This document shows, piece by piece, positions 1-64,000 of a stretch of DNA of 64,000 nucleotides. Within the stretch, counting starts at the first letter, position 1. Each line of letters opens with the position of its first letter. The position numbers were made by a program, and so were the translations under genes. Below the pieces are notes generated by a model, which ran no database searches, was not told the origin of the DNA, and worked only from the letters and a program-made list of their open reading frames with translations. This stretch comes from Prorocentrum cordatum. Taxonomy: Eukaryota > Sar > Dinophyceae > Prorocentrales > Prorocentraceae. Location of the stretch: assembly GCA_963575745.1 (NCBI GenBank), contig CAUYUJ010006335.1, positions 1-64,000 of the forward strand, given 5' to 3'.

Positions 1-310
1 CCTGTTCAATCCAGAGCTCTGAACTCGGTCTCTTGCGCGATCCAGAATCACGAAACTGTTCGTATTCTTCTAGTCATCTTGAGAGCTACTGTCGGCGTTC
101 TGCACTTAACTCGGGCTGGAGGGAGGCTGCAGGGCGGGTAATCACAGGAATCGATTCGGAGCTATCAGACGCGCCCGAACTCGGTCTGATACTCGTGTTG
201 GGCTGAAAAACTATTCGTTCTCTACAATTTCTTTCGACAGTATATGTTCTCAGGAAGCTCTACGAGTCCCCCGGCGGTAAGAAAGGTTGACGGTTTACCG
301 CCGGCGCCCA
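1..310 (+). repeat. Type I unit, 3' part with terminal hairpin
   Basis: This is the end of a type I unit entering from the left: two monomers, the A/T-rich tail, and the type A terminal hairpin at 253-310. The sequence is repeated almost exactly at 958-1267. The unit ends at GCGCCCA and the next begins at TCTCGACGG, so the usual final GT of the ending is missing. No coding potential was seen. Confidence 0.8.
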
Positions 311-1269
311 TCTCGACGGAACTTTTGATGACTTTTGCTCGGTTGAAAATTTCGTTCTCGAAATTTGACCATTCGTTAGAGCTCTAGTATTTTTTCTTGT
401 GATATTCGATCTTATTCCCACTCGCCATCTTGATCTCAGCTCGATCGGGTGGATATTACTATCGAAAAGCTCCCTGGCGGGATCGGCCGTTTTGAGTTAT
501 CTTCATACGCGCTGACGGTTTTCGGAACATAACTCGAGCTCTAGGGCAGCTACAGAGCTGGTAAGCACAGCTAATGCATGCAGAATGATCAGGCGCGTTC
601 GCCTGTTGAATCCAGAGGCCTGAACTCGGTCTGTCAGCCGAGCTAGGTCCGCAAACCTGTTCGTATTATTCGAGTCAACTTCATACGCGTTGTCGGTATT
701 TTCTACCTAACTCGAGATTTACGGCAGCTATAGTGCTGGTAAGCACTCCTATCGCACTCAGAATGGTCAGATGCGTTCGTCTGTTGAATCCATAGGTCTG
801 AACTCGGTCTGCTTGTCGAGCTAGGTCCGCAAACCTATTCGTATTATTCGAGTCAACTTGATACGCGTTGTCGTTATTCTCTACTTAACTCGAGCTGTAG
901 GGCAGCTACAGTGCTGGTAGGCACACCTACCGCACTCAGAATTATCAGGCGCGCTCGCCTGTTCAATCCAGAGCTCTGAACTCGGTCTCTTGCGCGATCC
1001 AGAATCACGAAACTGTTCGTATTCTTCTAGTCATCTTGAGAGCTACTGTCGGCGTTCTGCACTTAACTCGGGCTGGAGGGAGGCTGCAGGGCGGGTAATC
1101 ACAGGAATCGATTCGGAGCTATCAGACGCGCCCGAACTCGGTCTGATACTCGTGTTGGGCTGAAAAACTATTCGTTCTCTACAATTTCTTTCGACAGTAT
1201 ATGTTCTCAGGAAGCTCTACGAGTCCCCCGGCGGTAAGAAAGGTTGACGGTTTACCGCCGGCGCCCAGT
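311..1269 (+). repeat. Type I unit, 5'-truncated
   Basis: The unit begins inside the type I leader (CTCGACGGAACTTTTG), followed by the conserved leader stretch around CCCGCTCGCCATCTTGATC (here CCCACTCGCC), then monomers of about 178 bp, and the type A hairpin at 1210-1269. Its last 310 bp copy the first 310 bp of the window. No gene was seen. Confidence 0.8.
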
Positions 1270-1686
1270 TTTGAAATTCATTTTAAGAAAAAAAATTTTT
1301 GAGCGGTGAATAACAATATAAATTGAATTCTGAGAGCAGAAGGAGTCTGTAGCCCAGGTATTACTATCGAAAAATTTCCAGGAACAAACCATGTACCACC
1401 ACTTTTGCAGATGACGGTGATTTCGTCAACTTAACTTGAGCTGTAGGCAGGCTATGGATGTCTCTCGCACACGAGGCGATCCTGAATGATCTGACGCATT
1501 CCAGTGGAAGCGCGAGGGTCTTCAAAAATAGTTGCCTCAGGAGATATGGGCGGAACGCCGTCTCTACGTGTGTCGAAAAATCTCAAGTTTTCGATTCTGT
1601 GTCGATTCTCTGCACTCTTACCAGTGAGAGGAGCTCTACGAGGTTCCCGGCGGTGACTAGGTTGACGGTTCACCGCCGGCGCCAGT
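1270..1686 (+). repeat. Type S variant unit
   Basis: A 5'-truncated S unit starting TTTTGAAATTCATTTTAAG and ending in the type B hairpin at 1630-1686. It is nearly identical to the 3' part of 5498-6175, so the two are a segmental duplicate pair. Short ORFs on both strands are interrupted differently in other copies and are not taken as genes. Confidence 0.75.
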
Positions 1687-2829
1687 TATAGCTGGAAGCT
1701 AAAGTAATATTCCGTCGCGCCCCACAGCTTAGTGACTCGTATATCTTGTCGCCTTAGCTAGTTATAGCTGGAAGCTAAGAGTATTCCGGCGCGCCCCACA
1801 GCTATTGGCTCGAAAAATCTCGACGAAACTTTTCACAACTTTGCTCGGTTGAAAATTTTGTTCTCGAAATTCAACAATTCGTTTGAGCCCTAGTATTTTT
1901 TCCCATGATATTCGATCTTATTCCCGCTCGCCATCTTGATCCCAGCTCGATCGGGTAACTTTTACTGCCAAAAAGCACACAGGCGGGATCGGCCGTTTCG
2001 AGTCATCTTGACACGCGGTAACGGCTTTCTCAAGATGACTCGAGCTTCAGGTTAGCTACAGAGCTGGTAAGCTCAGCTAATGCATGCTAATTATCAAGAC
2101 GCGTTCGTCGTTGAACCCAGAGGTCTGAACCTCGGTCTGACGAGCCGAGCTGTCCCGCAAAAACTATTCGTAATTATTCGAGTCACGTGAACGCGTTGTC
2201 GTATTTTTCAACTTAACTCGAGCTGTAGGGCAGCTACAGTGCTGGTGGGCACACCCTATCGCATGCAGAATCATCAGGCGCGCTCGCCTGTTGAATCGAT
2301 AGGTCTGAACTCGGTCTGCAAGCCGAGCTAGGTCCGCAAACCTATTCGTATTATTCGAGTCAACTTGATACGCGTTGTCGGTATTTTGTGCTTAACTCGA
2401 GCTGCAGGCCAGCTACAGTGCTTGGTAACACATCTATCACACTCAGAATGAAATCCACTCAGAATGATCGGCGCGTTCGCCTGTTTGAAATCCAGAGCTC
2501 TGAACTCGGTCTGCTGCGCGATCAGACCTCAGAAAACTGCTTCGTATGTCCCTTCCTGTCCATCTTGAGAAGCTACTTTTTCAGCCGACCACCGAATGTC
2601 AGGGCGGGGGCTGCAGGCGGTTAATCACATTAATCGATTCGTAGACATCAAAACGCGTTCTGTCTGTCGCATTCAGAGGTCGAACTCGGTCTGATCCTTG
2701 AGTTGGGCTGAAAATTGAGTTGGGCTGAAATTATTCGTTCTCGCAATTTCTTTTGACATTATGTTTTGTCAGAAGCTCTACGAGTCCCCGGCGGTAACCA
2801 AGGTTGACGGTTCACCGCCGGCGCCCAGT
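1687..2829 (+). repeat. Type I unit
   Basis: The unit starts inside the leader at TATAGCTGGAAGC and contains a partly duplicated leader module (AGCTGGAAGCTAAGAGT). Degenerate monomers follow, and it ends with a type A hairpin at 2772-2829. The monomers near 2440-2640 have many small indels, suggesting an older copy. Confidence 0.75.
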
Positions 2830-3834
2830 TGGCTCGAAAAAAAGAACTGATGTTTTCACAACTTTTAGTCGGTTGAAAAATTTGTTCTCGACATTCAATT
2901 ATTCGTTTGAGCTCTAGTATTTTTTCCCGTGATATTCGATCTTATTCCCGCTCGCCATCTTGATCTTAGCTCGATCGGGTACCTTTTACTGCCAAAAAGC
3001 CTGTGGCGGGACGGCCGTATTCGAGTCATCTTGATACCGCTGTCGGTTTTTTCGAACATAACTCGAGCTCTAGGGCAGCTACAGAGCTGGTAAGCACAGC
3101 TAATGCATGCAGAATGATCAGGCGCGTTCGCCTGTTGAACCAGAGGCCTGAACTCGGTCTGCTAGCCGAGCTAGGTCCGCAAACCTATTCGTATTATTCG
3201 AGTCAACTTGAACGCGTTGTCGGTATTTTCAACGTAACTCGAGCTGTAGGGCAGCTACAGTGCTGGTGGGCACACCCATCGCATGCAGAATTATCTGGCG
3301 CGCTCGCCTGTTGAATCCATAGGTCTGAACTCGGTCTGCAAGCCGAGCTAGGTCCGCAAACCTATTCGTATTATTCGAGTCAACTTGATACGCGTTGTCG
3401 GTATTTTCTACTTTACTCGAGCTGCAGGCCAGCTACAGTGCTGGTGAGCACACCTATCACACTCAGAATAATCAGGCGCGTTCGCCTGTTGAATCCAGAG
3501 CTCTGAACTCGGTCCGCTGCGTGATCCAGACACGAAACTGTTCGTATTCTCCCAGTCATCTTGATAGCTACTGTCGCCGTTCTGAACCTAACTCGGGCTG
3601 CAGGGGGGCTGCAGGGCGGTTAATCACATGAATCGATTCGGAGACATCAAACGCGTCTGTCTGTCGCATTCAGAGGTCCGAACTCGGTCTGATACTTGAG
3701 TTGGGCTGAAAAATTATTCGTTCTCTGCCAATACTTTTCGTTCTCTGCCATTTTCTTTTGACATTATGTGTGTCAGGAAGCTCTACGAAGTCCCCCCGCG
3801 GTAACAAAGGTTGACGGTTTTAGCCGCGCCCAGT
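2830..3834 (+). repeat. Type I unit with degenerate hairpin
   Basis: The unit starts at TGGCTCGAAAAAAAG in the leader and carries several monomers. Its terminal hairpin at 3776-3834 is damaged: the left arm reads CCCCGCGGTAA and the right arm TTTTAGCCGCG. This is one of the few units whose stem is broken. Confidence 0.7.
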
Positions 3835-4328
3835 CTTGGGAGCTTTTCTCTCTCTTTCTATCAACACTTTACCTCGTAGAGCTCTCCGGTATCGATGAGC
3901 TAGAGGAATTCTGGCGCGGGGTGGAGCTAGTACCTCGTAGAGCTCTTCGGCATCGATGAGCTAGAGGAATTCCGGCGCGGGGTGGAGCTAGTTGGCCCAC
4001 CCGGCCGAGGCGGACAATGTGGCAACTTTTGGGTGGTTTTGCGATTTTTTGAAAGATATTTGACCATTCATTTTGAGGAAGCAGATTTTTCGCACCTGTA
4101 AACGACTTCGAGGGACCTCCCGTCTTAATATGAGCTCTCTAGATGCATTTTTACTTTCAAAACACTTGGCGGAACCATCTTCATGTCGATACGAAAAAAA
4201 TTAGTTTTCTCTTTTTCGAGAAATGCTTCCAGAACTCTCTCTTTCCATGCTGAGCACTCTTACGCGTGCTAGGAGCTCTACGAGGTTCCCGGCGGTGACC
4301 AGGTTGACGGTTCACCGCCGGCGCCAGT
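3835..4328 (+). repeat. Type S units, one partial and one complete
   Basis: A short remnant is followed by a 60-bp S leader fragment (3871-3930) and then a complete S unit from 3931 (TACCTCGTAGAGCTC) to 4328, 398 bp. The complete unit ends in the type B hairpin at 4272-4328. The leader fragment joins the complete unit at GAGCTAG|TACC, a junction type seen repeatedly in this window. Confidence 0.8.
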
Positions 4329-5497
4329 TGGCAAGAAAAATCTCGACGGAACTTTTGGTAACTTTTGTTCGGTTGAAAATTTCGTTCTCGAAATTTGAAC
4401 ATTCGTTAGAGCTCTAGTATTTTTTCCCGTGATATTCGATCTTATTCCCGCTCGCCATCTTGATCTCAGCTCGATCGGGTAACTTTGAAGGCCAACAAGC
4501 ACAGTGGCGGGAACGGCCGTTTCGAGTCATCTTGATACGCGCTGTCGGTTTTCTGAACATAACTCGAGCTCTAGGGCAGCTACAGAGCTGGTAAGCACAG
4601 CTAATGCATGCAGAATGATCAGGCGCGTTCGCCTGTTGAACCGAGAGGTCTGAACTCGGTCTGTCAGCCGAGCTAGGTCCGCAAACCTGTTTGTATTATT
4701 CGAGTCAAGTTGATACATGTTGTCGGTATTTTCTACTTAACTCGAGCTGTAGGACAGCTACAGTGCTGGTAAGCACTCGTATCGCACTCAGAATGATGAG
4801 ACGCGTTCGTCTGTTGAATCCATAGGTCTGAACTCCGTCTGCTAGCCGAGCTAGGTCCGCAAACCTATTCGTATTATTCGAGTCAACTTGATACGCGTTG
4901 TCGGTATTTTCTACTTACTCGAGCTGTAGGGCAGCTACAGTGCTGGTAAGCACGCGTATTGCACTCAGAATTATCAGACGCGTTCGTCTGTTGAATCCAG
5001 AGCTCTGAACTCGGTCTGCTAGCCGAGCTAGGTCCGCAAACCTATTCGTACTATTCGAGTCAACTTGATACACGTTGTCGGTATTTTCTATTTAACTCGA
5101 GCTTTAGGGCGGCTACAGTGCTGGTAAGCACACCTACCGCACTCAGAATCATCAAGCGCGTTCGCCTGTTGAATCGAGAGCTCTGAACTCGGTCTGCTGC
5201 GCGATCCAGAATCACGAAACTGTTCGTATTCTTCCAGTCATCTTGAGAGCTACTGTCGGCGTTCTGCACTTAACTCGGGCTGTAGGGAGGCTGCAGGGCG
5301 GGTAATCACAGGAATCGATTCGGAGACATCAGACGCGTCCGTCTGTCGCATTCAGAGGTCTGAACTCGGTCTGATACTCGAGTTCGGCTGAAAAACTATT
5401 CGTTCTCTGCAATTTTTTCCGACAGTATATGTTGTCAGGAAGCTCTACGAGTCCCCCGGCGGTAACAAAGGTTGACGGTTTACCGCCGGCGCCCAGT
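4329..5497 (+). repeat. Type I unit
   Basis: A 5'-truncated unit (start TGGCAAGAAAAATC) with leader, monomers at about 178-bp spacing and the type A hairpin at 5438-5497. It is closely similar to 6176-7386 and 10830-12023, which share the same monomer order and small variants. Confidence 0.8.
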
Positions 5498-6175
5498 AGC
5501 TGGAAGCTAAGAGTAACTCGTAGAGCTTCCCTTAGCTAGTTATACCTCGTAGAGCTCTCATGGTATGAGAGATAGAGGAATAACTCGTAGAGCTTCCCTT
5601 AGCTAGTTATAGCTGGAAGCTAAGAGTAATACCTCGTAGAGCTCTTCGGCAAAGATGAGCTAAGAGGAATTCGGGCACAGGGTGGAGCTAGTTAGCCGAC
5701 CCGACGAAAAGAGACAATGTGATAACTTTGAGTCGGTTTTCTGAACTTTTTGCAGAGTTTTGAAATTAATTTTAAGAAAAAAGATTTTTGAGCGGTGAAT
5801 AACAATATAAATTGAATTCTGAGAGCAGAAGGAGTCTGTAGCCCAGGTATTACTATCGGAAAATTTCCAGGAACAAACCATGTACCACCACTTTTGCAGA
5901 TGACGGTGGTTTCGTCAACTTAACTTTAGCTGTAGGCAGGCTATGGATGTCTCTCGCACACGAGGCGATCCTGAATGATCTGACGCATTCCAGTGGAAGC
6001 GCGAGGGTCTTCAAAAATAGTTGCTACAGGAGATATGGGCGGAACACCGTCTCTACGTGTGTCGAAAAATCTCAAGTTTTCGATTCTGTGTCGATTCTCT
6101 GCACTCTTACCAGTGAGAGGAGCTCTACGAGGTTCCCGGCGGTGACTAGGTTGACGGTTCACCGCCGGCGCCAGT
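5498..6175 (+). repeat. Mosaic of I and S leaders ending in an S unit
   Basis: Several unit starts are stacked: TAACTCGTAG at 5514, ACCTCGTAG at 5544, TAACTCGTAG at 5581 and TACCTCGTAG at 5630. A long S variant follows and ends in a type B hairpin at 6119-6175. The stacked starts look like successive insertions or template switches in which only leaders were kept. Confidence 0.75.
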
Positions 6176-7386
6176 AAGAGCTGGAAGCTAAGAGTAATTC
6201 CGGCGCGCTCCAGAGCTAGTTGGCAAGAAAAATCTCGACGGAACTTTTGGTAACTTTTGCTCGGTTGAAAATTTCGTTCTCGAAATTTGAACATTCGTTA
6301 GAGCTCTAGTATTTTTTCCCGTGATATTCGATCTTATCCCCGCTCGCCATCTTGATCTCAGCTCGATCGGGTAACTTTGAAGGCCAAAAAGCACGGTGGC
6401 GGGAACGGCCGTTTCGAGTCATCTTGATACGCGCTGTCGGTTTTCTGAACATAACTCGAGCTCTAGGGCAGCTACAGAGCTGGTAAGCACAGCTAATGCA
6501 TGCAGAATGATCAGGCGCGTTCGCCTGTTGAACCCAGAGGTCTGAACTCGCTCTGTCAGCCGAGCTAGGTCCGCAAATCTGTTTGTATTATTCGAGTCAA
6601 GTTGATACATGTTGTCGGTATTTTCTACTTAACTCGAGCTGTAGGGCAGCTACAGTGCTAGTAAGCACTCGTATCGCACTCAGAATGATGAGACGCGTTC
6701 GTCTGTTGAATCCATAGGTCTGAACTCGGTCTGCTAGCCGAGCTAGGTCCGCAAACCTATTCGTATTATTCGAGTCAACTTGATACGCGTGGTGGGTATT
6801 TTATACTTAATTCGAGCTGTAGGGCAGCTACAGTGCTGGTAAGCACGCGTATCGCACTCAGAATCATCAGACGCGTTCGTCTGTTGAATCCAGAGCTCTG
6901 AACTCGGTCTGCTAGCCGAGCTAGGTCCGCAAACCTATTCGTACTATTCGAGTCAACTTGATACGCGTTGTCGGTATTTTCCATTTAACTCGAGCTTTAG
7001 GGCGGCTACAGTGCTGGTAAGCACACCTACCGCACTCAGAATCATCAGGCGCGTTCGCCTGAATCGAGAGCTCTGAACTCGGTCTGCTGCGCGATCCAGA
7101 ATCACGAAACTGTTCGTATTCTTCCAGTCATCTTGAGAGCTACTGTCGGCGTTCTGCACTTAATTCGGGCTGTAGGGAGGCTACAGGGCGGGTAATCAAT
7201 GGGATCGATTCGGCGAAATCAGACGCGCCCGTCTGTCGCATTCAGAGGTCTGAACTCAGTCTGATACTCGAGTTCGGCTCAAAAACTATTCGTTCTCTGC
7301 AGTTTTTTCGACAGTATATGTTGTCAGGAAGCTCTACGAGTCCCCCGGCGGTAACAAAGGTTGACGGTTTACCGCCGGCGCCCAGT
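6176..7386 (+). repeat. Type I unit
   Basis: The unit begins in the leader (AAGAGCTGGAAGC), carries monomers and ends in a type A hairpin at 7327-7386. It is a close copy of 4329-5497 and 10830-12023. Short minus-strand ORFs recur in all these copies because the repeats are similar, not because they are conserved genes. Confidence 0.8.
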
Positions 7387-7741
7387 TCGGCGACAGGGTG
7401 GAGCTAGTTGCCGAAATTTCGACAAGAGACACAATCATACCATCCGCGGCCTGGCTCAGCCGATTTTCAAGCTTTAAACATTCGTTTGGGCTGATAATTG
7501 CGCAGAACGAAGCTTTCCACCACAGAAGTTGCCTCTCAAATTCTCAGCTCATTCCGTCGACAAATTCTTCTCAGCGAAGCCAGAAACCAGACTTCAGATC
7601 TCCATAGAAAATTTGAAAAATTAAAGATTCAAGCATATCTACTGCGAAGTTCTCTGCTTCGATTATGGGCGCTATTAAGGGAAAGGAGCTCTACGAGGTT
7701 CCCGGCGGTAACCAGGTTGACGGTTCACCGCCGGCGCCAGT
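7387..7741 (+). repeat. Type S variant unit
   Basis: A 355-bp truncated S variant with a distinctive interior (CATCCGCGGCCTGGCTCAGC). The same interior occurs in 24683-25106. It ends in a type B hairpin at 7685-7741. Confidence 0.75.
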
Positions 7742-7964
7742 AACTGGAAGCTAAGAGTAATTCCGGCGCGTCCCAGAGCTAGTACCTCGTAGAGCTCTTC
7801 GACGAGATGAGCTAAGAGGAATTCGGGCGCAGGGTGGAGCTAGTTGGCCGACCCGACCAAAAGAGACAATGTGTACCTCGTAGAGCTCTTCGACGAGATG
7901 AGCTAAGAGGAATTCGGGCGCAGGGTGGAGCTAGTTGGCCGACCCGACCAAAAGAGACAATGTG
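7742..7964 (+). repeat. Leader fragment plus 91-bp tandem duplication
   Basis: A type I leader fragment (7742-7782) is followed by two 91-bp copies of the S 5' end at 7783-7873 and 7874-7964. Both begin TACCTCGTAGAGCTCTTCG and end CAATGTG. No differences between the copies were noticed, so the duplication looks recent. Confidence 0.8.
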
Positions 7965-8967
7965 TTAACCTGGGGTCGGTTTTTGAAAGTTTGTGCAAGA
8001 TTTGACAATTCGTTTTCAGAAAACGGATTTTTCTCACATACAGTAAGCTATGGCGCACCTGCTGGTAAAATTTTCAGGGCTCTAGGGGCAATATTACTGT
8101 CAAAAGACTTGCAGGAACCGACTTTGCCTGCAGTGCAGTTTGGCAGGTGACGGTGGTTGGCTTTACTTAACTCGAGCTGTCAGCAAGCTACAGACCTCTC
8201 ACGCACACAGTCGATGCAGAATGATCTGGCGCGTCACACTGGAAGCTCGAGAGTTCCTAGAAATGGCTGAGTCAGGAGTTATGCTCGAAATACTGTCTCT
8301 ATGTATGCGTGTTGCGAACGGTGTTTCGATGATAATTCGAGCTGAGTGCATGCTATGCATGCCAGGTACATTCCAATCGAAGTAGCGACATGCGAGACAT
8401 CGAATGGGAGCCTCGAGAGTGCCCAAATTGATTAGAATTTTCAAAATCAATGAAAAATATCGATTTGTACAATTTTGTATTTTTTGTGTCGGATGTTTTT
8501 TTTCTAATTTATATCGATCTATGGGTGACCTAGAGAGTTCTGGTGCATTTTTGTCGACGCAGAATGGTCTCGCGCTCTCACTGAGAGCGCGAGACTTCAT
8601 ATGAATAGCTTCGCTGGGAGTGAGAACTTTGGTCCAGCCGGCCGAGGCGGACAATGTGACAACTTTTGGGTGGTTTTGCAATTTTTTGAAAGATATTTGA
8701 CAATTCATTTTGAAAAAGCAGATTTTTACTCCGAGCATTGAGATATAAACTTCGTTCCCTGATCAGCTCGGCCATCTAGAGTCATTTTCAGTACCAGTTC
8801 ACTTGAAGGAACCGACTTCATGTTGACTCCGAAAAAATCTCAACTTGAAGTTTTTGTAGAAAAGCTCCCAGAAGCTCCCGCTTTGATGCTGAGCTTTCTC
8901 ACGGATTCAAGGAGCTCTACGAGGTTCCCGGCGGTGACCAGGTTGACGGTTCACCGCCGGCGCCAGT
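7965..8967 (+). repeat. Long type S variant, first copy of a 1-kb tandem pair
   Basis: A roughly 1.0-kb S variant starting TTAACCTGGGGTCGG and ending in a type B hairpin at 8911-8967. It contains a perfect inverted repeat (GTCTCGCGCTCTCA...TGAGAGCGCGAGAC) near 8564-8592. Its downstream half (CTCCGAAAAAATC...) matches the S unit that hosts LINE-2. A 179-aa minus-strand ORF lies here but is repeat sequence without recognisable domains. Confidence 0.8.
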
Positions 8968-9971
8968 TAACCTGGGGTCGGTTTTTGAAACTTTGTGCAA
9001 GATTTGACAATTCGTTTTCAGAAAACGGATTTTTCTCACATACAGTAAGCTATGGCGCACCTGCTGGTAAAATTTTCAGGGCTCTAGGGGCAATATTACT
9101 GTCAAAAGACTTGCAGGAACCGACTTTGCCTGCAGTGCAGTTTGGCAGGTGACGGTGGTTGGCTTTACTTAACTCGAGCTGTCAGCAAGCTACAGACCTC
9201 TCACGCACACCAGTCGATGCAGAATGATCTGGCGCGTCACACTGGAAGCTCGAGAGTTCCTAGAAATGGCTGAGTCAGGAGTTATGCTCGAAATACTGTC
9301 TCTATGTATGCGTGTTGCGAACGGTGTTTCGATGATAACTCGAGCTGAGTGCATGCTATGCATGCCAGGTACATTCCAATCGAAGTAGCGACATGCGAGA
9401 CATCGAATGGGAGCCTCGAGAGTGCCCAAATTGATTAGAATTTTCAAAATCAATGAAAAATATCGATTTGTACAATTTTGTATTTTTTGTGTCGGATGAT
9501 TTTTTTTCTAATTTATATCGATCTATGGGTGACCTAGAGAGTTCTGGTGCATGTTTGTCGACGCAGAATGGTCTCGCGCTCTCACTGAGAGCGCGAGACT
9601 TCATATGAATAGCTTCGCTGGGAGTGAGAACTTTGGTCCAGCCGGCCGAGGCGGACAATGTGACAACTTTTGGGTGGTTTTGCAATTTTTTGAAAGATAT
9701 TTGACAATTCATTTTGAAAAAGCAGATTTTTACTCCGAGCATTGAGATATAAACTTCGTTCCCTGATCAGCTCGGCCATCTAGAGTCATTTTCAGTACCA
9801 GTTCACTTGAAGGAACCGACTTCATGTTGACTCCGAAAAAATCTCAACTTGAAGTTTTTGTAGAAAAGCTCCCAGAAGCTCCCGCTTTGATGCTGAGCTT
9901 TCTCACGGATTCAAGGAGCTCTACGAGGTTCCCGGCGGTGACCAGGTTGACGGTTCACCGCCGGCGCCAGT
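8968..9971 (+). repeat. Long type S variant, second copy of the 1-kb tandem pair
   Basis: Nearly identical to 7965-8967 with a handful of substitutions and 1-2-base indels. It starts immediately after the CAGT of the first copy and ends in a type B hairpin at 9915-9971. The similarity points to recent tandem duplication or repeat insertion at the hairpin end. Confidence 0.85.
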
Positions 9972-10829
9972 TGGCTCGAAAAATCTCGACGGAACTTTTG
10001 GTAACTTTTGCTCGGTTGAAAATTTTGTTCTCAAAATTTGAACATTCGTTAGAGCTCTAGTATTTTTTCCCGTGATATTCGATCTTATTCCCGCTCGCCA
10101 TCTTGATCTCAGCTCGATCGGGTAACTTTGAAGGCCAAAAAGCACTCTGGCGGGAACGGCCGTTTCGAGTCATCTTGATACGCGCTGTCGGTTTTCTGAA
10201 CACAACTCGAGCTCTAGGGCAGCTACAGAGCTGGTAAGCACAGCTTATGCATGCAGAATGATCAGGCGCGTTCGCCTGTTGAACCCAGAGGTCTGAACTC
10301 GGTCTGCTGCGCGAGCTAGGCTCGCGAAACTGATCGTATTGTCCGAATAATCTTGAGACGTGCTCTCAATTTTCTGCACTCAACTCGTGCTGGGAGAGGG
10401 CTACAGTGCAGCAGGTCACATATATCGATTTGCACACATCAGGCGCGTCTTTCGGTCGATTCCAGAGCTCGAAACTCGGTCTGCTGCTCGAACTAGGTTC
10501 GCAAAACTATTATATTATTTCAGTCGATACTGTCGGTTTTCTGCACTTAACTCGGGCTGTAGGTGGGCTTCAGGGCTGGGAATCACATGAGTGGATTCGC
10601 AGACATCAGATGCGCCCGCCTGTCGCATTCAGAGGTCTGAACTCGGTTTGATACTCGACCTGGGTTGCGAAACTGTTTGTTTTTTGTTAGCGTTATATTG
10701 AGAGGTCTGAAATCGCTGGGGCTTAAAAATAGTTGTTCTTTTGATTTTTTCCCACAGTATATATTGTCAGGAAGCTCTACGAGTCCCCCGGCGGTAAGAA
10801 AGGTTGACGGTTTACCGCCGGCGCCCAGT
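9972..10829 (+). repeat. Type I unit, short
   Basis: An 858-bp unit: truncated leader (TGGCTCGAAAAATC), a reduced number of monomers, and a type A hairpin at 10770-10829. The monomers at 10310-10650 match those at 13020-13360. Confidence 0.8.
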
Positions 10830-12023
10830 AATTCCGGCGCGCCCCAGAGCTAGTTGGCAAGAAAAATCTCGACGGAACTTTTGGTAACTTTTGCTCGGTT
10901 GAAAATTTCGTTCTCGAAATTTGAACATTCGTTAGAGCTCTAGTATTTTTTCCCGTGATATTCGATCTTATTCCCGCTCGCCATCTTGATCTCAGCTCGA
11001 TCGGGTAACTTTGAAGGCCAAAAAGCACTCTGGCGGGAACGGCCGTTTCGAGTCATCTTGATACGCGCTGTCGGTTTTCTGAACATAACTCGAGCTCTAG
11101 GGCAGCTACAGAGCTGGTAAGCACAGCTAATGCATGCAGAATGATCAGGCGCGTTCGCCTGTTGAACCCAGAGGTCTGAACTCGGTCTGTCAGCCGAGCT
11201 AGGTCCGCAAACCTGTTTGTATTATTCGAGTCAAGTTGATACATGTTGTCGGTATTTTCTACTTAACTCGAGCTGTAGGGCAGCTACAGTGCTGGTAAGC
11301 ACTCGTATCGCACTCAGAATGATGAGACGCGTTCGTCTGTTGAATCCATAGGTCTGAACTCGGTCTGCTAGCCGAGCTAGGTCCGCAAACCTATTCGTAT
11401 TATTCGAGTCAACTTGATACGCGTTGTCGGTGTTTTCTACTTAACTCGAGCTGTAGGGCAGCTACAGTGCTGGTAAGCACGCGTATTGCACTCAGAATTA
11501 TCAGACGCGTTCGTCTGTTGAATCCAGAGCTCTGAACTCGGTCTGCTAGCCGAGCTAGGTCCGCAAACCTATTCGTACTATTCGAGTCAACTTGATACGC
11601 GTTGTCGGTATTTTCTATTTAACTCGAGCTTTAGGGCGGCTACAGTGCTGGTAAGCACACCTACCGCACTCAGAATCATCAGGCGCGTTCGCCTGTTGAA
11701 TCGAGAGCTCTGAACTCGGTCTGCTGCGCGATCCAGAATCACGAAACTGTTCGTATTCTTCCAGTCATCTTGAGAGCTACTGTCGGCGTTCTGCACTTAA
11801 TTCGGGCTGTAGGGAGGCTACAGGGCGGGTAATCAATGGGATCGATTCGGCGACATCAGACGCGCCCGTCTGTCGCATTCAGAGGTCTGAACTCAGTCTG
11901 ATACTCGAGTTCGGCTCAAAAACTATTCGTTCTCTGCAATTTTTTCGACAGTATATGTTGTCAGGAAGCTCTACGAGTCCCCCGGCGGTAACAAAGGTTG
12001 ACGGTTTACCGCCGGCGCCCAGT
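10830..12023 (+). repeat. Type I unit
   Basis: The unit starts AATTCCGGCG in the leader and has a type A hairpin at 11964-12023. It is a close copy of 4329-5497 and 6176-7386. Confidence 0.8.
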
Positions 12024-13543
12024 AATTCCGGGGAGCTGGAGAGCTAGTTGGCAACAAAAATCTCGACGGACCTTTTGCTGACTTTTGGTCGGTTGAAAAT
12101 TCTTTTTTCTGAAATTTGAACATTCGTTAGAGCTCTAGTATTTTTTCCCATGATATTCGATCTTATTCCCGCTCGCCATCTTGATCTCAGCTCGATCGGG
12201 TAACTTTGAAGGCCAAAAAGCAGGCAGGCGGGAACGGCCGTTTCGAGTCATCTTGATACGCGCTGCTGGTATGTTCAACTTAACTCGAGCTGTAGGGCAG
12301 CTACAGTGTTGGTAAGTACGCCTATCGCACTGAGAATGATCAGGCGCGTTCGCCTGTTGAATCCAGAGGTCTGAACTCGGTCTGCTACCCGAGCTAGGTC
12401 CGCAAACCTATTCGTAATATTCGAGTGAACTTAATACGCGTGGTCGGTATTTTCTGCTTAACTCAAGAGAGCTCTGAACTCGGCCTGCTGCCCGAGCTAG
12501 GTTCACGGAACTATTCGTAATATTCGAGTGAACTTGATACGCGCTGTCGGTATTTTGTACTTCACTCGAGCTGTAGGGCAGCTACAGAGCTGGTAAGTAC
12601 AGCTATCGCACTCAGAATCATCACGCGCGTTCGCCTGCCGAATCAGAGGCCTGAACTCGGTCTGCCAGCCGAGCTAGGTCCGGAAACCTGTTCGTATTAT
12701 TCGAGTCATCTTGATAGATACTCCCGGTTTTCTGGACTTAACTCGAGCTTTAGGGCAGCTACAGTGCTGGTAAGCACACCTATCGCACTCAGAATCATCA
12801 CGCGCGTCGCCTGTTGAATCGAGAGGTCTGAACTCGGTCTGCTAGCCGAGCTAGGTCCGCAAACCTATTCGTATTATTCGAGTCATCTTGATAGACGCCC
12901 TCGGTTTTCTGTACTCAACTCGAGGTGTAGGGCAGCTACAGGGCTCATTGTCACAGACATCGATGGGGAATCATCCGTCGCGTTCGTCTATTGAACCGAG
13001 AGCTCTGAACTCGGCCTGCTTCCCGAGCTAGGTTCGCGAAACTGTTCGTATTGTCCGAATAATCCTGAGACGTGCTCTCAATTTTCTGCACTCAACTCGT
13101 GCTGGGGGAGGGCGACAGTGCTGCAGGTCATACATATCGATCTGCACACATCAGGCGCGTCTTTCGGTCGATTCCAGAGCTCGGAACTCGGTCTGCTGCT
13201 CGAACTAGGTTGGCAAAACTGTTATATTATTCGAGTCGATACTGTCGGTTTTCTGCACTTAACACGGGCTGTAGGGAGGCTTCAGGGCTGGGAATCACAT
13301 GAGTGGAGTCGCAGACATCAGACGCGCCCGCCTGTCGCATTCAGAGGTCTGAACTCGGTTTGATACTCGACCTGGGTTGCGAAACTGTTTGTTTTTTGTT
13401 AGCGTTATCTTGAGAGGTCTGAAATCGCTTGGGCTTAAAAAATAGTCGTTCTTTGGAGTTTTTTCCCACAGTATATATTGTCAGGAAGCTCTACGAGTCC
13501 CCCGGCGGTAAGAAAGGTTGACGGTTTACCGCCGGCGCCCAGT
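12024..13543 (+). repeat. Type I unit, long
   Basis: A 1520-bp unit with extra leader-proximal monomers and one shortened monomer near 12465-12475. The type A hairpin is at 13484-13543. The last monomers resemble those of 9972-10829, so units share 3' halves while differing in 5' halves. Confidence 0.8.
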
Positions 13544-14413
13544 TCCGGGGAGCTGGAGAGCTAGTTGGCAAGAAAAATCTCGACGGACCTTATGGTGACT
13601 TTTGGTCGGTTGTAAATTTTGTTCTCGAAATTTGAACATTCGTTAGAGCTCTAGTATTTTTCATTATGATATATGATCTTATTCCCGCTCGCCATCTTGA
13701 TCTCAGCTCGATCGGGTGACTTTGAAGGCCAAAAAGCAGGCAGGCGGGAACGGCCGTTTCGAGTAATCTTGATACGCGCTGTCGGTTTTCTCAAGATAAC
13801 TCGAGCTTCAGGACATCTACAGAGCTGGTCAGCACAGCTAATGCATTCAGAATGATCAGTCGCGTTCGTCTGTTGAATCCAGAGGTCTGACCTCGGTCTG
13901 CTATTCGTATTATTCGAGAAATTGTAGCAGCCGCTCTCGGTTTTCGTACTTAACTCGATCTGTAGGGCAGCCACAGAGCTGATAATCACAGGAATCAATT
14001 CAGAATTTTCAGGCGGGCTCATCTGTTGAATCAAGAGCTCTGAACTCGGTCTGCTCCCCGAGCTAGCTTCGCGAACCTATTTGTATTGTTCGAGTCATCT
14101 TGAGAAGTGCTCTCGGTTTTCTGTACCTGAATCGTGCTGGAGGGGGCTACAGTGCTGCTGGTCACAGGAATTGATTTCGAGACATCAGACGCGTCCGCCT
14201 GTCGCATTCAGAGGTCTGAACTCGGTTTCATACTCGACCTCGATTGGAAAACTGTTCGTTTGTTTTGTTAGAGTCATCTTCAGAGGTCTATAATCGCTTG
14301 GGCTGGAAAACTAGTCGTTCTCTGTAATCCTTTTCCACATTATATATTGTCAGGAAGCTCTACGAGTCCCCCGGCGGTTCAGAAAGGTTGACGGTTTACC
14401 GCCGGCGCCCAGT
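13544..14413 (+). repeat. Type I unit, short
   Basis: The unit starts TCCGGGGAGC, has few monomers and ends in a hairpin at 14353-14413 whose left arm carries an extra base (GGCGGTTCAGAAAGG). No gene was seen. Confidence 0.75.
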
Positions 14414-14972
14414 ACCTCGTAAAGCTCTTCGGCATCGATGAGCTAGAGGAATTCGGGCGCGGGGTGCAGCTAGTGCCTCGTAGAGCTCTTCGGCAAAGAG
14501 CTAAGAGGAATTCGGGCGCAGGGTGAAGCTAGTTAGCCGGCCCGACGAAAAGAGAGAATGTTCCCAGATAGCTCCTTGAGAGCAGAGGGTTTCAGATAAG
14601 AAGCCGGCTGTCGGTGGTGAGGAGGGCGCGCCCACCTCCGCCGGTCCACGATCGTCGCAGCAGCTTGCCGGAACTGGCGTTTCCCAATACGCGTGGCTCC
14701 AGGGGGCGCGAAGCGCTTCGCCAGAGCTTCCGAAGAGCTTCGGCAGTTCTTCCAAGCTCCTAGGCAGATCTTTCTTGCGCACTTTGCAGGGCTCCACGTA
14801 TTGTAAACGGCGCCCCTGCAAGCGTCTCCTGCGAGTTTTCCAGCGTCCCGCGCATCGTTTCAGGCGGCCTGGCAGAGCTCCCCGTGCGGCGTTCCGCGCT
14901 TCGCATCGCTATCCGGATTTTGGACGCTTACAAGTGGTAATCTGGGGTCATTGCTTTTCACTTTATGCAAAA
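14414..14972 (+). repeat. Two S leader fragments and a GC-rich family D segment
   Basis: Two S 5' fragments (starts ACCTCGTAAAG at 14414 and TGCCTCGTAG at 14475) are followed by a GC-rich segment (about 14560-14972). Related segments occur at 21466-21668 and 27198-27301, with short fragments at 45759 and 50293. No hairpin closes this block; the next unit starts at TAACTCGTAG. The D segment has ORFs on both strands but no recognised domain. Confidence 0.65.
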
Positions 14973-16554
14973 TAACTCGTAGAGCTCCCCTTGGCTAGTT
15001 AGAGCTGGAAGCTAAGGTAATTCCGGCGCGCTGGAGAGCTAGTTGGCTCGAAAAAAAAGAAATGAACTTTTCACAACTTTTGGTCTGATGAAATTTATGT
15101 TCTTAAAATTCAACAATTGGTTTGTGCTCTAGTATTTTTTTATCGTGATATTTGATCTTTTTCCCGCTCGTTATCTTGATCTCAGCTCGATCGGGTACTT
15201 TTACTGCCAAAAAACACACTGGCGGGATCGGCCGTTTCGAGTCATCTTGATACGCGTTGTCGGTATTTTGTAGTTAACTCGAGCTGTACAGAGCTGGTAA
15301 GCACAGCTATCGCACTCAGAATCATCAGGCGCGTTCGCTCGTTGAATCCAGAGGTCTAATATCGATCTGCTAGCCGAGCTAAGTCCACAAACCTATTCTT
15401 ATTCGAGTCAACCTGATACGCGTTGCCGGTATTTTCTACTTAACTCGAGCTGTAGGTCAGCTACAGAGCTGGTAAGCACACCTATCGCATTCATAATCAT
15501 CAGGCGTGTTCGTCTGTTGAATCCATAGGTCTGAACTCGGTCTGCTACGAGCTAGGTGCGCAAACCTATTCGTATTATTCGAGTCAACTCGATACGCGTT
15601 GTCGCTATTTACTACTAAACTCGAGCTGTAGGGCAGCTACAGTGCTGATAAGCACAACTGACGCACTGAGAATCATCAGGCGCGTTCGCCTGTTGAGGTC
15701 GGCCAGCCGAGCTAGGTCCGCAAACCTATTCGTATTATTCGAGTCAACTTGATACGTGTGGTGGGTATCTTTTTTACTTAATTCGAGCTGCAGGGCAGCT
15801 ACAGTGCTGAAAAGTACGCCTATCGCACTCAGAATCATCAGGCGCGCTCGCCTCTTGACTCCAGATGTCTGAACTCGGTCTGATAGCCGAGCTAGGTCCG
15901 CAAATTAGTATTATTCGAGTGATCTTGACAAATGCTCTCGGTTTTCTTCTGTACTTAACTCGAGCTGTAGACAGAGCCTACAGTCACAGAAATCGATTAA
16001 GAATTATCGAGCGCGTTTGTCTGTTGTATCGAGAGTTCTGAACTCGGCGTGCTGCCCGAGCTAAGTTCGCGAAACTATTCGTATTGTCCGAATCATCGTG
16101 AAAAGTGCTCTCAATTTTCTGCAACTCGTGCTGGGGAAGGGCTACAGTGCTGCGGGTCATAAAAATCGAGTTGCACACATCAGGCGCGTTCGTTCGTCGA
16201 TTCGAGAGAACTTGGTCTGCTGCTCGCAACAGGTCTGCGAAATTATTATATTATCGAGTCACCCTGAGAAATGCTGTCGGTTTTCTGCACTTAACTCGGG
16301 CTGCAGGGGGGCTGCAGGGCTGGTAATCACAGGGATCGATTCGCAGACATCAGACGCGTCCGCCTGTCGCATTGAGAGGTCTGAACTCGGTCTGATCAGA
16401 CGCGTCCGCTTGTCGCATTCAGAGATCAACAAATATTCACTATGAGTTAGAATGTTGGTAGGTGCTCTCGGTTTTCTCAACTCAAGTCGAGCTTGGAAGC
16501 TCTACGAGTTCCCCGGCGGTAACCAAGGTTGACGGTTTACCGCCGGCGCCCAGT
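14973..16554 (+). repeat. Type I unit, full-length leader, about six monomers
   Basis: The unit begins with a complete 5' end (TAACTCGTAGAGCTCCCC) and ends in a hairpin of the CGAGTTCCCC subtype at 16495-16554. The monomers progress from the TAGCCGAGCTAGG subtype to the TGCTGC/CTGCTC subtypes near the 3' end. Confidence 0.8.
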
Positions 16555-17554
16555 TTTGAAGTTCGTTTTTAGAAGTGAGTTTTTCATTCGCTGTAGTAAG
16601 CTATGGCGCACCTGCTGGTAAATTTTTTATGTCTCTAGGTCCAGTATTACTATCAAAACACTTGGAGGAACCCACTGTATGAAAACCGAAAAATCGTCAT
16701 TTCTCGAACTTTTCGGCTCTCGCTTCAGAAGCTTCCCTCACGTGTTCGGAGGAGCGCTGTGTAAGACGAGAGCTCTACGAGGTGCCGGCGGCGACTAGGT
16801 TGACGGTTCACCGCCGGCGCCAGTACCTAGAGCTCTTCGTCGTCGATGAGCTAAAGGAGTTTCGGCGCGGGGTGGAGCTAGTTGCGCCACCTGGCCGAGG
16901 CGGACAATGTGACAACTTTTGGGTGGTTTTGCGAATATTTGAAAGATATTTGACAATTCATTTTGAGAACCCAGATTTTTCGCACCTGTAGTGAGTTATG
17001 CCGCACTCGCCAGTAAAATTTTCAGGTCTGTAGGTACAGTATAACTATCAAAACACTTGGAGGAACCAACGTTGGCTGAAAACAGAAAAACGTGATTTTT
17101 CGATTTTTTCGTTTCCAGAAGCTCTCTTGATGTATTACGAGAGGCGCGGTGTTAGAAAAGAGCTCTACGAGGGTCCCGGCGGTAATCTGGTTGACGGTTT
17201 ACCGCCGGTTCCCAGTTGGCCGACCCGGCCCGGACGGACAATGTGCGAACTTTGGGTCGGTTGGACGAACTTGGTGAGAGATTTGAACATTCGTTTTGAG
17301 ATCTGGTATTTTTCGCACCTGTAGTGGGTGATTTCGCGTTCGCTAGTCACTCCTCAGGTCTGTAGGTGCAGTATTACTATCAAAACACTTGGCGAAACCG
17401 TGTTTGGATACAAACATGAAAACTCGATTTCTCGATTTTTTTTTGGATCTTCTCCCGACTCTAGCTGCATGTGTGCCGAGCAGCGCCGTGCGAGAAAAGA
17501 GCTCTACGAGGGCCCCGGCGGTAATCTGGTTGACGGTTTACCGCCGGTTCCAGT
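16555..17554 (+). repeat. Three consecutive type S units
   Basis: Units span 16555-16824, 16825-17215 and 17216-17554, each closed by a hairpin (16770-16824, 17160-17215, 17499-17554). The last two hairpins are a subtype with GGTAATCTGG on the left and a GGTTCCCAGT- or GGTTCCAGT-type end. The units differ in 5' truncation point but share the 3' half. Confidence 0.8.
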
Positions 17555-18920
17555 TGGCTCGAAAAAAAAGAACTGAACTTTTCACAACTTTTGCTCGGTT
17601 GAAAATTATTTTCTCGAAATTCAACAATTCGTTAGAGCCCTAGTTTTTTTTCCCGTGATATTCGATCTTATTCCCGCTCGCCATCTTCATCTCAGCTCGA
17701 TCGGGTAACTTTGAAGGTCAAAAAGCACACTGGCGGGATCGGCCGGCCGTTTCGAGTCAACTTGATACGCGTTGTCGGTATTTTCTACTTAACTCGAGCT
17801 GTAGGGCAGCTACAGTGCTGGTAAGCACACCTATCGCACTCAGAATCATCAGGCGCGCCCGCCTGTTGAATCCATAGGTCTGAACTCGGTCTGCTAGCCG
17901 AGCTAGGTCCACAAACCTATTCGTATTATTCGAGTCAACTTGATACGCGTTGTCGCTATTTTCTACTTGAATCGAGCTGTAGGGCAGCTAGAGTGCTGGT
18001 AAGCACGCCGATCGCACTCAGAATCATCAGGCGCGTTCGCCTGTTGAATCCGTAGGTCTCAACTCGGCCTGCTAGCCGGGCTAGGTCCGCAAACCTATTC
18101 GTATTATTCGAGTCAACTTGATACGCGTGGTGGGTATTTTGTACTCAATTCGAGCTGCAGGGCAGGTACAGTGCTGGTAAGCACACCTATCGCACTCAGA
18201 ATCATCAGGCGCGTTCGTCTCTTGACTCCAGAGGTCTGAACTCGGTCTGCTAGCCGAGCTAGGTCCGCAAATCTATTCGTATTATTCGAGTCATTTTGAC
18301 AACCGCCCTCGATATTTTATGTACTTAACTCGTGCTGTAGGCAGCTACAGAGCCTACAGTCACAGAACTCGATTGAGAATTATCGGGCACGTTTGTCTGT
18401 TGTCCTGCTGCCCGAGCTAGGTTCGCGAAACTATTCGTATTGTTCAAATCATCGTGAAAAGTGCTCTCAATTTTCTGCACTCAACTCGTGCTGGGGGAGG
18501 GCTACAGTGCTGCGGGTCATAGAAATCGATTTGTACACATCAGGCGCGTTCGTTGGTCGATTCGAGAGCTCAGAACTTGGTCTGCTGCTCGAAACAGGTC
18601 TGCGAAACTATTATATCATTCGAGTCATCCTGAGAGATGCTGTCGGTTTTCTGCACTTAACTCGGGCTGTAGGGGGGCTGCAGGGCTGGTAATCACATGA
18701 GTCGATTCGCAGACATCAGATGCGTCCGCCTGTCGCATTGAGAGGTCTGAACTCGGTCTGATCAGACGCGTCCGCTTGTCGCATTCAGAGGTCAAAAAAT
18801 ATTCACTATGAGTCAGAATGTTGGTAGGTGCTCTCGGTTTTCTCAACTTAAGTCGAGCTTGGAAGCTCTACGAGTTCCCCGGCGGTAACCAAGGTTGACG
18901 GTTTACCGCCGGCGCCCAGT
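17555..18920 (+). repeat. Type I unit, about five monomers
   Basis: A 5'-truncated unit (TGGCTCGAAAAAAAAG) with about five monomers and a CGAGTTCCCC-subtype hairpin at 18861-18920. It is closely related to 18921-20543, 21669-23050 and 23051-24682, which form a local subfamily. Confidence 0.8.
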
Positions 18921-20543
18921 AACTCGTAGAGCTTCCCTTAGCTAGTTATAGCTGGAAGCTAAGAGTAATTCCGGCGCGCTGGAGAGCTAGTTGGCTCGAA
19001 AAAAAGAACTAAACTTTTCACAACTTTTGGTCGGTTGAAAATTATGTTCTCGAAATTCAACAATTCGTTTGTGCTCTAGTATTTTTTCCCGTGATATTCG
19101 ATCTTATTCCCGCTCGCCATCTTGATCTCAGCTCGATCGGGTACCTTTTACTGCCAAAAAGCACACTGGCGGGATCGACCGTTTCGAATCATCTTGATAC
19201 GCGTTGTCGGTATTTTGAACTTAACTCGAGCTCAAGGACAGCCACAGAGCTGGTAAGCACAGCTATCGCACTCAGAATCACCAGGCGCATTCGCCTGATG
19301 AAATTCATAGGTCTGAACTCGGTCTGCTAGCCGAGCTAGGTCCGCAAACCTATTCGTATTATTCGAGTCAACCTGATACGCGTTGTCGGTATTCTCTACT
19401 GAACTCGTGCTGTAGGGCAGCTACAGTGCTGGTAAGCAGACCTATCGCACTCAGAATCATCAGACGCGTTCGCCTGTTGAATCTATAGGTCTGAACTCGG
19501 TCTGCTAGCCGAGCTGGGCCCGCAAACCTATTCGTATTATTCGAGTCAACTTGATACGTGTTGTCGGTATTTTCTGCTGAACTCGAGCTGTAGCGCAGTT
19601 ACAGTGCTGGTAAGCACACCTATCGCACTCAGAATCATCAGGCGCGTTCGCCTGTTGAATCCATAGGTCTGAACTCGGTCTGCTAATCGAGCTAGGTCCG
19701 CAAACCTATTCCTATTATTCGAGTCAACTTCATACGCGTGGTATGTATTTTGTACTGAATTCGAGCTGCAGGGCAGCTAAGTGCTGGTAAGCACACCTAT
19801 CGCACTCAGAATGAGGTGCGTTCGCCCCTGGACTTGAGAGGTCTGAACTCGGTCTGCTAGCCGAGCTAGGTCCGCCAATCTATTCGTATTATTCGAGTCA
19901 TCTTGACAAACGCTCTCGGTATCTTCTGTACTTAACTCGAGCTGTAGGCAGCTACAGAGCCTACAGTCACAGAAATCGATTGAGAATTATCGGGCGCGCT
20001 TTTCTGTTGTATCGAGAGCTCTGAACTCGGCCTGCTGCTCGAGCTAGGTTCGCGAAACTATTCGTATTGTCCGAATCATCGTGAAAAGTGCTCTCAATTT
20101 TCTGCACTCAACTCGTGCTGGGGGATGGCTACAGTGCTGCGGGTCATAGAAATCGATTTGCACACATCAGGCGCTTTCGTTGGTCGATTCGAGAGCTCAG
20201 AACTTGGTCTGCTGCTCGAAACAGGTCTGCGAAACTATTATATTATTCGAGTCATCCTGAGAGATGCTGTCGGTTTTCTGCACTTAACTCGGGCTGTAGG
20301 GGGGCTGCAGGGCTGGTAATCACATGAGTCGATTCGCAGACATCAGACGCGTCCGCCTGTCGCATTGAGAGGTCTGAACTCGGTCTGATCAGACGAGCTT
20401 GTCGCATTCAGAGGTCAAAAAATATTCACTATGAGTCAGAATGTTGGTAGGTGCTCTCGGTTTTCTCAACTTAAGTCGAGCTTGGAAGCTCTACGAGTTC
20501 CCCGGCGGTAACCAAGGTTGACGGTTTACCGCCGGCGCCCAGT
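18921..20543 (+). repeat. Type I unit, full-length leader, about six monomers
   Basis: A complete unit of 1623 bp: it starts TAACTCGTAGAGCTTCCC directly after the preceding CAGT and ends with the hairpin at 20484-20543. It is one of the best examples for defining both unit ends, with AACTCGTAGAGCTTCC at the start complementary to GGAAGCTCTACGAGTT at the end. Confidence 0.85.
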
Positions 20544-21465
20544 TTGTTCTCGAAATTTGACCATTCGTTAGAGCTCTAGTATTTTTTCCCGTGATATTTG
20601 ATCTTATTCCCGCTCGCCATCTCGATCTCAGCTCGATCGGGTAAATTTGAAGGCCAAAAAGCACTCTGGCGGGATCGGCCGTTTCGAGTCATCTTGATAT
20701 GCGCTGACGGTTTTATGAACATAACTCGAGCTCTAGGGCAGCTACAGAGCTGGTGAGCACAGCTAATGCATGCAGAATGATCAGGCGCGTTCGCCTGTTG
20801 AATCCAGAGGTCTGAACTCGGTCTGTGAGCCGAGCTAGGTCCGCAAACCTGTTCGTATTATTCGGCTCATCTTGACAGAAACCGTTTTCTGTACTTAACT
20901 CGAGCTGTAAGCCAGCTACAGAGCTGATATTCACAGAAGTTTATTCAGAATCGCCAGTTCTGTTTGTCTGTCCAATCCAGAGCTCTGAACTCGGTCTTCT
21001 GCTCGATCTAGAATCACCAATTTATTCGTATTGATCGAGTGATCTTGAGAAGTGCTCTCGGTTTTCTTCACTCAACTTGCGCTGAGAGGGGGCTACAGTG
21101 CTGGTTGTGATATGAATCGATTCAAAGAGATTACGCGCGTCCGCCTGTCAAATCCAGAGCTCGGAACTCGGTCTGCTGCCCGAACTAGGTTCGTGGAATT
21201 ATTGTATTGTTCGAGTCATCATGAGAGATACTGTCGGTTTTCTGCACTGACCTCGAGCTGTAGGGGGGCTGCGGTGCTGGTAATGACAGAAGTCGATTCG
21301 CAGACATCAGACGCGTCCGCTTGTCGCATTCAGAGGTCAAAAAATATTCACTATGAGTCAGAATCTTGGTAGGTGCTCTCGGTTTTCTCAACTTAAGTCG
21401 AGCTTGGAAGCTCTACGAGTTCCCCGGCGGTAACCAAGGTTGACGGTTTACCGCCGGCGCCCAGT
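20544..21465 (+). repeat. Type I unit, about three monomers
   Basis: The unit starts TTGTTCTCGAAATTTG, deep in the leader. It has about three monomers and the hairpin at 21406-21465. Confidence 0.8.
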
Positions 21466-21668
21466 TCTTCCAGGCTCCCAGGCAAATCTTCCTTGTGCGT
21501 TTTTCAGGGCCCTACGCATCGTAAACGGCGCCCCCTGCAAGCGTCTCCTGCGAGGTTACCAGCGTCCCGCGCATCGTTTCAAGCGGCACGGCAGAGGTCC
21601 CCGTGCGGCGTGTTGGAGCGCTTCGCGCTTCGCGCCTGGCTTCGCTATTCGCGTTTTGGACGCCTACA
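21466..21668 (+). repeat. GC-rich family D segment
   Basis: A segment rich in GC, similar to the second half of 14560-14972 (shared GTCCCGCGCATCGTTTCA). It sits exactly between the CAGT of one unit and the TAACTCG start of the next, as unit-like DNA would. It has no terminal hairpin and no recognised protein. Confidence 0.65.
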
Positions 21669-23050
21669 TAACTCGTAGAGCTTCCCTTAGCTAGTTATAG
21701 CTGGAAGCTAAGAGTAATTCCGGCGCGCTGGAGAGCTAGTTGGCTCGAAAAAAAAGAACTGAACTTTTCACAACTTTTGGTCGGTTGAAAATTTTGTTCT
21801 CGAAATTTGACCATTCGTTAGAGCTCTAGTATTCTTTCCCGTAATATTCGATCTTATTCCCGCTAGCCATCTTGATCTCAGCTCGATCGGGTACCTTTTA
21901 CTGCGAAAAAGCACACTGGCGGGATCGGCCGTTTCGAGTGATCTTGATACGCGTTGTCGGTATCAGGCGCGTTCGCCTGTTGAATCGATAGGTCTGAACT
22001 CGGTCTGCTAGCCGAGCTAGGTCCGCAAACCTATTCGTATTATTCGAGTCAACTTGATACGCGTTGTCGGTATTTTCTACTTAACTCGAGCTGTAGGGCA
22101 GCAACAGTGCTGGTAAGCACACCTATCGCACTCAGAATCATCAGGTGCGTTCGGCTGTTGAATTTATAGGTCTGAACTCGGTCTGCTAGCCGAGCTAGGT
22201 CCGCAAACCTATTCGTATTATTCGAGTCAACTTGATACGCGTGGTAGATATTTTGTACTTAGTTCAAGCTGCAGGGCAGCTACAGTGCTGGTAAGCACAC
22301 CTATCGCACTCAGAATCATCAGGCGCGTTCGCCTCTTGACTCCAGAGGTCTGAACTCGGTCTGCTAGCCGAGCTAGGTCCGCAAATCTATTCGTGTTATT
22401 CGAGTCATCTTGACAAACACTCTCGGTATTTTCTGTACTTAACTCGTGCTGTAGGCAGCTAGAGAGCAGTCACAAAAATCGATTGAGAATTATCGGGCGC
22501 GTTTGTCTGTTGTATCGAGAGCTCTGAACTCGGCCTGCTGCCCGAGCTAGGTTCTCGAAACTATTCGTATTGTCCGAATCATCGTGAAAAGTGCTCTCAA
22601 TTTTCTGCACTCAACTCGTGCTGGGAGGGGGTTACAGTGCTCCGGGTCATAGAAATCGATTTGCACACATCAGGCGCGTTCGTTGGTCGATTCGAGAGCT
22701 CAGAACTTGGTCTGCTGCTCGAAACAGGTCTGCGAAACTATTATATTATTCGAGTCATCCTGAGAGATGCTGTCGGTTTTCTGCACTTAACTCGGGCTGT
22801 AGGGGGGCTGCAGGGCTGGTAATCATATGAGTCGATTCGCAGACATCAGACGCGTCCGCCTGTCGCATTGAGAGGTCTGAACTCGGTCTGATCAGACGCG
22901 TTCGCCTGTCGCATTCAGAGGTCAAAAAATATTCACTATGAGTCAGAATGTTGGTAGGTGCTCTCGGTTTTCTCAACTTAAGTCGAGCTTGGAAGCTCTA
23001 CGAGTTCCCCCGCGGTAACCAAGGTTGACGGTTTACCGCCGGCGCCCAGT
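21669..23050 (+). repeat. Type I unit, full-length leader, about five monomers
   Basis: A complete 5' end at 21669 and hairpin at 22991-23050. One monomer near 21960 is fused directly to the leader, shortening the first repeat. Confidence 0.8.
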
Positions 23051-24682
23051 GGCAACTAACTCGTAGAGCTTCCCTCAGCTAGTTATAGCTGGAAGCTAAG
23101 AGTAATTCCGGCGCGCTGGAGAGTTAGTTGGCTCGAAAAAAAAGAACTGAACTTTTCACAATTTTTGGTCGGTTGAAAATTATGTTCTCGAAATTTGACC
23201 ATTCGTTAGAGCTCTAGTATTTTTTCCCGTGATATTCGATCTTATTCCCGCTCGCCATCTTGATCTCAGCTCGATCGGGTACTTTTTACTGCCAAAAAGC
23301 ACACTGGCGGGATCGACCGTTTCGAGTCATCTTGATATGCGTTGTCGGTATTTTGTACTTAACTCGAGCTGTAGGACAGCTACAGAGCTGGTAAGCACAG
23401 CTATCGCACTCAGAATCATCAGGCGCGTTCGCCTGTTGAATCTATAGGTCTGATCTCGGTCTGCTAGCCGAGCTAGGCCCGCAAACCTATTCGTATTATT
23501 CGAGTCAACTTGATACGCGTTGTCGGTATTTTCTACTTAACTCGAGCTGTAGGGCAGCTACAGTGCTGGTAAGCACACCTATCGCACTCAGAATCATCAG
23601 GCGCGTTCGCCTGTTGAATCCATAGGTCTGAACTCGGTCTGCTAGCCGAGCTAGGTCCGCAAACCTATTCGTATTATTCGAGTCAACTTGATACGCGTTG
23701 TCGGTATTTTCTACTTAACTCGAGCTGTAGGGCAGCTACAGTGCTGGTAAGCACACATATCGCACTCAGAATCATCAGGCGCGTTCGCCTGTTGAATCCA
23801 TAGATCTGAACTCGGTCTGCTAGCCGAGCTAGGCCCGCAAACCTATTCGTATTATTCGAGTCAACTTGATACGCGTGGTGGGTATGTTGTACTGAATTCG
23901 AGCTGCAGGGCAGCTACAGTGCTGGTAAGCACACCTATCGCACTCAGAATCATCAGGCGCGTTCGCCTCTTGACCCCAGAGGTCTGAACTCGGTCTGCTA
24001 GCCGAGCTAGTTCGCAAATCTATTCGTATTATTCGAGTCATCTTGATAAACGCTCTCGGTATTTTCTGCACTTAACTCGAGCTGTAGGCAGCTACAGAGC
24101 CTACAGTCACAGAAATCGATTGAGAATTCTCGGGCGCGTTTCTCTGTTGTATCGAGAGCTCTGAACTCGGCCTGCTGCCCGAGCTAGGTTCGCGAAACTA
24201 TGCGTATTGTCCGAATCATCGTGAAAAGTGCTCAAAATTTTTTGCACAGAACTCGTTCTGGGGGAGGGCTACATTGCTGCGGGTCATAGAAATCGATTTG
24301 CACACATCAAGCGCGTTCGTTGGTCGATTCGAGAGCTCAGAACTTGGTCTGCTGCTCGAAGCAGGTCTGCGAAACTATTATATTATTCGAGTCATCCTGA
24401 GAGATGCTGTAGGTTTTCTGCGCTTAACTCGGGCTGTAGGGGGGCTGCAGGGCTGGTAATCACATGAGTCGATTCGCAGACATCAGACGCGTCCGCCTCT
24501 CGCATTGAGAGGTCTGAACACAGTCTGATCAGACGCGTCCGCTTGTCGCATTCAGAGGTAAAAAAATATTCACTATGAGTCAGAATGTTGGTAGGTGCTC
24601 TCGGTTTTCTCAAGTCGAGCTTGGAAGCTCTACGAGTTCCCCGGCGGTAACCAAGGTTGACGGTTTACCGCCGGCGCCCAGT
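23051..24682 (+). repeat. Type I unit, full-length leader, six monomers
   Basis: After a 6-bp joint (GGCAAC) the full 5' end starts at 23057, followed by six monomers whose homologous points near 23444, 23622 and 23800 are exactly 178 bp apart, and the hairpin at 24623-24682. It is a clear example of the tandem monomer array. Confidence 0.85.
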
Positions 24683-25106
24683 TTGGGGTGGTTTTGCGAT
24701 TTTTTGAAAGATACCTCGTAGAGCTCTCATGGTATGAGAGATAGAGGAATTCGGCGACAGGTTGGAGCTAGTTTGCGAAATTTCGAAAAGGGACGCGATG
24801 ATACCATCCGCGGCCTGGCTCAGCCGATTCTGCAGCTGTAACCATTCGTTTGGGCTGATAATTGCGCAGAGCGAGGCTTTATATCACAGAAGTTGCCTCT
24901 GAAATTTTCAGCTAATTCTGTCGACAATATCTTCTGAGCGAAGCCAGGAATCTGACCTCAGATTAACATAAAAAAATGAAAATTGAGGATTTGAAGACAA
25001 TCTACTGCGAAGTTCTCTGCTTCGATTCTGGGCACTCTTATGCGTGAAAGGAGCTCTGCGAGGTTCCCGGCGGTGGCCAGATTGACGGTTCACCGCCGGT
25101 GCCAGT
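24683..25106 (+). repeat. Type S variant unit
   Basis: A short S remnant, then an S start at 24713 (ACCTCGTAGAGCTCTCATGG) with the same interior as 7387-7741. The hairpin at 25050-25106 has small changes (GGTGGCCAGATTG). Confidence 0.75.
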
Positions 25107-25601
25107 ATTAGCTCTCTAGATGCACTTCCACTATTAAAACACTTGGAGGAACCAACTTTATTTAGACATGAAAAAATTATGTTTTCTGTTTCTCGAGAAA
25201 TACCTCGTAGAGCTCTTCGGCATCGATGAGCTAGAGGAATTCCGGCGCAGGGTTGAGCTAGTTGGCCCACCCGGCCGAGGCGGACAATGTGACAACTTTT
25301 GGGTGGTTTTGCGAATATTTGAAATATATTTGACCATTTATTTTGAGGAACCAGATTTTTCGCACCTGTAGTGGGCTATTGCGCGTCCGCCAGTAAAATT
25401 TTCAGGCCCATAGGTGCAGTATTACTATCAAAACATTTGGAGGAACCGAGGTTGTATAAAAGCAGAAAAACACGATTTTTCGAGTTTTTCGTTTCTCGCC
25501 TCAGAAGCTTTCTCCATGTGTTCCGACGATCGCTGTGCAAGAAAAGAGCTCTACGAGGTTCCCGGCGGTGACCAGGTTGACGGTTCACCGGCGGCGCCAG
25601 T
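25107..25601 (+). repeat. S fragment interrupted by a complete S unit
   Basis: A 94-bp S 3'-half fragment ends at CTCGAGAAA, where a complete S unit starts (TACCTCGTAG at 25201, ends 25601, 401 bp; hairpin 25546-25601). The older fragment loses its own hairpin, so insertion is not always at a hairpin end. Confidence 0.8.
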
Positions 25602-26274
25602 GTACCTCGTAGAGCTCTTCGGCATCGATGAGCTAGAGGAATTCCGGCGCAGGGTGGAGCTAGTTGGCCCACCCGGCCGAGGCGGACAATGTGACAACTT
25701 TTGAGTGGTTTTGGGAATATTTGAAAGATATTTGACCATTTATTTTGAGAAGCCAGATTTTTCGCACCTGTAGTGGGCTATGGCGCGTCCGCCGGTAACT
25801 TTTCAGGCCCATAGGCGCAGTATTACTATCAAAACACTTGGAGGAACCGAGGTTGTATAAAAGCAGAAAAACCTGATTTTTCGAGTTTTTCGTTTCTCGC
25901 CTCAGAAGCTTTTTCCATGTGTTCCGACGATCGCTGTGCAAGAAAAGAGCTCTACGAGGTTCCCGGCGGTAGCCAGGTTGACGGTTTACCGCCGGTTCCA
26001 GTTTGACCATTTATTTTGAGAAAGCAGATTTTTCGCACCTGTAGACGATTATGAGGGCCTCAGCGTCTTAATATGAGCTCTATACATGCACGTTTACTAT
26101 CAAAAGACTTGGCGAACCGAACTCTATGTCGACGTAAAAAAAACATGTTTTCTCTTTTCCGAGAAATGCTTCCAGTTGTCCTCTCGTTTCATACTCAGCA
26201 CTCTTTTACGCGTGTTAGGAGCTCTACGAGGTTCCCGGCGGTGACCAGGTTGACGGTTTACCGCCGGCGCCAGT
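25602..26274 (+). repeat. Two type S units
   Basis: A complete S unit (start 25603, end 26002, hairpin from 25947) nearly identical to 25201-25601, then a truncated S unit at 26003-26274 with the hairpin from 26218. Confidence 0.8.
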
Positions 26275-27197
26275 TCCGGGGAGCTGGAGAGCTAGTTGGC
26301 AAGAAAAATCTCGACGGACCTTTTGGTGACTTTTGGTCGGTTGAACATTTTGTTCTCAAAATTTGACCATTCGTTAGAGCTCTAGTATTTTTTCCCATGA
26401 TATTCGATCTTATTCCCGCTCGTCATCTTGATCTCAGCTCGATCGGGTAACTTTGAAGGCCAAAAAGCAGGCAGGCGGGAACATCCGTTTCGAGTCATCT
26501 TGATACGCGCTGCCGGTTTTCTCAAGATAACTCGAGCTTCAGGACAACTACAGAGCTGGTCAGCACAGCTAATGCAGCCACAGAGCTGATAATCACAGAA
26601 ATCGATTGGGAATCATGAGGCGCGTTCGTCTGTTGAATTAAGAGCTCTGAACTCGGCCTGCTCCCCGAGCTAGGTTCGCGAACCTATTGGTATTGTTCGA
26701 GTCATCTTGAGAAGTGCTCTCGGTTTTCTGTACTTAAATCGTGCTGGGGGAGGGCTACAGTGCTGCTGGTCGCAGGAATCGATTTCGAGACATCAGGCGC
26801 GTCCGTTCGTCGAACCGAGAGCTCGGAACTCGGTCTGCTGCTCGAACGAGATCCGCGAACCTGTTGTATTATTCGAGTCATCCTGAGAGGTACTCTCGGT
26901 TTTATACATTTAACTCAGGCTGTATGGGGGGCTGCAGAGCTGGTAATCACAGGAATCGATCCGCAGACATCAGACGCGTCCGCCTGTCGCATTCAGAGGT
27001 CTGAACTGGGTGTCATACTCGAGCTCGATTGGAAAACTGTTCGTTTGTTTAGTTAGAGTCATCTTGAGAGGTCTATAATCGCTTGGGCTGAAAAACTAGT
27101 CGTTCTCTGAAATGCTTTTCCACATTATATATTGTCAGGAAGCTCTACGAGTCCCCCGGCGGTAAGAAAGGTTGACGGTTTAGCGCCGGCGCCCAGT
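26275..27197 (+). repeat. Type I unit
   Basis: The unit starts TCCGGGGAGC and its hairpin is at 27138-27197. Its monomers include the subtype with CTGTATGGGGGGCTGCAG also found at 27703-28757, 30710-31751 and 35648-36202. Confidence 0.8.
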
Positions 27198-27702
27198 TCC
27201 CGGAGAGCTCGCTGAGAGCTAAAGGGTTTAAGATTAGAAGCCGGACGGTGGTGGTGCCCGCCAGGGGCTCTTTTCCGGCGGTCCACGTTCCCCGCAGCAG
27301 GTGCCTCGTAGAGCTCTTCGTCATCGATGAGCTAGAGGAATTCCGGCGCGGGGTGGAGCTAGTTGGTCGACCCGGCCAGAAAGGACAAAGTGGTAACTTT
27401 TGGGTGGTTTTGCGATTTTTTGAAAGATATTTGACAATTCATTTTAAGAAATGCAGATTTTCGCACCTGTAAACGACTATGAGGGCTTCTCTGTCTTAGT
27501 ATGAGCTCTGTAGGCGCACTGTTACTATCAAAACACTTGGAGGAACCATCTTCATGTCGACACGAAAAAATCAATTTTTCTCTTTTTCGAGAAATGCTTC
27601 CAGAAGCTCTCTCTCTTTTGACTCCGAGCACTCTGACGCGTGAAATGAGCTTTACGAGCTTCCCGGCGGTGACCAGGTTGACGGTTCACCGCCGGCGCCA
27701 GT
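27198..27702 (+). repeat. Family D fragment and complete S unit
   Basis: A GC-rich D fragment (27198-27301), homologous to the first part of 14560-14972, is followed by a complete 401-bp S unit (TGCCTCGTAG at 27302) with the hairpin from 27647. Its TIR-like end is mutated (GAGCTTTACGAG). Confidence 0.75.
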
Positions 27703-28757
27703 TCCGGGGAGCTGGAGAGCTAGTTGGCAAGAAAAATCTCGGACCCTTTGGTGACTTTTGGTCGGTTGAAAATTTTGTTCTTGAAATTCAACAATTCGTT
27801 TGAGCTCTGGTATTTTTTCCCATGATATTCGATCTTATTCCCGCTCGCCATCTTGATCTCAGCTCGATCGGGTAACTTTGAAGGCAAAAAAGCAGGCAGG
27901 CGGGAACGGTCGTTTCGAGTTATCTCGATACGCGCTGTCGGTTTTCTCAAGATAACTCGAGCTTCAGGACAACTACAGAGCTGGTCAGCACAGCTAATGC
28001 ATTCAGAATGATCAGGCGCGTTCGCCTGTTGAATCCAGAGGTCTGAACTCGGTCTGCTAGCCGAGCTAGGGTCGTAAACCTATTCGTATTATTCGAGTCA
28101 TTGTAGCAGACGTTCTTGGTTTTTCGTACTTAACTCGTTCTTCAGGGCAGCCACAGAGCTGATAATCAGAGAAATCGATTGAGAATTATCAGGCGCGTTC
28201 GTCTGTTGAATCAAGGCCTGCTCCCCGAGCTAGGTTCGCGACTCTATTGGTATTGTTCGAGTCATCTTGAGAAGTGCTCTCGGTTTTCTGTACTTAAATC
28301 GTGCTGGGGGAGGGTTGCAGTACTGCTGGTCACAGGAATCGATTTCGAGACATCAGGCGCGTCCGTTCGTCGAACCGAGAGCTCGGAACTCGGTCTGCTG
28401 CTCGAACGAGATCCGCAAAACTGTTGTATTATTCGAGTCATTCTGAGAGATACGCTCGGTTTTCTGCACTTAACTCAGGCTGTATGGGGGGCTGCAGAGC
28501 TGGTAATCACAGAAATCGATCCGCAGACATCAGACGCGTCCGCCTGTCGCATTCAGAGGTCTGAACTCGGTTTCATACTCGAGCTCGCTTGGAAAACTGT
28601 TCTTTTGTTTTGTCAGAGTCATCTTGAGAGGTCTATAATCGCTTGGGCTGGAAAACTAGTCGTTCTCTGAAATTCTTTTCTGCATTATATATTGTCAGGA
28701 AGCTCTACGAGTCCCCCGGCGGTAAGAAAGGTTGACGGTTTACCGCCGGCGCCCAGT
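27703..28757 (+). repeat. Type I unit
   Basis: The unit starts TCCGGGGAGC and its type A hairpin is at 28698-28757. It is a close relative of 26275-27197. Confidence 0.8.
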
Positions 28758-29133
28758 CGATGAGCTAGAGGAATTCCGGCGCGGGGTGGAGCTAGTTGGC
28801 CCAGCCGGCCGAGACGGACAATGTGACAACTTTTGGGTGGTTTTGCGAATATTTGAAGGAGATTTGACAATTCATTTGGAGAAAGCAGATTTTTCGCACC
28901 TGTAAACGACTATGAGGGCCTCTCTGTCTTAGTGTGAGCTCCGTAGGCGCACTTTTACTATCAAAACACTTGGGGGAACCAACTTCATGTCGACACGAAA
29001 AAATCATGTTTTTCCTCTTTCGAGAAATGCTTCCAGAAGCTCTCTCTTTCGACTCTGAGCACTCTTACGCGTGGAAGGAGCTCTACGAGGTTCCCGGCGG
29101 TGACCAGGTTGACGGTTCACCGCCGGCGCCAGT
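28758..29133 (+). repeat. Type S unit
   Basis: A 376-bp unit truncated in the leader (CGATGAGCTAGAGG), with a type B hairpin at 29077-29133. Confidence 0.8.
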
Positions 29134-30317
29134 TCCGGCGCGCTGGAGAGCTAGTTGGCAAGAAAAATCTCGACGGAACTTTTGCTGACTTTTGGTCGGT
29201 TGAAAATTTTGTTCTCGAAATTCGACCATTCGTGAGAGCTCTAGTATTTTTTCCCGTGATATTCGATCTTATTCCCGCTCGCCATCTTGATCTCAGCTCA
29301 ATCGGGTGAATATTACTATCGAAAAGCACTCTGGCGGGATCGGCCGTTTTGAGTCATCTTGATATGCGCTGACGGTTTTCTGAACATAAGTCGAGCTCTA
29401 GGGCAGCTACAGAGCTGGTAAGTACAGCTAATGCATGCAGAATGATCAGGCGCGTTCGCCTGTTGAACCCAGAGGTCTGAACTCGGTCTGCTAGCCGAGC
29501 TAGGTCCGCAAACCTATTCGTATTATTCGAGTGATCTTGACAGAAAATCTCGGTTTTCTCTACTTAACTCGAGCTGTAGGACAGCTGCAGAGCTGATACG
29601 TACGGAATATGATTCGAAATCATCAATGACCGTTTTCTGTTGAATCCAGAGCTCTGAACTCGGTCTGTTGCCCGATCTAGAATCGCGAAACTATTCGTAT
29701 TATTTGAGTCACTTTGAGAGTTGTTGTCGGCTCTCTGCACTTAACTCGGGCTGTAGGGGGCTGCATGGCTGGTAATCACTGGAATCGATTCACAGACACC
29801 AGGCGCGCCCGCCTTTCGAATCCAGAGCTCTGAACTCTGTCCGCTGCCTGATCTAGAATCGCGAAAATATCCATATTGGTCGATGCATCTTGAGAAGTGC
29901 TCTCGCGTTTCTTCACTCAAATCGCGCTGAGGGGGGGGCTACAGTGCCGATGGTCACAGGCATCGATTTTAAGACATTATGGGGTGCCCGCCTGTTGAAT
30001 CCAGAGCTCTGAACTCTGTCTGCTGCCCGATCTAGAATCAATCGCGAAATTATTTATATTGTTCGAGTCACCCTGAAAGATGCTGTCGGCTTTCTGCCTT
30101 TACTCGAACTGTAGGGGGGCTGCAGGGCTGGTAATGACAGGAGTCGATTCGCAGACATCAGACGCGTCAGCCTGTCGCATTGATAGGTTAAACATACATT
30201 CACTATGAGTCGGAATGTTGGTAGGTGCTGTCGGTTTTCTCAACTTTAGTCGAGCTAGGAAGCTCTACGAGTCTCCCGGCGGTAACCAAGGTTGACGGTT
30301 TACCGCCGGCGCCCAGT
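29134..30317 (+). repeat. Type I unit
   Basis: The unit starts TCCGGCGCGC, carries monomers and ends with a type A hairpin at 30258-30317. Confidence 0.8.
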
Positions 30318-30709
30318 AGAGCTCTTCGGCATCGATGAGCTAGAGGAATTCCGGCGCGGGGTGGAGCTAGTTGGTCGACCCGGCCAGAAAGGACAAAGTG
30401 GTAACTTTTGGGTGGTTTTGGATTTTTTTGAAAGATATTTGACAATTCATTTTGAGAAAGCAGATTTTTCGCACCTGTAAACGACTATGAGGGCCTCTCT
30501 GTCTTAGTATGAGCTCTGTAGGCGCACTTTTACTATCAAAGCACTTGGCGGAACCATCTTCGTGTCGACACGGAAAAAATCAATTTTTCCCTTTTTCGAG
30601 GAAAGCTTCCAGAAGCTCTCTCTTTCGACTCTGAGCACTCCTACGCGTAAAGGGAGCTCTACGAGGTTCCCGGCGGTGACCAGGTTGACGGTTCACCGCC
30701 GGCGCCAGT
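30318..30709 (+). repeat. Type S unit
   Basis: A 392-bp, nearly complete S unit that lost only the first bases of its leader (starts AGAGCTCTTCGG). Hairpin at 30653-30709. Confidence 0.8.
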
Positions 30710-31751
30710 TGGCAAGAAAAATCTCGACGGACCTTTTGCTGACTTTTGGTCGGTTGAAGATTTCGTTCTCAAAATTTGAACATTCGTTAGAGCTCTAGTA
30801 TTTTTTCCCATGATATTCGATCTTATTCCCGCTCACGATCTTGATCTCAGTTCGATCGGGTAACTTTAAAGGCCAAAAAGCACACGGGCGGGAACGGCCG
30901 TTTCGAGTCATCTTGATACGCGCTGTCGGTTTTCTCAAGATAACTCGAGCTTCAGAACAACTACAGAGCTGGTCAGCACAGCTAATGCATTCAGAATGAT
31001 CAGGCGCGTTCGCCTGTTGAATCCAGAGGTCTGAACTCGGTCTGCTAGCCGAGCTAGGGTCGCAAACCTATTCGTATTATTCGAGTCATTGTAGCAGACG
31101 CTCTCGGTTTTCGTACTTAACTCGATCTGTAGGGCAGCCACCGAGCCGATAATCACAGAAATCGATTGAGAATTATCAGGCGTGTTCGTCTGTTGAATCA
31201 AGAGCTCTGAACTCGGCCCGCTCCCCGGTTCGCGAACCTATTGGTATTGTTCGAGTCATCTTGAGAAGTGCTCCCGTTTTTGTGTACTTAAATCGTGCTG
31301 GGGAGGGCTACATTGCTGCTGGTCACAAAAATCGATTTCGAGACATCAGGCGCGTCCGTTCGTCGAACCGAGAGCTCGGAACTCGGTCTGCTGCTCGAAC
31401 GAGATCCGCGAAACTGTTGTATTATTCGAGTCATCCTGAGAGGTACTCTCGATTTTCTGCACTTAACTCAGGCTGTATGGGGGGCTGCAGAGCTGGTAAT
31501 CACAGGAATCGATCCGCAGACATCAGACGCGTCCGCCTGTCGCATTCAGAGGTCTGAACTCGGTTTCATACTCGAGCTCGATTGGAAAACTGTTCGTTTG
31601 TTTTGTTAGAGTCATCTTGAGAGGTCTATAATCGCTTGGGCTGAAAAACCTAGTCGTTCTCTGAAATTCTTTCCCACATTATATATTGTCAGGAAGCTCT
31701 ACGAGTCCCCCGGCGGTAAGAAAGGTTGACGGTTTACCGCCGGCGCCCAGT
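30710..31751 (+). repeat. Type I unit
   Basis: The unit starts TGGCAAGAAAAATC and ends with a hairpin at 31692-31751. It alternates with S units in this stretch (S at 30318 and 31752). Confidence 0.8.
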
Positions 31752-32150
31752 ACCTCGTAGAGCCCATCGGCATCGATGAGCTAGAGGAATTCCGGCGCGG
31801 GGTGGAGCTAGTTGGTCGACCCGGCCAGAAAGACAAAGTGGTAACTTTTGGGTGGTTTTGCTTTGATTTGAAAAATATTTGACAATTCATTTTAAGAGAG
31901 CAGATTTTTACTCCGAGCATTGGCATCTGAACTTTGTTCCCTGAGCAGCTCAGCTCTCTGGAGCCAGTTTTAGTATCAGTTGACTTGGAGAATCCGACGT
32001 TGGTTAAAAACAGAAAAACGTGATTTTTCGAGTTTTTTGTTTATCGCTCCAGAAGCTTTCTTCATGTGTTTCGAAGATTGCTGTGCATGAAAAGAGCTCT
32101 ACGAGGTTCCCGGCGGTGACCAGGTTGACGGTTTACCGCCGGTTCCCAGT
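31752..32150 (+). repeat. Complete type S unit
   Basis: A 399-bp S unit starting ACCTCGTAGAGCCC, with a hairpin from 32094 ending GGTTCCCAGT. Its 3' half is the same subtype as the S unit that hosts LINE-1 (AAAACAGAAAAACGTG shared), so it shows what that site looked like before the insertion. Confidence 0.8.
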
Positions 32151-33339
32151 CTCGACGGACCTTTTGGTGACTTTTGGTCGGTTGAAAATTTTGTTCTCGA
32201 AATTCAACCATTCGTTAGAGCTCTAGTATTTTTTCCCGTGATATTAGATCTTATTCCCGCTCGCCATCTTGATCTCAGCTCGATCGGGTACCTTTTACTG
32301 CCAAAAAGCGTCCCGGCGGGAACGACCGTTTCGAGTCATCTTGATACGCGTTGTCGGTATTTTGTTCTTAACTCGAGCTGTAGGGCAGCTACAGAGCTGG
32401 TAAGCACGCCTATCGCATTCAGAATGATCAGGCGCGTTCGGCTGTTGAATCCAGAGGTCTGAACTCGGTCTGCTAGCATAGCTAGGTCTGCAAACCTATT
32501 CGTATTATTCGAGTCGTCTTGACAGAAGCTCTCGGTTTTCTGGACTTAACTCGAGCTGTAGGGCAGCTACAGAGCTGGTAAGCACACCTATCGCATTCAG
32601 AATTATCAGGCGCGTTCGCCTGTCGAATCGAGAGGTCTGAACTCGGTCTGCTAGCCGAGCTAGGTCCGCAAACCTATTCGTATTATTCGAGTCGTCTTGG
32701 CAGACGCTCTCGATTTTCTGTACTTAACTCTCGCTGTAGGGCAGCTACAGGGCTCATTGTCACAGACATCGATGGGGAATCATCAGTCGCGTTCGTCTAT
32801 TGAACCGAAAGCTCTGAACTCGGCCTGCTGCCCGAGCTAGGTTCGCGAAACTATTCGTATTGTCCGAATCATCTTGAGAAGTGCTCTCAATTTTCTGCAC
32901 TCAACTCGTGCTGGGGGAGGGCAACAGTGCTGCGGGTCACAGATATTGATTTGCACATTTTCGTCGACTCCAGAGCTCGGAACTCGGTCTGCTGCTCGAA
33001 TTAGGTCCGCGAAACTATTACATTATTCGAGTCAAAAATGTCGGTTTTCTGCACTTAACTCGGGCTCTAGGGAAGCTGCAGGGCTGGGAATGACATGAGT
33101 GGATTCGCAGACATCAGACGCGCCCGCCTGTCGCATTCAGAGGTCTGAACTCGGTTCGATACTCGAACTGGGTTGCGAAACTGTTTCTTTTTTTGGTCAG
33201 AGTCATCTTGAGAGGTCTGAAATCGCTTGGGCTGAAAAACTAGTCGTTCTGTGGATTTTTTTCGCACTATATACTGTCAGGAAGCTCTACGAGTCCCCCG
33301 GCGGTAAGAAAGGTTGACGGTTTACCGCCGGCGCCCAGT
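32151..33339 (+). repeat. Type I unit
   Basis: The unit starts CTCGACGGACC and its hairpin is at 33280-33339. It borders the inverted block that begins at 33340. Confidence 0.8.
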
Positions 33340-35647
33340 ACAGAAAACCGAGGGCGCCTGTCAAGATCGCTCGAATAATACAAATAGGTTTGCGCAGCTA
33401 GCTCGGCTAGCAGACCGAGTTCAGACCTCTGGGTGCAACAGACGAACGCGTCTCATCATTCTGAATCGATATGGTGTGCTTACAAACTCTATAGCTGCCC
33501 TGTATCTCGAGTTAAGTCCAACATGCCGACAACGCGTATCAAGATGACTCGAAACGGTCGATCCCGCCTGGACGCTTTTTGGCAGTAAAAGGTACCCGGT
33601 CGAGCTGAGACCAAGATGGCGAGCGGGAATAGGATCGAATATCACGGGGAAAAAATAGTAGTGCTCTAACGAATGGTTGAATTTCGAGAGCAAAATTTTC
33701 AACCGACCAAAAGTCACCAAAAGGTCCGTCGAGACTGGGCGCCGGCGGTAAACCGTCAACCTTCCTTACCGCCGGGGGACTCGTAGAGCTTCCTGACAAT
33801 ATATAATATCGGAAAACTTGCAGAGAACGTATAGTCTTTCAGCCCAAGCGATTTGAGACCTCTCGATGCAACAGCCGAACGCTCCCGATGCTTCTGGATT
33901 GTCTTCTGTAAGAGCTCTGTAGATCTCCTACAGCCCGAGTTACGCGCGTAAATCGACAGCACCTCTGAAGATAACTCGAACAATAGGAATAGTTGGCAAA
34001 CCTAGCTCGAGTATCATACCGAGTTCAGACTTCTGAATGCGACAGGCGGACGTTTTTGATGTCTTCGAATCGATTCCTGTCATTACCAGCCCTGCAGCCC
34101 CCTACAGCCTCAGTTAAGTGCAGATAATCGACAGCACCTCTCAGGATGACTCCAACAATACGAACAGTTTCGCAGACCTAGTTCGGGCAGCAGACCGAGT
34201 TCCGAGCTCCGGATTCGACAGGCGGACGCCACTGATCTTCAAATCGATTCCTGTGACTACCAGCACTGTAGCCCCCAAACAGCCCAAGTTGAATACAGAA
34301 AACCGACAACACCTCTCAAGATGACTCGAACAAGATAGGTTCGCGATTCTGGATCGGGCAGCAGACCGAGTTGAGAGCTCCGGATTCAACAGACGAACAC
34401 AACTGATGATTCCGAATCGGTTTCTCTAAGTATCAGCTTTGTAGCTGTCGTATAGCTCGAGTTAAGTACAGAAACCGAGAGCGTCTGTCAAGATGACTCG
34501 AATAATACGAACAGCTTTGCGGACCTAGCTCAGCTAGCAGACCGAGTTCAGACCTCTGGATGCAACAGACGAACGCGCCTGATCATTCTGACTCGACAAG
34601 GTGTGCGTACCAGCTCTGCAGCTGTCCTCTATCTCGAGTTAAGTACAAAATACCGACAACGCGTATCAAGATGACTCAAAACGGCCGATCCCGCCAGTGT
34701 GCTTTTTGGGAGTAAAAGGTACCCGATCGAGCTGAGATTGAGATGGCGAGCGGGAATAAGATCGAATATCACGGGAAAAATACTAGAGCTCAAACGAATT
34801 GAGGAATTTCGAGAACAAAATTTTCAACCGACCAAAAGTCACCAAAAGGTCCGTCGAGACTGGGCGCCGGCGGTAAACCGTCAACCTTGATTACCGCCGG
34901 GAGACTCGTAGAGCTTCCTAGCTTGACTTAAGTTGAGAAAATCGACAGCAACTAGCAACATTCCGACTTATAGTGAATATGTTCTGACCTCTGAATGCGA
35001 CAGACGGACGCGTCTGATGTCTGCAAATCGACTTCTGTGATTACCAGCCCTGCAGCTCCCCTACAGCCCGAGTTAAGTGCAGGAAAAGGACATGACCTCT
35101 CAGGATGACTCGAACAATACAGTAGTTTTGCCTCTAATTCGGGCAGCAGACCGAGTTGCGAGCTCTCGATTCGACAGGCAGACGCGCATCATATCTTCAA
35201 ATCGATTCCTGTGACGACCAGCACTGTAGCCCCCCCTCAGCGCGAGTTGAGTGAAGAAAACCGAGAGCACTTCTCACGATGACTCGAACAATACAAATAC
35301 TTTGGCAAACCTAGTTCGAGTATCAGACCGAGTTTAGACCTCTGCATGCGAGAGACGAACGCGTCTGATGCCTCTCAATCGATCCCTGTGATTACCTGCC
35401 CTGCAGCCTCCCCTACAGCCGGGTTAAGTGCAGAAAAACGACAGCATCTCTCAGGATGACTCGAACAATAGGAATAGTTTCGCGGACCTAGTTCGGGCAA
35501 CAAGCCGATTTCGGAGCTATGGATTCCGCAGGCGAGCGCGTCTGATGTCTCTAAATTGATTCCAGTGATTACCAGCCATGCAGCACCACTACAGCCCGAG
35601 TTAAGTGCAGAAAACCGACAGCACCTCTCAAGATGACTCGAACAATA
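33340..35647 (-). repeat. Inverted block of type I units
   Basis: Orientation flips here. On the minus strand there are two hairpins (33734-33793 and 34859-34918, reading ACTGGGCGCC on the plus strand) ending two type I units, plus leader sequence. The left edge follows directly on a plus-strand CAGT. The right edge, near 35640-35648, is followed within about 45 bp by the same sequence in plus orientation, giving a fold-back. This is the only sizeable inverted stretch in the window. Confidence 0.8.
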
Positions 35648-36202
35648 GGCTCTGAACTCGGCCTGCTCCCCGAGCTAGGTTCGCGAACCTATTGGTATTG
35701 TTCGAGTCATCTTGAGAAGTGCTCTCGGTTTTCTGTACTTAAATCGTGCTGGGGGAGGGCTACAGTGCTGCTGGTCACAGGAATCGATTTCGAGACATCA
35801 GGCGCGTCCGTTCGTGGAACCGAGAGCTCGGAACTCGGTCTGCTGCTCGAACGAGATCCGCGAAACTCTTGTATTATTCGAGTCATCCTGAGAGGTACTC
35901 TCGATTTTCTGCACTTTACTCAGGCTGTATGGGGGGCTGCAGAGCTGGTAATCACAGGAATCGATCCGCAGACATCAGACGCGTCCGCCTGTCGCGTTCA
36001 GAGGTCTGAACTCGGTTTCATACTCGAGTTCGATTGGAAAACTGTTCGTTTGTTTTGTTAGAGTCATCTTGAGAGGTCTATAATCGCTTGGGCTGAAAAA
36101 TTAGTCGTTCTCTGAAATTCTTTTCCACATTATATATTGTCAGGAAGCTCTACGAGTCCCCCGGCGGTAAGAAAGGTTGACGGTTTACCGCCGGCGCCCA
36201 GT
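35648..36202 (+). repeat. Type I unit, 3' half
   Basis: Only the last monomers and the hairpin (36143-36202) remain to the right of the inversion. It is closest to the 3' halves of 26275-27197 and 30710-31751. Confidence 0.8.
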
Positions 36203-36557
36203 ATACCTCGTCGAGCTCTTCGGCAAGATGAGCTTAGAGGAATTCGGGCGCAGGGTGGAGCTAGCTGGCCGACCCGACCTTAAGAGACGATGTGACGACT
36301 TAGGGTCGGTTTTTCAATCTTTGCGCAAAATTCGAGAGTTCGTTTTTAGAATTGGAATTTTTCCCACCTGTAGTGGGTTATTCCGCGCCTGCCACTAACA
36401 TATTCAGGTCTGTAGATGCAGTATTACTATCAAAACACTTGGGGGAACCGATGTTGAATGAAAACAGAAAAACGTGATTTTTCTAGTTTTTTGTTTCTCG
36501 CTCCAGAAGCTTTCTCCATGTGTTTCGACGATCGCCGTGCAAGTCTACGAGGTTCTC
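36203..36557 (+). repeat. Type S unit interrupted by LINE-1
   Basis: An S unit starting ATACCTCGTCGAGCTC that runs to TCTACGAGGTTCTCGG, where its terminal hairpin should begin. LINE-1 sequence starts there. The missing second half of the hairpin appears at 42491-42522, on the other side of LINE-1, and is the matching subtype. Confidence 0.8.
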
Positions 36558-36585
36558 GGCTCAAGGCTCAAGGCTCAAGCTCAAG
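36558..36585 (+). other. Tandem spliced-leader relics at the LINE-1 5' end
   Basis: Four tandem copies, each ending CTCAAG (GGCTCAAG once, GCTCAAG twice, CTCAAG once), sit directly before the point where homology with the LINE-2 5' UTR starts (CTGCATTGTGCAG). The known dinoflagellate spliced leader ends GGCTCAAG, and truncated tandem relics are known from retroposed dinoflagellate genes. The inference is repeated cycles of trans-splicing and reverse transcription. The first GGC could also belong to the target hairpin. Confidence 0.75.
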
Positions 36586-37013
36586 CTGCATTGTGCAGAA
36601 AGGAGTCTTTGGTTCCTCATACTGTACACGGTGCTTCAGTGTCTGTTTTGCCTGAGTACCGTACACGTTCATTGATTGTCGGAGTGCGCATTGACTGTTC
36701 AGATTGTCGGAGTACCGTGCGCTTTCATTGAGTGTCGAAGGCCTGTGCACATTCTTTGTGGTAGCCTACGAGTACCGTACACACTCATTCTTTGCTTGAC
36801 TCAGATTCCCGCACGCGTGCTGCAGAGTGTCTTTTGCCTGAGTACCGTACACACTCTTTGGAGGTCGAGTTTGACATCTGTTCAACACTCTTGTGAGGAC
36901 ATCTGTTCGACACGACGACAGATTCTAAGCGTTCGCGTGAGGACATCAATTTCTTGGAACAGTGGGGGTTTCCAGAGGAGCTCAAGTATTCGAACACCGT
37001 CACCTTCGCAGCG
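36586..37013 (+). promoter_or_regulatory. LINE-1 5' UTR
   Basis: About 430 bp between the relics and the ORF1 ATG. The first 85 or so bases align with LINE-2 at 52265 onward (CTGCATTGTGCAG, TGTACACGGTGCTTCAG, TTTTGCCTGAGTACCGTAC). The motif GAGTACCGTRC recurs four times (near 36655, 36712, 36770 and 36840). Such repeats are often promoter or regulatory modules in LINE 5' UTRs, but no function can be proven here. Confidence 0.6.
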
Positions 37014-38090
37014 ATGTCTCAGCAACACCCAGCAGGTGCGCCCTGTTGTAAGAAGAGTAAGGCTGTGGGTGAGGATGAGGATATGATTCAGGCAAGCAGT
37101 GAGGAGGAGGAGCAGTTCGGCGAATTTGATGACGGCAATCCTATGAAGCAACAGTTTGCTATGATGAAGGCTATGCTAGCTAAACAGAACACTCAGAAGA
37201 AAAGAATTTCACGGATTGAGCAGGATGTGAAACGGATCGACCAGCGTGGTGAGAAGAATGAGGCTGACATTGCTGCTATGCAGCAGCAGATCCGCTCGCT
37301 TCAGCAGAAGGGTCCACCCAGTGATGCAGGATCAGGGTCCACGGATGCTTGGAGTAACTATGCGGGCCCTGCGGGCTCCTCTGCTACGGCCACTGCTCCC
37401 AGGTATGGTAATCGTACGCCAATTCGCGAATGGAATCGAGTGCGGGAGGATTTTACACCGACCTTCATCCAACTCACAGGTTGGGCGCGAGGTGGAGTCG
37501 GCAATCTCAAGACTCGTTCATCGGATATGCTCTCCTGGGATCATGCCCTGCCTGTCATTCGTAAATTTGTCCGTGGCACAGGAAAGATGACTGAGGAGCA
37601 TTTCGACATGAGTAGGATCGAGCGGGAGCACAAAAATAAACCATATGGTCTTTATCGTATACGATTCTATGTTATAAGTGGCAAGTTGACGAACGATGAA
37701 ATTTGGGAGATACGCAACTCTTGGGCCGTCGAGCTTGAGAATGACACGCACGACTTGAAGCAAGTCACTCCCATCCTGGCCAACAAGCGTCTCGGCGTAT
37801 CCTGTGAACCAGCACCCTGGAAGCAGCCACATGTTTCTGCCGTGGGTCGTTGTCAAGCTATCTTTGCTACTCTCAGGAGTGGATCCCAGTGGCTGAAGGG
37901 TGAGATGGGTCCTCCTGTCAGCTATGTGTGGGGCTACCCTTCGGCCACGACGCCGAAGACGGATGGAGTATGCATTGCCGTGTTTGATCCTAACTTGGGG
38001 TGGAAGGTTGACGCCGAGCTGCTGCGTAAGGTCGATGACAAGTTGGATTGCGAGGTCTTTCTGGCCAAGCTCAACTTTCGTACCTGGTGA
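37014..38090 (+). CDS. LINE-1 ORF1 protein (putative RNA-binding nucleoprotein)
   Basis: 358 aa from the ATG at 37014 (MSQQHPAG); the frame is open further upstream but without ATG. A basic and acidic N-terminus (CCKKSKAV, EEEEQ) precedes a coiled coil of about residues 45-105 (repeated K/E/Q-rich heptads, RISRIEQDVKRID, AAMQQQIRSLQQ), a Gly/Ser/Ala linker and a folded C-terminal domain. The architecture resembles L1-type ORF1 proteins, which trimerise by a coiled coil and bind element RNA; that role is inferred. The C-terminal domain shares FxQxxGW-like, RIRF and APWKxPxxxAxGR motifs with LINE-2 ORF1. No zinc knuckle was seen. The gene ends at TGA 38088-38090, and ORF2 continues in the same frame with no gap. 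Confidence 0.85.
   Translation: MSQQHPAGAPCCKKSKAVGEDEDMIQASSEEEEQFGEFDDGNPMKQQFAMMKAMLAKQNTQKKRISRIEQDVKRIDQRGEKNEADIAAMQQQIRSLQQKGPPSDAGSGSTDAWSNYAGPAGSSATATAPRYGNRTPIREWNRVREDFTPTFIQLTGWARGGVGNLKTRSSDMLSWDHALPVIRKFVRGTGKMTEEHFDMSRIEREHKNKPYGLYRIRFYVISGKLTNDEIWEIRNSWAVELENDTHDLKQVTPILANKRLGVSCEPAPWKQPHVSAVGRCQAIFATLRSGSQWLKGEMGPPVSYVWGYPSATTPKTDGVCIAVFDPNLGWKVDAELLRKVDDKLDCEVFLAKLNFRTW
38088..38090 (+). promoter_or_regulatory. In-frame TGA between ORF1 and ORF2, candidate readthrough stop
   Basis: The ORF1 stop is TGA followed by AGG, and the same frame is open for the next 4.2 kb as ORF2. The first in-frame ATG of ORF2 (38142) lies after the TYN motif of the endonuclease, so an ATG start would lose an active-site residue. 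LINE-2 has the same layout. Readthrough is the simplest explanation; reinitiation at the GTG codon at 38109 is an alternative. Confidence 0.55.
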
Positions 38091-41000
38091 AGGTGCCATG
38101 GCGCCATCGTGGGCACGTATAACGTGAGGCGCTGTGGCAGCATGAACAGCCACGACATGCTTGCTCAGATCAAGACCTCGAATTCGGAAGTTCTCGCTTT
38201 GCAGGAGTGCCAGTTCCTTGGAATAGGTAGGTGCTCTGAGCATGGTTTCACCTTAACTCTTTCTAATGATGGGAAGGCCGGGGTTCTCTACAAGAGGGTG
38301 TGGAGAGCCTCCATACGTGAATGCATCAGGGGTAATCGTTATGTCATTCTCGTGTTTCAATCGTTGATTGTTGCCAGCTTGTACTTACCACATGCGCCGA
38401 AAAAAGGGGATCACAATATCTTATTCACACAAACATTGCAGTCGTTTCGAAAGGATTTGGATACGCTCCGAGTTAGGTTTCCCAAGGAAGGGTGGGACTT
38501 GTTCATCGGGATGGATGCTAACGTTGAGCTTCTGCCTCACACGGTATTTGGAGATGTTGCTTTGACTGGTTCTGCAGTGCAGGGTGAGAGATTTGAAGAA
38601 GGGGACAATGCAGGAGGAGGTGGACGTGGAGGTTTCCAGCAGGGTAGGAGGAGGATGCAACAATACATGTGTGACGAGCTCTGTGAATGTATGTGGCATT
38701 ATGATTTGGTTTTCTCGAATTCTTTTGGGACCCGTCGTACGACCTGGAAGGCCAGGGAGGAGACGGAGGAGGAGGACAAGGTTCTTGATTACCTGTGTAT
38801 TCCGAGCTCCTGGGAAAGGCCTCAGTGGGAGGTGTCGTGGTTAAGGCCAACACTCAGGGGCTCCGTGGACCCCAGAAAGACCCGCCTGTCGGACCATGCC
38901 CTGCTCACCTTGCTTGTCCCCGAATCGGCCGCTCCGACTCGACGTTGGAGAACGAAGCCACGACAAACGTTCACTCATTGGTGCTGCGACGAAGCCTCGG
39001 AATTGCAAGTTTCGGCTAACCTTGATCGTCGTTTGCATGCTGCAGCTCGTTACCCATCTGGTCTCTGCCCGGATGAATTGGCTCCTGTTATCTTGAATGC
39101 ATGTACACAGGACAAGGAGTCATACACCAATGTCCCAAAGAAAATGCAGATCCCCAAAAAGACAGATCGTCATAAGGAACTTGATGATGAATATCGCCGA
39201 CTGCGTCGTGAAGGAGGGGAGGAGGAGGAGCTCATCAGGGTTAAGAAAGAGAGAAGGAAGGAGATGCGTGCACACACTCGTCGTCGACTCGAATACGATC
39301 ATCGTGACGGGAAGCTCGCTCGGACGGTGGTGGACAAATTGAGTTATGACGATGTGCTCACGGAGGATAGGGAGTTGTGGGAGAAGGCGCTCTATGCTCA
39401 CGGGTTCGCCAAGTACCACTGTGCTGCGCAAGGGATACGTAACGTGGAGTGTATCGAGGAGAGGAGGAGGAGGAGGTTGCAGGACACGAACACAGTGGAC
39501 GTCTCCCCCATTTCCATGTCCGTATTGTTACAGGCACGATCACGCTTAAAGTGTGGTAAGGCGGTGGGTAAGGACGGAGTTTCTCCTTCTATGTTGAAAC
39601 GTATCACGTGGGTAGGTTTGCGTCATATTCTTCGGTTATTCCAAGACCTGTATCTTCAACGGTATCCTACTCCTCGGATTTGGTCTGAGTTGCTTGTGGT
39701 GTTGATGCCGAAAGCTAAAGATATCACTAAGTTGTCTGATACTCGTGCTCTCGTCTTACTTAGCAGCCTAAGCAAATGGTATACTTCATGTTTGGTTGAG
39801 ATTGCTGAAGGTTATCTGAAAAGGGTCCCACAATATCTACATAACTACGGATTTTGCAAGGGAAGGCGCACGCACGAGATCACTGCCATGCTTAAGCATG
39901 CCACCACACACGCTCTGGAGTGGGGGAAAGATGAGACCCTGCACCTCGCGTCATTAGATGTGCAGACTGCCTTTGATAACGTCACGGTTGAGAAGGCCAG
40001 TCGGGCCTTGGATGCCATCCCTGGGTTCCCCAATGACCTTGCGTTGGCGCTACTCGCTCCCAGTATCCTGGACACAGCGGACTTTACCTTTCAGGACTCC
40101 ACGGCGACGGGTATTCCCTGGGATGCATGTGTACGTACTGGTAGTGTGGAGGCCCCCTTCCTGTGGAAGTGTGTGACACTACTGATGTGGGATAGGATTG
40201 TACTGAATTGGGAGGAGGAGAAGTTGGGGTACGATTTGGGGGTGGAGGCTGGTGGGAGGTATCTTACTCATGCGCTCTGGGCCGATAACATTTTGCTTTT
40301 CTCGAAATCAAAGACTGAGCTCACACGTATGGTGGGGGACTTCTCGGCTCAGCTGTATACGCACGGTTTCAGATGGAAAGATTCCTCACTACACTATCTT
40401 GCCTTTGGGGAGGACTCTGAAGGCGCCTCGACGGGGAACCTCGTTGTCCAGGTGAACGATCTCGGTACCCTGTGTCTTCCGCGATGCTCTGAAATGGAGT
40501 GCCTGGGTTGCCTGGTCACGACCAAGACTGACAAACACCATGATGTGGCTTGGAAATTGGCTCGGGGTTGGAAGCGATTTAACCAGTTCCGCAAGTTTTA
40601 TACGAATCGTGCTGTACCCTTCCAGAAGAAAATCAAGCATTATGAATCTAGGTTGCGTAGTTTTGTACTTTTCGGTGTTGAAGGCATGCCAGCGGACCAC
40701 CACACTTTGAAACAGTTGCACACGTGGGAAGGTAAAATATTGTGTTCTATGGTACGCCGCCCGAAACCTGCCGACATGGATTGGAGTATATACTTATGCA
40801 ACTTGTACAAACGTGGGCGGCGTATGCTCCTGGAATTGGGACGGCCGTCTCTTGTGCAGCTATTCTTGTTTCGTCAGTGGCAGTGGGCTCAGGACTGTAC
40901 GTTTACTGTGAAACGCCTGAACCCAACACCCGCACAGATTCCTCCAGGTACTTTTGATTCTTCAGGCAAGCCTGGCCCCAACGTCTTTGCTGCGTGTGAG

Positions 41001-42269
41001 CCACCGCCGGCCAAGAGACAACGTCAGGATGAACCCATGTATGTGCTACCAAGTATTGCGTGCTCGACATCAATGGGATGTCATCCTGACGTGTGTGAGA
41101 CGATGCATGCTGTTGATTCCTTTGAGCTCCCTGGTTCTCAGACACAATTACCCGCGCATCGGCGCAATCTGATTTCCCAGATGCATAAGCGTGCAAAGAC
41201 ATTCCATCCATCTCAGGATTCTCTGTCGCAAAAGCGTTCCTCTGTTGAGTTGCCGTCGCAGGAAATCGCTGCAAACAAGCGGCGACGGGTGGCTCCACCT
41301 CAGCATCGTAGTACAGGGGACTCGCATATGCAGGCTAGAGAATGTATTTTTGCATGGTCGGGGGAGTGGACTGACCGACGGCAGGCCTTCATTGCATCGC
41401 TGCCTTGGAAAGAACGCCCATTAATGACGCGTCGGCATGAGGGGGGGAGACCACTGGCGTTGAGAAACTTCCATTACATTTTCGAGTTGGTATCAGGGAA
41501 GGATTGGTATCACACGTTATCCTTTTCACGTCAGGGATGGAAAGAATTTCTGAAGCGGGCACTGGATGTTACTAACATGGAGGAGGCGTGGGGGTACTGT
41601 TACTTTAAACATGCACAACCTGCGGGATATGCTAGGGAGGAGGAGGAGAGGGAGAAGACGGAGGAGCAGCAAAGGAAGGAGGACGAGAAGATGGAGAAAC
41701 GACTTGCGTACATTAATGAACATGCATCGGAGTGGAATGCGGAGCCTCGGGACTCGATACCGATGGAATTGATTGGGGACTCCGCCACAGGGGTGAATTG
41801 GATTAACGGTCTCTGGGCAACATCCAATATTATCTACAAGCACATTCTTGGCGACATTCAAAATAGGCTGGAGCATATCTCTGTGTTGTATGGTATGAGG
41901 CCTCCGAGTTGGGGCCACAATATGTTCAAGTGGATCTATCGAGAAGGAAACGAAAGAGCTGACAGGCTGACATGGTTGGCCAGAACCAAAAATAGTTACG
42001 TTACGTTCCATACCTCACTTATTGAACATGCGAGTAAAACAAAACTAGACGGCCTCCGTGGATTCTTCGACGGAGGTCGCTCTGTGGAGGGATGTGCTGC
42101 AGGATGGTGTATAGATTTGTGTGTACACGGGACGTGGCAGTTGGTGGCGGAGGAAGCTGTCTCGCTTGATGCCTCTGCTTCTGTCATGTTTTGTGAGATG
42201 ATTGCAGCACAACGGCTCTGTATGGCCGTGGAGCACATTTTGGGTAGCATCTTTCATCCAAGCAGCTGA
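38091..42269 (+). CDS. LINE-1 ORF2 polyprotein: APE endonuclease, reverse transcriptase, permuted RNase H
   Basis: The frame is open from just after the ORF1 TGA to TGA 42267-42269; residues are counted from the GTG at 38109 (1386 aa). The endonuclease has TYN (about 3-5), LQE (E33), SLYLP (Y92), DAN (D136, N138), LDY (D227) and SDH (D262, H263). A charged linker leads to the reverse transcriptase: GKDGVS (about 488), LMPK, LDVQTAFDN (D617), the RTGSVEAP region and WADN (D726, N727) where most families have Y/F-x-D-D. A thumb/connection region with basic patches (AKRQRQ, NKRRRV) follows. The C-terminus holds RNase H motifs in unusual order: GDS (D1224), NERAD (D1285), FDGG (D1321), CEM (E1363). 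It makes and inserts element DNA by target-primed reverse transcription (family knowledge). Confidence 0.9.
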   Translation, partial: RCHGAIVGTYNVRRCGSMNSHDMLAQIKTSNSEVLALQECQFLGIGRCSEHGFTLTLSNDGKAGVLYKRVWRASIRECIRGNRYVILVFQSLIVASLYLPHAPKKGDHNILFTQTLQSFRKDLDTLRVRFPKEGWDLFIGMDANVELLPHTVFGDVALTGSAVQGERFEEGDNAGGGGRGGFQQGRRRMQQYMCDELCECMWHYDLVFSNSFGTRRTTWKAREETEEEDKVLDYLCIPSSWERPQWEVSWLRPTLRGSVDPRKTRLSDHALLTLLVPESAAPTRRWRTKPRQTFTHWCCDEASELQVSANLDRRLHAAARYPSGLCPDELAPVILNACTQDKESYTNVPKKMQIPKKTDRHKELDDEYRRLRREGGEEEELIRVKKERRKEMRAHTRRRLEYDHRDGKLARTVVDKLSYDDVLTEDRELWEKALYAHGFAKYHCAAQGIRNVECIEERRRRRLQDTNTVDVSPISMSVLLQARSRLKCGKAVGKDGVSPSMLKRITWVGLRHILRLFQDLYLQRYPTPRIWSELLVVLMPKAKDITKLSDTRALVLLSSLSKWYTSCLVEIAEGYLKRVPQYLHNYGFCKGRRTHEITAMLKHATTHALEWGKDETLHLASLDVQTAFDNVTVEKASRALDAIPGFPNDLALALLAPSILDTADFTFQDSTATGIPWDACVRTGSVEAPFLWKCVTLLMWDRIVLNWEEEKLGYDLGVEAGGRYLTHALWADNILLFSKSKTELTRMVGDFSAQLYTHGFRWKDSSLHYLAFGEDSEGASTGNLVVQVNDLGTLCLPRCSEMECLGCLVTTKTDKHHDVAWKLARGWKRFNQFRKFYTNRAVPFQKKIKHYESRLRSFVLFGVEGMPADHHTLKQLHTWEGKILCSMVRRPKPADMDWSIYLCNLYKRGRRMLLELGRPSLVQLFLFRQWQWAQDCTFTVKRLNPTPAQIPPGTFDSSGKPGPNVFAACEPPPAKRQRQDEPMYVLPSIACSTSMGCHPDVCETMHAVDSFELPGSQTQLPAHRRNLISQMHKRAKTFHPSQDSLSQKRSSVELPSQEIAANKRRRVAPPQHRSTGDSHMQARECIFAWSGEWTDRRQAFIASLPWKERPLMTRRHEGGRPLALRNFHYIFELVSGKDWYHTLSFSRQGWKEFLKRALDVTNMEEAWGYCYFKHAQPAGYAREEEEREKTEEQQRKEDEKMEKRLAYINEHASEWNAEPRDSIPMELIGDSATGVNWINGLWATSNIIYKHILGDIQNRLEHISVLYGMRPPSWGHNMFKWIYREGNERADRLTWLARTKNSYVTFHTSLIEHASKTKLDGLRGFFDGGRSVEGCAAGWCIDLCVHGTWQLVAEEAVSLDASASVMFCEMIAAQRLCMAVEHILGSIFHPSS

Positions 42270-42490
42270 CTCATTTCATCTTGCTTGGAGCTCTCCAACA
42301 CCTTTACATTTTCACATGTTGTATTGCATCCTTTTCCTTGTTCCTGCATCCTATTCCGTTGCCTATGCCTCAGTGGCTCGGCAGTGTGATGATAAGAGTT
42401 GCCCTCTCCAGCTACCCTGTGCTCCGTTTGGGAGTCTTAGGGCTCAGCTGTCACAGCTGTCCGCGCCCTGACTCAAACTCAAACTCAAAA
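42270..42490 (+). other. LINE-1 3' UTR and tail
   Basis: About 220 bp without coding potential, ending in three ACTCAA repeats plus A residues, directly followed by ACCAGGTTGACGG of the target hairpin. A short 3' repeat instead of a long poly(A) is common in several LINE clades. LINE-2 ends differently (CCGCAAAA-type), so the two do not share a 3' UTR. Confidence 0.7.
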
Positions 42491-42642
42491 ACCAGGTTGA
42501 CGGTTTACCGCCGGCTCCCAGTACCTCGTCGAGCTCTTCGGCATCGATGAGCTAGGGGAATTCCGGCGCGGGGTGGAGCTAGAACCTCGTGGAGCTTTCG
42601 ACATCGATGAGCTAGAGGAATTCCGGCGCGGGGTGGAGCTAG
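42491..42642 (+). repeat. S hairpin remainder and two 60-bp S leader fragments
   Basis: 42491-42522 is the loop and right arm of the hairpin split by LINE-1 (ends GGCTCCCAGT). Two tandem S leader fragments of 60 bp follow (42523-42582 and 42583-42642), each ending GGTGGAGCTAG before the next start. Confidence 0.8.
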
Positions 42643-43862
42643 TAACTCGTAGAGCTTCCCTTGGCAAGTTGTTGCTGGAAGCTTAAGAGTAATTCCGGGG
42701 CGCTGGAGAGCTAGTTGGCAAGAAAACTCTCGACCGACCTTTTGGTGACTTTTGTTCGGTTGAAACTTTTGTTCTCAAAATTTGAACATTCGTTAGAGCT
42801 CTAGTATTTTTTCCGTGATATTCGATCTTATTTCCGCTCGCCATCTCGATCTCAGCTCGATCGGGTACCTTTTACTGCCAAAAAGCAGACGGGCGGGATC
42901 GGCCGTTTCGGGTCATCTTGACACGCCATGATGGTTTTCTGAAGATAACTCGAGCTTCAGGACAGCTACAGAGCTGGTAACCACAGCTAATCGATTCAGA
43001 ATGATCAGGCGCGTTCGCCTGTTGAACCCAGAGGCCTGAACTCGGTCTTCTAGCCGAGCTAGGTCCGCAAAGCTGTTCGTATTATTCGAGTCATCTGACA
43101 GACGCTCTCGGTTTTCTGTACTTAACTCGAGCTACAGGACAGCTACCGAGCTGATACGTACATAATCTATTCAGAATCATTAGTGGCCGTTGTCTGATGA
43201 ATCCAGAGCTCTGAAATCGGTCTGCTGCCCGATCTAGAACCGCGAAACTATTCGTATTATTCGAGTCATCTTCAGAGATGCTGTCGGTTCTCTGCACTTA
43301 ACTCGGGCTGTAGGGGGCTGCATGGCTGGTAATCACTAGAATCGATTGGAGACATCATGCGCGTCCGCCTTTCGAATCCAGAGCTCCGAACTCTGTCTGC
43401 TGCCCGAACTAGGTTCGCGAAACTATTCGCATTGTTCGAATCATCCTGAGAGGTGCTGTCGGTTTCCTGCACTTAACTCGGGCTGTAGGGGGGGGGCTGC
43501 AGGGCTGGTAATCACAGAAATCGATTCAGAGACACTAGACGCGTCCGCCTGTCGCATGTAGAGGTCTGAACTCGGTCTGATACCCGAGCTAGGTTTGCCA
43601 AACTATTCGTGTTGTTCGAGTCATCTTGAGAAGTGCTGTCGATTTACGCACGTAACTCGGGCTGTAGGAGAGCTACAGAGCTCGCAGAGAAGACAATCCA
43701 GAAGCACCGGGGGCGTTCGGCCGTTGCATCCGAGAGGTCTGAAATCGCTTGGCCTGAAAAACTATTTCTTCTGTGTAATTGTTTTCGACATTAATGTTGT
43801 CAGGAAGCTCTACGAGTCCCCCGGCGGTAAGAAAGGTTGATGGTTTACCGCTGGCGCCCAGT
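42643..43862 (+). repeat. Complete type I unit, four monomers (reference copy)
   Basis: A 1220-bp unit from TAACTCGTAGAGCTTCCC to CAGT, with the hairpin at 43803-43862. Its four monomers are spaced 175-180 bp (anchor points near 43055, 43230, 43405 and 43585) and belong to four successive subtypes: TAGCCGAGCTAGG, TGCCCGATCTAG, TGCCCGAACTAGG and TACCCGAGCTAGG. The same order occurs in most units to the right. Confidence 0.85.
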
Positions 43863-45082
43863 AACTCGTAGAACTTCCCTTAGCAAGTTATTGCTGGAAG
43901 CTAAGAGTAATTCCGGGGCGCTGGAGAGCTAGTTGACAAGAAAAATTTCGACGGACCTTTTAGTGACTTTTGGTCGGTTGAAATTTTTGTTCTTAAAATT
44001 TGAACATTCGTTAGAGCTCTAGTATGTTTTCCCATGATATTCGATCTTATTCCCGCTCGCCATCTTGATCTCAGCTCGATCGGGTACCTTTTACTGTCAA
44101 AAAGCAGGCAGGCGGGATCGGCCGTTTTGAGTCATCTTGATACGCGCTGTCGGTCTTCTGAACATAACTCGAGCTTCAGGACAGCTACAGGGCCAGTAAG
44201 CACAGCTAATCGATGTAGAATGATCAGGCGCGTTCGCCTGTTGAACCCAGAGGCCTGAACTCGGTCTCCTAGCCGAGCTAGGTTCAAAAACCTATTCGTA
44301 TTATCCGAGTCATCTTGACAGACGCTCTCGGCACTTTGTACTTAACTCGAGCTGTAGGGCAGCTACAGAGCTCATAGTCACAGAAATCGATTGGGAATCA
44401 TCAGGCGCGTTCGTCTGTTGAATCGAGAGCTCTGAACTCGCCCTGCTGCCCGAGCTAGAATCGCGAAACTATTCGTATTGTTCGAATCATATGAAGAGGT
44501 ACTGTCGCTTCCTAAACTTAACTCGGGCTGTAGGGGGCTACAGTGCTGGTGGGGACAGCAATCGATTTGGAGACATCAGGCGCGTCCGCCTGTGGAAGCC
44601 AGAGCTCGGAACTCGGCCTGCTGCCTGAACTCGGTCCGCGAACCTGTTCGTATTGTTCGAGTCATCCTGAAAGATGCTGTCGGTTTTCTGCACTTAACTC
44701 GGGCTGTAGGGGAGCTGCAGGGCTGGTAATCACAGGAATCGATTCGGAGACATCAGACGCGTCCGCCTGTCGCATTCAGAGGCCTGAACTCGGTCTGATA
44801 CTCGAGCTGGGTTTAGGAAACTATTCGTTTTGTTTGAGTTATCTTCAGAGGTGCTGTTGATTAGCGCACGTAACTCGGGCTGTAGCAGAGCTACAGAGCT
44901 CGTACAGAAGACAATCCAGAAGCATCAGGGGGCGTTCGGCTGTTGCATCGAGAGGTCTGAAATCGCTTGGGCTGAAAAACTATTCGTTCTCTGCAATTTA
45001 TTTTCTACATTATATATAGTCAGGAAGCTCTACGAGTCCCCCGGCGGTAAGAAAGGTTGACGGTTTACCGCCGGCGCCCAGT
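43863..45082 (+). repeat. Complete type I unit
   Basis: A 1220-bp unit starting directly after the preceding CAGT with TAACTCGTAGAACTTCCC; hairpin at 45023-45082. It has the same length and subtype order as its left neighbour, giving a head-to-tail pair of full-length units. Confidence 0.85.
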
Positions 45083-45758
45083 TGGCCGACCCGGCCGAGG
45101 CGGAACATGTGACAACCTTTGGGTGGTTTTACGACTATTTGAAAGATATTCGACCATTTGTTTTGAGAAAGCAGATTTTTCGCACCTGTAGACGACTATG
45201 AGGGCCTCTGCGTCTTAATATGAGCTCTCTACATGCACTTTTACTATCAAAACACTTGGCGCAACTAACTTTATATCGACATGAACAAAGTCATGTTTTC
45301 TCTTTTTCGAGAGCTGCTTCCAGAAGCCCTCTTTTCCGATGCTAAGCAATCTTACGCGTGCTAGGAGCTCTACGAGGTTCCCGGCGGTGACCAGTTTGAC
45401 GGTTTACCGCCGGCGCCAGTTGGCCCACCCGGCCGAGGCGGACAATGTGGTAACTTTTCGGTGGTTGTCCGAATATTTGAAAGATATTTGACCATTTATT
45501 TTGAGAAAGCAGATTTTTTGCACCTTTAGTGGGTTAAGGCGCGCCTGCCAGTAAAATTTTCAGGTCCGTAGCTGTAGTATTACTACCAAAACACTTGGGA
45601 ATCAACGTTGGATAAAAACAGAAAAACGTGATTTTTCGAGTTTCTCAGATCTTGCTCTAGACGCTTTCTTCATGCTTACCGATGAGCGCCGTGTGAGAAA
45701 GGAGCTCTACGAGGGCCCCGGCAGTAACCTGGTTGACGGTTTACCGCCGGTTCCCAGT
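45083..45758 (+). repeat. Two truncated type S units
   Basis: Units 45083-45420 and 45421-45758, both 338 bp and both starting TGGCC right after CAGT. The hairpins run 45364-45420 (type B) and 45701-45758 (the GGTTCCCAGT subtype). They share a truncation point but have different interiors. Confidence 0.8.
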
Positions 45759-45934
45759 CTTCGCTCTCCGGGTTTTCGACGCTACCAACGAAAGATATTT
45801 GACAATTTATTTTGAGAAAGCAGATTTCTGTAAACGACTATGAGGGCCTATCTGTCTCAGTATGAGCTCTATAGGCGCACTTTTACTATCAAAACATTGG
45901 CGGAACCATCTTGATGTCGACACGAAAACAATCT
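45759..45934 (+). repeat. Family D scrap and S fragment
   Basis: A short D-like scrap (CTTCGCTCTCCGGGTTTTCG) is joined to an S 3'-half fragment that ends at AACAATCT without a hairpin, interrupted by the next type I start at 45935. Confidence 0.65.
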
Positions 45935-47140
45935 TAACTCGTAGAGTTTCCCTTAGCAAGTTATTGCTGGAAACTAAGAGTTATCCTGGGGCGCTGGAGA
46001 GCTAGTTGGCAAGGAAAATCTCGACGGATCTTTTGCTGACTTTTGGTCGGTTGAAAATTTGGCTCTCGAAATTCAACAATTCGTTAGAGCTCTAGTATTT
46101 TTTCCCGTGATATTCGATCTTATTCCCGCTCGCCATCTCGGTCTCAGCTTGATCAGGTACCTTTTACTGCGAAAAAGCACACGGGCGGGATCGGCCGTTT
46201 CGAGTCATCTTGTCACGCGGTGTTGGTTTTCTCAAGATAACTCGAGCTTCAGGTCAGCTAAAGAGCTGGTAAGCACAGCTAATCCATTCAGAATGATCAG
46301 GTGTGTTCGCCTGTTGAATCCAGAGGTCTGAATTCGGTCTGGTAGCCGAGCTAGGTGCGCAAACTTATTCGTATTGTTCGAGTCATCTTGACAGGCGCTC
46401 TCGGTTTTCTGTACTGAACTCGAGCTACAGGACAGCTAAAGAGCTGATGCGTACAGAATCTGATTCAGAATCATCAGTGGCCGTTGTCTGTCGAATCCAG
46501 AGCTCTGAACTCGGTCTGCTGCCCGATCTAGAATCGCGACACTATTCGTATTCTTTGAGTCGCTTGCGAGATGCTGTCGGTTCTTTGCACTTAACTTGTA
46601 GGGGGGCTGCATGGCTGGTAATTACTGGAAACGATTCGGAGACATCAGGCGCGTTCGCCTGCGGAATCCAGAGCTTCGAACTCGGTCTTTTGCCCGAACT
46701 AGGTCCGCGAAGCTATTCGTATTGTTCGAGTCATCCTGAGAGGTGCTGTCGGTTTCCTGCACTTAACTCGGCTACAGGGGGGGCTTCAGGGCTGGGAATC
46801 ACAGGGATCGATTCACGGATATCAGACGCGTCCGCCTGTCGCATGCAGAGGTCTGAACTCGGTCTGATACTCGAACTAGGTTTGCCAAACTATTCGTATT
46901 GCTTGAGAGGTGCTGTCGATTTACGCACGTAACTCTGGCTGTAGGAGAGCTACAGAGCTCGTACAGAAGACAATCTAGAAGCATCGGGGGCGTTCGGCTG
47001 TTGCATCCGAGAGGTCTCAAATTGCCTGGGCTGAAAAACTTTTTTTTCTGTGTAATTTCTTTCGACATTATATGTTGTCATGAAGCTCTACGAGTCTCCC
47101 GGCGGTGACCAAGGTTGACGGTTTACCGCCGGCGCCCAGT
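45935..47140 (+). repeat. Complete type I unit
   Basis: 1206 bp from TAACTCGTAGAGTTTCCC to the hairpin at 47081-47140. The TIR-like 3' end reads TGAAGCTCTACGAG. Confidence 0.8.
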
Positions 47141-47818
47141 TCGCACCTGTAAACAATGAGCTCTGTAGATGGTCAAAACACTTGGCGGGGCCAACTTTAT
47201 CTGAACATGGATATAATATTTTTTTTTTCGAGAAATGCTTCCAGAAGCCTTCTCTTTTGATGCTGAGCACTTCTGCGCGTGCTAGAAGCTCTACGAGGTT
47301 CCCGGCGGTGACCAGGTTGACGGTTCACCGCCGGCGCCATCGATCTTATGCACGCTCGCCATCTTGATCTGAGCTCGATCGGTCGAATATAACTCGTAGA
47401 GCTTCCCTCAGCAAGTAATACCTCGTAGAGCTTTTCGGCAACGATGAGCTAGAGGAATTCCAGCGCGGGGTGGAGCTAGTTGGCCCACCCGGCCGAGGCG
47501 GACAATGTGGCAACTTTTTGGGTGGTTTTGCAAATATTTGAAAGATATTTTACCATTTATTTTGAGGAAGCAGATTTTTCGCACCTGTAGACGAATATAG
47601 GGGTCTCTGCGTCTAAATATGAGCTTGTAGATGCCCGTTTACTATCGAAACACTTGGCGGAACCAACTTCGTGTCGACATGGAAAAAATCATGCTTTCTT
47701 TTTTTCGAGAAATGCTTCGAGAAGCCCTCCCTTTTGATGCTGAGCACTCTTACGCGCGCGAGGAGCTCTACGAGGTTCCCGGCGGTGGCCACGTTGACGG
47801 TTCACCGCCGGCGCCAGT
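47141..47818 (+). repeat. S fragment, leader scraps and a complete S unit
   Basis: A 200-bp S fragment with its hairpin (47285-47340) ends GCGCCA instead of GCGCCAGT. A type I leader scrap follows (47341-47389), then a 29-bp type I 5' end (47390), and a complete 400-bp S unit at 47419-47818. Confidence 0.75.
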
Positions 47819-49009
47819 TGCTGGAAGCTTAAGAGTAATTCCGGGGCGCTGGAGAGCTAGTTGGCAAGAGAAATCTCGACGGACCTTTTGGTGACTTTTG
47901 GTCGGTTGAAAATTTTCTTGTTAAAATTCAACAATTCGTTAGAGCTCTAGTATTTTTTCCTATGTCATTCGATCTTATTCCCGCTCGCCATCTTGATCTC
48001 AGCTCGATCCGGCACCTTTTACTGCCAAAAAGCAGGCAGGCGGGATCGGCCATTTCGGGTCATCTTGTCAGGCGGTGACGGTTTTCTCAAGATAACTCGA
48101 GCTTCGGGACAGTTACAGAGCTGGTAAGCAGAGCTAATCGATGTAGAATAATTAGGCGCGTTCGCCTGTTGAACCTAGAGGTCTCAACTCGGTCTGCTAG
48201 CCGAGCTAGGTCCGCAAACCTATTCGTATTAGTCGAGCCATCTTGACAGACGCTCTCAGTTTTCTGTACTTAACTCGAGCTACAGGACAGCTACAGAGCT
48301 GATGCGTACAGAATCTGATTCAGAATCATCAGTGGTCGTTGTCTGTTGAATCCAGAGCTCTGATCTCGGTCTGCTGCCCGATCTAGAATCGCGAAACTAT
48401 TCGTATTGTTCGAGTCATCTTGAGAGATGTTGTCGGTTCTCTGCACTTAATTAACTCAGGCTGTAAGGGGACTGCAAGGCTGGTAATCACAGCAATCGAT
48501 TCGGAGACATCAGGCGCGTCCGCCTGCCGAATCCAGAGCTCCGAACTCTGTCTGCTGCCCGAACTAGGTCCGCGAATTTATTCGTATTGTTTGAGTCATC
48601 CTGAGAGATGCTGTCGGTTTCCTGCACTTAACTCGGGCTGCAGGGGGTGCTGCAGGGCTGGTAATAACAGGAATCGATCCAGAGACATCAGACGCGTCCG
48701 CCTGTCGTATGCAGAGCTCTCAACTCGGTCTGATACTTGAGCTAGGTTTGCCAAACTATTCGTATTGTCCGAGTCATCTTGAGAGGTGCTGTCGATGTAC
48801 GCACGTAACGCTGTAGGAGAGCTACAGAGCTCGTACAAAAGACAATCCAGCATCGGGGGCGTTCGGCTGTTGCATCCGAGAGGTCTGCAATTCCTGTGGC
48901 TGAAAAACTTTTTTTTCTGTGTCATTCTTTTCGACATAATATGTTGTCAGGAAGCTCTACGAGTCCCCCGGCGGTAACAAAGGTTGATGGTTTACCGCCG
49001 GCGCCCAGT
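47819..49009 (+). repeat. Type I unit
   Basis: The unit starts TGCTGGAAGC in the leader, has the four-subtype monomer order and ends with the hairpin at 48950-49009. Confidence 0.8.
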
Positions 49010-49134
49010 TTTTTCCCTTTTTCGAGAAATGCTTCAGAAGCTCTCTCTTTCGACTCTGAGCACTCGTACGCGTGGAAGGAGCTCTACGAGGTTCCCGGCG
49101 GTGACCAGGTTGACGGTTGACCGCCGGCGCCAGT
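49010..49134 (+). repeat. Strongly truncated S unit
   Basis: Only the last 125 bp of an S unit, including the hairpin at 49078-49134. It shows how far 5' truncation can go while the 3' end is kept. Confidence 0.8.
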
Positions 49135-50292
49135 TCCTGGGCGCTGGAGAGCTAGTTGGCAAGAAAAATCTCGACGGAACTTTTGATGACTTTTGGTCGG
49201 TTGAAAATTTTGTTCTCGAAATTCAACCATTCGTTAGAGCTCTAGTATTTTTTCCCGTGATATTCGATCTTATTCCCGCTCGCCGTCTTGATCTCAGCTC
49301 GATCGGGTACCTTTTACCGCCAAAAAGCACACGGGCGGGATCGCCTGTTTCGGGTCATCTTGTCACGCGGTGACGGTTTTCTCAAGATAACTCGAGCTTC
49401 AGGACAGCTACGGAGCTGTTAAGCACAGCTAATCGATTTAGAATGATCCGGCGCGTTCGCCTGTTGAACCCAGAGGTTTGAACTCGGTGTGCTAGCCGAG
49501 CTAGGTCCGGCAAACTATTCGTATTATTCGACTCATCTTGACAGACGCTCTCGGTTTTCTGTACATAACTCGAGCGACAGCTACAAAGCTGATACGTACA
49601 GAATACGATTCAGAATCATCAGTGGCTGTTGCCTGTTGAATCCAGAGCTCTGATCTCGGTCTGCTGCCCGATCTAGAATCGCGAAACTATTCGTATTGTT
49701 CGAGTCATCTTGAGAGATGCTGTCGGTTCTCTGCACTTAACTCGGGCTGTAGGGGGCTGCATGGCTGGTAATCACTGGAATCGATTTGAGACATCAGGCG
49801 CGCGCTTTTCATCCAGAGACCCGAATTCTGCTGCCCGAACGAGGTCTGCAAAACTATTCGTATTGTTCGAGTCATCCTGAGAGGTGCTGTCGGTTTTCTG
49901 CACTTAACTCGGGCTGTAGGGGGGGCTGCAGGGCTGGTAATCACAGGAATCGATTCAGAGACATCAGACGCGTCCGCCTGTCGCATGCAGAGGTTTGAAC
50001 TCGGTCTGATACTCGAGCTAGGTTTGCCAAACTATTCGTATTGTTCGAGTCATCTTGGGAGGTGCTGTCGATTTACGCACGTAACTCGGGCTGTAGGAGA
50101 GTTACAGAGCTCGTATAGAAGACAATCCAGAAGCATCGGGGGCGTTCGGCTGTTGTATTCGAGAGCTTTGAAATTGCTTGGGCTGAAAAACTATTTGTTC
50201 TGTGTAATTTTTTTCGACATTATATGTTGTCAGGAAGCTCTACGAGTCCCCCGGCGGTAACAAAGGTTGACGGTTTACCGCCGGCGTCCAGT
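49135..50292 (+). repeat. Type I unit
   Basis: The unit starts TCCTGGGCGC, has four monomer subtypes (one shortened near 49790-49830) and the hairpin at 50233-50292. Confidence 0.8.
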
Positions 50293-50767
50293 CTTCGCTC
50301 TCCGGGTTTTGGACTGCCAAGTGGACGCTACCAAGTGCACACTGCCAAGTAACTTAGAGCTCCCCTTCAGCAAGTACCTCGTAGAGCTCTTCGTCATCGA
50401 TGAGCTAGAGGAATTCCGGCGCGGGGTGGAGCTAGTTGGCCGACCCGGCCAGAAAGGACAATGTGACATCTTTTGGGTGGTTTTGCGATTTGTTGAAAGA
50501 GATTTGACCATTTATTTTAAGAGAGCAGATTTTTTGCACCTGTAGACAACTATGAGGGCCTCAGCGTCTTAATATGAGCTCTCTAGATGCACTTTAACTA
50601 TCAAAACACTTGGCGAAACCAACTTCATCTTGAAAAAAATCATGTTTTCTCTTTTCCGAGAAATGCTCCCAGAAGCCCTCCCATTTGTACTGAGCACTCT
50701 TACCGTGTTAGGAGCTCCACGAGGTTCCGGGCGGTGACCAGGTTGACGGGTCACCGCCGGCGCCAGT
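50293..50767 (+). repeat. Family D scrap, type I 5' end and S unit
   Basis: A D-like scrap with short imperfect repeats of CCAAGTG, a 25-bp type I start, then an S unit from 50375 to 50767 (393 bp; hairpin 50711-50767 with a mutated right arm GGGTCACC). Confidence 0.7.
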
Positions 50768-51946
50768 TTATGCTGGAAGCTTAAGAGTAATTCCGGGGCG
50801 CTGGAGAGCTAGTTGGCAAGAAAAATCTCGACAGACATTTTGAAGACGTTTGGTTGAAAATTTTGTTCTCTAAATTCAACTATTCGTTAGAGCTCTAGTT
50901 TCTCTTCCCGTGATATTCGATATCATTCCCGCTCGCCGTCTTGATCTAGCTCGATCGGGTACTTTTACTTCCCAAAAGCACTGCGACGGGATCGCCCGTT
51001 TCGGGTCATCTTGTCACGCGGTGATGTTTTTCTTAACATAACTCGAGCTTCAGGACAGCTACAGAGCTGATGAGCACAGCTAATCGATTGAGAATAATCA
51101 CGCGCGTTCGCCTGTTGATTCCAGAGGTCTGAACTCGGTCTGCTAGCCGAGCTAGGTCCGCAGACGTATTCGTATTATTCGAGTCATCTTGACAGACACT
51201 CTCGGTTTTCTGTACTTAACTCGGTATACAGGAACGCGACAGAGCTGATACGTACAGAATCGATTGCGTATCATCAGTGGCCGTTGTCTGTTGAATCGAG
51301 AGCTCTGAACTCGGTCTGCTGCCCGATCTAGAATCGCGAAACTATTCGTATTGTTCGTCATCTTGAGAGATGCTGTCGGTTCTCTGCACTTAACTCGGCT
51401 GTAGGGGGGGGGGCTGCATGGCTGTTAATTACTAAAATCGATTCGAAGACATCAGGCGCGTCCGCCTTCGAATCCAGAGCTCCGAACTCTGTCTGCTGCC
51501 CGAACTAGGTCCGCGAAACTATTCGTATTGTTCGAGTCATCCTGAGAGGTGCTGTCGGTTTCCTGCACTTAACTCGCGCTGTACGGGGGGCTGCAGGGCT
51601 GGTAATCACAGGAATCGATTCAGAGACATCAGACGCGTCCGCCTGCCGCATGCAGAGGTCTGAACTCGGTCTGATACGCGAGCTAGGTTTGCCAAACTAT
51701 CGTATTGTTCGAGTCATCGTGAGAGGTGCTGTCGATTTACGCACGTAACTCGGGCTGAGCTAGAGCTCGTACGTAAGACAATCCAGAAGCATCGGGGGCG
51801 TTCGGCTGTTGCATCGAAGAGGTCTGAAATTGCTTGCGCTGAAAAACTATTTTTTCGGTGTAATTGTTTTCGATATTATGTGTTGTCAGAAAGCTCTACG
51901 AGTCCTCCGGCGTTAAGAAAGGTTGACGGTACCGCCGGCGCCCAGT
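50768..51946 (+). repeat. Type I unit, degenerate hairpin
   Basis: The unit has the four-monomer order; the hairpin at 51890-51946 is damaged (CCGGCGTTAAG on the left, a short GGTACCGCC on the right). Confidence 0.75.
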
Positions 51947-52207
51947 GGTCAGATTTGAAAGATATTTGACCATTCATTTTGAGAAAGCAGATTTTTACGC
52001 CGAGCATTGGCATATACGATTTGTTTCCGGAGCAGCTCAACTCTCTCGAGCCAGTTTTAGTTGACTTGCCGGAACCGACTTCATCTTCACTCCGAAAATC
52101 TTAATTTGATGTTTTCCCAGAAAACTCCCAGAAGCTCTCCACTTCGATCCTGAGCTTTCTTACGGGTGCAAGAAGCTCTACGAGGTTCCCGGCGGTGACC
52201 AGGTTGA
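51947..52207 (+). repeat. Type S unit interrupted by LINE-2
   Basis: An S unit of the same subtype as the ends of 7965-8967 and 8968-9971. It runs through GAAGCTCTACGAGG, the left arm of the type B hairpin and the loop to ACCAGGTTGA, where LINE-2 begins. The rest of the hairpin is at 57637-57657. Confidence 0.85.
52198..52207 (+). repeat. LINE-2 target site duplication, left copy (ACCAGGTTGA)
   Basis: A ten-base direct repeat lying in the loop of the S-unit hairpin. The identical right copy is at 57627-57636. Undisturbed hairpins contain it once, so it is a target site duplication made on insertion. Confidence 0.85.
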
Positions 52208-52264
52208 GCAGAGCTTACCTCCTGCTTGGCTTGGTCTCACCGCTTGGGTCCCCCTCGTCTCGAG
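52208..52264 (+). promoter_or_regulatory. Pyrimidine-rich tract and AG, candidate trans-splice acceptor of LINE-2
   Basis: A tract rich in C and T (CCTCCTGCTTGGCTTGGTC, CCCCCTCGTCTCG) ends in AG immediately before CTGCATTGTGCAG, the first base of homology with LINE-1. In LINE-1 the same position is occupied by spliced-leader relics. This marks the AG at 52263-52264 as the likely acceptor for spliced-leader addition. Confidence 0.65.
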
Positions 52265-52562
52265 CTGCATTGTGCAGTAAGGTGTTCTTCTGTTCCACTT
52301 ACTGTACACGGTGCTTCAGAGTCTTTTTGCCTGAGTACCGTACATCTTTGCACATGTGTCGGCATACTATTCCTTTCTGCTGCGGTATTCTGCATTATCG
52401 AGTGCTCTCCATCGTGCACACACTGTCTGTTCGGTGCTGTCTCATTGCGTCTATTCATTCAGTGCTTCATTCAGTGTTTCATTCAGTGAGCTCACTGTTC
52501 TGCATTCAGTGTTGCATTCAGTGCTTCATTCAGTGTTGCATTCAGTGCTCTCTATTTGCACA
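52265..52562 (+). promoter_or_regulatory. LINE-2 5' UTR with tandem CATTCAGTG repeats
   Basis: The first 85 or so bases match LINE-1. From about 52453 to 52550 there is a tandem array built on CATTCAGTG with alternating GTTTCATT, CTTCATT and GTTGCATT spacers. The reading frame of ORF1 is open through this array, but the first ATG in good agreement with LINE-1 ORF1 size is at 52563. Confidence 0.6.
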
Positions 52563-53621
52563 ATGGCCGACGCTCGGATGTCTGATGCCGAAGCCAATGA
52601 TCGGAAATGGAGGCGTGATTTGGAGATGGCAGAGGAGAGAGCCAAGGAGTTGCAGCAACGTCAGGTGATCCTCAGTCAATCTAGTGATTTTGGTTTCAAG
52701 GTTTTCCTGGAACGGACATTCGACAAAGATGATCGATCAAAACGTGAGAGTGAGGAGAGCCGTCAATTACTTCAGACCCTTCATGAGAAGACGGATAAAA
52801 CGGAGAAGGCAGTCGTTGATCTCCAAAAGCAACAGCATGCTGATTCTGCGCGCATCACGGCTCTTGAGCAGCAGATGAAAAACGGTCATCCTTCCCTCGG
52901 GGGTGCTTCGACTCGCTCGGGTGCCCCATCGGACTTTGCGCCATCCTTCGTAGAAGCATACGGATGGGTGGAGGACAGGGCTTCGGCAGAAACGCGTAAT
53001 CGTACTTCTATCTCTGACAGGAATGCATATCAGGTGGTCACAAATTTGTTAGCCGTGCTGGAAACGAAAGATCCTCTTCTTCGTGCCAAGGTCGACCCCA
53101 TGGGTTCATGTCGTCTGCAGGGTAATCGTGCTTCATACGCGAGTGTTCGGATCAAATTCAATGCGGTTACTGAAAACGATGACCTATGGAGCGCCAAGAA
53201 GATCTGGGAAAATGCTTGGAACGATGCTGCTCAGAAAAATCTTCTGCTGGATCAGATGGCGGGATATGGTGCCAACCTGCCCTCACGAGTAAAGTTCACG
53301 GTTGAGAGCGCACCGTGGAAGACACCACGCCTGCAGGCCATCGGTCGGTTTCACGGCATCTGGGCCAGCGACTCGTGCCTTCGTAACATCAAACTCAAAG
53401 GAACGGCTGGCAGCGGGGCTACACCTTCTGAGATGTGGACCGACCCAGCGGAAGACGGAAATCGAAAACAGTTGGGTGAGTTCGCAGCCGGTGGCCAGTA
53501 CGGTGGTTCGGGTCAGTGGCGTATCATCAAAGAGAACTGGGATGCCTTTGCGTTGTTGCACCGTTTGGCCATCACGTCAGAAACGATGGAGCAGAGGCTT
53601 GCTACCGTCAACCGTCGTTGA
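52563..53621 (+). CDS. LINE-2 ORF1 protein (putative RNA-binding nucleoprotein)
   Basis: 352 aa from the ATG at 52563 (MADARMSDAE); the frame is open about 70 codons upstream through the 5' UTR repeats, which I exclude. An N-terminal charged helix and coiled coil span about residues 15-105 (EERAKELQQRQ, DLQKQQHADSARI), followed by a Ser/Gly linker and a C-terminal domain with FVEAYGW, RIKF and APWKTPRLQAIGR, matching the LINE-1 ORF1 motifs FIQLTGW, RIRF and APWKQPHVSAVGR. Overall identity is low, so the domain has been kept over long divergence. The role in binding element RNA is inferred from the architecture. It ends at TGA 53619-53621, in frame with ORF2. Confidence 0.85.
   Translation: MADARMSDAEANDRKWRRDLEMAEERAKELQQRQVILSQSSDFGFKVFLERTFDKDDRSKRESEESRQLLQTLHEKTDKTEKAVVDLQKQQHADSARITALEQQMKNGHPSLGGASTRSGAPSDFAPSFVEAYGWVEDRASAETRNRTSISDRNAYQVVTNLLAVLETKDPLLRAKVDPMGSCRLQGNRASYASVRIKFNAVTENDDLWSAKKIWENAWNDAAQKNLLLDQMAGYGANLPSRVKFTVESAPWKTPRLQAIGRFHGIWASDSCLRNIKLKGTAGSGATPSEMWTDPAEDGNRKQLGEFAAGGQYGGSGQWRIIKENWDAFALLHRLAITSETMEQRLATVNRR
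53619..53621 (+). promoter_or_regulatory. In-frame TGA between LINE-2 ORF1 and ORF2, candidate readthrough stop
   Basis: TGA followed by CAA. The downstream frame is open at once and encodes the endonuclease without any ATG until 54165, after the catalytic Glu (53763), the SLYLP motif and the DAN motif (54063). As in LINE-1, the residues GAI appear a few codons after the stop. Independent ATG initiation of an active endonuclease is therefore not possible here. Confidence 0.6.
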
Positions 53622-55109
53622 CAAACGTCGCGGGGCTCGGGTGCTATCTCAGTCACCTGTGCCTCGCAGAACATCCAGAAGGCGGGTAAGGCCGCCAATC
53701 ATCAGTATAACGTTCTGCGTCTTCTCTCTCACGATGTCCATTGGGATCTGCTGGGCTTGCAGGAATGTGAGAATGTCGACTTTAATTCAGACTGGTTTGC
53801 TAAGTTGGGGGTTAGTGCGCAGCTATCTTCTTGTCGCAAGGCAGGCATATTGTACCGTGGGGGAACGGCAATACGTGAGCAGTCTAGTGGTGACAGATGG
53901 GTGGCTGTCCTGTTCAATCGGGTTATCTTCGTCTCACTCTACCTTCCCGACAGCTCTGTGGGGGAGGCTCTCAACATCACGGATGTTTGTCTTCGTTCTA
54001 ATTCATTTCTCAGGCGGTACTGGGAAGGTTTGCATGGTTCTCTCAAGTTGGTTGTTGCTGCAGATGCGAATGTGGAAGTCAGACCACATCTCACGGACAT
54101 CGGAGGCGCCGCCTTGACGGGCCCAGGTCTGCGAGGCGCTGATGTTTGTCATGGGGATGGTGGGATGGAGAGGGAAAGGAGGAGGTATTCGTTACTACGT
54201 ATCAAGGTGGAGGACTGGATGATGGAGGAGAGCTTGATTGCCAGCAACACGTTCAGGGAGAGAGAGATCACGTGGTACGGATATCGGACAGGGGCACGAG
54301 AGGCGGGGAAGGTCTTGGACTATGTGCTAGTATCTCGTGGTACCGTGTTTGCGCCCGCCTCGGTGTCCTGGCCTCGCGAGTTGGGCAGTACTCGCAGGTT
54401 TAGTGACCACGCGTTGGTGCAAACGGAGTTGCAGCTTGATAGACCAGTCGTCGCGCCCAGATACGTTGCACGGGCTGTGCGGTGCCTATCCAGATGGATG
54501 CCGCTGACCTGGCACGACGGCTGCTCGTTTCAGACACGTCTCGACTCGTCAATCGACGAGAACCTCAGCCTTGAGGAGATTGAGAAACGTTGTCGTCGTG
54601 AGGCGTCTGCTACTTCGACTGCCCCCTTCTCGTCTATGCTCCCTCCCCGTCGGCACCCTGAACTTATTCGATTGCAGGAGGAAGTGAAGAGGTGGGAGGG
54701 GGGCAAGACGTCGGAGGAGTTCAAGAAGTTCAGGAGGAGGAGAGACCAGGAGAAGAGGAAGTTCGACAGGAGATGGATGGCTTGGAGGTTCTCGGAAGGG
54801 CGGAGGAGGACACAGAAGCACACGATCGAGAGCGTCCACGGGTCCGTGGATCGGGTTGATTGGCACGCCTCCCTCTTGGATCACACGCAGAGCTACGCAG
54901 ATGTGGGCGAGCGTGAGCGTGCCCATCTCTCTCTGGCCTCGCTGCGTGCACGCGTGGCTGCTGGATCCCAGGATGTTCCCCGTCTGCCTTGTCTCAGCGG
55001 TGTTTCGAGCTCGTTCTTGTCTTCATACGGCAAAGGCGTCAGGGCCAGATGGGATCTCCGCGGAGGTGCTCAAAGAACTCCCGTATCGGACCGTTCGTAT
55101 TTTTGCTGA
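53622..55109 (+). pseudogene. LINE-2 ORF2, 5' part: APE-type endonuclease and linker (before frameshift)
   Basis: Same frame as ORF1. Endonuclease motifs: LQE (Glu at 53763), VSLYLP (about 53937), DAN (54063), VLDYV (Asp at 54318) and SDH (Asp at 54405). They match the metal-binding and catalytic positions of exonuclease-endonuclease-phosphatase family LINE endonucleases, which nick target DNA. A basic and acidic helical linker follows. Homology to LINE-1 and LINE-3 ends near 54995 (PCLS), after which the frame carries unrelated residues to a stop at 55109; the homologous protein resumes one base downstream. The gap-free alignment with LINE-3 across the join (RARVAAG... versus RARAALH...) points to a single extra base. 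Confidence 0.8.
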
Positions 55110-57636
55110 TCGTTTTGATGAGATATTTCGTGGTCTTTGTGCCGTGCCTGGATCTTGGCGTCAGACCTTCATTGCCCTGATGCCGAAAAAGCTGAAAGTG
55201 CTCACCCATCTCTCGGAGGCTACTAGGAGTATTGCCGTGGAGAGTGCTATCAAGAAGTGGTACTCGTCGTCGGTCCTTGTCGTCCTCGAGCCCTACTTTA
55301 CCAAGGTGTTGCCACATATCTCGCTCTTCGGGTTCGCGGCCGAGCGCTGCTGTGGGGAGATCTCGGGGGCCCTCAAATGTGCGGCCCAACATGCGGCAGT
55401 CTGGGGAAAGGATCGGTCTCTGCTGATCGCCAGTGTGGACGTTAAACAAGCTTTCCAGAATATGACGGTTCAGAAGATCACACTTGCGTTCGAGAGACTC
55501 GGTATTCCTCCGCATCGCCAGCTTGCTCTATTGGAACCCCTGGCGGACGAGGTCTCCACGGTGCTCTTCGAGGGTCTCGGGGTCCCTGAGGTCAAAGTAG
55601 ACAAGCACGTTAGGACGGGAGGTAACGAGAGCCCAGCATGTTGGAACGCTGTAGTGGCAGCCATGTGGGCTGATATTGTTCAGGACTGGGACAGGGGAGG
55701 CCTAGGCTACGAGTGTATCAACCCCAACCAGACAACAGGGACCGCCGTGGTAAACCATCTCATCTTTGCTGACAATGTGTACATCATTGGCTCAGGCCTG
55801 AATCCCAAGGCTTTTCAACAACAGTTGAATGACTTTACTCTTGCCTTGCATCAATGGAAGTTTGTTTGGAAGTTGGATAGCCTACAGTTTGCTGCTATAG
55901 GTTGCTCCCCTGGGAAATTCTTTACCAGTATCCATCGCTCTAATATGCCTGGGGATATCGGCCTCGATGGGGCTGATGAGTACGTCAGTGTCGAGCTGCA
56001 GCAGGTCCCCGTCCTCAACGTACTGGGGAACGACATCGCGGTTTCTTTTCGCGAGCCGCATGTTGATGTTGACCGCCGTCTCAACGCTGCTCGCAAGGCA
56101 TTCTTCGGCCATATCCAATACTTTCGATCCCGTGCGGTGCATTGGCATCTGAAGTTCAAACGTTATCAGTCCATCGTGCAATCTACCCTGCTCTTCGGCT
56201 CGGAAGGGCTGACGTGGGAAAAGGACTCGATTCACAAAATCCACGTCTTTGAGGGCACATGTTTGTTGAGGATGTGTCATACATCGAAACCCGCCAGTGT
56301 ATCATGGGACATATGGCGCCCTGCTCGTTTGCATGTTGTTCGAAAGCTATTTCACGATCATGGGTTTCAGAGTTCGGTTCAACGTGTATTGCATCGTTCA
56401 TGGTTGCTGGCAAAAGACGTTGCGGAGTATCATGCGACTAACTGGGATGCTGCTTATGCGAATCGGGAAGATTGCAAACGTCGTCGGCTGGCTCTCCCCA
56501 TTGCTCCTCCTAATGGTGCCCGTGCCTGGAGGGACGCCAGAAGGATGCTGCTGTGCTCGTGTCCATCGTGGGAGGGTGCTCGTTCAGACTTCAGTGAGGT
56601 CCTTCGACAGAAGGGATCGTGGAAGGAGGCTAGTGCTCTGAAACGTATTCGTGTCGGAGCTGGTGCATCAGGAGAAAGACCCTGGAGTTACATGGCATAT
56701 ATCCTATTTGGGGCCTCTTGGTGGAAGGACGGTGAGTTTTCCTGGAAAGCGTTCCTCGACAAGATGCCTGATTACCTGAAACACTGTGGCCATGAGAAAG
56801 CGTTTGAGTATTTCGTGTATTCTGGAAAGGGGACCGACTCCGTGGTGGAAAAGATGTCTTGGGATGAGTTGATGTCTCAGGAGGTGTCTGGAGCGGAGGC
56901 GGAAAAGTTAGCAAAACGGTTAGCCATCCTGAATGAAAGGGCGACGGTCTGGGATGTTGTTTCGGATGGGCTCCCTGTGGAGCTCTGCGGAGATAGTCTT
57001 CTTAGTATAAATTGGGTCCGTGGGAAGTGGAGGGTGGGAAATAACGTGTATCAAAAGAGAGTCGATAAGCTGGTGGATGAGATTGCGTGGCTGGAAAATC
57101 GATACCATCTCAGATCCAGATTCCTTGGTCGTGACTTCCTCAAACATGAATTCAGAGAGAACAACCAGAGGGCGGATGCCCTCACACATTGTGCGCGGGA
57201 AGGCCGCGAGTGTTACACTATGAGGCCTGTTCCACCCGATCTTTTAGAGTATCATGAGCTTGTTGCCCTCCGCGGTCGTTTCGACGGCGGAGTGGATGCG
57301 TCTGGTTGTGGTATTGGTTTCTTTCTCGAGGCCGCCTTTCTCCCCCATCCTGAACATTGCTCCAAGCGCCTGCGGCATTCCGCTGCCCCCGACTCGCCTC
57401 AGCCTGCTGCCTCCTGTGACGGTCTCGTTTGGAGAGATGTTGCGGAGGCGGCCCTTCTCTTGCCTAGAGATAGTACAGTCACTGATGCCGAACTGACGGC
57501 GCTGGAGCGCCTCATTGGGGCGGCCGAGTGCGTGCTGAGAGCTCGCAGAGAGCTCGAGGCGCCCTGCTGGGCGTTTGGCTCGGGCAGGCTTCGACGGAGC
57601 CTTCACTGCCCGCAAAACCGCAAAAAACCAGGTTGA
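54994..57636 (+). pseudogene. LINE-2 ORF2, 3' part: reverse transcriptase and permuted RNase H (after frameshift)
   Basis: The second frame of ORF2, resuming at SAVFRARS. Reverse transcriptase motifs: ASGPDGIS, LMPKK, SVDVKQAF (Asp at 55438), RTGGNESP and FADN (Asp 55771, Asn 55774). RNase H motifs follow in permuted order: CGDS (Asp 56992), NNQRAD (Asp 57175), RFDGG (Asp 57283) and DAELTAL (Glu 57490). The spacing of the first three is identical to LINE-1 (61 and 36 residues); the last gap is 69 residues against 42 because of a Pro/His/Ser-rich insertion. The stop TGA 57634-57636 lies inside the right target site duplication, so the element uses a stop codon supplied by its landing site. Confidence 0.85.
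57627..57636 (+). repeat. LINE-2 target site duplication, right copy (ACCAGGTTGA)
   Basis: Identical to 52198-52207. It is followed by CGGTTGACCGCCGGCGCCAGT-type hairpin sequence, which completes the S-unit hairpin started at 52172. It also contains the ORF2 stop codon. Confidence 0.85.
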
Positions 57637-58828
57637 CGGTTGACCGCCGGCGCCAGTAATTCCGGGGCGCTGGAGAGCTCGTTGGCAAGAAAAATCTGGA
57701 CGGACCTTTGCGTGACTTTTGGTCGGTTGAAAATTTGGTTCTCGAAATTCCTCAATTCGTTTGAGCTCTAGTATTTTTTCCCGTGGTTTTCGATCTTATT
57801 CCCGCTCGACATCTTGATCTCAGCTCGATCGGGTACCTTTTACTGCCAAAAAGCACACTGGCGGGATCGGCCGTTTCGAGTCATCTTGACACGCAATGAC
57901 GGTTTTCTGAACATAACTCGAGCTATAGGACAGCTACAGCGCTGGTAAGCACAGCTAATCGATTCAGAATGATCAGGCGCGTTCGCCTGTTGAATCTAGA
58001 GGTCTGAACTCGGTCTACTAGCCGAGCTAGGTCCGCAAACCTATTCGTATTATTCGAGTCATCTTGACAGACGCTCTGGATTTTCTGTACTTAACTCGAG
58101 CTATAGGACCGCTACAGAGCTGATACTTACAGAAACCGATTCAGAGTCATCAGTCGGATTTATTTGTTGAATCCAGAGCTCTGAAGTGGGTCTGCTGCCC
58201 GATCTAGAATCGCGAAACTATTTGTATTGTTCGAGTCATCTTGAGAAGTCTCTCGGTTTTCTGCACTCAACTCGGGCTGGGGCGGGCTACAGTGCTGGTG
58301 GTCACAGACATCGATTTGAAGACATCAGGCGCGTCCGCCTGTAAAATGCAGAGCTGGGAACTTGGCCTGCTGCCTGAACTAGGTTAGCGAAAATATTATA
58401 TGGTTCGAGTCATCCTGAGAGGTGCCGTCGGTTTTCTGCACTTAACTCGGGCTGTAGGGAGGCTGCAGGGCTAGTAATCGCAGGAGTCGATTCGCAGCCA
58501 CCAGACGCGTCCGCCTGTCGCATTCAGAGGTCTGAACTCGGTTCGATACTCGAGCTGGGTTGCCAAACTATTCGTTTTGTTAGAGTCATCTTGAGAGGTG
58601 CTGTCGATTTACGCACGTAACTCGGGCTGTAGGAGAGCTACAGAGTTCGCAAAGAAGACAATCGAGGAGCATCGGGGGCGTTCGGGTGTTGCATCACGAG
58701 GTTTGAAATCGCTAGGCTGAAACACTATTCGTTCTCTGTATTTTTTCCATATTATATATATATTGTCAGGAAGCTCTACGAGTCCCCCGGCGGTAACAAA
58801 GGTTGACGGTTCACCGCCGGCGCCCAGT
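57637..58828 (+). repeat. S hairpin remainder and type I unit
   Basis: 57637-57657 completes the hairpin split by LINE-2. A type I unit follows (start AATTCCGGGG at 57658) with four monomers and the hairpin at 58769-58828; here the left arm has GGTAA but the right arm has TTCACC, so the stem is mismatched by one pair. Confidence 0.8.
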
Positions 58829-59855
58829 TCCGGGGGCGCCGGAGAGCTAGTTGGCAAGAAAAATCTCGACGGACCTTTTGGTGACTTTTGGTCGTTTGAC
58901 AATTTCGTTTTCGAAATTCAACAATTCGTTTGAGTTCTAGTTTATTCCCGCTCGCCATCTTGATCTCAGCTCGATTGGGTATCTTTTACTGCCAAAAAGC
59001 AGGCAGGCGGGATCGGCCGTTTCGGTTCATCTTGACACGCGATGACGGTTTTCAAAACATGGTCCGCAAACCTATTTATATTATTCGGATCATCTTGACA
59101 GACGCTCTCGGTTTTCTGTAATTAACTCGAGCTATAGGACAGCTACAGAGCTGATACTTACAGAAATCGATTCAGAATTATCAGTCGCATCTGTCTGTTG
59201 AATCGAGAGCTCTGAACTCGGTCTGCTGCTCGATCTAGAATCGCGAAACTATTTGTATAGTTCGAGTCATCTTCAGAAGTTCTCTCGGTTTTCTGCACTC
59301 GGGCTGGGGGGGGGGAAACTACAGTGCTGGTAGTCACAGGAATCGATTTGAAGACATCAGGCGCGTCCGCCTGTCGACTCCAGAGCTTGGAACTCGGTCT
59401 GCTCCCCGAACTAGTCCGCAAAACCATTGTATTGTTCGAGTCATCCTGAGAGGTGCTGTCGGTTTTCTGCACTTAACTCGGGCTCTAGGGGGGCTGCAGG
59501 GCTGGTAATGACAGAAGTTGATTCACAGACATCAGACGCGTCCGCTTGTCGCATTCAGAGGTCTGAACTCGGTTCGATACTCGAGCTGGGTTGCCAAACT
59601 ATTCGTATTGTTAGAGTCATCTTGAGAGGTGCTCTCAATTTACGCGCGTAACTCGGGCTGTAGGAGAGCTACAGAGCTCGTGAAGAAGACAATCCAGCAG
59701 CATCGGAGGCGTTCGGCTGTTCCATCGAGAGGTCTGACATCGCTTGGGCTGAAAACTATTCGTTCTCTGCATTTTTTCCACATTATATATTGTCAGGAAG
59801 CTCTACGAGTCCCCCGGCGGTAAGAAAGGTTGACGGTTCACCGCCGGCGCCCAGT
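58829..59855 (+). repeat. Type I unit
   Basis: The unit starts TCCGGGGGCG; one monomer lost most of its length near 59060, where leader sequence joins TGGTCCGCAAACC. Hairpin at 59796-59855. Confidence 0.8.
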
Positions 59856-60790
59856 AACTCGTAGAGCTTCCCTTAGCAAGTTAATGCTGGAAGCTAAGAG
59901 TAATTTCGGGGCGTTGGAGAGCTAGTTGGCAAGAAAAAAATCTCGACGGACCGATCAGGTACCTTTTACTGCCAAAAAGCACACGGGCGGGATCGGTCGT
60001 TTCGAGTCATCTTGATACGTTCTCGGTTTTCTCAAGATAAATCGAGCTTTAGGACAGCTACAGAGCTGGTAAGCACAGCTAATCGATTCAGAATGATCAG
60101 GCGCGTTCGCCTGTTGAACCCAGAGGTCTGAACTCTGCCTGCTAGCCGAGCTAGGTCAGCAAACCTATTCGTATTATTCGAGTCATGTTGACAGACACTC
60201 TCGGTTTTCTGTACTTAACTCGAGCTACAGGACAGCTACAGAGCCGATACGTACAGAATCTGATTCCGAATCATCAGTGGCCGTTGTCTGTTGAGCCCAG
60301 AGCTTTGAACTTGGTCTGCTGCCCGATCTAGAATCGCGAAACTATTTGTATTCCTCGAGTCATCTTGAGAGATGCTGTCGGTTCTCTGGACTTAACTCGG
60401 GCTGTAGGGGGGCTGCATGGTTGGTAATCACTGGAATCGATTCGGAGACATCAGACGCGTCTGCCTTTCGAATCCAGAGCTCCGAACTCTGTCTGCTGCC
60501 CGAACTAGGTCCGCGAAACTATTCGTATTGTTCGAGTCATCCTGAGAGGTGCTGTCGGTTTCCTGCACTTAACTCGGGCTGTAGGGGGGGCTGCAGGGCT
60601 GGTAATCACAGGACTCGATTCAGAGACATCAGACGCGTCCGCCTGTCGCATGCAGAGGTCTGAACTCGGTTTGATACTCGAGCTAGGTTTGCCAAACTAT
60701 TCGTATTGTTCGAGTCATCTTGAGAGGTGCTGTCGATTTACGTACGTAACTCGGGCTGTAGGAGAGCTACAGAGCTCGTACAGAATACAA
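59856..60790 (+). repeat. Type I unit, 3'-interrupted
   Basis: It has a complete 5' end (AACTCGTAGAGCTTCCC) but a leader deletion near 59950 (GACGGACCGATCAGG) and no hairpin: the last monomer stops at CAGAATACAA where the next unit begins. The full-length 60791-62014 unit was probably inserted into this one. Confidence 0.8.
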
Positions 60791-62014
60791 TAACTCGTAG
60801 AGCTTCCCTTAGCAAGTTATTGCTGGAATCTTAAGAGTAATTCCGGGGCGCTGGAGAGGTAGTTGGCATGAAAAATCTCGACGGACCTTTTGGTGACTTT
60901 TGGTCGGTTGAAAATTTTGTTCTCAAAATTTGAACATTCGTCAGAGCTCTAGTATTTTTTTCCGTGATATTCGATCATATTCCCGCTCGCCGTCTTGATC
61001 TCAGCTCGACCGGGTACCTTTTACTGCCAGAAAGCAGGCAGGCGGGATCGCCCGTTTCGGGTCATCTTGTCACGCGGTGACGGTTTTCTTAGGATAACTC
61101 GAGCTTTAGGACAGCTACAGAGCTGGTAAGCACAGCTAATCGATTCAGAATGATCAGGCGCGTTCGCCTGTTGAACCCAGAGGTCTGAACTCGGTCTGCT
61201 AGCCGAGCTAGGTCCGCAAACCTATTCGTATGGTTCGAGTCATCTTGACAGACGCTCTCGGTTTTCTGTTCTTAACTCGAGCTACAGGACAGCTGCAGAG
61301 CTGATACGTACAGAATCTGATTCAGAATCATCAGTGGCCGTTGTCTGTTGAATCCAGAGCTCTGAACTCGGTCTGCTGCCCGATCTAGAATCGCGAAATT
61401 ATTTGTATTGTTCGAGTCATCTTGAGAGATGCTGTCGGTTCTCTGCACTTAACTCGGGCTGTAGGGGGGGCTGCATGGCTGGTAATCACTGGAATCGATT
61501 CGGAGACATCAGGCGCGTCCGCCTTTCGAATCCAGAGCTCCGAACTTGTCTGCTGCCCGAACTAGGTCCGCGAAACTATTCGTATTGTTCGAGTCATCCT
61601 GAGAGGTGCTGTCGGTTTCCTGCACTTAACTCGGGCTGTAGGGGGGGCTGCAGGGCTGGTAATCACAGGAATCGATTCAGAGACATCAGACGCGTCCGCC
61701 TGTCGCATGCAGAGATCTGAACTCGGTCTGATACTCGAGCTAGGTTTGCCAAACTATTCGTATTGTTCGAGTCATCTTGAGAGGTGCTGTCGATTTACGC
61801 ACGTAACTCGGGCTGTAGGAGAGCTACAGAGCTCGTACAGAAGACAATCCAGAAGCATCGGGGGCGTTCGGCTGTTGCATCCGAGAGGTCTGAAATTGCT
61901 TGGGCTGAAAATCTTTTTTTCTGTGTAATTTTGCTTCGACATTATATGTTGTCAGGAAGCTCTACGAGTCCCCCGGCGGTAAGAAAGGTTGACGGTTTAC
62001 CGCCGGCGCCCAGT
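60791..62014 (+). repeat. Complete type I unit, four monomers
   Basis: 1224 bp from TAACTCGTAGAGCTTCCC to the hairpin at 61955-62014. The fixed order of four monomer subtypes is clear, as in 42643-43862. Confidence 0.85.
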
Positions 62015-63164
62015 TGGCAAGAATAATCTCGACGGACCTTTTGATGACTTTTGGTCGGTTGAAAATTTTGTTCTCGAGATTCCTCAATTCGTTTGAGCCC
62101 TAGTATTCTTTCCCGTGATATTCGATCTTATTCCCGCTCGCCGTCTTGATCTCAGCTCGATCGGGTACCTTTTACTGCCAAAAAGCACACTGGCGGGATC
62201 GGCTGTTTCGAGTCATCTTGATACGTGTTGTCCGTATTTTGTACTTAACTCGAGCTGCAGGGCAGCTACCAGAGCTGGTAAGCACACCTCATCGATTCAG
62301 AATGATGAGGCGCGTTCGTCTGTTCCATCCAGAGGTCTCAACTCGGTCTACTAGCGGAGCTAGGTCCGCAAACCTATTCGTATTATTCGAGTCATCTTGA
62401 CAGGCGCTCTCGGGTTTCTGTATTTAACTCGAGCTATATGACAGCTACAGAGCTGATACTTACAGAAACTGATTGAGAATCATCAGTCGCGTCCGTCTGT
62501 TGAATCCATAGCTCTGAACTTGGTCTGCTGCCCGAGCTAGGTTCGCGAAACTATTCGTATTGTTCGAATGATCATGAGAGGTGCTGTCGGGTTTCTGTAC
62601 TGAACTCGGGCTGTAGGGGGGCTACAGTGCTGGTGGTCACAGGAATCGATTTGGAGACATCAGGCGCGTCTGCCTGTCGAATCCAGAGCTCGGAACTCGG
62701 GCTGCTGCCCGAACTAGGTCCGCGAAACTTTTCGTATTCTTCGAGTCATCCTGAGAGGTGCTGTCGGTTTTCTGCACTTAACTCGGGCTGTAGCGGGGCT
62801 GCAGGGATGGTAATCACAGGAATCGATGCGGAGGCATCAGACGCGTCCGCCTGTCGTATTCAGAGGTCTGAACTCGGATTGATACTCGAGCTAGGCTTGG
62901 CAAACTATTCGTATTCTTCGAGTCATCTTGAGAGGTGCTGTCGATTTATGCACGTAACTCGGGCTGTAGGAGAGCTACAGAGCTCGTGCAGAAGACAATC
63001 CAGAAGCATCGATTGGCTATCGGCTGTTTCATCGAGAGATCTGAAATCGCTTGGGCTGAAAAACTATTCGTTCTCTGCAATTTTTTCTTCGACATGTATT
63101 GTCAGGAAGCTCTACGAGTCTCCCGGCGGTAAGGAAGGTTGACGGTTTACCGCCGGCGCCCAGT
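62015..63164 (+). repeat. Type I unit
   Basis: A truncated leader (TGGCAAGAATAATC), four monomers and the hairpin at 63105-63164 (GGTAAGGAAGG loop). Confidence 0.8.
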
Positions 63165-63478
63165 TCCGGCGCGGGGTGGAGCTAGTTGGTCGATCTGGCC
63201 AGAAGAAGATGTGATAACTTTGGGTCGGTTTTGCTAAGATTTGAAAGATATTTGACAATTCATTTTAAGAAAGCAGATTTTTCGCACCTGTAGATGACTG
63301 TGAGAGCCTCTGCGTCTTAATATGAGCTCTGCAGGCACACGTTCACTATCAAAACACTTGGCGAAACCAACTTCACGTCGACATGAAAAATATCAATATT
63401 GATTTTCCCGAGAAATGCTTCCAGAAGCTCTCCCTTCCGATTCTGAACAATATCATCCGTGCAAGGAGCTCTACGAGG
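63165..63478 (+). repeat. Type S unit interrupted by LINE-3
   Basis: An S unit truncated at TCCGGCGCGGGG and running to GGAGCTCTACGAGGT, the start of the terminal hairpin arm. LINE-3 coding sequence begins there. The other half of the hairpin is beyond the window. Confidence 0.8.
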
Positions 63479-64000
63479 TGGAGGGTATCGTGACGGAGGA
63501 CAGGGAGGCGTGGGAGGAGGAGGTCAAGGCACATGCGGCACGTACTATGACATGTAGCACGGAGCGTGAACGTAACATATTACTTGTACGCAATCTTCGT
63601 GCTCGCGCTGCTCTCCATAGCCACGCAGAGGCTCTCACACTCACGCCATCTAGTGTTTATCGTGCACGCGCACATCTTCGTAGTGGCAAGGCTTGCGGGC
63701 CTGATGGTGTCAGTATTGAACTATTGAAAGCATTGCCGTGGCGCTGTGTTCGCATAATCATTGCAGTATTTCAGGATATTTTCTCAGGGGCAAGACGTAC
63801 CCCCAGCTCTTGGTGTGATGTGTACTTGAATTTGATGCCAAAGATGTCGGAGATGAGCTCTCTTGAGGATACTCGTAATCTCATTGTGTCCAACACCCTG
63901 GGGGAATGGTACCTCACATCAGTGACGCTGTTGATCGAGGAGAGGATTGCCCTTTGGAAAGGTAAGCTCGGGTTGTACGGCTTCGCAGGAGGTAGGCACA
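63478..64000 (+). mobile_element. LINE-3: 5'-truncated LINE of the same family, cut by the window end
   Basis: The element starts directly in ORF2 sequence at the end of the endonuclease-RT linker, without 5' UTR, ORF1 or endonuclease. Such 5' truncation is typical of incomplete target-primed reverse transcription. It continues past the end of the window. It is the third LINE of the window in the same part of an S-unit hairpin. Confidence 0.85.
63478..64000 (+). CDS. LINE-3 ORF2 fragment: reverse transcriptase N-terminal part
   Basis: Open in frame from the junction to the window end (174 codons), with no stop. It begins VEGIVTEDREAWEEE, matching LINE-1 DDVLTEDRELWEK, and continues through RARAHLRSGKACGPDGVS (RT motif 1 region, cf. 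GKAVGKDGVS and AKASGPDGIS), a motif ending LNLMPKM, and TRNLIVSNTLGEWY (cf. TRALVLLSSLSKWY), then GLYGFAGGRH. Catalytic motifs A and C lie beyond the window. The frame happens to be open into the upstream repeat (KELYE), but no start codon is evident, so it is a truncated, probably untranslated copy. Confidence 0.8.
   Translation, partial: MEGIVTEDREAWEEEVKAHAARTMTCSTERERNILLVRNLRARAALHSHAEALTLTPSSVYRARAHLRSGKACGPDGVSIELLKALPWRCVRIIIAVFQDIFSGARRTPSSWCDVYLNLMPKMSEMSSLEDTRNLIVSNTLGEWYLTSVTLLIEERIALWKGKLGLYGFAGGRH

Follow-up and report, generated by a model that had tools for sequence, protein, structure and literature searches.

Three LINEs were found in the window, the whole stretch of 64,000 nucleotides of Prorocentrum cordatum DNA analysed here: E1 at ~36561-42514, a second and divergent element, E2, at ~52206-57650, and a truncated E3 at ~63471-64000, and the ORFs and domain parts of E1 and E2 given below lie on the forward strand. 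E1 comprises ORF1 (36897..38090), a stop-to-stop frame with Pfam matches far below the cut-offs only, and ORF2 (38109..42269), an open frame of 1386 residues with an APE-type endonuclease (EN) region, a reverse transcriptase (RT) and a C-terminal domain that is read here as a permuted RNase H. The RT domain spans residues 543-755 (Pfam RVT_1, E 2.2e-9), and the solved structure nearest to it is that of LINE-1 ORF2p (E 3.6e-5). No Pfam match to an endonuclease was obtained for E1 up to E 1; its endonuclease is proposed because residues 4-402 align at 27% identity to E2, whose endonuclease in the 5' part of ORF2 (53622..55109) matches Exo_endo_phos (E 9.5e-5, 22.7 bits, below the cut-off of 24.5). 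In E2, a stop-to-stop ORF1 (52335..53621) precedes an ORF2 with a frame broken between ~54803 and 54991, and the RT and a C-terminal domain of the same kind are read in another frame in its 3' part (54688..57636).

The occurrence of EN and RT within one ORF2, together with a target-site duplication seen for E2 only, identifies the elements as non-LTR retrotransposons. While E1 shares the order of EN then RT in ORF2 with LINE-1 ORF2p, its RT motif C is ADN and not ADD, and the insertions in the window occupy one target site; the assignment of E1 to 'LINE-1' is unproven. Human LINE-1 ORF2p is not known to contain an RNase H. Motif C reads WADN in E1 (40278-40292) and FADN in E2 (55765-55779), as against FADD in LINE-1, and its second catalytic Asp thus appears to be replaced by Asn in two divergent LINEs. 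Further, a single TGA separates ORF1 from an ORF2 in the same frame in both elements (38088-38090 in E1, 53619-53621 in E2), and readthrough from ORF1 into ORF2 is possible since the first in-frame ATG of E1 ORF2 sits downstream of the point where the endonuclease region appears to begin.

The C-terminal 201 residues of E1 ORF2 are 99% identical, over 99% of their length, to a Prorocentrum cordatum protein, and UniRef names two close relatives of E1 from the same species, P0004 and P0007, 'RNase H type-1 domain-containing protein'. The similarity to RNase H is therefore not new in itself; the automatic annotation flags the RNase H and says nothing on the order of its halves, and the novelty lies in that order. 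The original prediction had named four acidic residues, which proved exact to the base: Asp1224 of a GDS motif (41778-41780), Asp1285 of NERAD (41961-41963), Asp1321 of FDGG (42069-42071) and Glu1363 of CEM (42195-42197), with spacings of 61 residues from D1224 to D1285 and 42 from D1321 to E1363, also as predicted. By register and conservation, they would be the equivalents of D70, D134, D10 and E48 of RNase HI, respectively. The first half of the domain (41757..41984), with the elements beta4, alphaB, alphaD, beta5 and alphaE, carries in addition an Arg (41940..41942) 7 residues ahead of Asp1285. A linker of 24 residues (41985..42056), running from the former C-terminus at alphaE to the former N-terminus at beta1, leads to the second half (42057..42266), to which beta1, beta2, beta3 and alphaA are assigned.

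The first half has a clear relative. Against a profile of archaeal-type RNase HI (59 sequences from 80 loci), hhalign matched it to template positions 66-127 with a probability of 96.6 and a P of 6.9e-10, placing D1224 and D1285 on template D71 and D121 and the preceding Arg on R114, a conserved position of that profile. Six residues (D104, S105, R160, E161, N163 and D167 in the numbering of the homologue P0013) are invariant across 8 family members and 46 archaeal-type pieces. Applied to native E1, the Pfam RVT_3 model likewise matches within the first half alone, through profile positions 65-119 of 123, at an E of 0.016 that falls short of the cut-off. Judged by these alignments, the first half represents the C-terminal half of an RNase HI of the archaeal type. 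According to PMC5348765, the corresponding active-site residue is an Arg in archaeal-type RNases H and a His in the fungal and metazoan ones; the domain is of the Arg type in all 10 rows of the family alignment, A3. The comparison with RNase HI on which the original prediction was built hence holds for the register of the acids with the E. coli type and has to be amended as to the closest type, which is archaeal, with Arg and not His.

Two divergent relatives show the same order of motifs. In E2, which lies ~15 kb away and is ~30% identical to E1 in both the RT and the C-terminal domain, GDS, RADAL, RFDGG and TDAEL follow one another as in E1. Its first half (56971..57198) holds the GDS Asp (56992-56994), the Arg (57154-57156) and the RAD Asp (57175-57177), and its second half (57271..57549), in which the stretch between the second and third strand is longer, holds the FDGG Asp (57283-57285) and the DAEL Glu (57490-57492). 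P0013, a protein of 277 residues found by profile search at 37% identity over 94% of the query, has the order GDS, ERAD, FDGG, QAEL. Alignment A3 joins E2 (33% identical to the first row) and P0013 (44%) to other rows, most of which share 82-99% identity with the first and carry little extra information, and leaves out P0008, a gene model without most of the second half; since 7 of the 10 rows are of the E1 type, its weight rests on three lineages. The column of Asp1224 holds D in all 9 rows with a letter there (P0007 is too short), those of Asp1285 and Asp1321 hold D in 10 of 10 each, and that of Glu1363 holds E in 9 of 10, with V in P0010, while the Arg stands 7 residues ahead of the second Asp in every one of the 10 rows. 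Within this alignment, the conservation of the acids and the Arg is more than chance.

This conservation also bears on whether the domain cuts. An RNase H fold could be kept without cutting, to bind RNA:DNA or to serve as a structural component of ORF2p, a reading compatible with the permutation; the activity is a prediction, and the Glu is lost in P0010. However, acids and Arg conserved across three lineages that are only ~30-44% identical would be unusual for a dead enzyme, and such a non-cutting role is considered unlikely next to that of a predicted nuclease.

For the second half, sequence support as RNase H is weak. HMMER scores single second-half sequences at -3.0 to 0.9 bits, and between 5 and 122 of 400 shuffled versions do as well. 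With an E. coli-type profile, the second half taken by itself does not stand out from its shuffles, of which 76 to 118 in 150 match its score. Against the archaeal-type profile, by contrast, profile-profile alignment places the FDGG stretch on positions 6-26 or 7-26 (7-26 for E1), and the observed score is equalled in 4 of 300 column shuffles of the second half alone, or in 0/150 with P0013 as master, 2/150 with E1 and 0/150 with E2.

More can be said when the halves are exchanged. With the halves reordered, the four acids fall in register with D10/E48/D70/D134 of the E. coli type and with D9/E47/D71/D121 of the archaeal type, and the alignment spans nearly the whole domain for both reference types. 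In the reordered family profile, template D9, E47, D71, D121 and Arg114 are all in exact register; when the columns of the second half were shuffled, 1 of 300 trials set conserved letters on D9 and E47 together. With the E. coli-type profile (64 sequences), the native order gives a match limited to 64-144 with a probability of 17, whereas cutting at 75-100 extends the match from 8 or 9 to 137-145 with a probability of 71-74. The score rises from 25.5 to 34.4, mostly in alphaA to beta4; shuffling the second half gave as high a score in 4 of 200 trials, shuffling the first half in 0 of 100. The archaeal-type score rises only from 56.3 to 57.1, which 24 of 300 shuffles reach, and against a doubled E. 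coli-type profile the native order was not drawn over the profile junction. The reordered profile also finds the structures 3aly and 2ehg, at E 0.39-0.42 only.

The Pfam RVT_3 model behaves in a similar manner. On reordered E1 its match grows to 14-119 (E 0.0015), and with a different cut to 14-97 (E 0.0019); with the first half of E1 reversed there is no match. For P0011, the native E of 0.011 becomes 0.0032 on reordering, again over 14-119, and when its second half is shuffled all 8 of 8 matches start at 62-65 and none extend, although the best of these controls reaches 17.3 bits against 17.8 for P0011 reordered. Three of five reordered members are matched (best E 1.5e-4); reordered E2 and P0013 give no match to RVT_3.

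The original prediction had proposed a fold prediction as a check. A model of the domain of E1 itself was poor; an AlphaFold2 model of the homologue P0013 (mean pLDDT 80.3, pTM 0.66) is confident and shows a rotated RNase H order with the acids on the expected elements. The modelled elements are a strand at 99-103, helices at 106-113 and 121-141, a strand at 155-157, a helix at 160-174, strands at 194-206, 209-220 and 232-244, and a helix at 250-273, an order (beta-alpha-beta-alpha-beta-beta-beta-alpha) that is a cyclic rotation of RNase H. D104 comes just after the first strand, D167 and E254 lie in helices 160-174 and 250-273, respectively, and D202 belongs to strand 194-206; from the elements that carry them, the four acids may be expected to converge in space. 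In the second half, which was covered by family rows only in the alignment behind the model, 6 of 9 ten-residue blocks have a pLDDT of at least 90, the lowest being 59.

These results have to be weighed against a reading in which only the first half derives from RNase H, as a C-terminal fragment of the archaeal type, and is followed by an unrelated C-terminal module with a coincidental FDGG and Glu. Nothing usable from HMMER for the second half, the small gain in score from reordering against the archaeal-type profile and a doubled-profile alignment that stopped short of the junction would all fit such a fragment. Against it, the DGG Asp is present in 10/10 rows and the Glu in 9/10 over three lineages, the FDGG match on archaeal-type 6-26/7-26 beats 296 of 300 and 148 to 150 of 150 shuffles, and the modelled second half of P0013, from family rows only, folds into three long strands and a helix, which makes the fragment distinctly improbable. 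It is harder still to credit an artefact of assembly or gene models, very unlikely because the order is repeated in E2 (~15 kb off, ~30% identity) and in records from other sources, or a pairing of half-domains between two ORF2 molecules, to which sequence is blind and which the 24-residue linker might permit as a domain swap, given that the single-chain model of P0013 is confident.

Overall, the circular permutation of RNase H put forward by the original prediction is supported by the homology of the first half, the register of the acids after reordering and the P0013 model, and the new ends lie where it had set them, between the E48 helix and the D70 strand. The D-E-D-D set of archaeal-type RNase HI is complete, with all four in register after reordering; the usual order of elements (beta1-beta2-beta3-alphaA-beta4-alpha-beta5-alphaE) is rotated, and for this reason the domain is a permuted variant and not an ordinary archaeal-type member. 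E1 ORF2 thus very probably ends in a complete, circularly permuted archaeal-type RNase HI, a predicted nuclease. The chain would run beta4-alphaB-alphaD-beta5-alphaE, then through the 24-residue linker into beta1-beta2-beta3-alphaA, and the fold would close as usual, most likely within one chain, with D1224, D1285, D1321, E1363 and the archaeal-type Arg meeting in one putative two-metal site.

During non-LTR retrotransposition, the RT copies its RNA template at the nicked target site, and the resulting RNA:cDNA hybrid can be freed of its RNA by an RNase H belonging to the same polyprotein. The site in E1 would cut the RNA strand of this hybrid after target-primed reverse transcription, and removal of the RNA would clear the template for second-strand synthesis. 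Tandem duplication followed by loss is a standard route to circular permutation, and the domain may have originated by duplication and loss or by rearrangement; a remnant of a tandem duplication was looked for and none was found. That E1, E2 and P0013 have the order in common points to a rearrangement that is ancient, has been retained and seems not to have been described. We lean, with less assurance, towards the broader reading that a catalytically competent, permuted RNase H of the archaeal type normally forms the terminal domain throughout a lineage of site-specific dinoflagellate LINEs, having arisen once before the split of E1, E2 and P0013 and been kept since, and that it is the first in any retrotransposon.

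Among known systems, archaeal-type RNase HI (aRNH; Pfam RVT_3, PF13456; Sulfolobus tokodaii ST0753, PDB 3aly and 2ehg) has in common with E1 the four acids, the Arg 7 residues ahead of the last Asp and the GDS and RE.N..AD motifs; in E1, however, the halves are swapped, the ends lie between alphaA and beta4, and 24 residues link alphaE to beta1. In the part of PMC5348765 available, aRNH domains are described for plant Ta11 L1 and oomycete retrotransposons, which like E1 are eukaryotic elements with an archaeal-type RNase H, the host of E1 being a dinoflagellate; the string 'permut' is absent from that text. A 2025 preprint on CIRPIN reports two RNase H-like domains related by circular permutation among AlphaFold DB clusters, so that a permuted form of this fold is not in itself without precedent; the proteins of the pair are not named, and neither 'retrotranspos' nor 'reverse transcriptase' occurs in the text as available (PMC12667903). 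The available text of a review of the RNase H-like superfamily contains no word starting with 'permut' (PMC3985635), and 'circularly permuted' in that of PMC5408684 refers to a scaffold. The literature searched, which leaves out most subscription journals, contained none of six phrases for a permuted RNase H and showed no such domain in a retrotransposon, in agreement with the original prediction, for which no described LINE with this order was known. Within that literature, a retrotransposon lineage ending in an RNase H of this kind appears not to have been described.

RNase H is among the most widespread of nucleic-acid folds. If the permutation is true, the fold accepts new ends in nature and has retained them in divergent mobile elements, which would also explain why Pfam sees half a domain only, below the cut-off, in these proteins. 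It suggests that other elements apparently without RNase H could be searched with rotated profiles, and protein engineers would gain a natural template whose ends lie at a new position.

The surroundings of the elements bear on where they insert. All three LINEs in the window interrupt the same short sequence, the right arm of which occurs 57 times in the window with up to 3 mismatches, against 0 expected, and the shared target points to site-specific insertion. E1 and E2 end in ...AAAACCA or ...AAAAACCA immediately 5' of GGTTGACGGTTKACCGCCGG, which forms the right arm of a unit resembling a hairpin. A 10-base duplication (ACCAGGTTGA) flanks E2; none was found around E1 and E3, and the left flanks of both come from the same hairpin-like unit. 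At 57631-57636, E2 ORF2 appears to be without a 3' UTR of its own, its stop TGA lying inside the target (CCAGGTTGA), and P0012, a close copy of E2, has the same ending except for one residue near the end. The window (1-64000) is largely an array of repeat units with sub-repeats of ~175-178 bases; the units finish in the target hairpin, and following GGCGCC(C)AGT the next unit sets in at no fixed place in the repeat, as though copies truncated at the 5' end had been joined end to end.
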